From Coffea arabica (taxonomy: Eukaryota > Streptophyta > Magnoliopsida > Gentianales > Rubiaceae), in NCBI RefSeq assembly GCF_036785885.1, contig NC_092329.1, forward strand, positions 7,750,001 to 7,814,000: 64,000 nucleotides of DNA, given 5' to 3'. Below the pieces are notes generated by a model. It was not told where the DNA came from. It saw only the letters and a list, made by a program, of their open reading frames with translations, and searched no databases. Shown here piece by piece: positions 1 through 64,000 of the stretch. The stretch's first letter is position 1, and the number at the start of each line of letters is the position of its first letter. A program made the translations under genes and the position numbers.

Positions 1-1443
1 AAATCTAACTTTTACACATATATCATGGATCCAATGATAAAGTCTCAATATATATAAGATTTAGTCTAACCATACAATACGAGTCGGGGCTAATATGATT
101 GCCATTAACAGTTGAGATCGACACAAATTAGTCCAAGCTCTCCTATCCTAACAATACAACTTTGATGCACTAACTTTTCATAATTGGCGTCTATATCTAG
201 ACTAGATTGCCTTGACTACAGTCAAGAGTCCGGGTTGATTCTCTTGAGTCTTAACCGATTTACGTGGGGTTTTCATCATTTTTGCCCTGCAAAAGTTAAT
301 TAAAAAAAAAAATTCCATTCCCACTCAAAACAGTGGTGAATTTTAGCGAACAAAAAGTACAAAAAAGGTGGAAGGATGAAGAGTATAGACCAAACATTAC
401 ATGTGGGTTATAATGATGCTTGACCCGTGGCTCTGCAAACCTAACTTGGAAAACACACTACGAACGCCCCCCGCCAAAAAAAAACAAAAAAAGGAAAATT
501 GAAGATTCCTCAAAAAGGCTACACTAGAGACTCATTCATCCTTAATCCATGGTTTAATTAAGGACTATTCATATGATCTTTGAGTTGATTAATTAATGCA
601 TCAGTTGTAACTGCCTCTCCTAAGATGAAGTATGAAACATTATTATAGTTTATGGAATCATATAAGCTGTCAATTTCCAAAGATTGAGCCTCGTCAGCTA
701 GATGGGAAAAAGATAATAATGTAATGGTTCATTGTCTTGTCCATGGACCACTCAAGCATTTCCTGCGATGAAACTTTGACACTGAAGACGGGAACCTAGC
801 CTTTGATTGTGCTCCATGATCATATTGATTTTTCCTGAAAATAAACTCCTACCTAATTATTCCAAACGACAAAATCTGCATGCTTTGGATTACTGGAAAA
901 CACACACTGTTCGTGTCTAATCCTCGTGCTAACTATGATTATCAATGATGAAATCTTGGCATTATCCAAACCACGTAAACAAATGCTATCATGTTTTTGA
1001 ATAAAAACCAACACCAACATTTCTTTCTTCCTTTCTTTCTTTCTTTTAATCTTTTCTCTTTAACATAGGAAAAGCAACTAGTGCTACCCTGTAAATTAAA
1101 TTACATGCATACACCAGGAGTAAAACGTAGAGCAGAATTTGTGACTGAAAATATGTCTCTTCTTTTGTTCTTTTAGCAGGGTAGGTGTAAGATCAGTAGA
1201 AAGAAGAACTTCTAATTCAATGTATTAGTATCGTCCACAACTAACAAGGACCAATTTCGAAGGAGATGGCGCTACATTACATGTCGGTTATGCAAACTAA
1301 ATTGAAACACACGCTACAAACCAGAAAAAAAAAAGAGAGAGACTTGTTGAAGGTTAATTCTATTTGTTTGATTATTTAATGTATCACTTGTAACTTCCTC
1401 TCCTAAAATATGTAGTAAAAAAATATTCCAGTCAATGAATCAT

Positions 1444-2366
1444 GGGATAATTTCAGAAACCTCCCCTGAGGTTTCTAACAATTTCACTAGATTTCCCTGA
1501 AGTTTACAAAATTACACAAACCTCCTCTGAGGTTAAGGTTTGATAACAAAATTAGTCTAATTAGAAAAAAGCAACATTAAAAAGGTATTTTAAGGAGAGA
1601 AATGAAACTTTTATTTCATAAATACCCCTTATGCATGTATATAAGTTGTATTAGTAAAAAAATAAAAATAATTAATACATGCATTTCACTACTCAAAAAG
1701 TTCATTTTTAATAAATTAAACAGCACAAATGAGAAACAAAACTACACTAATGATTACAGAAAAATTTTGCTATGATTCTTGTGATTTTAGACAGAAAATT
1801 TTTTAAAGTTTGCCTTTCTTTTCTTTCCATTCTCCTTTACTAATATTTAACGATTAAGTAATTAGACTACTAGTAGCTAATTAATGAAAATAACTGTTAA
1901 AAATTTCTTTAATGATGAATGATGACTTGTATTCAGAAAATAACATCAATTGATATACCTGACGAAGGAACGAGGGAAAAGAAAGGCAAAATTTGAAATA
2001 TTTTTCTGTTACAAGAATCATAGCAAATTTTTTTTGTGATCATTAGTGCACTTTTGTTGCTTAACTGTGTTGTCTAATTTATTAAATGTGAATTTTTTGA
2101 GTGGTGAAATATGTGTATTAATTGTTTCTAACTTTTAATTATTTTTATTCTTTTACTAATATAACTTATATATATGCATAAGGAGTATTTATGGAATAAA
2201 AGTTTCATCTATTTTCTTCAAATACTTTTTTAATGTTACTTTTTCTAATTGGACTAATTTTGTTATCAAAATCTTAACCTCAGGGGAGGTTTGTGTAATT
2301 TTATAAATTTTAGAGGAGGCTAGTGAAATTGTCAGAAACCTCAGGGGAGGTTTCTGAAATTATTCC
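1444..2366. mobile_element. Mutator-like fold-back element (long-TIR MITE), copy 1
   Basis: The element starts GGGATAATTTCAG and ends CTGAAATTATTCC. It is flanked by identical 9-bp direct repeats ATGAATCAT at 1435-1443 and 2367-2375. The two arms, about 1444-1826 and 1974-2366, are inverted copies of each other over almost their whole length, leaving an unpaired centre of roughly 150 bp. A 9-bp target duplication with very long inverted repeats is the Mutator/MULE pattern. There is no transposase frame, so it is non-autonomous. The upstream duplicate copy has an uninterrupted ATGGAATCATATAAGCTG near 653, which acts as an empty site and supports the boundaries. Confidence 0.85.
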
Positions 2367-2800
2367 ATGAATCATATATGCTGTCAATTACCAAAGATTG
2401 GATCGCAAAACTTAAAAAAGGCCAATGGTTCATAGTTCGTGAACCTTTGCAACATTTCCCGCAATCAAACTCTGACACTTAAGACGGAAACCCAGTCGTT
2501 GATTGTGTTCCATGATCATATTGAAAAATAACCATGATCATTTTGGAAAATAAACTCCTATCTAATCATCCAAAATCTGCACGGGCGGGATTGTTGGAAA
2601 AAGCAAAGCACACCATTAACGTCTGATCCTCGTGCTAACTATGATTATCAATGATGGAATGATGGCATTATCCAAACCACACAAACAAATGTTATTATAT
2701 TTTTTGAATAAAATCCATTCTTTTCTTTTCGTTACCTTTTTAGTTTCCCCTCTTAACATACTAACATAGTAAAAGCAAAGTAGTGCTAAATGTTACGCGT

Positions 2801-2820
2801 ATATATATATATATATATAC
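2801..2820. repeat. (TA)n microsatellite
   Basis: A run of about ten TA units lies inside the second copy of the tandem duplication. The corresponding stretch of the first copy lacks it. Confidence 0.8.
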
Positions 2821-3367
2821 TAAAATGTAGAGTACAATTCCAGACTATGTATGTCCTTGCAAGTGAATATTTTAGTTACAATGTATCACTATCGTCTAAC
2901 AGCTGACGGTGACCAATTTGAAAGCAGAAGGATCAGTTATTCGATGTCCCGATTTTAGCCATTTATTATGTTGATATTTGTTAGGAGAACCTAACACAAA
3001 TATTGATTCAATTGATAAGAATGAACTATCTTCTTACAAGAGATCGTGTATTCAAATATTGTTACTAATGTGAGAATTGTATTAATGAATGATCGATAAG
3101 AACTACTATAAGTAATTTATGATTTCGAGAACATGCCCTAATCTATAATAGTAATCCAAGTAGAAGACACCCCCAAATTTCTGGAGCAACCAAATTTTAA
3201 AACATCCAAATTTTTGGAGCAACCAAACTAAATAAAATTTGTTAGGAGGAGTGTGATCCGGTGATGGCATTGGTCCAGTGGACATTGGATTCTTGGGAGT
3301 TGTTTCGTTGAAGGAGTCTCGAAAAAGACGTGGAAAGGGAATAGAGAGCACTAAAAAATAAGTAGGG

Positions 3368-3372
3368 AAAAA
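3368..3372 (-). terminator. Pol III terminator of tRNA-Lys
   Basis: Five A on the + strand read as TTTTT on the minus strand, seven bases beyond the end of the tRNA. This is the expected RNA polymerase III stop signal. Confidence 0.75.
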
Positions 3373-3379
3373 TGAAGAA

Positions 3380-3452
3380 CGCCCACCGTGGGGCTCGAAC
3401 CCACGACCACAAGGTTAAGAGCCTTGCGCTCTACCAACTGAGCTAGACGGGC
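3380..3452 (-). tRNA. tRNA-Lys (anticodon CUU)
   Basis: The minus strand folds as a complete 73-nt cloverleaf with no intron. The acceptor stem is GCCCGTC paired with GGTGGGC (two G-U pairs) with discriminator G. The D arm holds the A box TAGCTCAGTTGG, the anticodon loop is CTCTTAA (CTT, reading AAG lysine), and the T arm carries the B box GGTTCGAGCCC. CCA is not encoded, as usual for nuclear tRNA genes. Upstream on the minus strand the DNA is AT-rich with TATA-like stretches, typical of plant tRNA promoters. No break or mismatch suggests a pseudogene. Confidence 0.97.
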
Positions 3453-4693
3453 ACTTTGACACGTTAATCATGTAATGAAATAAATTATAAAAAGAAGTCA
3501 TTTCAGATGTTTCTATTTCAGTGTTACTTTTTCAGAGTCTTTAATAACAAGAAATTGGGTTCTCTACGATTTCCATATCTACTTGTATGATGCAATGAGC
3601 ACTTCATCCTGTTTATTGTGAATTTGTCTAACCGGACATAATGTCCAAGTGTTATTAGTTTTTCAAATCATAAATCGGATTACCAATTGCACTAATTGCG
3701 GTTCAACTTAAAATTAGAGGTTCTGAGCACAAGTTCTCACCCCATCTTTTAGGGGAGCCCAGAAAAAAAGAAGAAGAAGAAGAGAAGTTACAATAATTGT
3801 TTGATTGGTCAGAATCCAGTGAGACGCCGCTTCTTGAGACTCCTTGAGCAGTAAATGGATAAATATGGTGTCTTGATAAGGTGAAATAAACAAAATAATG
3901 CAAATTAGTGATTTTAGGCTTGTGCTAATACTTGTGGTAGGATGTTTACTCTGTACTCCAGAGCAATTTAGAACTTGAATGTCTACCTTAGACCGTCGGT
4001 CCTCAAGAGTTCAATTGCTAGGCTCCTGGTTAACTTTCAATATAAAGAAAGAATCTACCAGTACTTTTTTGATGACTAATTTTAGAGGCAGCAAATTGGT
4101 TGCCTCCATGTGGTGAACGAATGATGGACTGGAGGCACCAAATCGGAAGTTTTTTAAAAATTTTTTTTGGTGGAATGATGGACTAGAGTCAATAGGGTTT
4201 CAGATTTGGAAGATGAATCTAGGAATTATGTAAACAATGCAGGAATCTAGAATTAAGGGACTTTGTAAAGGAAATATAAGATGCAGACAATGTATTTGGT
4301 CTCAACTCTCAGGATTTGCCCCATACACTTAATGTTGTCCCCTTTTCTTTTGAATTGGAGTAGCTATGTTCTAATTCATTTTTTATTGCGTTAAGTTAAT
4401 TTGAAGGGGCTAAATTCAGAGCTCCTCATCCCAAATTCATATATTTGATGCATTTATGACATGTACAATCAGACTTAAATTTATATAAAATGTAGCTGTA
4501 GAGTCAAGGAATACGAATTCACCCCCTTCCAAACCAATTATAATCACAAATTGTTGTTTTGATTTTCGTTTCTTGTATCTTTTCCTTCACAAATTAGTGC
4601 ATCTGATCTCTTGCAGCTTTTAGTTGATTTGGGACAAATGAGCTTCAAAGAATGAAGCATAGTGATTTGAATGGTGTGACAGTCATCCTACCA
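3453..4693. other. Intergenic spacer, no gene seen
   Basis: AT-rich DNA with a short (AAG)n run near 3772-3784. The open frames here are short, without family resemblance or splice context. I see no gene. Confidence 0.6.
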
Positions 4694-4701
4694 ATTAGTT
4701 G

Positions 4702-5020
4702 CAATGTTTTAAACTCGGACAGGAGAGTGAACCGAAAAATATTCTGATTTACGGTTCGACTTCGGTTCAAAGGTTTGAATAATTTTTTATTTACTTTAGT
4801 ATTAAAAATTTTAAATAAAGGTAAAATATTTATTTTAGAAAATAAATACTTAATAAAAATTGGTTGAACCTCCTGATTTTTATCGATTTTTACCAGTTCA
4901 ATTGGTTCTTGATCAGTTTAATTAATTTTTTGGTTTTTCAATTGAATCGGATTAGAAGCATGACCGGTTCGCAATTCAATCGGTCAAACCGATCGATCCG
5001 ATCTGACTTTCAAAACTTTG
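4702..5020. mobile_element. hAT-like MITE
   Basis: The 319-bp element starts CAATGTTTTAAACTC and ends GACTTTCAAAACTTTG, which are imperfect inverted repeats. It is flanked by perfect 8-bp direct repeats ATTAGTTG at 4694-4701 and 5021-5028. An 8-bp duplication is the hAT signature. The subterminal parts are rich in GGTT/AACC motifs (GACCGGTTCG, GGTTCGAC), as in the larger element at 13444-14249, so the two may be distant relatives. No coding capacity. Confidence 0.75.
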
Positions 5021-5764
5021 ATTAGTTGGAATTTAGCCCTAAACTCGTCCTGTTTCCATTTCGATTTAGTCTCGTTCTAGTTAGAGTTTTTCATTTTTTA
5101 AAACACATAACTGGATACATGACATGTGTTTCATTTATTAGAAAGGGTCATGATCACTTTTTTTTGACAAATCCTAATCGTTATTAATAGATGAAACACA
5201 TACGCGTCTCGCATCTGGTTGTATATTGTGAAAAAATAGAAAAGGAAGTAACCGGGGAAAAACCGAATTCCCAATTAGCTAACTAAAACCACAATCAAAT
5301 GGTAATTCAATGGCTATCACCTCCCATCCAAAAATGCAAGGATTTCTATTGAAGAAGGAAAGCAGTAAAGAGAAATCAATTTGAAGATATAGAAGGCTAC
5401 GAAAACAATAATGAAACACAACAACATGTAAACCACATCCAAATCCATTTGGTCACTTGAATTGTGCCTCCCTCCATTTCCGGAGCATCCCATGACAAAA
5501 CTAGAAAGTCCGAGCAGACTCTCCAATGTATTACTAGCACACAGTTCGTGTCAAGTACGATGTGGATGTTGGGCAGTTGGGGGTGCAGCTCTTGGGACAC
5601 GTCACCTAACCTTTTAAATATCTGTCAAATGGGAGAAAGAAATGAAAACAGAAATTCGGGAACATTAATCCTGTCCTCTGGTATCGAAAATCGTTTTGCA
5701 CGGAAACAGACAGAAACTCGACTCGCCCGGGTTTAAGACTCACCAATCACCATTTGCGGCTGAA

Positions 5765-8700
5765 ATGGCCACGGTGGTCAGTATGGGAAGTTTGTCTTCG
5801 CTGCTCTTGCCGAGTCGCCTCAGTCATAACAACTCACAAGATCGCTTTTTGCTGCTCAAAACTACTGCCAGTCGCTTCATCCCACAAACCATTAAAAATG
5901 CCTTCGCAGCTACGAGAATTCGAGCTTCTTCCACTCTTCTTGTGGAAACCAAGCCTGTAATCTCCTTTCTCCCTCTCTCTCCTTCTGGTTTTTCCTTTTA
6001 TAATGTCCTTGGTTGTTTTCCTTTGTCCGGGGCGGGTTACTTTTATTTATTTACTTTTCTTTTTTTTTGTGGGTTAACTTTTAGCAGGAATAAGTGGGAA
6101 AGGACAGGGATAGACAAGAGTGAGGATGGAACCTGAAAGTCATTGAGGAGCAATAAAACTTCTTAAACCAGTGGGCTATATCAAGAAAATAGTCATTTTC
6201 ATATGCAAAAAATGTTTGGGAGTTGCGACTCTGTAAAGTAAATAAATGAGCAAATATTAGACTGTTAGGCCCGTTGCAACAACTGATTAATTGACTTTCT
6301 TGATGATCAATGTATGCTAGTTAATTCTTGGCAATGAAATCAGATTGGTTTCTGAAGATAACTATATTTACTAATATATGCATTAATTTTGATTCATATA
6401 GGATACTATTCTGGATGAGAAGAAGTTGGACAGCTGCAAGAATACTTTAGCTTGTCCTATTTGCTATACCCCTCTGATTTACACTGCTGATTCAAGCTTC
6501 CCTGCGTAAGTATGATATCCATATCCATTCTTGCTTCTATTCTATATAAGAATGACGCTTTTGCTATTTTCTGTTTCCTTGTTAAAAATTATCATGATTG
6601 AATCCTTTTCTCTTTTTTTGTTGATCATATTAGGGACTCTGCGGCACGGCCCAATTTACGGTGCAGAACCTGCAGGAAGGCTTATTCTGGAAATGACACG
6701 CATCTTGACCTGACAATCACTAGTGGTAGCAAGGGGTATGGCGAAGCTATGCCAGCTTCTACTGAGCTTTTCAGGTATTGCACCAAAGACGATTGAACTG
6801 CACTATTCTAGGACGATGTATGACGTCCTTAGGCTATGTAGCTTACCTGTTTTCGTAATGCCATTCATAATGGGTATGGGCTGCTATTTTTGTATAGTAA
6901 CAGTTAAATGTCAAACTCTGTTGGTGACCAGTTTTTTCTAATGGGACCAAGTATTTCACTTTGTTAGGTGAACTTCGAAAAGCAAGGATCCAAATGAAAA
7001 TTCATTATGGAAACAACTACATGCAACCAATTCATTTAGATGCAATAGGTCAATGAAGATAGACAGTCTTTTGCTGTTGAGTTGGCAACAATAGCTTTGT
7101 TGCTTTTTTCTTTTGCAACGATTTAATATCCAAGTTTTGCTTCTTTTGAATGTAGTTTTGTAAAATAACATCTTCAAACATTAGGTAAATAGTTTGGTAC
7201 TGGGAAATAATGTTCTGTTGCATGATATAACACTAATGAAGAAACACAAATGAAGTTTGCAATTTGAGAGTGATCAAGTGATGATCATTACATATTGTGA
7301 GGATCTATGTTTCTTGAAACAGATTTCCTTTCGTGTCCTTTTTGTATGAGAGAGGATGGCGACAAAGTTTTTCTATATGGGGTGGTTTTCCAGGTCCAGA
7401 GAAAGAGGTAAATTTCAAGCTTGTCCATCATAGTTTATCTGCATTATTCAGGAAATCTTCTATGAGGCATCTTTAAGTTTTATGGCACAGTTGTTCGTTT
7501 TTTGTGAACTGCAACTGTTATTTATGATTAGTGCTGCATAGGAAGCATTGGGTCACAGGTAACTTTAATCTGAAAAAAAAAATCATGTTTCTATTATTCT
7601 AGATATTGTCGTTCTGTAAAAAACAGAGTAGATTCTTAAGGAATTAAGACAGCATAAGACCGAAGAGCTACTTAATCTTGAACATTATTGTTTCTTATAT
7701 ATACATAAAGTGAGCTGTAATATGTATTGTGTTCTGGGAACAGAGGTTGAGTTTATGTGTAATCAGGGCATACAAACTCTGATAATTTAAATCTTGTGGA
7801 CTTTTTGTAACTTGAAGTTGGCTACTAAGTGGAACATTTTGCTTATTGTCACAAACAATAGATATTGAGTGGCAATAGTGCTTTTCCTACTTTCTCCTGT
7901 ACAATAAATTTTTCTGTTGCCAGCTAAGCTCAACTGACTATGTAAAAACGGTGACTGCAGTTTGAATTGATCAAGGATTACCTTAACCCAGTCTTGGGTG
8001 GAACTATTGTTGATGCCAGCTGTGGAAGTGGGATGTTTTCCAGGCTTTTTGCCAAGAGTGGACTGTTTTCTCTTGTTGTTGCCTTGGACTTTTCAGAAGC
8101 CATGTTGCGGCAGTGTTCTGAATTTATTAACCAGGAGGAAAACTTTCCCAAAGAGTAAATTCCCCCCCCCCCCTCCCCAAAAAAAAAAACAAACAAAAAA
8201 ACATACCTATGGAATTCATTTCTCATAATGATTATGTGTCTTTTCTAATATAAATTTCTTTATTCAAGGAAAATAATCTTGGTCAGAGCAGATATCTCCA
8301 GGCTTCCATTTGCATCAGGTACTGTGGATGCTGTTCATGCTGGTGCTGCTTTGCATTGTTGGCCTTCACCATCAGTGGCTGTAAGCTGTTCCTAGACACC
8401 AATATTTTTTTTTTATGGAGAATCCTGTATTTTTGTTGAACTCCTTCCAACTTTCAAAAAGAACAAAAGAAAAGGCACAATTGGCACAACTTTATTTCCT
8501 TGCTTATATTTGTTCTCTCTCTCTCTCTGGGTGGAGAAAAGGGGACTGAAATTATATTCTAAATACACTTAGATATTATAAATTTTTCTACTTTTCTTTT
8601 AAAGATTGAAATTTATGGTGACAGGAAGATAATTGATGAGTTCAATGGTTGTTTGAGAGCTCAAAATACTTTTTTGTGCAAATAACATATACCTTTGTGA

Positions 8701-9740
8701 ACTGTTTTCCACGAGGTTTCATGTCTGGTTTTTCTTGATTTTATCTCAACTTATATACAACTCTGTGTTTATGTTGATTGTGGGCCTCAGTTGGTTATTT
8801 TGAAGTATTATCAATGAGATCCCAACTGTACCTCAGGCTCAGGTTGCAAATTTGTTTGGAACAATTTAAAGATGTTGTGTCTTGTGCACTGACTTTACAG
8901 GTTGCTGAAATAAGTCGAGTACTAAGACCTGGGGGAATGTTTGTTGCTACCACCTACATTTTAGATGGTCTATTCTCGTATATCCCATTAGTCAGGCCTC
9001 TTCGGCAGGTAGGTTTTTCTTAGATTGAAAAGGTCTTTTCGACCAACATATTAGCTACATTTCTTGGAAAGAATGACTTGGATTACCAATAGCAATGGAG
9101 GGAACAGGTGGAGAGAGGATTAGCTGGAAAAATCACAGATTGATGTTACAAAAGCACGCTGTCCTTTTTTCGTAGTAAAATAATTGAACATATTAAAAAA
9201 AAAAATTTCTTGCACTTTGTAATTGTCTGAGTGAAGTAAATTGATTGCGGAGATTTATCTAAGTAATTGATTTCTGTCATGGCATTCGGAACATACTCAG
9301 TATGCTGCAAAATTTTTTTGGCTCTATTTTTGCCCATCTAAGGGCTGGAAAATGTTTCAACTTGGTCACATAGAATGATTTTGGCCTCAAGCATCAAGGA
9401 TTCACTGCACAAGTGAAAAATCCAAAGCATATTTGAATTTGTGCAATGTGCATTGTCAATCCTGAAAGCTGTTTAGGTGTCAGGAATGTATGCTTTTAGC
9501 ACAGGCACAATCTTAATCTATCCTAAACAGGACTTTGAAGATCTTCATGTATGAAATGATTCATGTTTTTCCCTCTTTTTTTTTTTGTTGTTGTTGTAGA
9601 ACGTTGCACAGGTCTCTGGAAGTCACGTTTTCCTATCCAACAAGGAACTTGAAGATCTTTGCACAGCTTGTGGTCTTGTGGATGCTAAAGTCACTAGGAA
9701 TAGAATGTTTGTGATGATATGCGCCACGAAACCTAAATAA
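5765..9740 (+). CDS. Chloroplast SAM-dependent methyltransferase (At1g78140/At2g41040 type)
   Basis: Eight exons with GT-AG introns join in frame: 5765-5956, 6402-6505, 6634-6774, 7323-7407, 7961-8154, 8269-8380, 8901-9008, 9600-9740, giving 358 residues. The first 60 or so residues are rich in Ser, Arg and Leu with no acids, like a plastid transit peptide. A zinc-ribbon-like stretch (CPIC near residue 80, CRTC near 107) comes next. The family signature YERGWRQSF precedes the class I methyltransferase fold, where VDASCGSGMFSR is the SAM-binding motif I, VVALDFSEAML is motif II and RVLRPGG is the post-II motif. Arabidopsis relatives are found in plastoglobules; the substrate is unknown. The ATG at 5765 is the first that heads the transit-like sequence. 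The frame is open further upstream to 5696, but no conserved extension is seen. It converges on the transporter gene downstream. Confidence 0.93.
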
Positions 9741-10602
9741 GTCTGTCGCGGTTTCTTGCTGGCCATTGCTCAGAGATGGCTGAGCCATGACTGCGATTTC
9801 ACCTGGGCCTGGATTTATTGTCCTTGGGAATGCTACATAGTTCTGTGTCTAACAGGAATCTATTGACAGATGTCGGTTACCATTTCATTTTCCTTCTATT
9901 CTTTATAGCCATCCATGCATCTGGTAGGATTTTTATGTGGACCGTTCAAATAGCGAAATACATGTATAGTTCTTTTGCCAAGCTCTTGATTAATGAAGGC
10001 TTAAGATGTACTTCTTCTCAAAGCTAATGATTTCTCTTACCCTAATATGCTTGGGACAATCTGTTTAACAACGTTCGTTGATTTAAAAAGTCTTGGACAA
10101 AATCCAATAAACGGACGAGCATGCGTTATCACGAATTCCCCGCATATGTATCCTCTTGCTGAAACAAATCAATGATGGAATCCGATGCTCGCTCTTCTAC
10201 TTCATAATTTACAAGTATTTTGTTGCTTGAACTTGCTCTACTTCAATTGGATTCCTTCTGTTCCTACAAAAAGTTATAAATGAAAAGGGAATAATAGTAG
10301 TATCACGAAGCCAAGGGAAACCACGGAGCTGGCAATGATGTATCAGATATTCACAATTTGTTCTTTCCTTGCAAGCAAGAACTTGTGTATAGCCTTCAGC
10401 AGGTCGATTTAATTATATCTGCTCTGTTGTATCGCCCAGCCAAGGGAGATCTCTTCAGAAAATGGATATTCTGTTGGAGCTTCACCAAAAGCACATAAAG
10501 TTTATCTGCCTGATGGTAATTATACCGAATAAGATAAGATAATGAGGCGGCTAACTCTAGCAGCAAGTATTCATCTTAAAAGCAGCTTCTCCAGGTGTGT
10601 TC
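9741..10602. other. Convergent 3' spacer
   Basis: This stretch lies between the stop codons of two convergent genes and must hold both 3' UTRs and polyadenylation sites. No other gene, repeat or RNA is evident. Confidence 0.6.
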
Positions 10603-13009
10603 CTATTCACCGGAACTCGAAGCTTTAGATGGCCGGTAAATTGCTGTCTTTTCATCACTATCATCAAAATCAAATTCTTCTTCACCGCAGTCCATATCAA
10701 TAATGGTCCTATCATCAAGAAAATGTTCTTTGGGATCAGAGCTCTGAACCTGACCATATACTCCTCTTGGACGTGAGGTGTCCAATTCCATTAGTTGCAT
10801 TTCTGATTCAATCAGTGCTTGCATCTGAGCCCGCTCCCTATCTCTTGGGTAGGTTCTGTAGAGAAAAGAGTATATAAAGCAACATAGAGCCATTGGGATT
10901 CCAATGGCTGTATACAGTGCTTTAGCCAAAGATGTAGCATTCTCTCTATCCGTTGCAATCTGCAGAGAACCTTCAGGAACTGGTTTGAAGCCATAGACAT
11001 ACTGGGCCAATAATCCAACAACAGGCGGAGCAAATGATGACAATATAGACTCAAACGACCGATCCAATGCATAGATACTCGTTCGGGATTTCTCTGGAAC
11101 AATCTCTGCAAAAATTGGACTGTCCAGAAAATGTTATTATCATGCTAAATCTTCTTGTCCAAGTTAATCACAACCGTATGCATTAAATAAATAACGTTCA
11201 ATCCCTTTCTCACTTCCATCTAACCCAGAAGAGGGAACTATTTGGAGACAAGCAGCATCAAAACTTGTTAGTCAATCAAGAGCTTCTTTCTGAAACTTCA
11301 GTGTCAAACATGTTGTCAAAGGCAGATGATATTTTGGTTCCACTTTAAGCGACCAAATAATTTGAATAGAATCTAGAATCCTCATAACTAGGTCAATTCA
11401 TTGTGGTAAGAGAGGTAAGAAAGATCAATACCCAATGAATCCCAAAACACACACTCCATAAAGTAGGAAAAGGGTGCAGGCATGATTTTTGCAACCTAAC
11501 AAATCAGGTGAAAGCAATGTAAACCATGCAGATAAGCATATAATGCATGGATTTAGTGAACACAATAAGCCAAAAGCCAAAAAAAAAAATGGCAAAGCTT
11601 GGATAGCAGGTCTTTACTTGTTTGTGGCAGGAGCATTCCACGATATGCAAAACCCAGTGATGCTCAGGACTAAGGCATGTAGGAAGATTGTTGATGGGTT
11701 GTCAGGCAACCCCAACAAAAGAACGGCTGCAAGGGGAATTGCTGAAGCTGAGCTTGTTTGTGATAGGATTATCCTGCCAGAATTTGGAAGACGTCTAGAC
11801 AGCACATCGCCCATCATGCCTCCAAAGAGTCCTCCAAGTGAATTCGCTACCACAAATAAGCCCATGAGGAAGGCAGTTTTTGCATGAGAGAAGCCAGTGA
11901 GCTCAAGCCACATTGCTGCAAATGACAAAGCAGACCAAGGAAATGAACCGGTTACACCTTGAGCCACAATAATCTGGAAAGATTGGATACCTATAACATT
12001 TTTTGCTTCCTGAACTAAATCTTTCACTTCAGACATGAAGGGCTTTTTAGGGACTTTACTGACAGCTCTTGCACTCCCATCTGGAAAGTGAGGATCCCTG
12101 GCAAATAAGCGAACCAAAAGACCCACAACAACACTGATAAATGCAACGAGATGGAAAGAAATCCTCCAGCCAGGAATTCCTAATATCGTAATAGGAGCTA
12201 TCAGTAAAGAAAACAATCCGCCGAGGATGGATCCAACATTGCTGGTTAATTGCAGCCACCCAAAAGCTGTACCTCGGTGGCTATCATCAGTGGAGTCGGC
12301 CACAAGGGATTGAATAGCAGGTGCTACTATAGCAAGGCCAATTCCATTCAATGCTCTAGAAACTGCCACCTAACCACAAATATTTAAGAGAGTGCAATTG
12401 AGATAGGAGAAACAGAAGGAAACCCTTTTTAGTCTAATGTGTCTAGCTATTCAATATAATCCACTTCCCTAACCACTAAAATTTCACACGAGAGCATCAC
12501 AATTTTATACACGGCTAATTTCTATAAAGTTCCTTATTTGAAATTGATCGATCATCTATCCCAAATGAAGCCGAATTTTAGCTCAAAAGCAACGGATGGC
12601 TCACTTGGCGAAGGCATTCTCCGAGATAATATACCAGGATTTTGTTCTCAAACAGTAGAAACGAAATTAAGCACAAGGAATCGGAGAAATCAAGAAAAAG
12701 AGGGTTGAATTAAAAGGGGACCTCAAAGTAGGTAGAGGAGAAGGCAACGAGGAAAGTGGCGGCAGCCCAAAGAAATGCACCGTAGGCGATGACGTGGGCC
12801 CGATTATGGCGGACGGCGAGATAAGTAGCAAGTGGGTAGCAAAGAGATTGTACCATGGATCGAAAAAGGGTCAAAGCTCCGAGCCCGGTTGGGCCCGTGT
12901 GGAGAGCTTCCCCAACCTCTTTGTAAACTCCCGGTAACAGTGATTCATCTGCTCTTTCCATTATTCCAGCTAGGTTTACTAGTATTAAGGTCAAGGTTTC
13001 TGCCTTCAT
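10603..13009 (-). CDS. UNE2: Major facilitator superfamily transporter, UNE2-like
   Basis: Three exons on the minus strand, 13009-12722, 12369-11618 and 11119-10603, join in phase to 518 residues. The start MKAETLTLILVNLAGIMERA is the conserved N-terminus of this plant MFS group (At1g78130/UNE2 and kin). About twelve hydrophobic segments are visible, with the first half ending in a long cytoplasmic loop near residue 200. Conserved stretches include SRALNGIGLAIVAPAIQSLV, GGLFGGMMGDVLSRR and IYALDRSFES. The C-terminal tail of about 100 residues is acidic and probably cytoplasmic. Arabidopsis une2 was named for a failure of fertilisation; the cargo is not known. Its neighbour, the methyltransferase, is also its neighbour in Arabidopsis, which supports orthology. 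The symbol is by similarity and synteny recalled from memory. Confidence 0.93.
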
Positions 13010-13328
13010 TTTTCTTCAAGTTCCTTTCTCAGTGATTTTGGAGGGAAAAAGTTTGGCTGGTTTTGATGAGTACGGAATTCTGGGATGCAAACGTACGGAA
13101 TTTTAGGAATTTTCGGAGGTTGTCGGGGCAACCGAGGAGGTGGTGGCGGAAGTTGCTGGCAGTGGCGGAACAGATTTGGCGGCTGGCGCAGTCAGATCAG
13201 ATGACGAAGTGGGTCCTAAGGGTCCCGGGTCAATAATCAATATGAGCCTGTAGGATGCCACGTGGTCTTCCTGCCTAATTGCGCGGTCAATGGTGGCAGG
13301 CGAAGAAAATGAAAAGGAAACTACTGAA
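13010..13328. other. Upstream region of the MFS gene
   Basis: About 320 bp between the transporter start codon and the Helitron-like element. It must contain the 5' UTR and core promoter of the minus-strand transporter gene. It is notably GC- and GGC-rich (13120-13200) for this window. No clear TATA box is evident. Confidence 0.45.
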
Positions 13329-16300
13329 TCCTTATACTATATAAGAACGATTTTAGAACTAGATTTCAACCGCAAGGCTGAGGCTATTTTGGAAATATGA
13401 GAGTGTTTGAAGAGTAATTGGAACATTGAGTATAAGTCATCATCATAGTTATTAAACCCAACCCGGGAAGGAACCCGGCGAAGGAGGTGGGTCAACGGGT
13501 TACTGGTTTAACCGGTGGATGAGTGGTTGAACCGGTGGGTCACTACATATATTTAAATATTATATTTCATAATTATTTATATAAGATATATGATATAAAT
13601 TGTAATAAATAATGCCATAACAAAAGCTCATTTAATTTAATTTGTTATAAAATAATTAATTCATATAAGAATCAATCAAATATAAAGTTATTTATTAATA
13701 TACCAAACTTCAAGTGTAAAATTTTATCTATATTTAGTGTAATTATCTAGCTTATTTATGAATTTTAAGTGTAAAAAATTATTAAAAATAATATTTATCT
13801 TTAAATGAATTATGTAATATGTTATTTTTGGAATCCATTTTATAACTTATAGAGTTTGGAGGGTAATAAATTTTTATTAAAAAATTCCAAATAAATTTGT
13901 TTTAGAGAAAAAAAGATAGAATTGAAAAAACATTTATATATCATAATAAAGCTACTATATCAACATATATGGAAGTAGTTTGGTGGTAAGCAGGCGGTAG
14001 TGTTGGGGCAGAGGTCCGAAGTCCGAGTTCCAACAATAGCAATATAATTTTTCCACAAAATTCGGTTAGTGACAAAACCGGCCAAAACCGGCCGGGTTTC
14101 CGGTTTAACCTGGTTCGACCGCCGGGTCGTTGACTAAGTCAACGGTCTCTTTGCACAAACGATCTGATTCCAAACCCGGCCCGGTCCAATGACCGGTCCA
14201 CCGGTTTGACCGGTTCGACCGTCGGGCCGGGCCGGGTTTAATAACTATGATCATCATAGCTTTAATTTTATTATAATTACTTATATAACCTTTCAGACAT
14301 TTAAGGTTAGGGGCAGGTTTGGTATGTTACAATGTTTGGTGCCAAGTTGAGTATCAAGTACAACTGAATAAAGCTTGTGTTTTGATAGAATTACATAAAA
14401 GTCCTTTTAATCATTTATTGTACTAACATCCAAGCCTTCCAATTTCCTGAAACTTTTCTCATCTGTTAAGAAATTAATTGGATGTTTACATAATTGGATT
14501 TTAATTACAATTAATTAACTTAATTGTTATCTAAACAATCATTATCATATTTATGTCCCCATGTTTAGCCGATACCCTTTCTTTTTTTTTTTTGGTTTCA
14601 CCTCTTTGGTTTTATTATGGCTATTAAATATTTGGTGGAATGCATAGCTTTTCCTTTAAATTGAGATGAGTTCTTTGGGTTTGTCTTCTTCGATTGTAGT
14701 TTTTTTTTTCTGATGATTGGTTTATTCAAGAACTCCATATAGTTTGCCTTTTGATACTTCTAATTTCAAAAACTGACTAATTGCATTGTTTTCCTTAGTA
14801 GATCTCAGAGATTCTGTCTCTGGTCAAAGTACAATTTGAGATAATGTTGTCACTTTCTAAAATAATCAGAAAAGTAATTTTATCATCTTCTCCTTCTCGG
14901 CCAAGGTATTATCTTTTTATTTAAGTCAAATAACCTTATTTCTCATGAACTTTCTCCTATTGTTCTTGATTCCAGGGATCTGTTGACTACATTCCAGCAA
15001 TTATAGTTCAAGTAGTTATTTTTTCATGTAATATGATTTGGAATTCAGCTTGTGTTTATTTTAATTGGAAATTTTATGATTGTAAAATTTATTAACTTAG
15101 AATTTTGTACTTCATTGAAACTAAAAAAGAAAATTAATCATGCTACATAGTACTAAGATGTCATTTGCACTCTATTTACTTTCCATGTTATGATCTCGTT
15201 CTTCTATTATACTGTTTATATAGTTTCAAATACAAAAAAATTGCTTTTTTTTGCTATCTAAAAGAATTTGTAGTGAATCTTGATGAGTTTAAATGCTTTA
15301 GCTACAGCACCATTTTGATTGCATTGTATTAATTCATTTACTCATAATTGTATGTTGTACAATGATAAATAATGTTTTTTGATTTGATTGAAGCAACTAT
15401 TATCCATAGTTCAAACGAGTCAATTAAGTAGAGATGTTATATTGGATACTTATACAAGTAAACATTGAAAAATATCATTAAGCAGTTTCTACCTATAGTT
15501 TGCAATTCAAATTCATATGAGGAATTTCTTCTGATTTTAGTTACCATTTTCTACAATTTCAAATTTAGAAAATATTATTTGCACCAATTTTTTATAATCA
15601 AGATAGTTTCAATTCAGATCTTTAACAATTATGCAGATTTGAACTTATTTATGAGATTATAAAGAAATGCCCCTAGCAAAAAACACCAAATTTGAATAGT
15701 TTCTACAAAATTTTGAAAAAGACCACTTAAGTTTCTTATTTTTCTATCATTTTTGGGCATTATTATCTTTGTAAGAAACATGTGATTAAGTCGTATTATG
15801 CCCACCAAATTATATAAATAGTTAGTCAAAAATAAAATTATTTTAGATTAGATTGGATGCAAAGTGATTGATGGATAAATTTGACTTGATAATTCAGGTT
15901 GAACTTAAGTCCAGGGAGAAATCAGAAGCATTGCTTGAGGGATCTTTCACGAACATATATAGATTCGAGAGATGAAGGGTCCAATTGATATTTTAAAATG
16001 TTTTATCATCTTGGATAAGTTTTAGAAGAGACCTTTGGATGCTTTTTAATTGCACTTCAAACATTTTTATATTTTCAAACTATCCTTATCTTTGCAGTTG
16101 AAATTCAAACATAATCTTTGATCACAACAGATTCTTATATAGTATAACGATAAGGATGTCTCATTGCACATTATTTTTATTGACTCAATATATAACTTAT
16201 GATTTTTCTATTAAAATCACATGATAAAATCATCATACTTCAGTTCTTATACTACGAAATATTAAACAATAATTATTAATTATCTTGAATCACGAGTACC

Positions 16301-16336
16301 AAATTCTCGCGCGTCGCGCGGGCTGTCCCTCCCTAG
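13329..16336 (+). mobile_element. Non-autonomous Helitron (candidate), 3.0 kb
   Basis: The 3' end carries a 7-bp GC hairpin CTCGCGC-GTC-GCGCGGG at 16306-16322, followed 14 bases later by CTAG at 16333-16336 and then T. This is the Helitron 3' terminus (hairpin then CTRR, inserted before T). The proposed 5' end is A|TCCTTATACTATATAAGAAC at 13329, so the insertion falls between A and T as Helitrons require. The 5' terminal sequence recurs in inverted form near the 3' end (TTCTTATATAGTATAA at 16132-16147). No Rep/helicase frame exists inside, and the interior is AT-rich. The 3' end is firm; the 5' end is inferred from the TC start and the inverted copy. Confidence 0.68.
13444..14249. mobile_element. 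hAT-like MITE nested in the Helitron
   Basis: The 806-bp element has termini CATAGTTATTAAACCC and GGGTTTAATAACTATG, a perfect 16-bp inverted repeat. It is flanked by near-identical 8-bp repeats, GTCATCAT (13436-13443) and ATCATCAT (14250-14257). Subterminal regions are dense in CCGG-type motifs (ACCGG, AACCGG), giving GC-rich ends and an AT-rich centre. A tRNA-like stretch near 13975-14040 may be part of the element or a small SINE inside it. Confidence 0.75.
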
Positions 16337-16351
16337 TATCTCAAATGAAAA

Positions 16352-16587
16352 CCACTGGTCCAATGCCTCGTGGCCACCTGGGAAGTCCCTCTTTGAGCTG
16401 TAGATGAGGGTTCGAATCTCACCTGAAGTGAAAAAATCTAAGGATTGTGCCATAACACTCCCTTGGTCTAGTTGGGTCTGTATACCCGCTAGCCCCTACA
16501 ACAGCCTTCTTAGGCTCCCTTTTCCCCTTAGATTATGATAGAGTAAGTTATACAAATGTATCGTTGCTGACCAAAAAAAAAAAAGAA
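16352..16587 (+). mobile_element. tRNA-derived SINE (family A)
   Basis: The head carries a Pol III A-box-like TGGCCACCTGGG and a B box GGTTCGAATCTC. The body ends in TATCGTTGCTGACC followed by a run of A. A 15-bp target-site duplication TATCTCAAATGAAAA lies at 16337-16351 and 16588-16602. A second copy of the family is at 51574-51811 in reverse. The left duplication begins exactly at the T that follows the Helitron 3' end, so the SINE landed next to that junction. Confidence 0.88.
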
Positions 16588-16602
16588 TATCTCAAATGAA
16601 AA

Positions 16603-17709
16603 ACGACTCCCAAGAAACTTCTAAAGAAAGAGAAGAACTCAAGGAAATAATATATAGGCAAAATTACCTCCTCCTGAATATGGAAAGTCAACTCATACAA
16701 AATCACTCTTGCTCTGGGTAGTAACTTTGACAATTTCATTTGTTCATGCTGCTTCTTGGGTAATCTTTGACGAGTACTTTGATCTGTCTCTCGTGTTTCT
16801 TTTTAGTTAGGATCAAGAAAAGTGGTATATTCCTTAAATATCTGATTGCCCTTAATTGCGTGCTGATCTGCTGCCAAGGTAGCCATTTTTCTGCAACTTG
16901 TTGCAATTGCATTAAAAAAGAAAATCTCAATTTAGCCGCCACAGTGTAGTTATATTCTTACAGTGGTGGAATTGAAGATTCCTCCACCTGCAGAGTTCAA
17001 GAAGATTGTGCTTTTAAACAATAAGCCAAGTCAAGCTGAAGCAACAAAAGATGCATAGGAAATGAACCAAAATGAAATCTTTGTAAAATCATTGGGGTTG
17101 TTCGAGTGGACTCTTGCAGATTTCTATACGTTGCAAGATTCGATTATTAGAGTTGTTTCTACTACTGTAAGATTCAGAGTTCGAATCGTGAACCTGACAA
17201 TTGGGATGAAAAGAGTGGCGAGGAAATAGAGGATTAAAAAAGAAGAAGAAGAAGAAGACGACATGTCGTCGTGAACTGTGAATATCATATATTTGCCATG
17301 GAAACAGGTAAATGCATAATTTAAGGCATGTGTTAAAAGATTAAAGGGACTATACAATTGTTGTAGTAACATAGTCCTATAAAATTAGATCCTTCTTGTG
17401 GTAAAATTTTAGATTAAAAAAAAATTCAAACTGATATTTTCGTTCAGGATTCATCAGTTTTTAAAGCTTAACTTGAAAAGCCAGAGTCATGAAGGAGAGT
17501 CTAGTGGGACTAATCAACACTTGCAGACATTAAAAAAAAAAAAAAAAAAAGGAAGATTCTGATTGAACCCAATCATGAAAGCTTCTTGTTACTTTCTGTA
17601 TTACTCTGTTAGTCTCCTCTCTTGAGTCTTTCTCCTTTTTGACTTCCGATAGGTGCTGAGGAGAAGGAGAATGGAGAAATAAGAAATCCAGAGAAAAGCG
17701 CGGAAGATT
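16603..17709. other. Spacer and probable 5' region of the EF-hand/TPR gene
   Basis: AT-rich DNA with an (AAG)n run near 17237-17257 and a poly-A tract at about 17531-17550. The last 150 bp or so before the ATG at 17710 probably include the promoter and 5' UTR. A GAGTTCGAATCG string at 17177 resembles a Pol III B box, but no full SINE can be delimited. No gene is seen. Confidence 0.5.
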
Positions 17710-20589
17710 ATGGGGAGAATAGATTTAGCTTTTCCAACAGAACTCACGACGACTGACACCAGGTTGGAGAAGGTGAAGAGAATCTTCCAGGTATTCGACC
17801 TGAACAAGGATGGCTGTCTGAACCGGGACGAAATGGCTGCCCTGGTGGTGGCTGTAAACCCCAGGGTCAAGTTCAGCAACGACCAAGTTGACGCCATCAA
17901 CAACGAGGTTTTCCTAACCTACGCCCCGTTCATCCATGGTGAAAAGGGCCTGACGATCGAAGGACTATTGTGCACCTACGACGATGGTGCCGGTGACATT
18001 GACCGTGACTTCGACGCCCTTGGCCTCGACCTCAACACACCCGTCCCCGACGCTGTGGGGGGTTCATCGAAGCCCACGACTATCCGTACCAGATTGGAGA
18101 AGGTGAAGAGAATCTTCCACCGATTCGACGCGAACGGAGATGGCGGTCTGAACCGGGACGAAATGGCTGCCCTGGTGGTGGCTACAAACCCCATGGTCAA
18201 GTTCAGCACCGACCAAATTGACGCCATGAGCAACGAGGTTTTCCGAACCTATCCCCAGTTCATCCGCGGTGAAAAGGGCTTGACGCTCGAGGGACTATTA
18301 TGCACCTACGACGATGGCGCCGGAGACATGGACCGTGACTTCGATACTCTTGGCCTCGACCTCAACACCCCCGTCCCCGACGATGTGGGGGGTTCATCGA
18401 AGCCCACGACTATCCGTACCAGATTGGAGAAGGTTAAGAGAATCTTCCACCGATTCGACGCGAACAGGGATGACGGTCTGAACCGGGACGAAGTGGCTGC
18501 CCTGGTGTTGGCTACAAACCCCATGGTCAAGTTCACCACCGACCAAATTGACGCCATGAGCAACGAGGTTTTCCGAACCTATGCCCAGTTCATCCGCCGT
18601 GAAAAGGGCTTGACGCTCGAGGGACTATTATGCACCTACGACGATGGCGCCGGAGACATTGACCGTGACTTCGATACTCTTGGCCTCGATCTCAACCATA
18701 CGGTAGTGTTCCATGAAACTTATAAGTTTCTGGACGATCTTGATATTTTGATTCAAAAGTTGAAAAAACCGAAACAAGCCAAAGTTGGGAAGATTAAGAA
18801 AATTGACAATAATTCAGATAAAATTTTCCAGCCGCAGATGTCAGATAAGGAAGTAAATTGGGAGGAGTCAGGTCAAAATTATACTGTTTTCGTGAAGGAT
18901 TTGGTTGATTTGAGGTCAAGGGCCGATAAGAATGGCTCGAGGGAAGAGGCATTTGATCGGCATATGGCGATCGGAAGAGTTATATATGATTACCGTTTGC
19001 ATAACGAGGCTTTGATCAGTTTCAGGAGAGCTTTGGAGCTGCAGCCAACAAATGTGGCAGCTCATTTTCGAGCTGGGAATTGTTTGTATGAGCTTGGTAG
19101 GCATGGGGAGGCAAAAGAGGAGTTTTTGCTGGCATTAGAGGCCTCAGAGGTAAATTTTAGAGATTGGGAGTACTTAATTCCTCAGATACATGTGAATCTG
19201 GGACTTGTGCTTGAAAATGAAGGAATGGTTTTTAATGCTTGTGATCATTATAGAGAGGCAGTTATTTTGTGTCCAACTCATTTTAGAGCTTTGAAACGAT
19301 TGGGTAGTGCACTTGTTGCTGTAGGCGAGTATGGGGCAGGCGTTGTAGCTTTAGAGGAGGCTGTTTTTTTGAACAGAGCTTATGTCGATGCATTCTATGA
19401 TTTGGCTTCAGCTTTAGTCGCTATGGGCGACGAAGAGAGGGCAATTATGGAGTTTTACAAGGTTCTTGAATTGAAACCTGGACATGTGGATGCTTTGTAC
19501 AATTTGGGTGAGCTTTTCATGGATACGGGTAGATATCCAAGAGCTTTTGAGATGTATACTCGGGTATTAGCAGAGTTGCCGAATCATTGGAAAGCCCAAC
19601 TTAGTAAGGCAGTATATTTGTTTGGAAAAAATGAAATTGAAGAAGCTAAGCAAGCTTTGAAAGAAGGTTTGAAAATGGTGAATGGAGTTGAATTGCATGA
19701 TCGCTTAGCATACTTGAAGCAGCTCCAGAAGAAGAGGTTGAAGGGGAAAGAAGGTGGCTTTGGGGAGGGAGCCTATATAATTGTGGAACCATCGAAGTTC
19801 AGGATGGCAGACGACAGTACTACTCTTAGGTTGGAACTAGCTAATGCTCTTCATATCCGGGCTTTTCAAAGGACTACTGGACTGAGTCGATGTGATGTTG
19901 ATCTTATAAAGAAGCAAATTAATGAATACTCTCTTCCAGATTCTGATTCTGGGAGCATTTTTGCAGAAAGATCCATCCGCAAGGCCTCCCTAGAGGGGAT
20001 TCTCCGTGAATTACTTAGTTTTTTGAAGCCTGAGACCTTCGTAGGTTCCGTTAAAGCAATAAACAAGAAAATTCTCTCTGTTTTTGATGAAGTTTATACA
20101 GGTAACATCGATATAGACTTGTTTTTCGCTGTTATTGCCCCTCTTTGCAGCGGTCCCCTGGAGAGGAGAAAAAGGGTAGCATATCATGCGCTTCTATGCC
20201 GGCCTGGCAATGAAGGTAGCAGCAAAATAAAGAAAAGTGATGCTCAAAGGTACATAAAACTGTTGAGGGCCATCTACATCCCATCTTTTGGTGTTAATGA
20301 TATTCTCGAAATAGACGACACCGATGAATCAATGGTTTCTTTGACAGAGTTCCTGGCAATGTTTGATGATCCGGATAGGGGTTTTGGTATCATGTCCACT
20401 CTGTTGAAGCTTGAAACTGGGAAAAGGAATGGTAGCTATGTTTGTGCAACCTGCCGATCTGCAATCATTGGTTCCCGCTTTAAAGAGATGGAATCCCACT
20501 TCAGTCTCTGTGGCCAGTGCTACAGCGAAGGAAAAGCGCCTTCCACCAGTGAACAAGAAGAGTACGCATTCAGAGAGTATGCCAACTGA
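17710..20589 (+). CDS. Calcium-binding EF-hand/TPR protein with triplicated EF-hand unit
   Basis: A single 959-residue frame without introns. It belongs to the plant family of Arabidopsis At1g05150/At2g32450, which is about 810 residues long and, as I recall it, has one N-terminal EF-hand unit. Here that unit of 110 residues is repeated in tandem, starting at residues 18, 128 and 238. The calcium loops are DLNKDGCLNRDE (30-41), DANGDGGLNRDE (140-151) and DANRDDGLNRDE (250-261); the third has Asp in place of the usual Gly at loop position 6. TPR helices occupy about residues 415-665 (e.g. ALISFRRALELQPTN, AIMEFYKVLELKPGHVDALY). Near the end are two Cys pairs, CATC and CGQC (about 912-939), a likely zinc ribbon. 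The Arabidopsis proteins read on past the equivalent of this stop; here a similar tail lies in another frame. Probable role: calcium-responsive scaffold. ATG 17710 is the first in frame. Confidence 0.93.
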   Translation: MGRIDLAFPTELTTTDTRLEKVKRIFQVFDLNKDGCLNRDEMAALVVAVNPRVKFSNDQVDAINNEVFLTYAPFIHGEKGLTIEGLLCTYDDGAGDIDRDFDALGLDLNTPVPDAVGGSSKPTTIRTRLEKVKRIFHRFDANGDGGLNRDEMAALVVATNPMVKFSTDQIDAMSNEVFRTYPQFIRGEKGLTLEGLLCTYDDGAGDMDRDFDTLGLDLNTPVPDDVGGSSKPTTIRTRLEKVKRIFHRFDANRDDGLNRDEVAALVLATNPMVKFTTDQIDAMSNEVFRTYAQFIRREKGLTLEGLLCTYDDGAGDIDRDFDTLGLDLNHTVVFHETYKFLDDLDILIQKLKKPKQAKVGKIKKIDNNSDKIFQPQMSDKEVNWEESGQNYTVFVKDLVDLRSRADKNGSREEAFDRHMAIGRVIYDYRLHNEALISFRRALELQPTNVAAHFRAGNCLYELGRHGEAKEEFLLALEASEVNFRDWEYLIPQIHVNLGLVLENEGMVFNACDHYREAVILCPTHFRALKRLGSALVAVGEYGAGVVALEEAVFLNRAYVDAFYDLASALVAMGDEERAIMEFYKVLELKPGHVDALYNLGELFMDTGRYPRAFEMYTRVLAELPNHWKAQLSKAVYLFGKNEIEEAKQALKEGLKMVNGVELHDRLAYLKQLQKKRLKGKEGGFGEGAYIIVEPSKFRMADDSTTLRLELANALHIRAFQRTTGLSRCDVDLIKKQINEYSLPDSDSGSIFAERSIRKASLEGILRELLSFLKPETFVGSVKAINKKILSVFDEVYTGNIDIDLFFAVIAPLCSGPLERRKRVAYHALLCRPGNEGSSKIKKSDAQRYIKLLRAIYIPSFGVNDILEIDDTDESMVSLTEFLAMFDDPDRGFGIMSTLLKLETGKRNGSYVCATCRSAIIGSRFKEMESHFSLCGQCYSEGKAPSTSEQEEYAFREYAN
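17761..18696 (+). repeat. Three tandem 330-bp coding repeats (EF-hand units)
   Basis: Units start at 17761, 18091 and 18421, an exact period of 330 bp, so the reading frame is preserved. Units 1 and 2 each have a full linker (PVPD..VGGSSKPTTIRT). Unit 3 stops at 18696, where the sequence joins the rest of the protein. Units 2 and 3 are nearly identical at DNA level; unit 1 is more diverged, which implies stepwise duplication. The units use many C- or G-ending codons, unlike the AT-ending codons that follow 18700. Confidence 0.95.
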
Positions 20590-22952
20590 AGCTGAAGTAG
20601 TGAAGGATGATGCATATGGGAGGGGAAAAAAATTCACATTCTTTGTGTAAACTCTCATTAATTATTTCATTTTTGCAGTAGAGACGGTAAAAATTTATGA
20701 TTCAATCAAAACTGTAACAGTTTATACGGAAATGTAATTGATAAAAGTGTTGCAATAACACATTCTTGACTCAGATTTTTTGTAGTAATATCTCTGTCTC
20801 CATGTCTTTGTGGTTTTTTGTTTCCGTCCCTAAATCTGTACGGAACAAAAATTGCATCATGATTAAAAGGAACAAAAAGAATTGACGAAACTTAAAGCAT
20901 AGTGAGCTGGAAAGCTTTTGTTGCAAGTGGTTTGGTTGGAATATCATCAAACGCCTTCTCAATGAAATACCAGAAGGACAAATATCTTTTTTGTAAGCCT
21001 ATAAACTTTTGTATCCTTTGAATATTGCTTTTTTCTTTGGAAAAAGTACGGTTGGCATCTGAACTGGAATCCGACATGACGTTTTATTTTTCTTGGAATT
21101 CAGGTGTTCTTGATTTTGTAGTATTAAATTTGTAGGCAGATATGATGTTCACTAAGCCTGGAATTGTAGGCGAAATAGATTGACTTAGCTGACATACTGT
21201 GGGTTTCAATGGACCTGCAAATACCTGATGGCGATGGCGTGTATTCTCTGGCTCGTAATTGGAGCACCATATGTCTAATCTACAATGGTTGCCAAACAAA
21301 GTGGTTCAAGTAAGAAGCTAACATCCAAAATTCAGCCGGCCCAAATTGTGTTTTGGAGTGAATGTCAGCTTAAATCTGTTTCAGTTTACAGTGCGAAGCG
21401 GCAACTGGTTCGAATATACATGTACGGTGGAATTTAGTTTGTCTTTCATCAGTCCTACGCCATCAACGAGCAGAGTTGAATCGAGTTTTAAAATTGACAT
21501 TTTTTTAATTAAATAATAAAAATATATGAGACATGTGTATAATTTTACTATTAAAATATATAAATTCTAACTGGTCCAACAAGCTAACGACCTGTGTATT
21601 CAACTCATTTCGACTCGGCTCACTCGCCAAGCTAATTCGAACTTGATATTAACTGAGTTCGAGTTGAATTTTGATCAATTCAACTTATCTCATTTATAGC
21701 CTTACTTCGAACTGACTTGATTCGTTCTCAATCCTAATCCATCTTCAAAATTGAACTCAATTAGTCAAAAAATATTAACATGTTATGGTGACATTGTTGG
21801 TTAGACTTTCAAATTCTTTTTTCTCCTTTGCTCTTTTCCTTTGGAGTCGCCCTACGGAAAAACAAAAAGAGAGAGAAAATAGCTCGCCATTATCATTCAC
21901 CATTAGTCGTTCGAGAATTGAAAAGTTAAAAGAGTATTAAACTGGGCCACTGGCTCAGACGAAGCAAAATATTTTCGATGCGGCCACGTCACATACCCCA
22001 TTACAATCGGGCAAGATTCATGAAGATCGCCATAAGATATTAGATATGGGCCTATACCAATCTACCATCTTAATATTCGTATGGTGCCTAGGTCATTTGA
22101 CTTTTCAAGCACTTGTACACTATACCAACTATCAATTCTATGGTAGCTACAAAATGACTTTTTCTCCCTGCAATAAATTGCACAAGGACAATGGAATCAC
22201 GTTCTTAGCAAGTTCAAAATACATAAACCCCACAATCACGATTCTAAAAAAATCTTAGACTTTTCTAAACAATTGACAAAAGCGAACTTCTAATCTCCAA
22301 ATTTCTAAACAACAATCTTGATCCACTCCACACCCACAATTTATCGAAATTTCCAACCACAAATCACATTTTGTTTAAGCCCTGCATTCGACTTTTCTAG
22401 ATTTGGATCTTGACACCCTTGGGTTGGAATCAAATCTTGAGCACCAGCGATGAAATTAGGGTTGTTGAGAGCGTACTCGCTCCATTCTTAAAGGCATTGA
22501 AAAGTATTACTACTAAACACGTACGCTTTAGGTAAAGTCCTTTCTCAACAATGATACTACTTTGCTTCAATGTTTCTATGACAAATTGTGGCTCATAATG
22601 AGGTTTTGAAAATTGTTGTGGAATGAAAGCTTTTGCCGCCCTAAACTTTTCTTTGCCCAAAAATCACGAGATATGTCCTTCCTTAACATTGTTGCTTCCC
22701 TAACCACTCATTCCAAAATGCCAACCAATTCCGCTCATCCTCGTTCAAGGATTTTATGATGGTCTTTGTCCTCAAATGAAAGGGATAGGATACCTCCCCA
22801 ACGCCCCCGGTACAACCACAATTGGATGGATATAGCTATACATACAGCGAATTTGGGCCTTTTGTAAAACCCATTAAAATCCAGTCCAACTCTGAGGGTC
22901 AAAATCACGCTATTTCTAATGGTGAAAATTCACGCTAAGAGTAAGTTGTATG
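20590..22952. other. Spacer with old repeats, no clear gene
   Basis: It begins with the 3' flank of the EF-hand/TPR gene. 21560-21780 is a diverged repeat rich in TCGA/GAGTT-type words. Around 22430-22780 the minus strand has a 76-residue frame (KAFIPQQFSKPHYEPQF...) with a protein-like look but no family I recognise. It could be a gene or transposon remnant. Confidence 0.4.
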
Positions 22953-23150
22953 GCCCATTGGTCACCGGATAGCACCGCCCGCAGCTCCTTAGTGGAGCCC
23001 ACGTCTAAAATAGACGTGGACAGGACTGGAGAGATGCTAATCTCCCTCGGGCAGCGAGGGAACGCCTATCCTACCCCGCCACGTGGAGTAGCCTCCTTGA
23101 TTCACGGCTTTTGCCTCCAATCCTTTATCGGTCCGATCTTTCGGCTTTAG
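22953..23150. other. GC-rich block of consecutive hairpins, unidentified
   Basis: Against AT-rich flanks this 200-bp block is GC-rich and holds perfect hairpins in immediate succession: GCTCC/GGAGC (22984-22998), CCACGTCTA/TAGACGTGG with AAA loop (22999-23019), GAGAT/ATCTC (23031-23044), CCCTCG/CGAGGG (23044-23060) and a CTAC/GTAG stem around CCACGTGG (23071-23091). It does not match tRNA, 5S, U1-U6, U3 or 7SL RNA as I know them. A 66-residue frame covers it but looks like nothing known. It may be a structured RNA gene or a repeat fragment. Confidence 0.4.
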
Positions 23151-23394
23151 GAACCTAGCACATTATTATGGACCATTGACGTTTTCATTTGCGTCACCCA
23201 TTTTAAAGTCGCGATCTATGCTATTTGATGTAATTTTATTCGAAACTAATGTCAACTATATGTTTTTATTCCCAAAAACGAATTGGGTATATTTATTTCT
23301 TTTATACATTTTTTAGGTAAAAGAATATTTGTTAGGACTTGAAAGATATGGTTCGTGAATCATTACACTAGGATTATCTAGGGATGTGAACCGG

Positions 23395-24035
23395 TCTAAT
23401 CAAATCGCTTAAGTTTATTTTATTATTTGAGAGTTTGAAACTGTATTCAAATTTGACTTGCTTATTTATCAAATCAAGAACTTAAAAGAGCTTTTATCAA
23501 ATCAAACTCGAATTGAGTTTGAATAGGTTGGGAAAAATTCACTTTTCGTCCTTAATTTTGAGTTAGGCATACATTTCGTCCCCAAACTTTTAGGCGCACC
23601 ACATTTAGTATATGAATTAATTATTTTGAGTCACATATAATCCAAAAATGGTAAAATATTCAATTTGGATGGAGAAGGCTGACGTGGCCGTTAATTTTGA
23701 TTGAGAAATTGTTTTTACTTAATGGCTACGTGACAAACACGTGACTTTTTCAATTTAAATTAAGCAATTTACCGTTTTGGACTAAATGTGGTAAAAAATA
23801 ATTAATTCATGTACTAAATATAGTGCATCTAAAAGTTTGGGGACGAAATATGTCCCTAACCCAAAATTTAGGGACGAAAAGTGGATTTTCCCTGAGTAGG
23901 TTAGATTTTTTATATGTAAGGTTCACTTTTATACTACTCGAGTTAAGTTCTAGTTGAATTTAAAAGTTTATCGAATACAAAATATCATTTGAAACTAGTT
24001 TGATTAGTTGACAAATAAACCTTAAATGAAGTCTT
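23395..24035. repeat. Dispersed repeat interrupted by a MITE
   Basis: The parts flanking the MITE at 23530-23892 (AAATTTGACTTGCTTA..., then TTTAAAAGTTTATCGAATAC...) match in order the uninterrupted stretch at about 38640-38860. They therefore belong to one older dispersed repeat split by the insertion. No coding sequence is seen. Confidence 0.55.
23530..23892. mobile_element. Mutator-like MITE with about 130-bp TIRs
   Basis: The element begins GGGAAAAATTCACTTTTCG and ends CGAAAAGTGGATTTTCCC. The terminal 130 bp of each side are clearly inverted copies (TTTCGTCCCCAAACTTTTAG on the left matches the right arm). It is flanked by 10-bp repeats TGAATAGGTT (23520-23529) and TGAGTAGGTT (23893-23902), differing at one position. 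The duplication length and long TIRs point to a MULE-derived MITE. No coding capacity. Confidence 0.8.
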
Positions 24036-24077
24036 ATCATAAGCATTGAATAACTTGTTTCGTATCTCAAGCACGTT

Positions 24078-24237
24078 GTGTTTGGATAGTAGATTATTTG
24101 GAATAATTTTGTAAAAAAATATGTATATTGTAACACTCTTTTAATGTGATATATATAAGATAAAAATATAGTTAAAAAATGTGTTAATAATACAAATAAC
24201 AAATTCTAGTAAATAATCTCTATCCAAACAACGTGCC
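24078..24237. mobile_element. MITE with GTTTGGATAG termini
   Basis: The inverted termini GCACGTTGTGTTTGGATAG and CTATCCAAACAACGTGC enclose about 125 bp of AT-rich DNA. The words GTTTGGAT/ATCCAAAC at the ends and a TGTAACACT motif inside recur in the elements at 27757-27909 and 28806-28990, so this is a local MITE family. No unambiguous target duplication is seen. Confidence 0.65.
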
Positions 24238-24258
24238 ACATGTAGGATGGAATCATAC

Positions 24259-24365
24259 TTTTTTTTTTTTGCATTTAACATTTGACTCTGGCTATGGTTC
24301 GAACTCGAAGCTTACGGGAAATAAATATAATACCATTGAGCTACAAAACTCATGGCTCTAGAGCC
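24259..24365 (-). mobile_element. Possible short tRNA-derived SINE
   Basis: On the minus strand TAGCTCAATGG (A-box-like) is followed about 35 bases later by GAGTTCGAACC (B box), and then by an A-run (T-run at 24259-24270 on +). This is the SINE arrangement. A matching target duplication was not found, so a decayed tRNA-like relic is the alternative. Confidence 0.4.
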
Positions 24366-25184
24366 ATAGTTATTAAATGTTCGCTTGTTGACTTTGGAAA
24401 TTGGAATAGGATGTTTACTAGTACTTGACAAGCCCATGGTATTCACAAAATTTTATTAGCCTCAGCAATAGGATTCATTTATTTGCACAATTACAACACT
24501 GTAAAAAGTGTAATTTTTTAACGTCGGGGGATTTGGCTGCAATTGTCATCAACCCCCTTTGGAATCTTGCAGATAATTAATTCTCTTTTTGTTTATGATA
24601 TCTTTCTAGCAACTTCCTTACAAGGTTTGATCGAAGCAGTCTCTCTTTAATTTTAATTGGAATTTTGCTATTAATTTCGTCGTAGCTGCACGAAGGTGCG
24701 TAAAAGATCTAAGATAAGAGGTCCATTTGATGCAAAAGTAAATACAGAGGAAAAACATTATTATTATTTTGGTCATTTGAGCTGAGATCGAGCGACAAAT
24801 TCCTACTCTAAGTTGCATTCTTGCATTCTCGACTAATTATCTCTATAGACATGATCCATGAACAAACTTTAAATTATGTCTCGAGTGTGTCTATGTGTAT
24901 GTACTATTATTCTTTGCGTTGACATTCCCATCTAGTTCGAGTACTAACTGTCAAGTTAAACCTACTCAAGATTTAGACATTAGTTTTCATCTATTTTGAT
25001 GTAAATCACAATAAGAACTGACACACAAGTAACACGACTTTAATTTGATTAAGAAACACCTCCAATCATGTAATTTGATTAATTCTAATTGTAATCCTCC
25101 ATTGGATAATACTATAGTAAAACTGTACTGCTAGTAATAAAACAGAAACCAGGCATTTTATGAGAAACCCTACGCTGAGTAAGT

Positions 25185-25387
25185 TTTTTTTTTTTTTTCC
25201 TGCAACGATAGATGTCCGATAGATGTCTTATAACCTAATTTAGCCTAATCTAGAGAAAGGGGTAAAGGGAGATGGTCAACTAAGACCAACTACATATTGT
25301 AGCAAATTTGTGGAAGGCAGGAGTTGAACCCCTGACCTCCAGCATCACCAAATATGGTAATGACCACAGGACCAAATGGCCAGTGGC
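25185..25387 (-). mobile_element. tRNA-derived SINE (family B)
   Basis: On the minus strand the head GGCCATTTGGTCCTGTGG is followed by the B box GGGGTTCAACTCC, a body with CTAGATTAGG, then ATCGTTGCAGG and an A-run (25185-25198 as T on +). The flanking repeats ACGCTGAGTAAGTT (ending about 25186, overlapping the tail) and ACACTGAGTGAGTT (about 25388-25401) match at 12 of 14 bases. The end of its body resembles family A, although the heads differ. Confidence 0.7.
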
Positions 25388-25401
25388 TACACTGAGTGAG
25401 T

Positions 25402-26289
25402 TGTTGGCTTTGCCAAAATGAGGAATAGGTTCAAATTCCAATGCTCTGAACTTCATAAACATTTGTGCGCAATCATTCCACTTACGTACACCATAATGAA
25501 ACATCTGAAATTTAGGCCACTATATTATAGCATAATCGATTGCTTCCCTACCTCACGAATGAGTAATTGATTCCATTTGCATATTTCTTAAAATTAAGCA
25601 CGAATGCTTGCATCTGATCAATTCCATCAAGAGGGAAGTTAGTAAGCACTTTTCCGATGCACACTTGATAAAAAGGCAAACAATTGCGGGGAACAGGTGG
25701 GGTACATGAAAATCACGTATCAGCCGCTGAGGCAGGCACAGATAAGGTGTTCAATTGTTCGTGTTTCTTAGAATCCTGAATTTGTTGTTTTTATGCATTG
25801 TTCATCTTTCTTTTCATGATAAAATGCACTATTTATCAAATCTTAAGCGCAGGCAGACATGGAGAGACAGAGAAAGATACTTTTAAGCAAACCAGATTAA
25901 CTGCAAATAGATGGTCAGTGCTTAAAAAGAAAACTTGTGTCAATATTCTCATAGATAACACATTACAGGTACTTTACTTGAGAATTTTTCATAAACCTTT
26001 TGTCTGAACGTACAGCCAATTACTATAAATTATCATTTATTGTCAATTAAACTCTTTAACCATATTGTAAAACGTGAAATTCTTGAAAATCCTACAAAGA
26101 AATATATTATATGCATTTATCTAACTAGCACGTAATTTTTTAAAAATATTTTTTCAGTTTAAAAAAAGAGAGAGAGAAGAACATGAACATTACGTAAAAT
26201 TTAATTTTTTTTGCATTTTTTTTGGGCCTTTGGCATAAGGAACTCACAAGTAACTCGCAACTAACAAACTAACTGACAAGCAATAAGAA
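25402..26289. other. Spacer, no gene seen
   Basis: AT-rich DNA with A/T runs near 26150-26225. Short open frames only; no RNA or element boundary could be recognised. Confidence 0.5.
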
Positions 26290-27601
26290 GGGATAATTTC
26301 AGAAACCTCCCTTGAGGTTTCTGACAATTTCACTCGGCTCCCCCTAATTTTAGAAAATTATACTGCCTCCCTCTGTTCAATAAAATGACTACAATACCCT
26401 ATATTTAATAGATAATTTAACACATATGTGGGACACAAAAACCAAACCAAAAATAAAAGAAAAAATAAAACCTGCAACAACTCGTTATCATCTCTAACCT
26501 TACTTTAATTAACAACAGTTTCTTTTCTCTTTCCCTCTCTTCTTTTATATCTCTTATGATTCTCTCCTTTCTGTCTATAACCCCATAATCTCTTCCACCC
26601 ATCAACTACACCACCATGCAAATCTACCCGAAGTGTTTATTTCTTATCTATTTCTCCTTCCGTGGTACTTAACTATCAGCCCCTCTTGTTTATTTTTTCT
26701 CGTATTATAATTTGCATACATTAAAGAATCAAAATTTTCAAAATTACAAATTGAGAGAGCAAATGAAAATTTCATGGTCAAATTAGATGGAGATGATGAA
26801 GATGGTTGTGATAGAAGGGGAAAAAAATGAAATTAATGGGCTATGGTTGGGAGAGAAAAGGGATGAATCTGGGTTATGTTATTATGTCTGTTACACACTA
26901 GAATCTAATATCTTTATTTGGTTTCATTTTTGTTTGATTTACAAGTATTGGTGGTGGTTTGTCACAAAGATTAGTTTCTCTATTCCTAGCGCCATTGGAG
27001 TGTGGGGTTGCTCTTGGCATAGGCATCAATAGTGGTTGGTCAAGTTCTTTTCTCTTCAAGGAAGGTGATAGGCGATAGGTGTTGGGTTCATAATTTGAGA
27101 TATGAAATTAGTCAATAGACAAAATATAGTGTTAATTTGGGGTGGGAAGCTTTTTGAGGGTATTTTAGTTGGTGGTGGTGGTTATGGTCGATTTGTAAAG
27201 GAAGTGAATCGGGTAGAGTTTGGGATTTTGATGATGCCAAAATTGATAGAATTTGGGGATTAAGTTGGAGTGCGATTTTGGTAAAATTTGGGATTTTAGT
27301 GATGCCAAAATTGATAAATTTTGGGGATTAAGTTGGAGTTTGCTTGAATAGGTCGATGAAATTTTGGGTTTACAATTATCGTGGAAGCATAGCAAGCTTA
27401 AAAGAAAGTGTTATTTTTTTTGGTTAAATTGATCAATAAACCTTTTCTTTTCACTTTCTTTTGATGTATGATATTGCATAAGGGTATTTTAGGATACTTA
27501 AGTATAATTCTAGCCTGATGGGTAAGTAACAGTAAAAGCAAGGGAGGTCAATGTAATTTTCTAAAATTGGGGGAAGCTGAGTGAAATTTTGAAATTATCC
27601 C
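26290..27601. mobile_element. Mutator-like element, copy 2, with larger interior
   Basis: It starts GGGATAATTTCAGAAACC and ends GAAATTATCCC, the same family as the element at 1444-2366. The terminal inverted similarity runs about 100 bp (TTTCACTCGGCTCCCCC on the left against TTTCACTCAGCTTCCCCC on the right strand). The 9-bp flanks are CAATAAGAA (26281-26289) and TAATAAGAA (27602-27610), one mismatch. Unlike copy 1, the roughly 1.1-kb interior is not a fold-back. It holds unrelated sequence, including a 68-bp-period tandem repeat at about 27219-27354. No transposase frame is seen. Confidence 0.8.
27219..27354. repeat. Two-copy 68-bp tandem repeat inside the MULE
   Basis: TTTGGGATTTTGATGATGCC at 27219 recurs in near-identical form at 27287, followed in both by GGGGATTAAGTTGGAGT. 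The repeat lies within the interior of the Mutator-like element. Confidence 0.8.
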
Positions 27602-27756
27602 TAATAAGAATTATAACTCAATAACACCTATAGATTTACCCACTTATCATAAGAGAAAAAGCTCATATAGTATGACACTTGAACCCAAATTTTTAATTCC
27701 TAAAACCTCAACAGTAGTCATTAGATCAAGGCTTTATCGACTGTAAAATTGAAATT

Positions 27757-27909
27757 AAAATTGTGTTTGGATTGCATTTTCCGTCATTTTTCATGAAAAA
27801 ATTACTGTAGCGATTTGATATATGTGAGAAAAAAAGATGATAGGAAAATGTGATCACGGAAAACGACAATATTTTTCGACGGAAACAAGCAATCCAAGCA
27901 TGGCCTAAG
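27757..27909. mobile_element. MITE with TGTTTGGATTGC termini
   Basis: TGTTTGGATTGCATTTTCC on the left faces AAACAAGCAATCCAAGCA on the right as imperfect inverted ends, with about 120 bp between, including ACTGTAGCG. It is the same family style as the elements at 24078 and 28806. Exact ends and target duplication are uncertain. Confidence 0.6.
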
Positions 27910-28125
27910 TTTGTTACTTTTGTTTAAATTGTTTTAATAACGTAAATTTCCCGGAATCCTAGATTGATATTATCAAATGGTTCAACATCTGGAAAAAATG
28001 GCCAACACGTTGAAGGTCAAATCTTCATAAATGAACCTCAAATGCACCGACATCTACACGTAAGACTCAACCACAAGCAGATGGTCTAGGTTCTGAATAA
28101 CGTAGCTCACCAACTTCTCAAAATT

Positions 28126-28449
28126 GTGTATATCATTTTCTTTGCCTGCCCTGGAGCTAGCGGGGGTATTCTTTTGCCGGATGGCAGGGCACGTTCTACA
28201 GCTTATGATCATATGGCTTCATCATTCATGAGAAATTTTGGCATGGTTTCAATGGAAAATTTTGAAAGAACCCGGAATTTGCTGATTGCGTGGCTTATGT
28301 ATTGGACAGGAGCCTTCCGTTTTGGGCAGAGCAAATTCCAAGTTAACTTTTCGAGTCTAAATGACTTGTTTACTAATGTGCTTCACAATTTATATTTTCA
28401 ACACCTAGCGTTCTTGTTTATCATAGCTCTCAAATCTTATGGAACATGA
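28126..28449 (+). pseudogene. Exon-like open frame, possible gene fragment
   Basis: A 107-residue frame whose first 60 residues look protein-like (GILLPDGRARSTAYDHM, then MRNFGMVSMENFERTRNLL, WLMYWTGAFRFGQ). The end is a low-complexity hydrophobic tail. The DNA is less AT-rich than its surroundings from 28140 to 28340. I do not recognise the family. No start in good context, promoter or partner exon is evident, so it is more likely a captured or orphaned exon than a working gene. A chance frame remains possible. Confidence 0.3.
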
Positions 28450-28805
28450 CTTTTGACTAAACTGAACTCAAGGGTCATGTTTAATATACATTCTGTCAAA
28501 TTCTCTAGAACTCATTGCATGTTGAACCGAATACATTATATATAGAGTACAAGAAAGAAAATTGAACCAGGAAGGAGTGCTCGTTGGACGACCTTTTTTT
28601 TTTTTTTATTTCAAGAATATTTCAAGGGTTACAAGGGTGGGACAGAAGGAACTCAAGAGTGGAATAATAAAAATAAATAAATAAATTCTTGATCACCTGA
28701 CTATTGTTACTGTGCATGGTACATGAGTTGCCATAGTTTTGTACACTAGCTAGTAATACGGTAAGAGGGAATCTTGTGATCTCCATAAAGGATTATTGGT
28801 TCTGC

Positions 28806-28990
28806 TCGGGTCTGTTTGGATTGTAAGTTATTTGGGATTATTTGGGATATTTTTACTGTAACACTTTGTGATCTGATGTGATGTATGTGGGATAAAAAGA
28901 TATTGGGAAGATAAAAAGGTGTATTGAAAATTGTAAAGATGATGTAAGCAAATAAAATTGGAGAAATATGAAGCAATCCAAACAAACCGA
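28806..28990. mobile_element. MITE with TGTTTGGATTG termini
   Basis: GGTCTGTTTGGATTGTAAG on the left and CAATCCAAACAAACC on the right form a 15-bp inverted repeat with one mismatch. The centre has TACTGTAACACTTTG, shared with the other members of this local family. No open frame; target duplication not clear. Confidence 0.7.
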
Positions 28991-31900
28991 ATCGGAGGCT
29001 TTGAAGATGTGATGTGAGTACGTGTAAACATAACTAGCTAGTAAATACAATAGGAGATTACTTTTCTTTATTGAAAACTTTTTTTTTTTTTGCGCCACAA
29101 GTACGTCCATATACTTGATCCTCAGGATCTGCTAGCCGTAATGGTTTTGGTCCAAACTCTATCCCCATATGTTGACAAGTTTGGTGGTCACAAGGGGGCT
29201 GTGGATTGATTTTCATGGGGCTAAATTTTAACGCAGCCACGGCCGTTTACCAGAAAAAATTGCCAAGAGGAATCAAATAATGTTAATTATTACTGCTGTA
29301 TTCTTTGGAACAGAGAGGGAAGGTCTAATTCCACCGCGGCATTCGGTCTAAACACGAGTTGCAACTCTTCAAAGACCGCTGTCCGCCACGTTGAACTCAA
29401 CAATCATCACTGCTTACGCATGTACTAAAATGTAAATAGCTGAAATTGGAGTAGAATACTGGAATTGAGGCAAATTATGCTGGTGTGAAGAAGGCAGGAG
29501 ACAGCCCATAGAGAGAGTTTGAAACAAGTATACATGTGTAGTAATAGCAAATGGAATAAGACATGATGGAATATTTGCCAAAAAAAAAAAAAAGGGGGAA
29601 TAAGCCATGGATAGATTATGACAATCAAATCAATCTATTAAGAAGATGTTATGGAGCAAATTGAGGAAATCAATCAATCAATCAATCAGTATACGTATAA
29701 ATGTAGAATTTTTCATTTTCGTAGTAGTATAGTATGCTTGATCGATATATGTACTGTATTTTAGTTTATTGTTTTTAGTATTAGATTTTTGTAACCTTGT
29801 ATAATTTTCATAATGAGATTAAGACAGGACATGGCCTTTTCTTCAACTCTAATTATCATACGGAGTTTAAACTCTCGAACTTTTTTTTTTTTTTTTTTCG
29901 AAGTAATCGATTTAGTCTTAGGAGAAATTCATTTATTTACTCTTTGAATATTGTGAGAGTAGTATCGAAGAAGAAGGTCGAATAACCTTTAAAAAAAAAA
30001 AAGAAATTGGGTTGTTGTGTTTTTTTTTTATTTTTATATACGTATTACTATTTTCTCAAATAATCAAAAAGCTCGTTTAAAAGTACCAATTAATTAATTT
30101 GCTAAGATTTGTTTTGGCCATGAACTTCTTGATTAATTTGCTATCGATCGAGGACTGCATTTAATTGGTAGAAAGTCTTGGTATGTTAACCCAAACGGAT
30201 ATATAGTTGAAGGATTAAATTGACTAAACGATCATCTACGGACGAGAATGAATAGAAGCTTTTGACGCTGCTAACCCTCTAATTAAATGTACAAGATGCC
30301 ATATGAGGATAATGTCCTGTCACTACTTGAATGTCTTTATAAATTGGAACTTGCCTATTATTTTAAGGAACACGTTTTTTTTTTTTCTTTTTTTCATATA
30401 TATACTATTAGAAAAATTTGGCACTTTGCCATCGGTTGGATTTGGCAGCCCTCTACAATTTCACACACAAAAACGAAACAAAACAGAACAAAAAAAAAGA
30501 GGATTGGGATGTTTGATTTTGTTGGCACAGACTGTGTGAAAGTGTGTATATATCCGTGAGAGAGATGGAGAGACCCCATGGCCATGGCCTGCCTTTCGAG
30601 TTCTTAGCTCCAAGGAGGATAGTCCCTCTCACATGGCCCTTGAGAAAGAACGAGCCAAGACAAGTGAACTGATCTGCCAGAGAATTTGATAGATTCATGG
30701 ATAGATGAGGGAGAAATAATCATCATTGCTAAAAACCAGATTGCACTCTGGAAGGGGCCACCATGATTCCATAAAGAGAGAGTTTCACATGTCACCATAT
30801 CCTCTCTAAACCTAATAAAATCTCAAAGCTAATCATATCCTTGTTTCACTTTCTTTGTATTGCCCTCCTCAGTTTCACTGCTATTACTTTTATAATTAGG
30901 ACATTGAAGATTATTATTGTATACTCATTAGTAAATCAAGTTGTATGAATTATCCTTGTCAATCAACTGATCTTTCTAAGCCAACAACAATAGCCCTCCT
31001 CTAATCATGCCACATACATTTAATTTGCCTTCCTTCATTCTTCTTGCTACTTTCACCCCCTTTTCATAGTATTCCTAATTGTTAGGGTCTAAGATAGACT
31101 ATATACCATTGCACTCTTGCACCAATATATAATTCAAATTCGTTTGGCCCATTGCATCATTAATTAAGTTGATATATATTAGCAAACTTTAAATCAATAA
31201 ACTTCGCGTTCGCGTTCGAGTCCGAAGACGTGACATAATAAAAATACCAGGGAGAATGAATTTATAAGAGGATAGAAGAATATGAGTGAAAGACTAATTA
31301 AGTAGAACAAGAAGGGCTGAAGTGCTAAAAACAATAATAAATCTGGTCAACAATTGTAGCTGATTCTGCTGATCTGCTGAAAATAAAAGGAGAGAAAAAA
31401 AAAAAGGTAAAAAGCTAACCATGTTCTTTAATGGTTGACGGCAGCCCAAAAATGGGGACTTAACTAAGAAAACAAGTATGGTGTGCGGTAAAGCCTGAAA
31501 CTAGATCAATCAAGACGACGTTTACTAAGTAAATTATACGAAGCAAGCAGACCAAAGATACTGCTGCTTCTCTGCACAGCTAGATTCGAATAATTTAATT
31601 GCTTGTTTCTGCAGGATAAATCCATGTGTGAATCACAAGCAGTATTCTATGTTAGTTTATCTTAGTGTGGTCTACTGTTGTTAAGATATTTTGAAGAAGG
31701 TCATGGCGAGGCCGCAAGTTAGGTGACATTATTGGAAATTTCATATCTTTAGACTTGATCAACTTTTCATTTCCCATTTGAATTATATATATTTATAAAA
31801 AAAAAAAAAAAACTCAGTTATTTATGCCTCGGTATAGTTTACACGATCGAGAAAGGCTTCTCAAGCAAATTTGGGGATATTACTTCCACGTGGTGACCAG

Positions 31901-32879
31901 GATATATATAGCTGCAAACTTTATTCTTTCTATCCTCCATTAACTTGGGAGTACAAGTAATTGCCCACTTATAAAAGTTACATGAAACTTCTGTATCATT
32001 TGTGCAGCTATTAGTTTGCTAACCCACGCGATTATTTATTGACTGACCTTCTTGTTATCGGTAATTTTGGACGATCGAAAAAGTATTTGCAATTCAATCG
32101 AATTATCAATCGCGATAGAGTAGTATTTTTCAAGAGAAAAACTATGCAGATTAGAGTTATAAATGAACATACTTCCATCAAGTTACGGATCAAAAGAATG
32201 AAGCAAAGGCTGAAACATTTGACAAATTGGCATTCATTGTAATACCAATTCAAGAAGTGACCAATTACTGACTTTTTATGAATCCACTAATACCACCATT
32301 AACCAATAGAATTTTAAGTGGCAGCCAAAAAGATCCCATAATAATTAGGCACGACTGGCAGTAATCCTTTGATTCCCAACTATTGCATAGAACTAGTGGT
32401 GTAGAAGGTGATTAAAAAGGCTATAACTTCTAAGTCTTGGAATCTTGAACCCATAGAAACACAGACCATTTATTTACGTGGATGCGCAGTAGCATACTTT
32501 TGGGTTCTATATATGAATCCTTTGGAGAAAAATGCAAGATTTGCTTGATAAACACTACTATTATAGGACCTTCGGCTTTGGTATTGTCCAGTACCACGTA
32601 AACTAAGATCTCAAACCGAAAAAAGGAAAGAAAACCCGTAAGGGAAAAAAAATGCTGAATCAATTAACTTATATAAATTAACAATTCTGAATAAAGAAAT
32701 ATTACCACAAAAACCGGAAAGGGAGGTGATAACTGATCAAAATTATTAAGAAATACATACACATGTATGATCGTCAGCATATAGCATATAATTTCTGGCC
32801 TAACACTTCCTCAAGGTATATTATATAATCCTAATTAATTTAAAATTTGTGTACACTACACAAAGGACTAATTAATTAA
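28991..32879. other. Long spacer without a recognisable gene
   Basis: AT-rich DNA with an (AATC)n run at about 29664-29687, poly-T at 29881-29898, poly-A at 29990-30003 and 31797-31812, and no frame with family resemblance. The part before 32880 must include the 3' UTR of the VQ gene. I looked for the mature sequences of the common conserved plant microRNAs and saw none. Confidence 0.5.
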
Positions 32880-34184
32880 TTAATCAGAAGGGCAAATCCA
32901 TGATCCCACTGTACCTTCACCCGCTGAGGTAACATTCTCCAAACCCTTATCATGCTGAAACTCTGATGTTGAAGCCGAACAGTTAAACTTGTAATTACTG
33001 ATATGCTGACTTGACCCTCCCAAGTTTTCTTGACTAGCATTCAATGTCCCTCCTCCATCTTTCCATCCACTGAGGTTTGCATTCACATTCTGATGGTGAT
33101 CAGGATGATGGCCTAATCCCAGTTCATCGAAGGAAGGAACGTGACTTGTATTCCCTTGATTTTTCGTGGCAAGGGTGACAGATGGCTGATGCTTGTTAAG
33201 CAGAAGGGGTTGAATTGAAAGCATCTGATTTTGCATGTTCAGTAAATTCTGAGGCTGTTTTGGAAGGCCAAGATGATCAGGAGGCAAAACAGTATTGCTG
33301 CTATTACCCCCACCAGCCGAGGGAATATTAGGAATGTTGCCTGCAGCATTTGTTGTAGTTGATGAAACTAGAGCATCAATCATGGTGTTTGATGAAGTCC
33401 CAAATGGGGAAAGCTGAACCATCTTTTGTGCCGAAGGCCTTAGAGGATAAAGGGAGCCTAGTGAATCGGCCAAATGACCAGCTGCCCTCAGGTTTGATGT
33501 AGCAACAGTTGAGAAAAGATCAAGCCTTCTTGAAAATGGTGAGGCAGCAGCTGAAAATGGAGCTGTTGGGATGCCCGTAAATTCTTGCACCATTTGTCGA
33601 AAGTTGGTCGTATCGGTGGTGAGAACGGTGGTCGGGGCCCTCCTTGATGCCCTGGTACGTTTCTTAGGATTTTTGACTACGTTTGCTGGTTGTTGTTGAT
33701 CAGCAGTTTGGAGGAGGGAAGCCTTAGCATCGTTCTTTGTTGCCTCAATACCCAGGGATGGCAGCATAGATGGAGATTGACTATTGAGGCCTTGAACACC
33801 ACCGGCTAGAACTGATTGAGCTGATGATGAAGCTGTTACATTTCCAAAGTTTGCATAATTGGCTTCAGATCTCAATCCTCTGGGCCAGACGAGGTCATGA
33901 TTACTACCATATTGAGTAGAAGTAGTATTTGTATTTCCACCACTTGGGTTATTGGCTAGTAACGATTGTGGAAAAGCATCAAGACTATTCTGTGAATGAG
34001 GATTGAACAAAGTACTAGTGGGTTGGTGAGGAAGAAGTTGTGGAACAGAAGCCTGTGGATGGTCTGAAATTGAACCAAAATGGGCTGATGGATTCAAGAA
34101 GGAAGAGATCGATTCACTACGTGACTCATACTCTTCATCACCGCCGCTTGAAGATTGCATACTTCCACTATTCCCAGAATCCAT
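32880..34184 (-). CDS. VQ-motif protein
   Basis: An intronless 434-residue protein. The start is the ATG at 34184, giving MDSGNSGSMQSSSGGDEEYE, the conserved N-terminus of a large-VQ subgroup; the frame is open two codons further, but only through GTG. A basic stretch KKRTRASRRAPTTVL (about 174-188) leads into the VQ core FRQMVQEFTG (195-204), followed by the usual SPFSRRLDLF. The rest is long, low-complexity and rich in Ser, Asn and Gln. VQ proteins are nuclear partners of WRKY transcription factors and MAP kinase targets in defence and development. The basic stretch may serve as a nuclear signal. Which Arabidopsis VQ gene is closest I cannot say. Confidence 0.93.
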   Translation of the reverse strand: MDSGNSGSMQSSSGGDEEYESRSESISSFLNPSAHFGSISDHPQASVPQLLPHQPTSTLFNPHSQNSLDAFPQSLLANNPSGGNTNTTSTQYGSNHDLVWPRGLRSEANYANFGNVTASSSAQSVLAGGVQGLNSQSPSMLPSLGIEATKNDAKASLLQTADQQQPANVVKNPKKRTRASRRAPTTVLTTDTTNFRQMVQEFTGIPTAPFSAAASPFSRRLDLFSTVATSNLRAAGHLADSLGSLYPLRPSAQKMVQLSPFGTSSNTMIDALVSSTTTNAAGNIPNIPSAGGGNSSNTVLPPDHLGLPKQPQNLLNMQNQMLSIQPLLLNKHQPSVTLATKNQGNTSHVPSFDELGLGHHPDHHQNVNANLSGWKDGGGTLNASQENLGGSSQHISNYKFNCSASTSEFQHDKGLENVTSAGEGTVGSWICPSD

Positions 34185-35224
34185 TACCACCAGGCGGCTA
34201 CTTGATTAATTGCTCCTGTGTATGGCACGAAGATGAAGAAAAATAAAAATTGAAAAACTACTAGTCTACCAAATAATAATGATGGCTAAGCTCTGAGGAA
34301 AAATAGAGAATCTTCTCATGGACACGAATGATCAAGATATCTCTTCTGCAAGAAAGCAAGCCATGAAGTGAGTGAAGAGATGTTTATTTTTCAGAAAAAG
34401 CTCTCATAAAGTAATCATATTCTCACTGGAACTAAAGCCAAATAAGATAAATGAAAAAGGCATCTAGCAAGGGGTTGTTTCTTTCTAGATGAGGGAGATT
34501 ATGGAGTAGGGTTTTAGGAGAAGGCAAAAGGGAAAAAAAGAAAGAAAGAAAGAAGAGGAAATGGAAGAGGAGAGGTTTTATAACCTTTTAGGAAGCTCTA
34601 ACAAAGAGGAAGAAGTTTTTGAGGTTATGGATGTCTAGCACTAAGAAAGGGAGACATTTCCTCTATGGATTGAAGAAGAGTGGTGGGGTCTGTATTGGAG
34701 GAGGAGAGCTAAGAAGCTGCCGGTAGGTGGCAACGGGTCAAACTCAAATAGAGATTGAGAGAATGGTTTTGTGAAATTGAGTGTGAAAGCAAGAAAAGGA
34801 TATGTGACAAAAAGGTTCAAATAAAACTCTTCACAAATGGGAAATGATTCAAGGAACCTATAGTAGTAATTCAATCATCAAAGTGAAAAAGGAAAGAAAA
34901 AAAAAAAAGAAAAGAAAACATCCAAAAGGATGGTAGGCAACTGAACTAGAATGAGGTGGCTAAAGGTAGTTGTGAGGGAGAGAATGAGATGGAACAAAAT
35001 TACAGTTGGTACCACCATAGCCACTTCTTCTGCCGCCATCTACCTTCATCTCAGTTGTTGTATCAAATTTTTCCTAGTAATTTCATTTCATGTTTGGGAA
35101 CTCAAAATTTCATTTCATCTCATATTGTATTCTGCTATCATGAATCATAATAATTCATGCATACCCATATTTTATACATACATACACAGCGAATTGAACA
35201 TATCACCAAGAATTAATGATGGAT

Positions 35225-35227
<3 letters not shown>
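34185..35227. other. 5' region of the VQ gene
   Basis: Upstream of the VQ start on the minus strand. It contains purine-rich runs on + (AAAG repeats at 34535-34556, poly-A at 34896-34909), which read as pyrimidine-rich leader in the gene's direction. That is common in plant 5' UTRs. A leader intron is possible but not demonstrable here. Confidence 0.4.

Positions 35228-35261
<34 letters not shown>
35228..35261. repeat. (AT)n microsatellite
   Basis: About sixteen consecutive AT units, likely length-variable. Confidence 0.9.
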
Positions 35262-35263
<2 letters not shown>

Positions 35264-35443
35264 TATGTAAATATTTTTTTTTACTAAATAAATAAAGATG
35301 CAAGCAAGCAATTAGAATTTTATATCATCGTAAATGTTTAGCAGAAAAGTGATTAAACATCGCAATATTATTGCTAGTCATATTAACAATATGATTGTTT
35401 CTCCACAAAAATTACCATGAGCAACTTTGACTTCTCTTGCAGG

Positions 35444-35775
35444 TTGATGAGGGGGTTAAAGAAGAGAAGAAGCCGGAAAAGGGCCAAAAGGCAGAGAGTA
35501 TATCAGAAACTACCACCTGCTACCCAATTATTCGAACAATAGATAACCAAGTAAAATTCTCTTTGCCTCAGTCTTTGACTGAGTCGTCAGTCTTGAACCC
35601 AGAAATTCTGGTCGAGAATTGGAAAACAATAGTGGTGTATTCAAAAGCTATAGTTGAGAGCAACATCAGGGAATCTTTTTACAGTCCTCGTCCTCCAAGA
35701 ATTAAGATTACAAGTCATAATTATTTCTTGCTTAAGCTTAACTTTTTTCCTATGCTTGTTGAATTGTTTACGTAG
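35444..35775 (+). pseudogene. Exon-like open frame after a good splice acceptor, unrecognised
   Basis: CTTCTCTTGCAG at 35432-35443 is a convincing acceptor. It is followed by an open frame starting VDEGVKEEKKPEKGQKAESI with a protein-like middle (FSLPQSLTESSVLNPEI, VENWKTIVVYSKAIVESNI). The codon usage is plausible, but the C-terminus turns into AT-rich nonsense. I recognise no family and find no upstream exon. It may be a captured or orphaned exon. Confidence 0.3.
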
Positions 35776-37778
35776 GTAAAACCTAAGCCACAGGATTTGT
35801 TGTAGGTTCATGAACCATTTTTATCCTACAATTTTTTTAATATTTTCTTGCAATCTTTCGCAAAATCTTTTATACAACATATTTTCCCATGAGGGTGGAT
35901 ATTCTAAACATATATTTTCTTCTGATAGAGATAGATTGATTAGTTGAACCACATTCTGCAACCATACAATTTTTTATGGGCATTAAACAAATATTATCAG
36001 TGCTAATCGATGGTTTAACCGAGTCATTTAGATGAATGAGAGATTCCACGGCGTGTTACTACTACTACTACTAATCCAATGTGTGTTTCCAAAACAAAGA
36101 ATCAATTTTAAAATCCTACTGCTACTGCTGCTGGGTGATATACGTCTCTTTCACCTGTTTTATAATATATTCCCCCTCCGATAATGCCTATTGGCCAACC
36201 CTACCAATCAAATTCCCAGACTCTAACATCCAAATTCCTTGAGTTCCACACGGAATATTTAAGAATTGCGGCCGCATTTTCTTTTCTCTTATTTTGACGA
36301 ATATACTAGTGAGTAGTAATTTATGTCTGTCAAAACCTTAATTTCTACTCGGTTCAAGATGTTAATTATATCTTAGATCATAAGTAGTATTTATTTTTCA
36401 TATTAGGATGATATCTTACTACTGCATAGCATATTAGCATAGCAAATCGAAATAATTTTACAAAGTAACACACTGTACCTTAAATGTACTTAGAGGAGCC
36501 CAACTTAAATAGAATAGGGTCCACTTAGAAGATAATGATGAACTTTGGTGGCTGAAACTGAAAGATGATAGGGAGGGAGTTCTTGGATTAATTGCATTGC
36601 GTTCGAAAACTTAATAGGTTGGTGACCTAGTATTTGCTTGGTTGGTTTGATGGTTCCATCTACTTGGGATTCTTCATTCACTCTAGTTTGAGCTGCACTC
36701 TTCCTTTGATTTACTCCTAATTGTTTTTCACATGCCTGAATTCTTCTTTCTCATCTGGATGCAATTGAAGATTTATTCATAACTAACCATCTTTCTCTTG
36801 CTTGCATTGTCTTTAACGTCCATCCTGTGTAGGATAGGAATATGTTTTTTCCATTAGGGACTAGTTGATTGACCTGACCTGACCTGACCTTTCCTAGAGA
36901 TGCCTTCCAAATTAATTCAATCTCACTGCCCAAGTCTTATCTCCGTTTACTGACTGCTTTAACAGCGTTTGTAAGATTAATCTGAGAGCATTTGACACCC
37001 ACTCTTGGTTTTGCTTTTCCCTTGCTTGGTTGAGAGAATAATAAAATCTTACCCTTTTTTTTAAACAATGATGAAACTAGAATTTTGGATGTCAAAATAC
37101 TGAGAGCAATGTGTCCTAATCAACTTAGTTGAGTCTTGACAACTTTGAAATATACTGCTAGATGTGCTTAACCGTCCAAAGTTATCGGCATAATTTTTTT
37201 TTTTTAAGGGAGACTCCACTTCTGGGGAAAGAAAGGATATGAGACTCGAACCAAGAATGGACGTTGCGTAATTTTTTCTCATAAAAAATGTCACGTAATA
37301 TGTTATGTGTCAATTTTTCGTCAACAAACAAAAAATTCAAAATGCAAGAACCAATGTCACATTATTCTAACGCAATTAATATATATAAGCTCGCATGAAC
37401 AATAATTAAACATAATATATATCTTTTTAAGATGTACAAGATGAATTACAACTTGTTGAAGAGCTTTTATATTCTTCACGACCAGTGGTCAGTTTCTGGG
37501 CCTCTCCGGATTGAAAGACGAGATTAACGAAGTGAGGTTTTCTACGTTGGATTGTCCATTAAGACAGAGAATTAGTCCAAGCCCATTTCAGAGTCAGAAT
37601 CTGCTAGCTGGTGCCCGTTCCCGCAAAGGCTATTATCAGTGTTTTGGACCAGATTGTTGATACATGGCACTCCTTCTTAAACAGCACAGTAGAATTCTTG
37701 ATCGGGTCTGTGACATTTTTTGTCCATGGGCTTTGAATCTTGACGCTTAATTATGTCTATCAAAAAGAGTGAAGGCTC
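35776..37778. other. Spacer, no gene seen
   Basis: It contains an (ACT)n run at 36058-36072 and four tandem GACCT units at 36871-36890. Otherwise it is AT-rich unique-looking DNA. Confidence 0.5.
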
Positions 37779-38470
37779 CGTTTGGAATTCTTAATTTTTA
37801 AAAAACAAGTTTTTAATATACAATGTTATAGTAATACACAAATAAAAATAATTCCAGAACATCACATCCATATAATATTTTAAAAACAACTCCAAATATA
37901 CACCACCACCAACCATAAAAAACGTACCTCTACCCGCCACTCCTTCCCCCTCTCTCCTCCTCCCTTTTCGCCCTCCTTCTTTCTCTTTCTCTCTCTTCCC
38001 TTCTCTTTCTTCTCTCCTTCTTCTTCCCTTTCTTCTTCCTCCCTCTTTCTTCCTTTCTCTCCCCCTTCTTCCTCACATCTCTCTCGTTGCCCCCCTACCC
38101 CCTTTGGTAATTGACCATGATGATTAGATCAGATCTGGTCGTTATGTTCGGTGACCAGTTTTTTGTCACAACTCGCGACCAGATTTGGTCACGGGTGGCG
38201 ACCATTTTCTGGTTGCGACCCCCGACCAGAGAGGGGCTGAGGGAGGGTGGCAGGGGAGGAGAGGGGTGGGGTAGTGGTGGGTGGTCGTAAGATTTTATAA
38301 AATTTAAAAATATTCTAAAATATATTTTCAAAAACACCTCAAAACACCATTAAAAATATTTACAATAAACATTTTTCACGTACATTGTTACAGTAAAATA
38401 TTTCAAAAACATTTTAAAAAACAATTAATTCAAAAACATTCTAAAAAATAGATAATCCAAACAGAACCTA
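37779..38470. mobile_element. TIR element with GTTTGGA ends and pyrimidine-rich core
   Basis: GGCTCCGTTTGGAATTC at the left and AATCCAAACAGAACC at the right are imperfect inverted ends. The inner arms share AAAAACA/TGTTTTT-rich words and an ACAGTAA motif. The core has a long CT-rich tract (37935-38090) and several GACCAGAT/TGGTC motifs. A partial relative of the right half lies at about 55480-55700. No transposase frame. Confidence 0.6.
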
Positions 38471-38619
38471 TTTTTCTGTAATGACTGTATTAGCGTCCAA
38501 CGTCTCAAGCCCATTTATCACAAAGTTGACTTTGGACATATTTTTGTCATCATTTTCTTTACCATTTTCCTGTGCAGTGCCTGATCTAAAGAGTCATTAG
38601 GGGGATACACGAAACTAAT

Positions 38620-38860
38620 CAAGTCGAATACCTTAATATTCAAATTTGTTTGATTATTTTAACAAATTTAAAATTTTGTTCAAACTTGACTTGCTTAGTG
38701 ATCAAATTTAAATTGAACGAGTTTTTTTATCGAATTTAAAAGTTATGCAACACAAAATGCTATTCATACTTGATTTGACTAGTTAGCAAATCAACTCAAA
38801 CGAGCTTTTGCCAAGTCAAATTGGATTCGACAAATAGTTTGATTTTTTTTTTCAGTCCTA
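38620..38860. repeat. Dispersed repeat, uninterrupted copy
   Basis: It matches in order the two parts of the repeat split by the MITE at 23530-23892 (e.g. CTTGACTTGCTTA, TTTAAAAGTTAT..ACACAAAAT). It is non-coding. Confidence 0.5.
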
Positions 38861-41800
38861 AGAGTCATGCTTGATTTCTATCAAAAGTCGCCAAAGGGAC
38901 CATGCCTGAATTTTAGTTTCCGAGATGCTTATTTAAAGAATGCTTTCTAAGCATTTAAAACCGTACCTTTTATAATCTAATCGTCCTTATTAAAGTTTGT
39001 TCTAGTAAACAAAAATTTTGATAAGAAAATTCGATTAAAAAAAAATCAAAGGCCTGCATACAACAGGATGGAAGAATTTAATTTATATTTCCCCTGCATG
39101 CAACTGTTAATGATGAATATAACTTTCTTCTGTGTTGGTTTTATAGCAAACTGTGATAAATGAATTAGCACAAATATTACTGGGGCTCCGACCGATGAAA
39201 ATTCCCCTTTTTCAAACTTTTTTTTTTTAATTTTTTTTGTGGAAGTAGGACAAAAGTTGCTTCAAGTAGGACAAAAGTTGAAGCATAGTGTGAAGCATGA
39301 TTTATTTGGTTGGAACTTGGTATTATAAGGACTTATGTGAAAAATGACATGCGCTTGAAACGGGTGAATTAATAACTTAATTGTAATGTAACTAATTTTT
39401 TTTTAACATTACAGTATTTTTTGAAATGTGATTTACGTGAAATAAAAATATAATTAAAAAATAAAAAATAAAGTAACTAAAATATATGTCTATGATGTGA
39501 ATATAATAATATTTACAAATAACGAGCTATCCAAGCACACTCACTGCAACTGCAAGAAAGACTCTCAGATAAACTGGATGTAACATGTAAAGTACAAGTT
39601 ACAACAGTATCCTGGATAATTGAGCTAAGAAAAATGGTACATCATCAATAAATTAATTTCGAGCGAATTAAAGGCATTTTGTGTAGGTTTATCTTCGATA
39701 AGTCAAGGACCCCCAACAGGATTGCTGGTTGAGGAAGATTTCCAAAGCCCTAGGAATGGGATGAGCCTTTGGATCCCACTGTGAATGTCTTTTAGAAAGC
39801 AGGGCATATCCAAGTATGAAGCAAAAACCTAGCTCCCACTTGAATTCTTGGATCAGGCGTCCAGATTTTATTGCTTTACGTGCATACATGGCAAAAAATG
39901 CAGTTGGTGCCTACACTTTTCTCACCCTCTACGTTTGACTTTCTAGCAAAAATTCCTCTTCATTAGTATTTTTTTTCCCCTACGATCGATATCATTTCAG
40001 CTTCAACAAGAAGGAGCTTGAAGAAGAATCTCGAGTGCTTAAGAATCAAGAAAATGGACTCACCTTTATCAGCAATTCTGTGCCAAATATTTTTCTCAGT
40101 ATTGCTATGTACTGTGTTTGAAGCTTCACTTTTTAAGTGAGCATCTGCTCCACAGATTGGCACGTGAAATGTTGTCTTGCTTTCTACAGGCTGAATGGTT
40201 CTCCACTCATAACATTGCCAAAAAGCCATAATAACTCCCCCGACCAAACAAACCCCTCTTTGGCCGGATATAAAGAAAATGGGGGAAAGAAGAAATCAAT
40301 CTATTGTACTATGAATAAATTTTCAATCATGTGACACCCCTCGAAATGTCATAATTAACTTGTACTAACACTGATGAAGACTTCTAAAATTTGTAAATTC
40401 TAAAATCCTTAAGCTAAAGCCCTTCTTCTATCTTTCCCCTATAGGGTCAGAGTCAGAAAAAGGAAAAAAAGAAGTGAAAATTGGAGGAAGCCAAAAATCC
40501 ATTGGAGATAGCTCACGGCTGGCTAATAATTAGGTTGGCATGCAAACTTGGAAGATTTATTGGCGTTTCAAAGATTGTGTGCGATCTTTCTATACTGTGT
40601 GCCTTGCTTCAGTCCGTTTTCCAAATGAGCCATGCGTTCAATTAATATGACTGGCGGAATAAAAGTGCTAATTCTTTTTGCAGCAGTGGACATTGTCGGT
40701 CAAGAGAAATTTGAGTTTGAAAAATATTATACTACGAATGTCGTAGATCAAAGCAATGCAGTAAAACAAGTGAAGAAATGAGTCCTCCTCATGAAGATAC
40801 TAAATGGTTATGTAATTACTAATTACGGTACAAGTATATGGTAGCTGTTAATTGCACTAAAGTGGGGATTCAAATATATGGGTAGTCCCATATTCTTGCT
40901 TCGTTGAAACCTCCAGGAGTTTCTGGTTTCAAAAAGGGAATGAGGAAGAAGTAAGAAAATAACTAGTATATGATAATCAAGAGTTATTAAGCAATAGTTT
41001 TAGCTTAAAACATTGAGAAACTCGTTCTTATCTGCTAAATCATCCTACAAAGATTGATAGGGAAACAATAGACGACTCATAAATTTATCATTCGTGGGGC
41101 AGAATAATATACAACTAATTGTCCCTTTCTAACTTGGAATATCATTATAAATGTAAAGATGTAGCCACTTAATTCCAAAGATTACTTTCCAATTCCCCAT
41201 GGATCAAATCTGCAAGAATTTTATTCTGTTTTTAGGTGCTGTTCACTCAAAGGACATTTTCATCTCCAATACACAGCTGGAATAATACTTTTATCAAATG
41301 ATTACTAAAAGATTACTCATAATGCAGTCCTCTTCAAGATGAAATGGTAATGGTCTTGCCAGTTCCTGCTTTCTGGTTTCCAGATATATTGTTTGTCGCC
41401 ACAACAAAATTGCCTCTTATACGGCATTAGATAGACTTTGGACCCAATTGTTCACATTTCCACTTCAGCCCATTATTTCTTGTTCTTCAAGAGGTTTTGG
41501 TACAAGTTCACATTCCACAGTTCTGGGATTACACACAAATGAACAGCATCCAAGAGAAGAGAATATGCTTGTAAAGAGGTTAAATCAAATTTTACTAAAG
41601 GTTAATGGGGTACAAAAACCTCTGTTTGGCTTAAAGGATCGATCTGCTTGAGTCAAATGAGGTGTGAAGTTTGACTACTTCTTCGGCATTTAGCTGAGGA
41701 AGTTCAGAAAGAAGTGATGATGATTGTATAAGATTTAGTTTATGAGCCACGTTGTAGCATTTGGCTGTGGCTCCCTCATCATCTTCCATCTACTTCCATC

Positions 41801-43730
41801 TAAAGGGACTGTAGAATTTTTGTTCTTTTCCTTTTTCACTTTTGTCGGCAAAAAAAATTATACAGTGGCTTGCAACTCATAAAGATTAAATTGGCCTGTT
41901 TACAGTTAAAACATGCATGGATCATCACCAAAAAGATCAAAATGGCCTGTTTAATTTGTTAAGTGAAAAGTTTTACTTTCTCATTTTTTTCTTTAATTAG
42001 TTCCATCTAAATGAAAATTGACCCTAATCAATTTTTAGGTAATATTTCAGTAGACGTAAAATTACCGTCTGCATTCTCCTCCTACGTGGTGGTATAGATA
42101 CTGAGATAAACTATTTTAGGGTATTAGGCAACTTTCATACCCTATCATCTGCTACTCAATGAAGGAATTTTCATGGATGGTTTCACTTTAATTTCTTCAG
42201 GATAATTAGCCCATCTTTTGATCTGGTCAAACTTGATGGAGATGTTTTCTGTGAGGGGGTTCGTGTTGCCGGCCGGAGCTGGTTCTTTAATTATAACTGT
42301 TAATTTGTACTATCAATTACTTAAAGCCGGCGGTAACTAATTTCTAATAATTCTCCAAAAAAAAAGGCGGAGAACGAGCCAAGTGGTGATCAGAGGTCAT
42401 ACTAAGCAAAGTCCGTTTGTGCTATCTTTGGTACCCTAAAAGACAAATAACCAAGCCAACCACAATTCCAACTCCTCCACTCAGGCACAAAAAATAATAA
42501 TAATAATAAAAAAAAAAAGAGGAAAAGAGGGCACCGACTCTAAAAGCTCTAAAATAAAAATATTTCATGTCTCCACTAAATTGTGGTGTGGTATAAGTAA
42601 TTTTTATCCAAACGAGATCATTAATTTTTTTTTTTGGGGGTTAGTTTCTGTTCAGTGACCATATCCATCTCCAGAACCACTCTTTTGAGCTCCAATAGTA
42701 AAACAAAAGCCACAATTACAATTTACAAGGCAATACAACAATTTTGTTTGATTCAAGAAATTCAGATATTGGCTGATTAGATCTTACATATTTTGGTAAT
42801 TATATATGCCTCACGTGAACTAGATCGATCTTTGCCAATTGAGTAAATGCATCATTGGTTTTTAATTTAAAACGTTTGACAACTGTTTTTTTGACATTTT
42901 TATTTTATGAAGCATGTCATTTTTTTCACACGTAATTATTCTTGGTTCCTTGTGTGCACTATGGAGTTTGTCAATTTCGTCATATGACCAGGAAATGGAG
43001 GCTGCCAATTCCTTACATCATTATTGTTATCTGTCTTGATTTTTGAATTGAGTTTCCTCAAAAAAGAAAAATTCGATCTAACATTTTCCTTATTATTGAA
43101 TTGAACCGGCTCTAATTCATGAAAAGGCTTTCGCACTTGAAATATTTTAAACCATTGAGCTGATTTACTGTCCATATACTGGATATGATTTGAACAGGTC
43201 CTACTTATTTCTAGTACTAATTGGAAACTGTCACAAAAATTTATAAAATTTTTGTCGAAGTACAAGATTATTATTACAACTCTGTTGGTAAGATGTCCAA
43301 GTAAATCCTAGTATATTAATATGATTATTGGCTAGTCTTTTATAATTTGGATTTGGCAGAGCCTCAACTGGCAAAAGATATAAAGTTGGTTCCTTGGCAT
43401 CCACTCTTGAGGCTCAAAGATGTATATATATGTATATACTTCTCTTTGATGAACTTGACCTTTCATTGAACTCTTCTCTCTGAAGCCATATTGTGACTTC
43501 TTCTCCTTTATGTGATTTGAAATTCTTTACAGGGCTGAAGATTAAAATGGTATGCTAATTTATTCTTCACATCAAGATTTATGATCACCTGTTTATTTTA
43601 TACGTAACAGCAGAGAGTTCAAAGCTCCTGCAACAAATTAATTCTTTTTTGTTTCTTGCATCACTCATCAGGTAGATTTTATACTGTTTGACAAATTCAG
43701 TGAACAGCCAGTTTGTTAGAAGAGGTTTCC
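38861..43730. other. Long spacer before the TPR gene
   Basis: No recognisable gene. Minus-strand frames at 39689-39889 and 39963-40247 look like chance. The last 300 bp or so before 43731 hold a TATATATATGTATATA stretch (43422-43438) that could be the promoter of the TPR gene. A short leader intron is possible between about 43550 and 43675. Confidence 0.45.
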
Positions 43731-46419
43731 ATGGCAGAAACTCCAGAGATTAGAAAGGAGGGGTGTGGACTGGTGGGAGCAATTTTGCAACGTGGGGTGT
43801 TGAAGCCAAGAAAGACATCAGAGTCGCCAATTCCTCGGGACAGCAGCAAGAGAACACCTGTAAAGTTTCTGAGGTTTTATGCTTCAAAGAGGCAAAGAGG
43901 CAGCTCGGACGAAAATGATATGGCAGCCGCCATGGACTCCTCAATTGTAGCTAAACCTCCTCTGAAGCTAGCTGAAAAAGCACCGCGAAAACCGAGCATG
44001 GACAGCACAATGTTTTCCACCGCACAAGGCCACAGAACTGGACATTCTAGTAAAAGCTCAATGTCATTTGTCAACAATTCAAGTATGATCAGTACCTCGC
44101 AAGTAGTGAATTCTGAGTACACTCGGATGTTAAGGAGGGAACCAACCTTCACTTCAAGCGAGTTTAGTGTGACAAGTCACAGGAAATCCAATGTCAGTAG
44201 CAAGGGACATCTGTATCGTGCGTCCACAGGCAGTGTTATGCTTGTAGGCCATTTGGGAAACTTGAAGCAGAAAGGACACAATAAATCATTGAGTGATTCT
44301 GCGAATTCTAGGACTGTTCGGAAGGGAAATCTTAGTGGTAAATTTGCCCCGGCCACAGCTGCAATGGGGAACATTCTGAAGAAGCCAACTGAAAGGAACC
44401 ATACTTCTGGTTCGTTGAATAAGTTGGACCCTGAGGCACTGAAATGTCTTGGTAATGAGAAGTACCAGGAGGGAAAGTTCGAGGAGGCATTGGACCTGTA
44501 CAATCAAGCAATTGCTATTGATCCAAGCAAGGCATCTTTCTATAGCAACAAGAGTGCTGCTTTGATGAGTTTAGGCAATCTCATTGAGGCAGTTTTTGAG
44601 TGTCAAGAGGCCATCCGACTGGATCCGTCGTATCATAATGCTCATTATCGTTTGGCAAGATTGTTTATCAGGTATAACAATCTGAACTTGCTCAAAATGA
44701 AATCATTCTAGAATAAATGAAAACTTGATATCTTGTCATCTGCTGGAATGTCTGAAACCTAACAGAACTTATCGTTGTCCGTACAATCAAACAGATTGGG
44801 AGAAGCAGGGAAAGCTATAGATCACTTCGAGAAATCAGGGCGCAAGGCTAGCAGTAAGGACATTTCCAATGCTGAGAATCTTGAGACACACCTAAATAGG
44901 TGCTCCAGAGCTCGGAGACGAAAGGATTGGGAGACATTGCTCAATCACAGTCAGGCTGCAATAGCAATGGGTGCAGATTCAGCACAACAGGTTTAATATC
45001 TTATTCCATGAAGAAAATTCTAATCCCTAAAAATTCATTGTCCCATGTTCCATGCAGTCATTATACTGTTTGACGCCTTCTGTTTCTCTGTCCTTTTGAA
45101 GATCTATGCTATGCAAGCAGAGGCCTTGATGGAACTCTTCAGGGACGACGAGGCATACAAAGTTAATGATGAAGGACCTGATTTTGACATTGAACTTCAT
45201 ACTAGGTTTCTTGGCTCAGCTGAAACTGCTAAGTTATTGGTAGTTCGATCTAAGATCTTCATGGCTGCAGGCAGGTTAGTAGAATAGTCATCTCTGGGCC
45301 TACAAGTTCATTCAATCCGACTCTATGTATCTTGAGGAATCAGTTAATTCAAGATAGCTGTGGTACGAGATATATTGTCTTGGAAGGAGGATAAACAATC
45401 CAATTACTACCATGTAACACCAGCATAAATAAAGAAACAAGATTTAATATTCTAAACTGGACTTTGCCTTTGATGGTTTGACAGGTTTGAGGATGCTGTG
45501 GCTGCTGCAAGACACGCAGCACGACTTGATTCCAGTGATGATGTGAAATCACTTGTAAAGAAGGTTGATTTTGTTGCATCAACACGGATAAAGGGAAACA
45601 GGCTTTTCAATGCATCAAGGTATGCTGAGGCTTCTCTTGCATATACTTCAGCACTAGAGGAAGTGCCATACAACTCTGTCTTGCTTTGCAATAGAGCAGC
45701 TTGCCGATCTAAACTGGGACAATATGAGAAAGCAGTTGAAGATTGTACAGAGGCCCTTAAAGTGCGACCTTCGTATAGCAAAGCCAGGTTGCGAAGGGCG
45801 GATAGCAACGCTAAGGTAGCTCTCAGTAGAAGGACATAATTTCTTGTCCAATTTCCTTGGCTTTTCAACAGTATAAAGAAAAAAGAAACAAAAACCTGGA
45901 TGCCTTGCTTTAATTCCAATTCTATGAACAACAGATCGCTTATTCTCTCTCATGTTTCATATGATTTAGCTTGAAAGATGGGAGGCAGCACTGGAAGATT
46001 ATGAGACGCTGATGCACGTAGTTCCCGGGGATGAGGAGGTAACAAAGGGATTCCAAGAAGCAAGAAAGCAGGTGAAAAAGCAGCACAACTATGAGGTAGA
46101 AAAGCCAAGAACCAGTTCTGATTTGAAGTCAGTCATTAGCAACAAGCCAGTGGGAAAAATTCTCACAGCAGCCGGTAATTCACAATTTGATTGCCAATCC
46201 TGCATGCATTTGTATTTTTATCGGGTTTAATTGTTTATCAATGCCTACACTTCCTTACTGCTTTCGATGGATACAGAGTTCTATGGTAGTAGTACCAGCT
46301 TCAAGCTCTCAAATGGGATTGATTTTGATACCAGCAGTGGAGCAAATTGTGCTGCTGCTACTAGTACTACTGAATTCGGCCGCTCTGTGACAACCTTGAG
46401 AGAAATTTTCACCCATTAA
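43731..46419 (+). CDS. TPR12: TPR protein, TTL-related but without thioredoxin domain (TPR12-like)
   Basis: Six exons with GT-AG introns join in phase: 43731-44671, 44795-44990, 45102-45274, 45485-45815, 45970-46174, 46277-46419, giving 662 residues. The ATG at 43731 heads MAETPEIRKEGCG; the open frame before it lacks another ATG. The first 230 residues are Ser/Lys-rich and probably disordered. TPR motifs begin at LNKLDPEALKCLGNEKY and continue in two blocks (about 230-310 and 460-590), like the TTL family and TPR12 (At1g78120). TTL proteins end in a thioredoxin-like domain. Here the reading frame ends in a Ser/Thr-rich tail (TTEFGRSVTTLREIFTH), and no thioredoxin-like sequence follows. Likely a cytosolic scaffold or Hsp90/Hsp70 co-chaperone. 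The TPR12 assignment rests on gene order as well as similarity. Confidence 0.85.
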
Positions 46420-49280
46420 AAGGTTTGTAATTTATGCGTCAAAGACCCCAAACTTAGGCGGATCAAACTTTGAGACTACAAGAAATGTAGCAATAGTACG
46501 GTATATTTTAAATTTTCATTTGTTTTTGTACATTAGATATGCTTTCGAATCTAAATTGTTTTTAAGTTTTGTTGTGAAAATTTCTTCTCCATTGATATTT
46601 TAACTTTTCGTAGGTCTACCACTCCACTCTTGTAAAGGGTAATATTCATGAAGTTTTTTTTTTTTGGGAGAGCAATATATAATAGGAAAGAAAATTTAAA
46701 ATTTTTTGTGAGGGAAGGGGGGGGGGGGGGTAGAGGGGGACAAATAAATAACAACATCCAAAATATATAAATTTTCTAAGCTTAAAACATAATTTCCTCA
46801 AAGTTGGGGGAGCAGTTGCATTGCATCCCCTCAACTACATAAAGTTGCCAATAAAGGGATTTGAAAACTGATGTATCTACTATCCATAGATAGTGATCAA
46901 ATATATAAGTTTAGATAACAACTTTTGGAATTTATCAGATGCAGCATTTGCTAGGACTTTCTTTAACTTGTTTGTTTTACATGTCTGATGGCAATGGCTC
47001 ATGTGGGGTGCCAAATGACTGTATCAGGTTCTGGATGCTAAGAGAATCCAATACATGAGCAATTTAGAAACTGTGGAGATTAAAGAAGTAAAGGAAACCG
47101 TCAGACATTAAGTGGAAGTTTGTATATATTTCCTCAATTTTTTTTTTTTTTTTTTTTGGGTGTGTATCTTTTCACCTTGAGTACACTTTCATGTCTTCTA
47201 TTCTATTCTTTCTATTAGTTGTTTGAGAATATTAAGCTAATTATTAGTCAATTTCGATTATTCAATTCATCAAATGTTTGTTTGCATTCATTTTATAAAC
47301 TGTTTCTGATTGTTGATTGCTGTCTGTTTTGTTTTGTTATGATTTCTGATTTCACAATTTGACCGCCTGAAAATTTGCGTTGCCTGGAAAGTCAATGACA
47401 AAGGGAGCACCATCATTCATCCAAATACCAGCAATAAGGAGGGTTGGGGTTGGATTGAAATAACAGAGGGACATACTAATTGAATATCATTGCTACCACC
47501 AAACATTCTTTGTTGGCAATAATAATGTCCCTTTTGAAGATCCCCCCACCCCCTCAGTGGCTATCCACCTAACTGCCTAACTCAATATGAAAATAACGAA
47601 AGAGGTAGAATGAATGAATGAATGATTCATTGAGAAAATCTTCAATCCATATGCTCTCCATTGTTTGAGAAAATCTAACTAGCAGATTTTCAATTGTCAG
47701 ATTCAATAGAAACATCTGAGTGTAAGCTAGCAAATTTGGGACATATGCTCTAATCGTATGTCCAAAATGGAAGTTAGATGAATTTTAGGCGTGAGTTAAG
47801 TAGATGCGTGTAACTTAGTAGTTAGCATATTTTGCAAAGTCTGTCAATCAATCAATTAGAATCTCTTCAGAATTTTCCTTTGACCTTTGTCGAGCAAATG
47901 ATGCTGAAGGAATTCCAACAATGTAATTAGTAAATTTGTTATTTTCACTTGAAAAAGTTGTGCTTTTAGCATCCCCTTTATCTTGGAAAGTTAAAATAAG
48001 TTCCAAGGATTATTTGGGAGAAATACCTAACGTTGAAGTATAAAGTTTAGTTACTAGTGTCATTGTACGATGCCCAAGTCCAAATAAAATCCCTCCACAA
48101 ATTCAAGTTCAAATTAAATTACAACCCCCTCTTTTCCTTTTCTTGGGAATTTCAACCTCTTTGCTTGAAAGGAAAAGAAAAAGAAAAAGAAAAAACACCT
48201 TGTCCTAGTACAATATTAAGTAATTGTACACCAAAAAATAAAATAATTTGGATTCCTTCCCGATAAATTTAAATATTGGAACCTCTTAAAGCAATTGGAG
48301 ACATGGTTTATGAAATGTATATCTATGTTTACGACATCGGCTTACAAATTTAAAAACCTGAAGAAGCTTATTACTAATTGGATTTCCATCTTCATGGCCT
48401 TCCTGTTTCTTTCTTTCTTTCTTTCTTTCTTTTTTCAATAATTTCTTTTCATTTGCATGATGCTCCAAGCAATTAACTGGAAATTAAGGAAGAACTTTTG
48501 CACCTTCAAAAAGAAAGATGCTCTTCATGTCATGTGCAGCGGCTTCTTTAGAGTTTAGATCCCGAATTTCCGATCAGTAATCATGAAGGCCTGAGTTTTC
48601 CAAGGGCCTTCTAGATCATCCTCGGTTCGAGTGACCTTTTTTCTTTTTTTTCCTTCAACATTCACAAATTTGCCAAGAATTTCTGAATTTCAATAATATT
48701 GGAAGCATCCATTTATTTTCGCTTGTTGCTACAAAAGCACAAAAATATAGATTAAATTACGCTTTTCCTACTCTTCTTTGGTACATCCACAGTGCTGATC
48801 CCCTTAAAACATGCCAAAAGAAACTAGCTTTCATCTTCATGTCAAACTTTCATCATCAATCAGAAAATTTAGCAGATCGAAAACAAATTAATGAACAAAA
48901 AAGAGCAGAGCTAGGAAATGGCATGATCAGTTAACTGTTAATTATGTAATGGATTTGCTCATAAGAAGATGCGTTTGGCAGAATAACTTTCTATCAGATG
49001 TAGCATTTGAGCTGGGAACTTTAAACTTCAAATGGCTATATACATATGGATTGAGAGTATCTGCTTTGCACATCAGACCACATCATACAACTTCAACTTC
49101 CTAAGCAGAAAAAGAGAAAGTTGAATTTCAAGGATTTCCACGCAATTTCAGAATATAAATAACATCAATCATAGGAGGTAAATATCACGTAACCCAAAAA
49201 AAAAATTATCAAAATTAACAAGAAAATTTGAAGCAAGAAGAATATGGAAATGCAGGGACCTTGATCGTAATAATCATGTA
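46420..49280. other. Spacer, no gene seen
   Basis: It contains the 3' flank of the TPR gene, a G-run at 46718-46730, poly-T at 47139-47157, (ATGA)n at 47613-47631 and (TTTC)n at 48408-48429. No frame with family resemblance. The right end must hold the 3' UTR of the His-rich gene. Confidence 0.5.
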
Positions 49281-50384
49281 TCACCTCTTCCAACTTCGAC
49301 TTCTTGATAGTGAATCTTTAATCCCACCAACAACCCAAGTTTCTTTTGCTATATCAGAAGAAAATTTGTAGAAATCAGCAGTGCCACATCTCATCACAAC
49401 TAAGTTATCCTTCCGCTTCTTCTCTTCTTCAATGGCTAGAACCTCAGCCCTTTTACCATCTTCTTGCTCCTTTGTTTGCTTCTCATGATCATGATCATCG
49501 TCATCATCATGCCTTTCCTCTTCTTTATCATCATTATCTTCTTCCTTTTCTTCTAGCCTGGTTTTCGCGGGAGCAGATCGACAGCGCATGAGCAATAATG
49601 CATTCGGTGGAGGAGCACAAGGTGCTTCAGTGGCTTCTTCTTTAATCAATTTATTGTCTGTCTTGACCAACTCAGTCTTATTAGTGCTGTTGTTTTCTTG
49701 AAGAACCATGAACCATTTGGAGAAAACAGTTCTTGAAGATTCACTATCATGATCGTCACTTGCATCTTTGCCAAGATGGTTATTTTGATGGTGATCTTGG
49801 TGGCATTCGTCATCATCTTCATCAACGTCATCTTCATCATCAGAAGTGATTGAAGTCGAAGGAAATGCACCGAAGCATCGAAAATCGAATCGAATGCTTC
49901 TTAAGCATGTTAAGAACTGCATGACATCCTTCTTGAATCCTAGTGCTTCAGCCCAACCTGGTCTCTTCTTGTGTTTTGATTTATTGTGTAGCCTCTCAAT
50001 CTCTTCCATGACAGATTGCCAATTCTTGCATGAGCTGGCTTTAGGCTTTACTTTGATTTGGCCAGCACAAGTGACTTTTGGTGATGTTGGTTCATCAATC
50101 TCCTTGCTCATTGGCTTGTTTTTGGCCCACAGGATTGGGCTTGCTTGGCCTGCAACTCCATTTCTTGTGCTAGATTTCTTTATTAGGTGGTGGCGGTGGT
50201 TGTGATGATGGTGGCTGTGCGGGTGGTGGTGCTGGTGCTGGTGGTGGTTGTGCTGGCGTTTGCTTGGTTCTGAAGGCCTAGCTGGACTGCAAATTGGCTT
50301 TGGCATTAGTGTCAGATGGGCTCTAGATGGAAAACATACTAATAGATCTGTGGAGGGAGGCCCTTTGCCTTCTCTGCTTTTCAT
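49281..50384 (-). CDS. Conserved plant protein of unknown function, His-rich (At1g78110-like)
   Basis: An intronless frame of 367 residues with a clear ATG at 50384 (MKSREGKGPPSTDLLVCFPS). Conserved-looking blocks are the N-terminal LVCFPSRAHLTLMPKPICSP, SPKVTCAGQIKVKPK (about 100-114), the stretch KKRPGWAEALGFKKDVMQFL with LRSIRFDFRCFGAFP (about 140-177) and NALLLMRCRSAPAK (about 260-273). Between them lie a His cluster (residues about 45-67), acidic runs and a second Asp/His/Glu-rich region (about 280-310). No enzymatic motif or membrane segment is visible. The His and acidic clusters could bind metals. By position it corresponds to Arabidopsis At1g78110, which has no established function. 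No biochemical role can be given. Confidence 0.88.
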   Translation of the reverse strand: MKSREGKGPPSTDLLVCFPSRAHLTLMPKPICSPARPSEPSKRQHNHHQHQHHHPHSHHHHNHRHHLIKKSSTRNGVAGQASPILWAKNKPMSKEIDEPTSPKVTCAGQIKVKPKASSCKNWQSVMEEIERLHNKSKHKKRPGWAEALGFKKDVMQFLTCLRSIRFDFRCFGAFPSTSITSDDEDDVDEDDDECHQDHHQNNHLGKDASDDHDSESSRTVFSKWFMVLQENNSTNKTELVKTDNKLIKEEATEAPCAPPPNALLLMRCRSAPAKTRLEEKEEDNDDKEEERHDDDDDHDHEKQTKEQEDGKRAEVLAIEEEKKRKDNLVVMRCGTADFYKFSSDIAKETWVVGGIKDSLSRSRSWKR

Positions 50385-51557
50385 TTTGCCTTCTTCTTCC
50401 TCTTGCTCCTCTAGTTGCTCTTCTTATTGCTAGTTACTATGGCTTTAGATCTTGTGCTTGATGAACTGTTTATGCGAAATTTGATGCGTGGGGTTTGAGT
50501 AGTGCTTTGGTTTGATGAGATTTAAAATAAATGTGAGAGAGGCAAAGCACTGACAGCTTTCCTTTTATAACTTTTTGTTTATGAATTATGTGTCCTTCTT
50601 CTTTACCATCTTTAATGTTGATTTTGTTGCAATCCCACTCCTTTTTGCTCTCTTTATTTAAAATAGGGTCACTGGTCTAATACCGAACTTCTTCCTTAGC
50701 CTTTGCTTTTTTGACAAACCAAATTAAATAAAGCAAGAGAAAAATGAAAAGTTGATGCCCACGAGCCTTGTTTCATGATCCAATCATGCCTAGCTCTCAA
50801 CTTTAAAGTGAGCCCATGCCAGTTAAGGGTCATGCTAGCCATAGTGCTTTCCTAGCCCTGATTTCGCACAAATTGTTCCAACCAGCCAACAACCAAACAA
50901 CTCTTTATTTCTTTACCAAATTAACCTTTAGATTATAAAATGGCTTTGGTGAGCTCAAATCCTAGGAGGGACTTCTTCAGCGGAAGATAATCATCGAATC
51001 TCATTCAATCTTAATTATATTTGTGTAGCAAATCAGTGCCTGCACACCTCTTACTGCATTTGTTAACGCGTTAGAAGTATGCACTAAAAGAGAAGGCATA
51101 TAACTACAATCTAGTCCGCATTCTCCACAAATACTCTGGCAGAGAAGAGAAAAGGGTGCCAAAAGTTTAGCTAGATGGTAACAAAATGTGGAATTACTAA
51201 AGTGATGCGCATGCCATAATGAAGGGATGGCCCCCAACCCATAACTGCATCTTGCTTTAGGATTAGACTTCTCAACTTTTGGGTTTGGTCCTTCCACGAA
51301 GTTTTTTGTCACTTTAAATTTTGAGATAGGGAAAAAAGGGCAGGTCCCGCCTTGTGGCTTGGACAAAGGGTTGGCAACTATTTTTTCAGGCAATTTCCTC
51401 CCATTAATGCCTTCAAATGGATGTCTTGACACTGTTTAGTGTCTTTCGAAACAGTGATTCAAGGTCTTCAGGCACTGTCCATGTTCTAAAAGGCTTCCAA
51501 TTCCAGCCACAAAAGAATTTCATATCACGTTACCTATACCTTCTGCAGTTGCCCATA
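50385..51557. other. Promoter side of the His-rich gene and spacer
   Basis: The first part holds the leader of the minus-strand gene. The 143-codon minus frame at 51001-51432 begins with GTG only and shows no family resemblance, so it is not called. Confidence 0.45.
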
Positions 51558-51573
51558 TTATATCATGTTAGTT

Positions 51574-51811
51574 TTTTTTTTTTTTTTTTGTAAGCAACGA
51601 TACATTTGTATATCCTAATCTAGGAGGGAGGGGAAGCCTAAGGAGGCTGTGGTAGGAAGCTAGTGGATATACAGACCCAACTAGACCAAGGGAGTGCTCT
51701 GACACAACCCTTAGATTTTTTTCGCTGCAGGTGAGATTTGAATCATCACCTACAGCCCAAGGAGGGACTTAAGCCCCTCCCTGGTGACCACTGAGCCATT
51801 GGGCCAGTGGT
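51574..51811 (-). mobile_element. tRNA-derived SINE (family A), reverse orientation
   Basis: On the minus strand AATGGCTCAGTGGTCACC (A box) and GATTCAAATCTCACC (B box) are followed by the family A body (CACTCCCTTGGTCTAGTTGG, shared with 16352-16587), TATCGTTGCTTAC and an A-run. The 16-bp target duplication TTATATCATGTTAGTT lies at 51558-51573 and 51812-51827 and is perfect, implying a fairly recent insertion. Confidence 0.9.
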
Positions 51812-51827
51812 TTATATCATGTTAGTT

Positions 51828-54800
51828 ACTTTAAGAGAATTTGAGGTTGCAATTCTCAGGTTGGAAAAAAGCCTTACACATTGTCAGTGAATGAAGAGTT
51901 GGACACTAGTTTGTTGCCAGAGGCAAATGTGACACATAGGAAACCAGTTCAGATGTTTGATTAGGTTGAATACAAAAAGTGGATACATATGGCACCCATT
52001 TTCCTTGGTTAGAGGAGGCAAAATGTCTAATTTTCCTCCCCAATCAGCAAACACTGAAGTTCAATCCAACACAACAGAAACTGTTGCAATTGCTTCTTAC
52101 TGCCGTTTAGCATTATCTATTTTACCTCTGGCTTTCGAATCTGCTGCTGGTATATCCCTGTCCAGAAATGACAGAGACAACGCAACCCCTCCCCTCCTAA
52201 AAAAATAAGAACATAAGTAAGTAAAGAATCTTTTTCAGGACCCTGAAACTTCTCAACTTTAAAGAGGTTGCTGACTTTTGGTGTTGAGCTTTATAAAGAG
52301 GGGTAGGCATTAAAAGCACGGGGGCCAACGGGAGCAGGAAAGCCTGAGAACAAATGCAATGTACAATAAAATAGGTCACTATAAACTTTTGTTAAGGTGC
52401 ATGCCCATGGACATGTAGGGTTGGAAGAAAATGGTTGGAACTCAGAAATTGAGAGGTCTGTGCTTTGAGGTAGCACTCCTATTTGGCAATGCGGGAGGTG
52501 GATAGATGATGTAAAGTTAGTTCCCTCAAGATTCCTTCCTATCAGGAAAGGACTGGGAAAAATAATGCAGCATTATAGCATATTGTAATGTAACCACCAA
52601 TGTGGTACTTAGTATTATCTGAGGGCCAATACATCTTGAGAAGATCCACAAAGTCTGGTGACCTAACTAACGAGTTGAGTTGTGTGAAATTTCTGATGAT
52701 GGACTTAAAAATGTGTTCTTTAAACCATGAAAAAACCATGTGATGTATTGTTTTAATCTTGTAGCTTCAGTCTGCTATATACACAGATGACTATTAGATT
52801 CCCCCCTTCATCATCATACCAAGCCTATAAATAGGGATCATGATATTCCATCAGAATGATATGATTTTGGTGATGGAATAATTTGATCCAATAATGCAGT
52901 TAGTTGGCTAGGAGATAACAAGGTTCTGTAGTTTTAAGCCTGCAGGTAAAGCAAACTAAAAGCTCCCAACTTCATGCCAGAATCATTATTATTGTCAAAT
53001 ACACTTAAAAATATAACATCAGCTCACTTGTTAGACTATTGAATTTTAGTTTAATTGGGGGCTCCTAACTGACATTACTTCTAATTAGTTCCAAGTGTCA
53101 ATATATTATAAAAAAAAAAAAAAAAAGTGGCAAAAAAGAAGGATTAAAGGTATGATCCCCCATCTGCCAACGCATATTTGACAAGTCATTTTGGATTCTT
53201 ATACCTACACCATTTACAATGCTATTCCATCTTCTTTTTTTTAATCTTTTTATTGGTGTAGTAATGATGCAAGGTGTTATTTATGCCGTAACTACGGATT
53301 ACAGGACCCAAAATCTTCTTTAAAATAATAGTCCTCTGTTGTTCCGTGTACGCTAGGTTTCCTACAACCGGGATTTTCTCAAGGTCAAGCGTATAAATTG
53401 CTCTAGTTTAGTCTACCTAATCATTGCATATGTGGTCCAGAGCAGTTTAGAATGAGCAGCTCCATAGATCCACAGAAAGAAAAACTGTGGCAAAAAAAAA
53501 AAAAAAGAAGAAAGAAAGCCCTGTAAATTTCCAGCATTAACCTGAATTCTCCGGTTGACGTGGTGAGTGGTATATAAGCCAACTAATGGTGGTTTTTTGA
53601 GGTCAAGTTGAAAGAAAAAGAGATGAATGACTTGCCATTTTTGGCCAAACTGCCATGAGTGGAATTGTTGCTGGTAATGCGAGTAGAGTTGCTCCATGCA
53701 CCGGCAGTCCAAAAAAGTTTATAATCTCCCGATGCAATTGTAGCCATTTCTGGGGACAAATATAATTAGTCCCACTAACACGGGGGGGTGGGTTGTTCAC
53801 TTGTTCTTGACATTGCCCATCAATGATTTTCTGATGCCTGCAGAATTAAGACAAAGTATATAAGTTTAAGCAGGAATAAAAAATGTTTGAGGAAATTGTG
53901 ACATTGATTTTGCATGGAAGAACGAACAAATTATATGTTGAATTTTGTCAGATTTCATGAAGCCAGTTGGCTTGTTAACTTGTGAAGGTATGTTGGACAT
54001 GGAGCAGGGGCAGCTACTCTTGTTTCTTCAAATTCCTGTTCCAGCAATACATTTAAATCAAACTTGGTTGTCTTGTTTTGAACCCACGAATGAATGATCG
54101 ATTACAACAAATCTTCGTGATATGCTCCTGTTATCTGCGTATTGAAATCTAAAGGATCCACAAGATATTAGGTAGAGAAATAACTGGCTCCGAGACAAGT
54201 TTGAAGAAAGAAGTAAGATTCAGTTCTGGGCTTATTGAAATGACTAGGCTTAATCTTACTTACATGACCTAGCCCTCGCATTTGATATCTGTACGGTTCG
54301 CTGTTGACATTTTCCATTTTCTTTTTCTTTTGAATAATAAGTTTTTTTGTCAAAAAGAAAAAGAAAATTCTGCAAATGCACCTATTACTGTAGATATTCC
54401 AAATCCTGTTTAATTTGTATGTCATAGTTGAAGAAGAAACTCTGTCATTAGTGCAGGTTTATTGAATGAAATGGTCAAAAATAAGAAGTTGAAGAAGAAA
54501 TTGGGCTTCCTCCGTGGATCTGGCTTTGAGTTCACACACGAAAGAAACTAGGCTTCAGCCTAGTTCTTACTCAGCCTAGCCCGCAGCACATTGATGTTTT
54601 AGTTTAAGAAATTACTGCAAAAGAAAGTATTTCTGAGCTGATATCTTAGATGGATTAGGGCCTCTCACAAATTGAGTTATGGCTTATTCAAATGCGTTTA
54701 TGTAATTCTTGCTATATTTAATGTAAATTCATACAATTTATATGTAATTAGCAATGTAATTGTATGAATTGATAGATCCAAATTTACACTTAAATTATAT

Positions 54801-55470
54801 AAATTCATAATAAAAGTCATAAGAATTACATCAATCGATTTAAACTGGAACTCAACTTGTAAGGTCATGATCCATTTTAGATTCCATAACTCGTGAGTTA
54901 TTGGGCAAGTTCCTTTAATAATTAATAATCAAAGGAAACCATCTTTTTCCTGAAAAGAAAACAATTTGATCTATTAAATTTCATATCATACACCTTTAGA
55001 ATATAATCTGTTTTTTCATTATTATGAAACAAAAAACTCAATCTAACAAACATCTCGATTAAAAGGAGTAACAGAAATTTATAAAAAGACAAATACTTAA
55101 TCATCAAACCTTAGAAAGAATCTAGCATAGGCATGGCATTTTGTTTAAACAAAGTAATAAAAAAATGGATTTTTATATCAAACAAGTAAACATTAGTGAG
55201 TTGGGAAAGCTTTGGTTCAGTGGCTAAAATTAAAATCTTAAAATGAATTTCTACTCTCTCGATTCCCTCTCCTTTTTAAATTCCACCTCTTCCGCTGTTA
55301 AGAAAAAAAAAATGATTAGTGAATAACCTAATAAATCAAATTACTCCATTTAATTTTTAAAGTATGCGGGACTGAAATGAAGATTTGCCAGATACACCAA
55401 TTACAAGTTTAGCAACTAAAAATTTTCATGAAGTTAGTTAACTCCTAATCCCCAACCCCATAAGCAAATT
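51828..55470. other. Spacer, no gene seen
   Basis: A mix of unique-looking AT-rich DNA and poly-A tracts (53110-53126, 53491-53505). A frame at 51957-52208 lacks family resemblance. Nothing further is supported. Confidence 0.45.
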
Positions 55471-55479
55471 AAAAAAACA

Positions 55480-55700
55480 AGTTTTTTGATTCCTCAATTT
55501 TAAAAAAGAGAGGGGGTGGTGGTAGGTGATGTAAAATTTAAAAAAAAAATCCTAAAAAAATTATAAATTATAATAAAAATTTAAAAATACATTTTAAAAA
55601 TATCTCTAAAAATAATTCAAAAAACATTTGCAGTATTTTTCATATATACAGTTACAGTTTGTTTTTGAAAAATATCTCCAAAAACAACTAATCAAAACCA
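55480..55700. mobile_element. Partial TIR element related to 37779-38470
   Basis: It shares the words GTGGTGG, TAAAATTTAAAAATA, CAAAAACA and an ACAGTTACAG motif, in the same order, with the right half of the element at 37779-38470. The left terminus is missing. It sits directly upstream of the mTERF gene's promoter region. Confidence 0.45.
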
Positions 55701-55767
55701 AAATAAAATAAAATAAAAAGGCCGGCCAATTCAATTAGCCGTTCTCTCTCTCCGGAACCAATCCCAA

Positions 55768-55816
55768 AAACCCTAGCAAAGCCCATTTCCCTCAACCCTG
55801 AAGTGAACCCTAAACC
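55768..55816 (+). promoter_or_regulatory. Two telo-box motifs upstream of the mTERF gene
   Basis: AAACCCTAG at 55768-55776 and AACCCTAAACC at 55806-55816 match the plant telo-box (AAACCCTAA), often found near the start sites of genes for translation and organelle biogenesis. Their position 170-220 bp before the ATG fits the leader or core promoter. Confidence 0.5.
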
Positions 55817-55989
55817 GTGAAAATATGTTACTGAATCTCAAGTTGGTGCAGTTTCTTGAGCAAAGGAAGCTACCAATCTGAAAGGCATTCGAGATCCTGG
55901 TATTTTATTTCTCTGCCAACTCACGTTCTTTCTTTTGCTTGTTTTCCTTCTGGATTTTTGTTACCTTTGTCAATGAATTTATCAGCAAA

Positions 55990-57198
55990 ATGACAATTCA
56001 TTTATGTAAAAGCTTAATCTTTCATTCTCTCAAAAACCCTGCACATCTCATCCATAAACCCTATGGCCATGGGGCTTTCTCTTTATCTGTCCTCTTCTTT
56101 TCATCCTTAAAAGAAAAAACCTCAAGAATTCTTAACCCAAAAATCATTGCCCTGCTGAGAAAACATGATTTTTCATCTGAAGCTGCTACTACTGTGGCCT
56201 ATAAATTAGCTCAGCTGAAAATCCCACAAAAATATGGTTATATACAAAAGTGGGATTCGGTATTATCATTCTTAAAAGATAGTGGCTTTTCAAGAGCCCA
56301 CTTGGAAACACTCGTGAAAAAAGACCCTCAAGTGATATCTCTTAATCTTGATAAGTCTATCAAGCCCAAGATCAAGATTCTCCAGGATTTAGGCTTTTTA
56401 ACCCCTGATATTGCTGATATTATCTCAGTGGACCCTTGGATTTTAGGGCGTAGTGCTAATAATGCAATTGCTCCTTCGGTTATGGTTTTGAGGAATCTTC
56501 TGGGCTCTACTTCAGAAGTTGCTAAGGTGTTAAGGAATGCTGGTTTCGGGGTATATTTGAAATGTGATTTGGAGAAGACCATGGTTCCAAATATTCAAAT
56601 TTTGGAGAGTTGCGGGATTAGCAAACCTAGAATTATCAGAAATATATATATCTTTCCTAGGTTTTTAACACAGAGGCCACAAAGAATGAAGAAATTTGTT
56701 GAAAAACTCGAGAAGTTGGGATGTGATCCGAAATCCAAGATGCTTCTTCATGCCCTTCGGAGTGTGGCCTCAATGAGTCCTGTAGCCTGGGAACTTAAAT
56801 GGGATGCTTTCCGAGATTTGGGATTTTCGGAAGACAAAGTTCTATCAATGTTCCAGCGAAGACCACAGGCATTTTCTGTTTCCTGCAGGAAAATTAAGGA
56901 GACAGTTAATTTTTTTCTTGATTCTGGGGCGTATAATTTGGAAGATATATTTGACCAGCCCGAAGTGCTTACTTGCAGTATTGAAAAGAGGCTCAAGCCA
57001 CGGCTGAATGCTTTACAGATTTTGGAAACTAGGAATTTACTTAAGCAATGGCCTAGTCTGTCAACATTATATAAGACTTCCAACTCTTATTTCTTAAAGA
57101 AATTCATTTTCCCTTATGTAGATGAAGTTGATGAGTTTAACTTGCTATTAAAGGGTGCATGGGCTAAGGATATTTCCCAGTCTGATTATTCTAGATGA
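55990..57198 (+). CDS. mTERF family protein, organellar
   Basis: An intronless coding frame of 402 residues. The ATG at 55990 (MTIHLCKSLIFHSLKN) is chosen because the open frame before it has no ATG and it heads a basic, Ser/Leu-rich presequence typical of organelle import. It is followed by the degenerate leucine-rich mTERF repeats of about 30 residues: VLSFLKDSGFSRAHLETLVK, KIKILQDLGFLTPDIADII, NIQILESCGISKPRIIRNI, KWDAFRDLGFSEDKVLSMF. mTERF proteins bind organellar nucleic acids and act in transcription, termination, splicing or ribosome biogenesis in mitochondria or plastids. The target organelle cannot be decided by eye; the presequence looks more mitochondrial. The specific member is not identified. 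Confidence 0.92.
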   Translation: MTIHLCKSLIFHSLKNPAHLIHKPYGHGAFSLSVLFFSSLKEKTSRILNPKIIALLRKHDFSSEAATTVAYKLAQLKIPQKYGYIQKWDSVLSFLKDSGFSRAHLETLVKKDPQVISLNLDKSIKPKIKILQDLGFLTPDIADIISVDPWILGRSANNAIAPSVMVLRNLLGSTSEVAKVLRNAGFGVYLKCDLEKTMVPNIQILESCGISKPRIIRNIYIFPRFLTQRPQRMKKFVEKLEKLGCDPKSKMLLHALRSVASMSPVAWELKWDAFRDLGFSEDKVLSMFQRRPQAFSVSCRKIKETVNFFLDSGAYNLEDIFDQPEVLTCSIEKRLKPRLNALQILETRNLLKQWPSLSTLYKTSNSYFLKKFIFPYVDEVDEFNLLLKGAWAKDISQSDYSR

Positions 57199-58990
57199 CA
57201 ATTTGACAGAAAGACTCGAGACCAGATCTTTGCCATCTTTCCACCTGACCACATTTGAAGTCTCTAAGTCAAACTGCAGCTGATCAAAAACTGTTTGTCT
57301 ATCCAAAAGTAAATGATTAGTGCTTCATGGCATCTCTTGTAAAGATTATAATCTTTCAAATCTTGTAATCTTGTAAGGATTGAGATGTTTTACTGATTTT
57401 TGCTAAAGATAGCCTGTTGATTAATCACTCTGTCTGATTATTGTTTAGTGCTCCAAGCTCTTTAATTAGTTCATGTAGGTGGGTGCATTATCTTCATGTA
57501 TATCTATTTGATACTTTGTATGCAGTCTCCAAAACATGAGAAAGATAAAACTGTGTTCCTTTTATTGTTGTCTTTCAAGTTCAGTGAGTAATATCATAGA
57601 CGTGGATGTTATAACGTTGAGATGAGTGCTAGGATGTACCCTTGCAAGAAACAACCCTGCAGATACTTCCAATCATGCACTTTTGGCAAGATAAAAGATG
57701 TGCTCTCTTGTTGCATCCTCATATAAATTCCGTTCAGCAACTGACGACACTTTTTGCCATCAATGACTTTTGAGGTGACAATAATTGGAATGATATCAAT
57801 ACAGATGTAACTGGAGGTTCATCTGAAACTTTGCTGGCAAGGGATTCTTTTCTTTTTTTAGCAGAATTGTGATATTAGGAAGTAATGGCTCTTTGTTTAA
57901 CTGCAGGCGAATTGTTAGTCACCATTGACATTGAGAAGTTCTTCTTAACTAGTCACAAAGTTTAGAATCTGGTTATCCTCCGGTATCAGTACATGTGAAC
58001 ATTCGAAACTTTGAGATTTTCATGCAGAAACAAGGATTTTGTACTCATCGAGAAGTGCATTTTATTAAACTTCTGCCCCTTTGGAACTGTAATCTACCAG
58101 ATCCCCTACATTCAGCAACATAGCATCTACTTACAACTACTTGATGGCTTCTTGATTTCTGAGTACTATAAAGCGTTCTTGTTTTTCTCCTTAACCCGTG
58201 TTGAGATCTTTTTCCTTAAATTGCAACTCATTGTGCTCAAGGCTTTCCTTAAACTTGCCATGGTTTATGCTAGGTTTTCTGAGAAATTGAGATTTGGAAA
58301 CGGGACTCGTGTGACGCTATACTGAAGCGCAGAAGTTCAAGTACTTGGTTGTGATTCCATTGTCTTGCATTTGTTCTCTCCAGAGGAGATCGTAACTCCA
58401 TGAGTTCAAGTGCCACTGAAGAAATAGCAATATAAGAGTGAAAGAAGGCTCCTATTTCTTGTCAGTATAACAATCGTCTCTGTTTTCAATAGCGAATTTA
58501 ACCAGACACAAGTAGGGAAGGATAGCTGCTCATACAGATACCTGCTTTTACTTTGATTTACCTTGTATAGAAATTCGAAAACCCAAGAAGGACAAAGATC
58601 TGCGGCACCGGTAGAGCGTATGGGAGAGATTGTGAAGACGTAAAAGCAACTGCTGGCAAAGAGTCAGGAAAGGTGCTTGATTCACTTAGCAGTCAATTTA
58701 TCCTCAGCTTTCTGAATTTTCCAAGTGTGTTTTCATTTTTATCGTAGCGTGTTTGTGTGTGTATGTGTGCGAGTGCATCATCCTACATTGCTTCCTTAAG
58801 TATTACAGTAAGGCATGACACGACTCCATTACATCAGAAAAACCAAAGTTTGCAAAGAATGTGGAGCATTCCATAAGAATGACCATGTCTGCCCAAGAAC
58901 GAGCCCGAAGGCTTATCTAATAACCACTACTATAACCCTTGTTTCAAAAGCCGGCCGTCCAGTTGATATATAGTCTTTGAGACTTCCCGG
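57199..58990. other. 3' flank of the mTERF gene, no other gene seen
   Basis: The composition is less AT-rich than most spacers and a 104-codon frame exists at 58011-58325, but no family is recognised. Some of this may be a long, possibly spliced 3' UTR of the mTERF gene. Confidence 0.4.
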
Positions 58991-59909
58991 TGGCTGGAAG
59001 CACCTTGGCTTGCTGCTATGCAGTTGTGGGGAGAACCGGAGAAACAAAATGTTAAATAGACTTTATGGGCAATGATCTGTGTGTATTTATTGACACATGG
59101 TTATGGTCGATTCGTACTTTAAGCTTTAATGGTACTCGAGTTTCGAGGATAGATTAGTTTCCGTTGCATGTAGTATTAGATAGTATATTGTTTTAGAAAA
59201 CATTGCCAATTGAGACTACATGTTAAATTTTGTCAGATCAGATTTCTCTGAGTCATGTCTGGGAGGCATGATTGATTGTTATTCTCGTACAGTGGAACAT
59301 AATCATTGGTAATGATGTACTGCTATCATGGTTTTCTTGTGGTTTACTCTTTATGAGCAGCTTCAGGTATGATTATTAGGTGGACGTTGCTATTTCCTTT
59401 CATGGCCCAGTCCTTTGGTAAAGGATGCTTAATGCTTTCAATCTGATGTAAAACACTAGTTGGCTAGTGAGTCGAGTTATTCATAACACAATTAGCAAAT
59501 ACTACTACTGCATCCTTCCTTGGAATTCTTGCCAACATTTTGCTTGAAAAGATTTTGTATCGATGAATATCAAAAACAAAAAAAAAAAAGTATCTGAATT
59601 GTCGGAAGTGCGGCAACACTTTCCTCACCTAAATGGCCAAGATTAGGTGGTGAACATTTGATGGCCTTATTATTCTCAACAAAAAGTTCCGACAGTGCAA
59701 AGCAAAAGCAAACCACTTCCCTAGCTAAATCCTAAGCTGCTACGATTATGATATGTATATCAGGGAAAAGATCAACCAGGTCAATGACTAAAACTGCAAG
59801 GATTATGACATGTATATCGTAGAATGTCCAAAACCAACTCCACAGTGTCTTCAGTAGCACAATTAAAGCAGCTATAATCCCAAATTGCAATGAATAACAG
59901 CAATTTAGA

Positions 59910-60097
59910 GTCCCTTGAGTTGGTGAATGTCTTCCTATCAATTCGGGTTCGAATCTCTTCCGGAATATCTATCCGTTGCACAGGATTTGTCTGGTGCGTC
60001 TTACCCCTTCGTGCGGTTTGTGAGCTGTTGCGTGGGATAGGATTTATTCAGTGCACACTCTCAGATAACAGCTGCGGGTTCCCTTGCCAAAAAAAAG
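59910..60097 (+). mobile_element. tRNA-derived SINE (family C, Au/TS-like)
   Basis: A-box-like TTGAGTTGGTGAA, B box GGGTTCGAATCTC, a body with GTGCGGTTTGTGAGCTGTTG, then GCTGCGGGTTCCCTTGCC and an A-run. The target duplication AGCAATTTAGA (59899-59909) and AGCAATTCAGA (60098-60108) differs at one base. The body resembles a SINE type widespread in flowering plants. Confidence 0.85.
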
Positions 60098-61154
60098 AGC
60101 AATTCAGAAACTCTTCGTGACAGAAACAGCGAACAAGAACATGGAAAATACTTGAGATTTTCGGCAAACAAGAGAGAGCATCAAACTTGTACAATCCCAT
60201 CAAAGCAAAAATTAAAACTGAAATATATAATACGAATTACAACTGCTCCAAGTCATCAATAACCACTTCAAAGATCTATCTATTAGAATCCGAAACATAG
60301 CACATCCCTGTGGAAGCACCTAGGCAGGCTGCCACGATGTTTTTGGGAGGGGGGAGAAAGCAAAATGTTACAGAGGCTTTATGTGCAGTCATCTGTATTC
60401 ACCGATACATGTACGGTTATGGTCAGTTCGTACTCTTAAGCTTTTATCGGTACTTGAGTTTTGAGGATAGATTTAGTTTCCGTTGCATATTGGCTTCAGC
60501 ATTGCTCCGACCCTGTGGTGTTCTAATGTCTATACTTGAATAGGAAAGAGACATGATGGCACGTACAACTGCATACACAGAGACGGCACTGATTCTGCTG
60601 ACCCCAGTTTTTCACTTCATTGCCGCAGAGATGGAGATCCAAGTCACGAATTTTAATGCAACTCTTTTTGCCCCCATGGATTTATGTTTCAGACATGTAA
60701 AATATCTAATTAAAATTTTGTTTTAGCAAATATTATTGCCAATCGAACAATATGTTGGATTTTGAGGGATCAGATTCTTCTGGGGACCAGCTCTTTGAAA
60801 ATTCTTTCCCTTTCAGGAGTCATGATCGATTGTTTTTCTCGTACAGGGGAACATAATCATCTGTAATGATGTATCACGGTTTTCTTCTGTTTTACTCTTA
60901 TGATGAGCAGCTTAAGTTATAATTGAATGCCTTTATCCTTCCCGCAATCTCAGGTGGACGTTGCTATTTTCTTTCATTAAAGGTTGCTGAACATTCCTCC
61001 CCTTTTTTTTCTTTTTTTTTTTTTTTTGCAGTAGAAATGCGGAACCTTCCTTCAATAGAAGAAATCTGTTTGTTTATGCCCCCACCCGTGTGTCATCTCG
61101 AATCTACCCTGTGGCCTGCTTTTACAGATTCAGTCGTTTCTTTTCTAAACTATA

Positions 61155-61265
61155 TATATATATATATAGAGAGGGAGACTTTTCTTTGTGTAAATAGAAA
61201 ATCTCGAACTCAGACCTCTAATTTACACTCTCTCCCTGCGCCACCCACCCAACCAGCCCTCCCCA
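61155..61265 (-). mobile_element. Short tRNA-like SINE with (TA)n tail
   Basis: On the minus strand GGTGGCGCAGGGAG (A-box-like) and GGTCTGAGTTCGAG (B box) are followed by a short body and a TA-repeat tail. It is flanked by TTTTCTAAACTATA (61141-61154) and TTTTGTAAACTATA (61266-61279), 13 of 14 bases equal. It lies within copy B of the tandem duplication only. Confidence 0.65.
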
Positions 61266-62070
61266 TTTTGTAAACTATACGAAGGCGATGCCGATGTGGG
61301 TAGTGACTGCAGCGACTGAACATGGCACTTTGACATGTCGAGTTGCTGAATTTGTGTTGAATTCTGGGCAACTAATGGGACAACGGAACACTAGATGGCT
61401 AGTGATTTACCAACACAACTGCAAACATTGCATTACTCCTTTCTATTGTCGCGTATATTTTCCAAGACAAATAACAAGGTTCATTGCATCGCTGGTTCTT
61501 AAAATGTAAGGGTTCATTTGCTCGCAGCTATCAACTCTTACCGACATAAGAATCTGGAACCTTCTATCGAAACACAAACAAAAACTCCTATGCAATAAAG
61601 AAAAAAATCCCAACAAAATCACCAAGAAAAAAATTAAGTAAACGATCACAGAACCAACAACTCTGTTTTCATTTTCATGGTGGCTTCATCAGCATAAATG
61701 CAGTCACTATAATATAATCCCAAACTGGAAGGAACGAGAATGCAAAAGCTCGGCCAGCCAGAAACAGAAAACATACACAGAGGGTCACCTGAAATTCCTC
61801 AAACATCAAATTTATGTTATGGCCTTTTCTCAAGTTTGGAAGCCATTGAAAGAGGTAATCACAAAAAACAGCATAATGGTTAATCTGCTGCAAGAACATG
61901 GAAAGTGCATCAGATTTTCGACAGACAAACAAGCATCAAAACTCGTACAATCCCATTAACAAAAAAACTAGGATATATACAAATCACAAGGACAGTTCTA
62001 GGTCATCATTAACCATATAAAAGGCGCCTAGCTATCAAAGAGTCGGAAACAAAACACATCTCACAGACAT

Positions 62071-62190
62071 CTCTATCATACACTTCCTTAATCAAAAAGA
62101 GTTCATCTAAAGAATATAACTCACTGATATCTCTATCATACAGTTGCTTACTCAAAAGGAGTTCATTTCAAGAATATAACTCCTGCATTT
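62071..62190. repeat. 60-bp tandem duplication across the F-box stop codon
   Basis: CTCTATCATACA at 62071 recurs at 62131, followed in both by similar TTCATCT/TTCATTT and AAGAATATAACTC strings. The right unit includes the last codons and stop of the F-box gene; the left unit lies in its 3' UTR. Confidence 0.85.
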
Positions 62191-63204
62191 GAGCAACCTC
62201 TCAATAGCCTCCCCATAAACTCCATCGCCTCCGAACGCCCCCATCGCCAATCCCACATCCCCGCTCTGCTCCTCCGCCTCACTCCCTCCTCCGCGACCAC
62301 CACATCCACTAGCATTTATGGGCCTCACAACCACCAACGTCGCCCCTTCCAATTTCACCCCATTTGATAGCTCCATCCGTGCCTCGTGCCTCATCCTCAT
62401 CCTAACTGCAGGCACAGTTGTCCGATTACTTTTCCACCAAACCCCTGCCCTCCGATTGTTGTTACTGTTGTTGTTGTTATTGTTCATCTCTTCTTCCTCT
62501 CCTCCCCGCTCTCTGCACTCTTTCAATCCGCCCTTATCCATAACAACCATTCCTTCGTTGTCCTTATCTTTGACAACCAAATTAGACAAATCCGTCTGCT
62601 CTCTAATCACATCGAGCATCATATAATGCCTGGCCGAGGCTGCGATTAACGCACTGATCGTCCAAACCACCCGCATTTTCAACCCACCGCCGCTAAAATC
62701 TGCCTCAGATCCGCCGCGAAACCCCAGAATCACGCAGCTCTTCAGGGTCTTCCCGAAATGCGCTTTCCATTTAATCGTGGTGCCTTTTTCCAACCTCAGG
62801 TCGCCGGAGGGGAGCTCGATTTGGAGACTCCGGATGTTCTCGAACCCGCGGAGGATCTGGGTGGGAGAGTTCTGAGTCCTGGTCGGGCTGCCAAAATGGG
62901 TATGCTTGTTTGGGGAAATGAAATTATGGAGGGATTTAACGATGGATCGTAGGAAGGCGAGGAAGAAGGAGTCGCCATCGTCGTCGTCGGAATCGGTCGT
63001 AGAGATGACTCGGTCAACTCGGAGGAGGAGCGAGTCGGCTTGAGGAACCAGCGAATTGAACCTTTTGGAAACGGAGCGGCAACGGATTAGGGTTTTGATG
63101 TCGGAGATTTTGCTGAAGATGTGGAGGACAATCGGGTCGGGTATGGAGTCGAACCCGTCGGACTGATCGAATCCATAAGCCGGATGCTTCACATTAATCT
63201 CCAT
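62152..63204 (-). CDS. AUF1: F-box protein, AUF1 type
   Basis: An intronless frame of 350 residues with ATG at 63204. The F-box lies at about residues 15-60: FDSIPDPIVLHIFSKISDIK, then LIRCRSVSKRFNSLVPQADS. Downstream parts (ENIRSLQIELPSGDLRLEKG, KAHFGKTLKSCVILGF) match the plant family that includes AUF1/AUF2 and At1g30200. There are no LRR or kelch repeats. A low-complexity Asn run and Gly/Glu-rich stretch sit at about 240-320. F-box proteins recruit substrates to SCF ubiquitin ligases through SKP1; AUF1 is auxin-induced and affects auxin transport in roots. The symbol is inferred from sequence and from gene order matching At1g78100. The end of the coding region lies in a 60-bp tandem repeat. 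A TATATAAA-like motif is near 63304-63311. Confidence 0.9.
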   Translation of the reverse strand: MEINVKHPAYGFDQSDGFDSIPDPIVLHIFSKISDIKTLIRCRSVSKRFNSLVPQADSLLLRVDRVISTTDSDDDDGDSFFLAFLRSIVKSLHNFISPNKHTHFGSPTRTQNSPTQILRGFENIRSLQIELPSGDLRLEKGTTIKWKAHFGKTLKSCVILGFRGGSEADFSGGGLKMRVVWTISALIAASARHYMMLDVIREQTDLSNLVVKDKDNEGMVVMDKGGLKECRERGGEEEEMNNNNNNSNNNRRAGVWWKSNRTTVPAVRMRMRHEARMELSNGVKLEGATLVVVRPINASGCGGRGGGSEAEEQSGDVGLAMGAFGGDGVYGEAIERLLKCRSYILEMNSF

Positions 63205-64000
63205 TTCTGGGGAAGGGAAATTTTTGGCTGTGGTTTTCTTTTTCGAAATTTAGTTGGTTGTTTAATGGGAGAAAAGGGAGGAAAGAGGAAGGGACGATAG
63301 GGGTATATAAAGGAGAAGGAGAGAGCAGGCTCGAAGAACTCACCAAATATGGCAGAGTGCGGATTTTGCTTGGGGGGTGGTCCTAGGGGGTTGCGGATTT
63401 GACCGTTGACCCGTTAACTAGAGTGATTTTTTCATCCCAAAAAAAAAAAAGGTAATTTCTTAATAGGGTTAATCACAATTAATCCCACCCCATTTCTCAA
63501 TTATCCAATAATCCATTTTTTTGTCTCATTGTATCCTCTATGGTACATAATTATTTCTCTATTATTCTAAACTCTTTTTTTTTTCTCTCTCTCTTTTCCT
63601 TTCCCCATTTTCCCTCCTTTATTTTCTTTGTTTCTTTCTTCTTTCTTTGATTTTTCCTCTTTCTCAGAAATTTCATCTTAGTGATTGAAAGTGAAAAAGA
63701 GAAATTGGAGAGATCTATGTTCTCCTCAAATAATCACAAAACATTCAAACCACTTCCCTAAAATACCATTTTTTTAAACCTTTCAATTCTTTTGAATTTT
63801 TCTTTTTCCATTCCAGTTTTTTTTTTTTGGGTACAATAGAGGGGCCGTTACATATTAATTAGACGAGGTATTGCCATTCCGCAAACATCCTGACTGAGAA
63901 GCGCTTTTAGTTTCTTATTTTATTCTCAAGAAAATATAACAAGACGAATTTGTGACCTAATTAATAATCATTAATTGCAATTTATGACACATGGCATCAT
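63205..64000. other. 5' region of the F-box gene and flank
   Basis: It begins with the leader and promoter of the minus-strand F-box gene. Beyond about 63400 it is AT-rich with a CT-rich tract (63570-63660). No further gene is seen before the end of the window. Confidence 0.5.

Follow-up and report, generated by a model that had tools for sequence, protein, structure and literature searches.

The window is the whole stretch of DNA that was analysed, 64,000 nucleotides on contig C20 of a 1.2-Gb plant assembly. It contains a gene with one uninterrupted frame from ATG to TGA (17710-20589, plus strand). The focal gene encodes a protein of 959 amino acids with an EF-hand array, a tetratricopeptide repeat (TPR) array, and, towards the C terminus, a ZZ-finger-like Cys motif. 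The first-pass annotation had called the gene intronless. The term is read from the frame, which is open across 959 codons, and the trait is not special, as the 803 codons of a paralogue in the same genome are uninterrupted too. A retrogene origin is unneeded to explain the lack of introns for the same reason. GC3 is 0.70 in the EF-hand part (17710-18708) versus 0.40 outside it, and the paralogue is divided likewise (0.63 versus 0.44).

The gene contains three direct copies of a repeat at an exact spacing of 330 bp. Their 300-nt matched cores lie at 17745-18044, 18075-18374, and 18405-18704. The second core is 87% identical to the first, and the third is 84% identical to it. Tandem Repeats Finder retrieved 17758-18696 with a period of 330, 2.8 copies, 92% matches, 0% indels, and a score of 1584. 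The repeat is far beyond chance. The first-pass claim of three 330-bp coding repeats in frame is borne out by the repeat search, Tandem Repeats Finder, and the single 959-codon frame.

All parts of the gene are on the plus strand. Leader codons (17710-17760) come first; their last 16 bases fall within the matched repeat and are similar to the final part of the linker between units. Unit 1 (17761-18090) and unit 2 (18091-18420) each encode a putative EF-hand pair and a linker, with the loops DLNKDGCLNRDE and DANGDGGLNRDE. Unit 3 (18421-18696) encodes a putative EF-hand pair without a linker, with the loop DANRDDGLNRDE. It has the most haplotype differences of all units. A junction into the conserved body (18697-18756) follows, from which the post-unit linker of the paralogue is absent. 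The TPR region (19003-19674, residues 432-655) has approximate limits, set by where the TPR-type Pfam models match best. The ZZ-finger-like motif (20437-20535) has four Cys (residues 912, 915, 934, and 937). The TGA stop and an out-of-frame remnant of the paralogue's C-terminal tail lie at 20587-20625.

An EF-hand loop was taken as 12 residues with Asp or Asn ligands at positions 1, 3, 5, and 9 and Glu at position 12. The ligands (D, N, D, N, E) are intact in all six focal units of the two haplotypes and in both paralogue units. Read from the letters, each unit appears to be an EF-hand pair, with a canonical loop and a degenerate second hand in which the usual acidic ligands are missing. The EF-hand_1 model gave 26.3, 24.3, and 14.3 bits for units 1, 2, and 3 of C20, so that one of the three passes the cut-off of 25.4 alone. 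The whole protein scored 54.7 bits with two stretches on C20 and 58.5 bits with three stretches on C19. The Asp noted earlier in the third loop, at position 6, is present on C20, the haplotype of the window, only; C19 has Gly. Asp6 fits the passing of two stretches on C20 versus three on C19. The pair model, EF-hand_7, gave 61.9 bits for the whole focal protein. Single units gave 24.8, 24.9, and 21.6 bits against a cut-off of 30, with at most 48 of 67 positions matched, in the first two thirds of the unit.

In the PDB, the first EF-hand of the unit matched EF-hand sensors, among them calsenilin, KChIP, and calmodulin (best 60 of 104 matches, E up to 0.1). The best match was calsenilin 2jul (E 3.3e-6). 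Such sensors are not known to have a TPR array. The focal protein matched TPR_2 (E 4.8e-22; 76.6 bits, cut-off 27) and TPR_1 (E 6e-19; 67.4 bits, cut-off 27.8). By Pfam, EF-hand lies N-terminal of the TPR array within one protein in the focal C20 copy, the C19 copy, and the paralogue. Structure models were too poor for use (mean pLDDT 42.9 for the unit from a three-row alignment and 35.4 for the whole protein alone).

The Pfam ZZ cut-off of 21.4 bits was reached by neither the focal protein (13.8 bits) nor the paralogue (15.3 bits). For the paralogue, 17 of 19 PDB matches at E up to 5 were to the ZZ domain of sequestosome-1 or PRT1, the best at E 0.018. One of five matches to the focal protein has a ZZ domain (dystrophin, the best, E 0.35), and three others are LIM proteins. 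In that dystrophin alignment, which is sub-significant, 20071-20190 and 20437-20535 align in order with the pre-ZZ stretch and the ZZ domain. A dystrophin-like EF-hand and ZZ C terminus was set aside as a weak lead at this E value.

A second three-unit copy, also of 959 amino acids, was retrieved from C19. The C20 and C19 copies differ at 66 of 2,880 nucleotides, are of equal length, and contain no stops. When the window was aligned with 50 kb of C19, seven blocks exceeded 2 kb, all of them collinear and 91.7-97.4% identical. A number of shorter blocks are less identical, down to about 71%. For MutS_V, 38 matches grouped into seven genes, each present twice in the genome. For six of these genes, the two copies lie on adjacent contigs (C3/C4 twice, C5/C6, C7/C8, C11/C12, and C15/C16), and the seventh occurs twice on C2. 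From this pairing and the collinearity, we take C19 and C20 to represent the two haplotypes in a phased diploid, with a recent tetraploid as the alternative. Tandem repeats are prone to mis-assembly, but an assembly artefact is very unlikely here, because the triplication is present on two separate contigs with 66 differences between them and the units have diverged from each other. Upstream of the gene, 13330-17247 is mostly missing from C19, where about 170 bp is matched. The part at 14251-16339 matches a high-copy dispersed element with 2,891 candidate copies; among the 40 that were scored, identity reaches 96%. The element ends about 1.4 kb upstream of the focal ATG.

The genome-wide protein search gave eight matches: two focal copies, two one-unit paralogues in two pieces each, and two short C19 pieces. 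The paralogue starts at C20:3077114 and C19:1594590, about 4.7 Mb from the focal gene on both haplotypes. It contains 803 amino acids in an uninterrupted frame and one unit on both haplotypes. The first-pass reading of a triplication relative to a one-unit family member is supported within the same genome. Because the one-unit paralogue is present on both haplotypes, one unit is probably the ancestral state. At1g05150/At2g32450-type members in Arabidopsis presumably have one EF-hand unit as well. The three units set the focal protein apart from its paralogue but do not place it outside this family.

The two proteins have in common the EF-hand unit, the TPR array, the ZZ-like C terminus, and the uninterrupted frame. 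Their amino acid identity is 70% over focal residues 328-958 and 69% over residues 11-120. The paralogue has features of its own: a single unit, a long linker after that unit, an SDAGWSR segment, and an extra C-terminal tail of 25 residues with Cys787. Missing from the focal protein are the post-unit linker, ten residues inside SDAGWSRELGPST, and the final 25 residues, which include Cys787. The ten-residue gap takes up much of the segment with a published Arabidopsis phosphosite. Immediately upstream of TGA, both focal copies contain an additional base relative to the paralogue, which puts the tail remnant out of frame. These differences could be losses in one protein or gains in the other; the printed Arabidopsis peptides match the paralogue.

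No neighbour gene was found to be shared by the 64-kb window and the 30-kb surroundings of the paralogue on C20 (frames of at least 50 codons from the latter, E up to 1e-6). All hits of that search lay within 17719-20619, the focal gene itself. A collinear (whole-genome) duplication was set aside because the search found no shared neighbours; short-exon or anciently lost neighbours would escape it. The two short C19 pieces (C19:45778542-45778749) have 89% and 97% protein identity to the TPR region of the paralogue, and one contains an internal stop. The genome-wide protein search found no match for a counterpart on C20. They are perhaps a recent pseudogene piece.

Ka and Ks were calculated with a Nei-Gojobori script; with about 65 synonymous sites per unit, the values for units are rough. 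The focal and paralogue bodies differ by a Ks of 0.75, with a Ka/Ks of 0.25-0.26. Between units, Ks is 0.19-0.21 for units 1 and 2, 0.24 for units 1 and 3, and 0.081 (C20) or 0.132 (C19) for units 2 and 3. Between haplotypes, it is 0.032 for the whole focal gene, 0.037 for the focal body, and 0.015 for the paralogue. The tree of the eight unit sequences has the form (U1,(U2,U3)), and the two haplotype copies of each unit pair with each other. Bootstrap values are 93 for units 2 and 3 together and 100, 82, and 92 for the haplotype pairs of units 1, 2, and 3. Because of this pairing, both unit duplications predate the separation of the haplotypes. Counted by eye, 2 of 57 bases differ between the linkers that precede units 2 and 3, which is what a final duplication of a single linker-plus-unit block would give.

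Units 2 and 3 had been described as almost identical and their duplication as recent. The likeness holds for C20 (16 of 282 nt differ) and less so for C19 (31 of 282). The duplication is recent only loosely, its Ks of 0.08-0.13 being 2.5-4 times that of the haplotype split (gene-wide Ks 0.03). Gene conversion after the haplotype split, rather than age alone, would be another source of the likeness on C20. It would fit the lower count on that haplotype and unit positions 176, 177, and 256, where unit 3 of C20 has the state of unit 2 and unit 3 of C19 has that of unit 1 and the paralogue. We consider it rather doubtful. There are just three such sites, two of them adjacent, and conversion of C19 from unit 1 or repeated mutation fits them equally. 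The polarised excess, moreover, is mostly private to unit 3 of C19, with 11 changes versus 4 on C20.

The haplotype copies differ at 2 of 282 nt in unit 1, 4 of 282 in unit 2, 21 of 282 in unit 3, and 34 of 1,833 in the body (from codon 349). The other five of the 66 differences are in the leader, linkers, and junction. The excess in unit 3 has a p of 2.4e-6 against the body and 2.0e-6 against units 1 and 2 together, and it lies in nonsynonymous (p = 5e-7) and not synonymous sites (p = 0.31). Unit 3 was picked after the list of differences had been seen, which makes its p values flattering. The 21 differences are 17 nonsynonymous and 4 synonymous (Ka/Ks 1.31; p = 0.79 against neutrality). Fifteen could be polarised: four on C20, all replacements and one of them Asp6, and 11 on C19, of which 10 are replacements. 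Six are ambiguous.

The body contains 19 changes at 1,420 nonsynonymous sites versus 15 at 413 synonymous sites (p = 0.0056). The TPR-containing body is under purifying selection. Units 1 and 2 have 5 to 1 changes between haplotypes (p = 1.0), too few to tell. Between units within one haplotype, Ka/Ks is 0.51-0.87, and none of the six unit pairs is significantly non-neutral (p 0.08 to 0.82). The divergence of unit 3 fits relaxed constraint. The intact ligand codons are weak evidence, because by a hand estimate some 15 replacements spread over 94 codons would spare any five chosen ones nearly half the time.

The triplication within the gene is real and well supported, and it lies in a divergent duplicate. 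The best explanation, to which we give a probability of roughly 60%, is that the gene is a dispersed, divergent duplicate of the At1g05150/At2g32450 type, which has an N-terminal EF-hand pair, a TPR array, and a ZZ-like C terminus. Its body is constrained, and its EF-hand module would have grown in two steps into a Ca2+-responsive arm on a TPR scaffold. After the split from the paralogue, an in-frame tandem duplication would first have separated unit 1 from a common precursor of units 2 and 3. The 330-bp linker-plus-unit block would then have been copied again to give units 2 and 3. Both steps probably arose by unequal exchange or replication slippage. In the most likely mode of action, each unit would bind a single Ca2+ ion through its canonical loop, and the degenerate second hand would serve as a structural partner. 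A rise in Ca2+ would reshape the three-lobed N-terminal arm and alter binding by the TPR scaffold. Unit 3, the least constrained unit, may be a passenger. The first-pass suggestion of more calcium sites or a changed threshold would fit the ligands kept in all six units, but unit 3 is without detectable constraint between haplotypes. More tentatively, lacking the C-terminal Cys tail and most of the phospho-segment, the focal protein may act elsewhere and under other control than the paralogue.

The strongest rival is a decaying duplicate, in which the triplication is a neutral accident under relaxed constraint and calcium behaviour is unchanged. It is possible, though clearly less probable. Unit 3 has no detectable constraint (Ka/Ks 1.31, p = 0.79), the haplotype Ka/Ks is 0.36 for the focal body versus 0.15 for the whole paralogue, and the tail, linker, and phospho-segment are absent from the focal protein. 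Decay is opposed by the 959-codon frame, which is open on both haplotypes, and by the purifying selection that still acts on the body.

An unlikely alternative is that the units were kept by selection for calcium buffering or cooperativity and that unit 3 is diversifying between haplotypes. The nonsynonymous divergence of unit 3 is about sixfold that of the body (Ka 0.083 versus 0.0135; p = 5e-7), 14 of its 15 polarised changes alter the amino acid, and the ligands are intact in all six focal units. Its Ka/Ks is, however, not significantly above 1 (p = 0.79), and the ratio of nonsynonymous to synonymous changes in unit 3 does not differ significantly from that of the body (17:4 versus 19:15, p = 0.08). 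Relaxation fits these counts equally. Still less likely is a different kind of calcium sensor, membrane-free without the Cys tail, with no phospho-switch and a three-lobed arm, whose third lobes on the two haplotypes would lead to a segregating calcium response.

The gain of a calcium-binding module within one gene is a simple natural test of how sensor number tunes the calcium response. One genome contains the paralogue with one unit, the copy with three, and both haplotype forms of unit 3, so that they can be compared directly. The main interest is that ancestor-like and derived forms stand side by side. If the extra units do nothing, this is an ordinary repeat expansion in a relaxed duplicate.

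Published family members bear on the parts that differ. At1g05150 has EF-hand and TPR motifs as the focal protein does (PMC2778640; name in PMC3537754), with two predicted EF-hands (PMC2778640). Its S187, in a phosphopeptide ending SDAGW[S]R, was retrieved from a plasma-membrane phosphoproteome (PMC3537754). This peptide has a counterpart in the paralogue and falls at the ten-residue gap in the focal protein. A second phosphopeptide, DNDVPVpSY, was salt-treatment-specific and came from membrane fractions, although the protein was tabled as non-membrane (PMC2778640). Its Ser aligns with a Ser of the focal protein with differing neighbours; DNDVPVSYSG is present in the paralogue. At2g32450, of unknown function, was up-regulated in response to Ca2+ and is a SnRK2.10 client (PMC11174488). 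At1g05150 was among the up-regulated genes of an agp6 agp11 pollen-tube experiment (PMC3546934) and among the candidates of a sterol-mutant membrane study, where it was tabled as unknown (PMC3957024).

A poplar 'calcium-binding tetratricopeptide protein', Potri.005G234900, was S-acylated and enriched in detergent-resistant membranes (PMC4828459). It is likened to the focal gene by family name alone. Cys787 of the paralogue may be the acylated Cys, and the focal protein, from which it is missing, would be soluble. The idea of a lost membrane link is weakened because At1g05150 was tabled under non-membrane proteins (PMC2778640). Together, these reports suggest membrane association in the EF-hand/TPR family, though not a uniform one. 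Among the titles and abstract openings of the literature searched, none was about a multi-unit EF-hand/TPR protein. In the excerpts of an EF-hand review (PMC6471108), both mentions of 'tetratricopeptide' are in lists of enriched terms.

The window contains two other features. A second TPR-bearing frame of 335 codons lies at 43704-44711; by eye, it is similar to TTL-type TPR proteins. A tRNA gene was found on the minus strand at 3380-3452 (67.1 bits).
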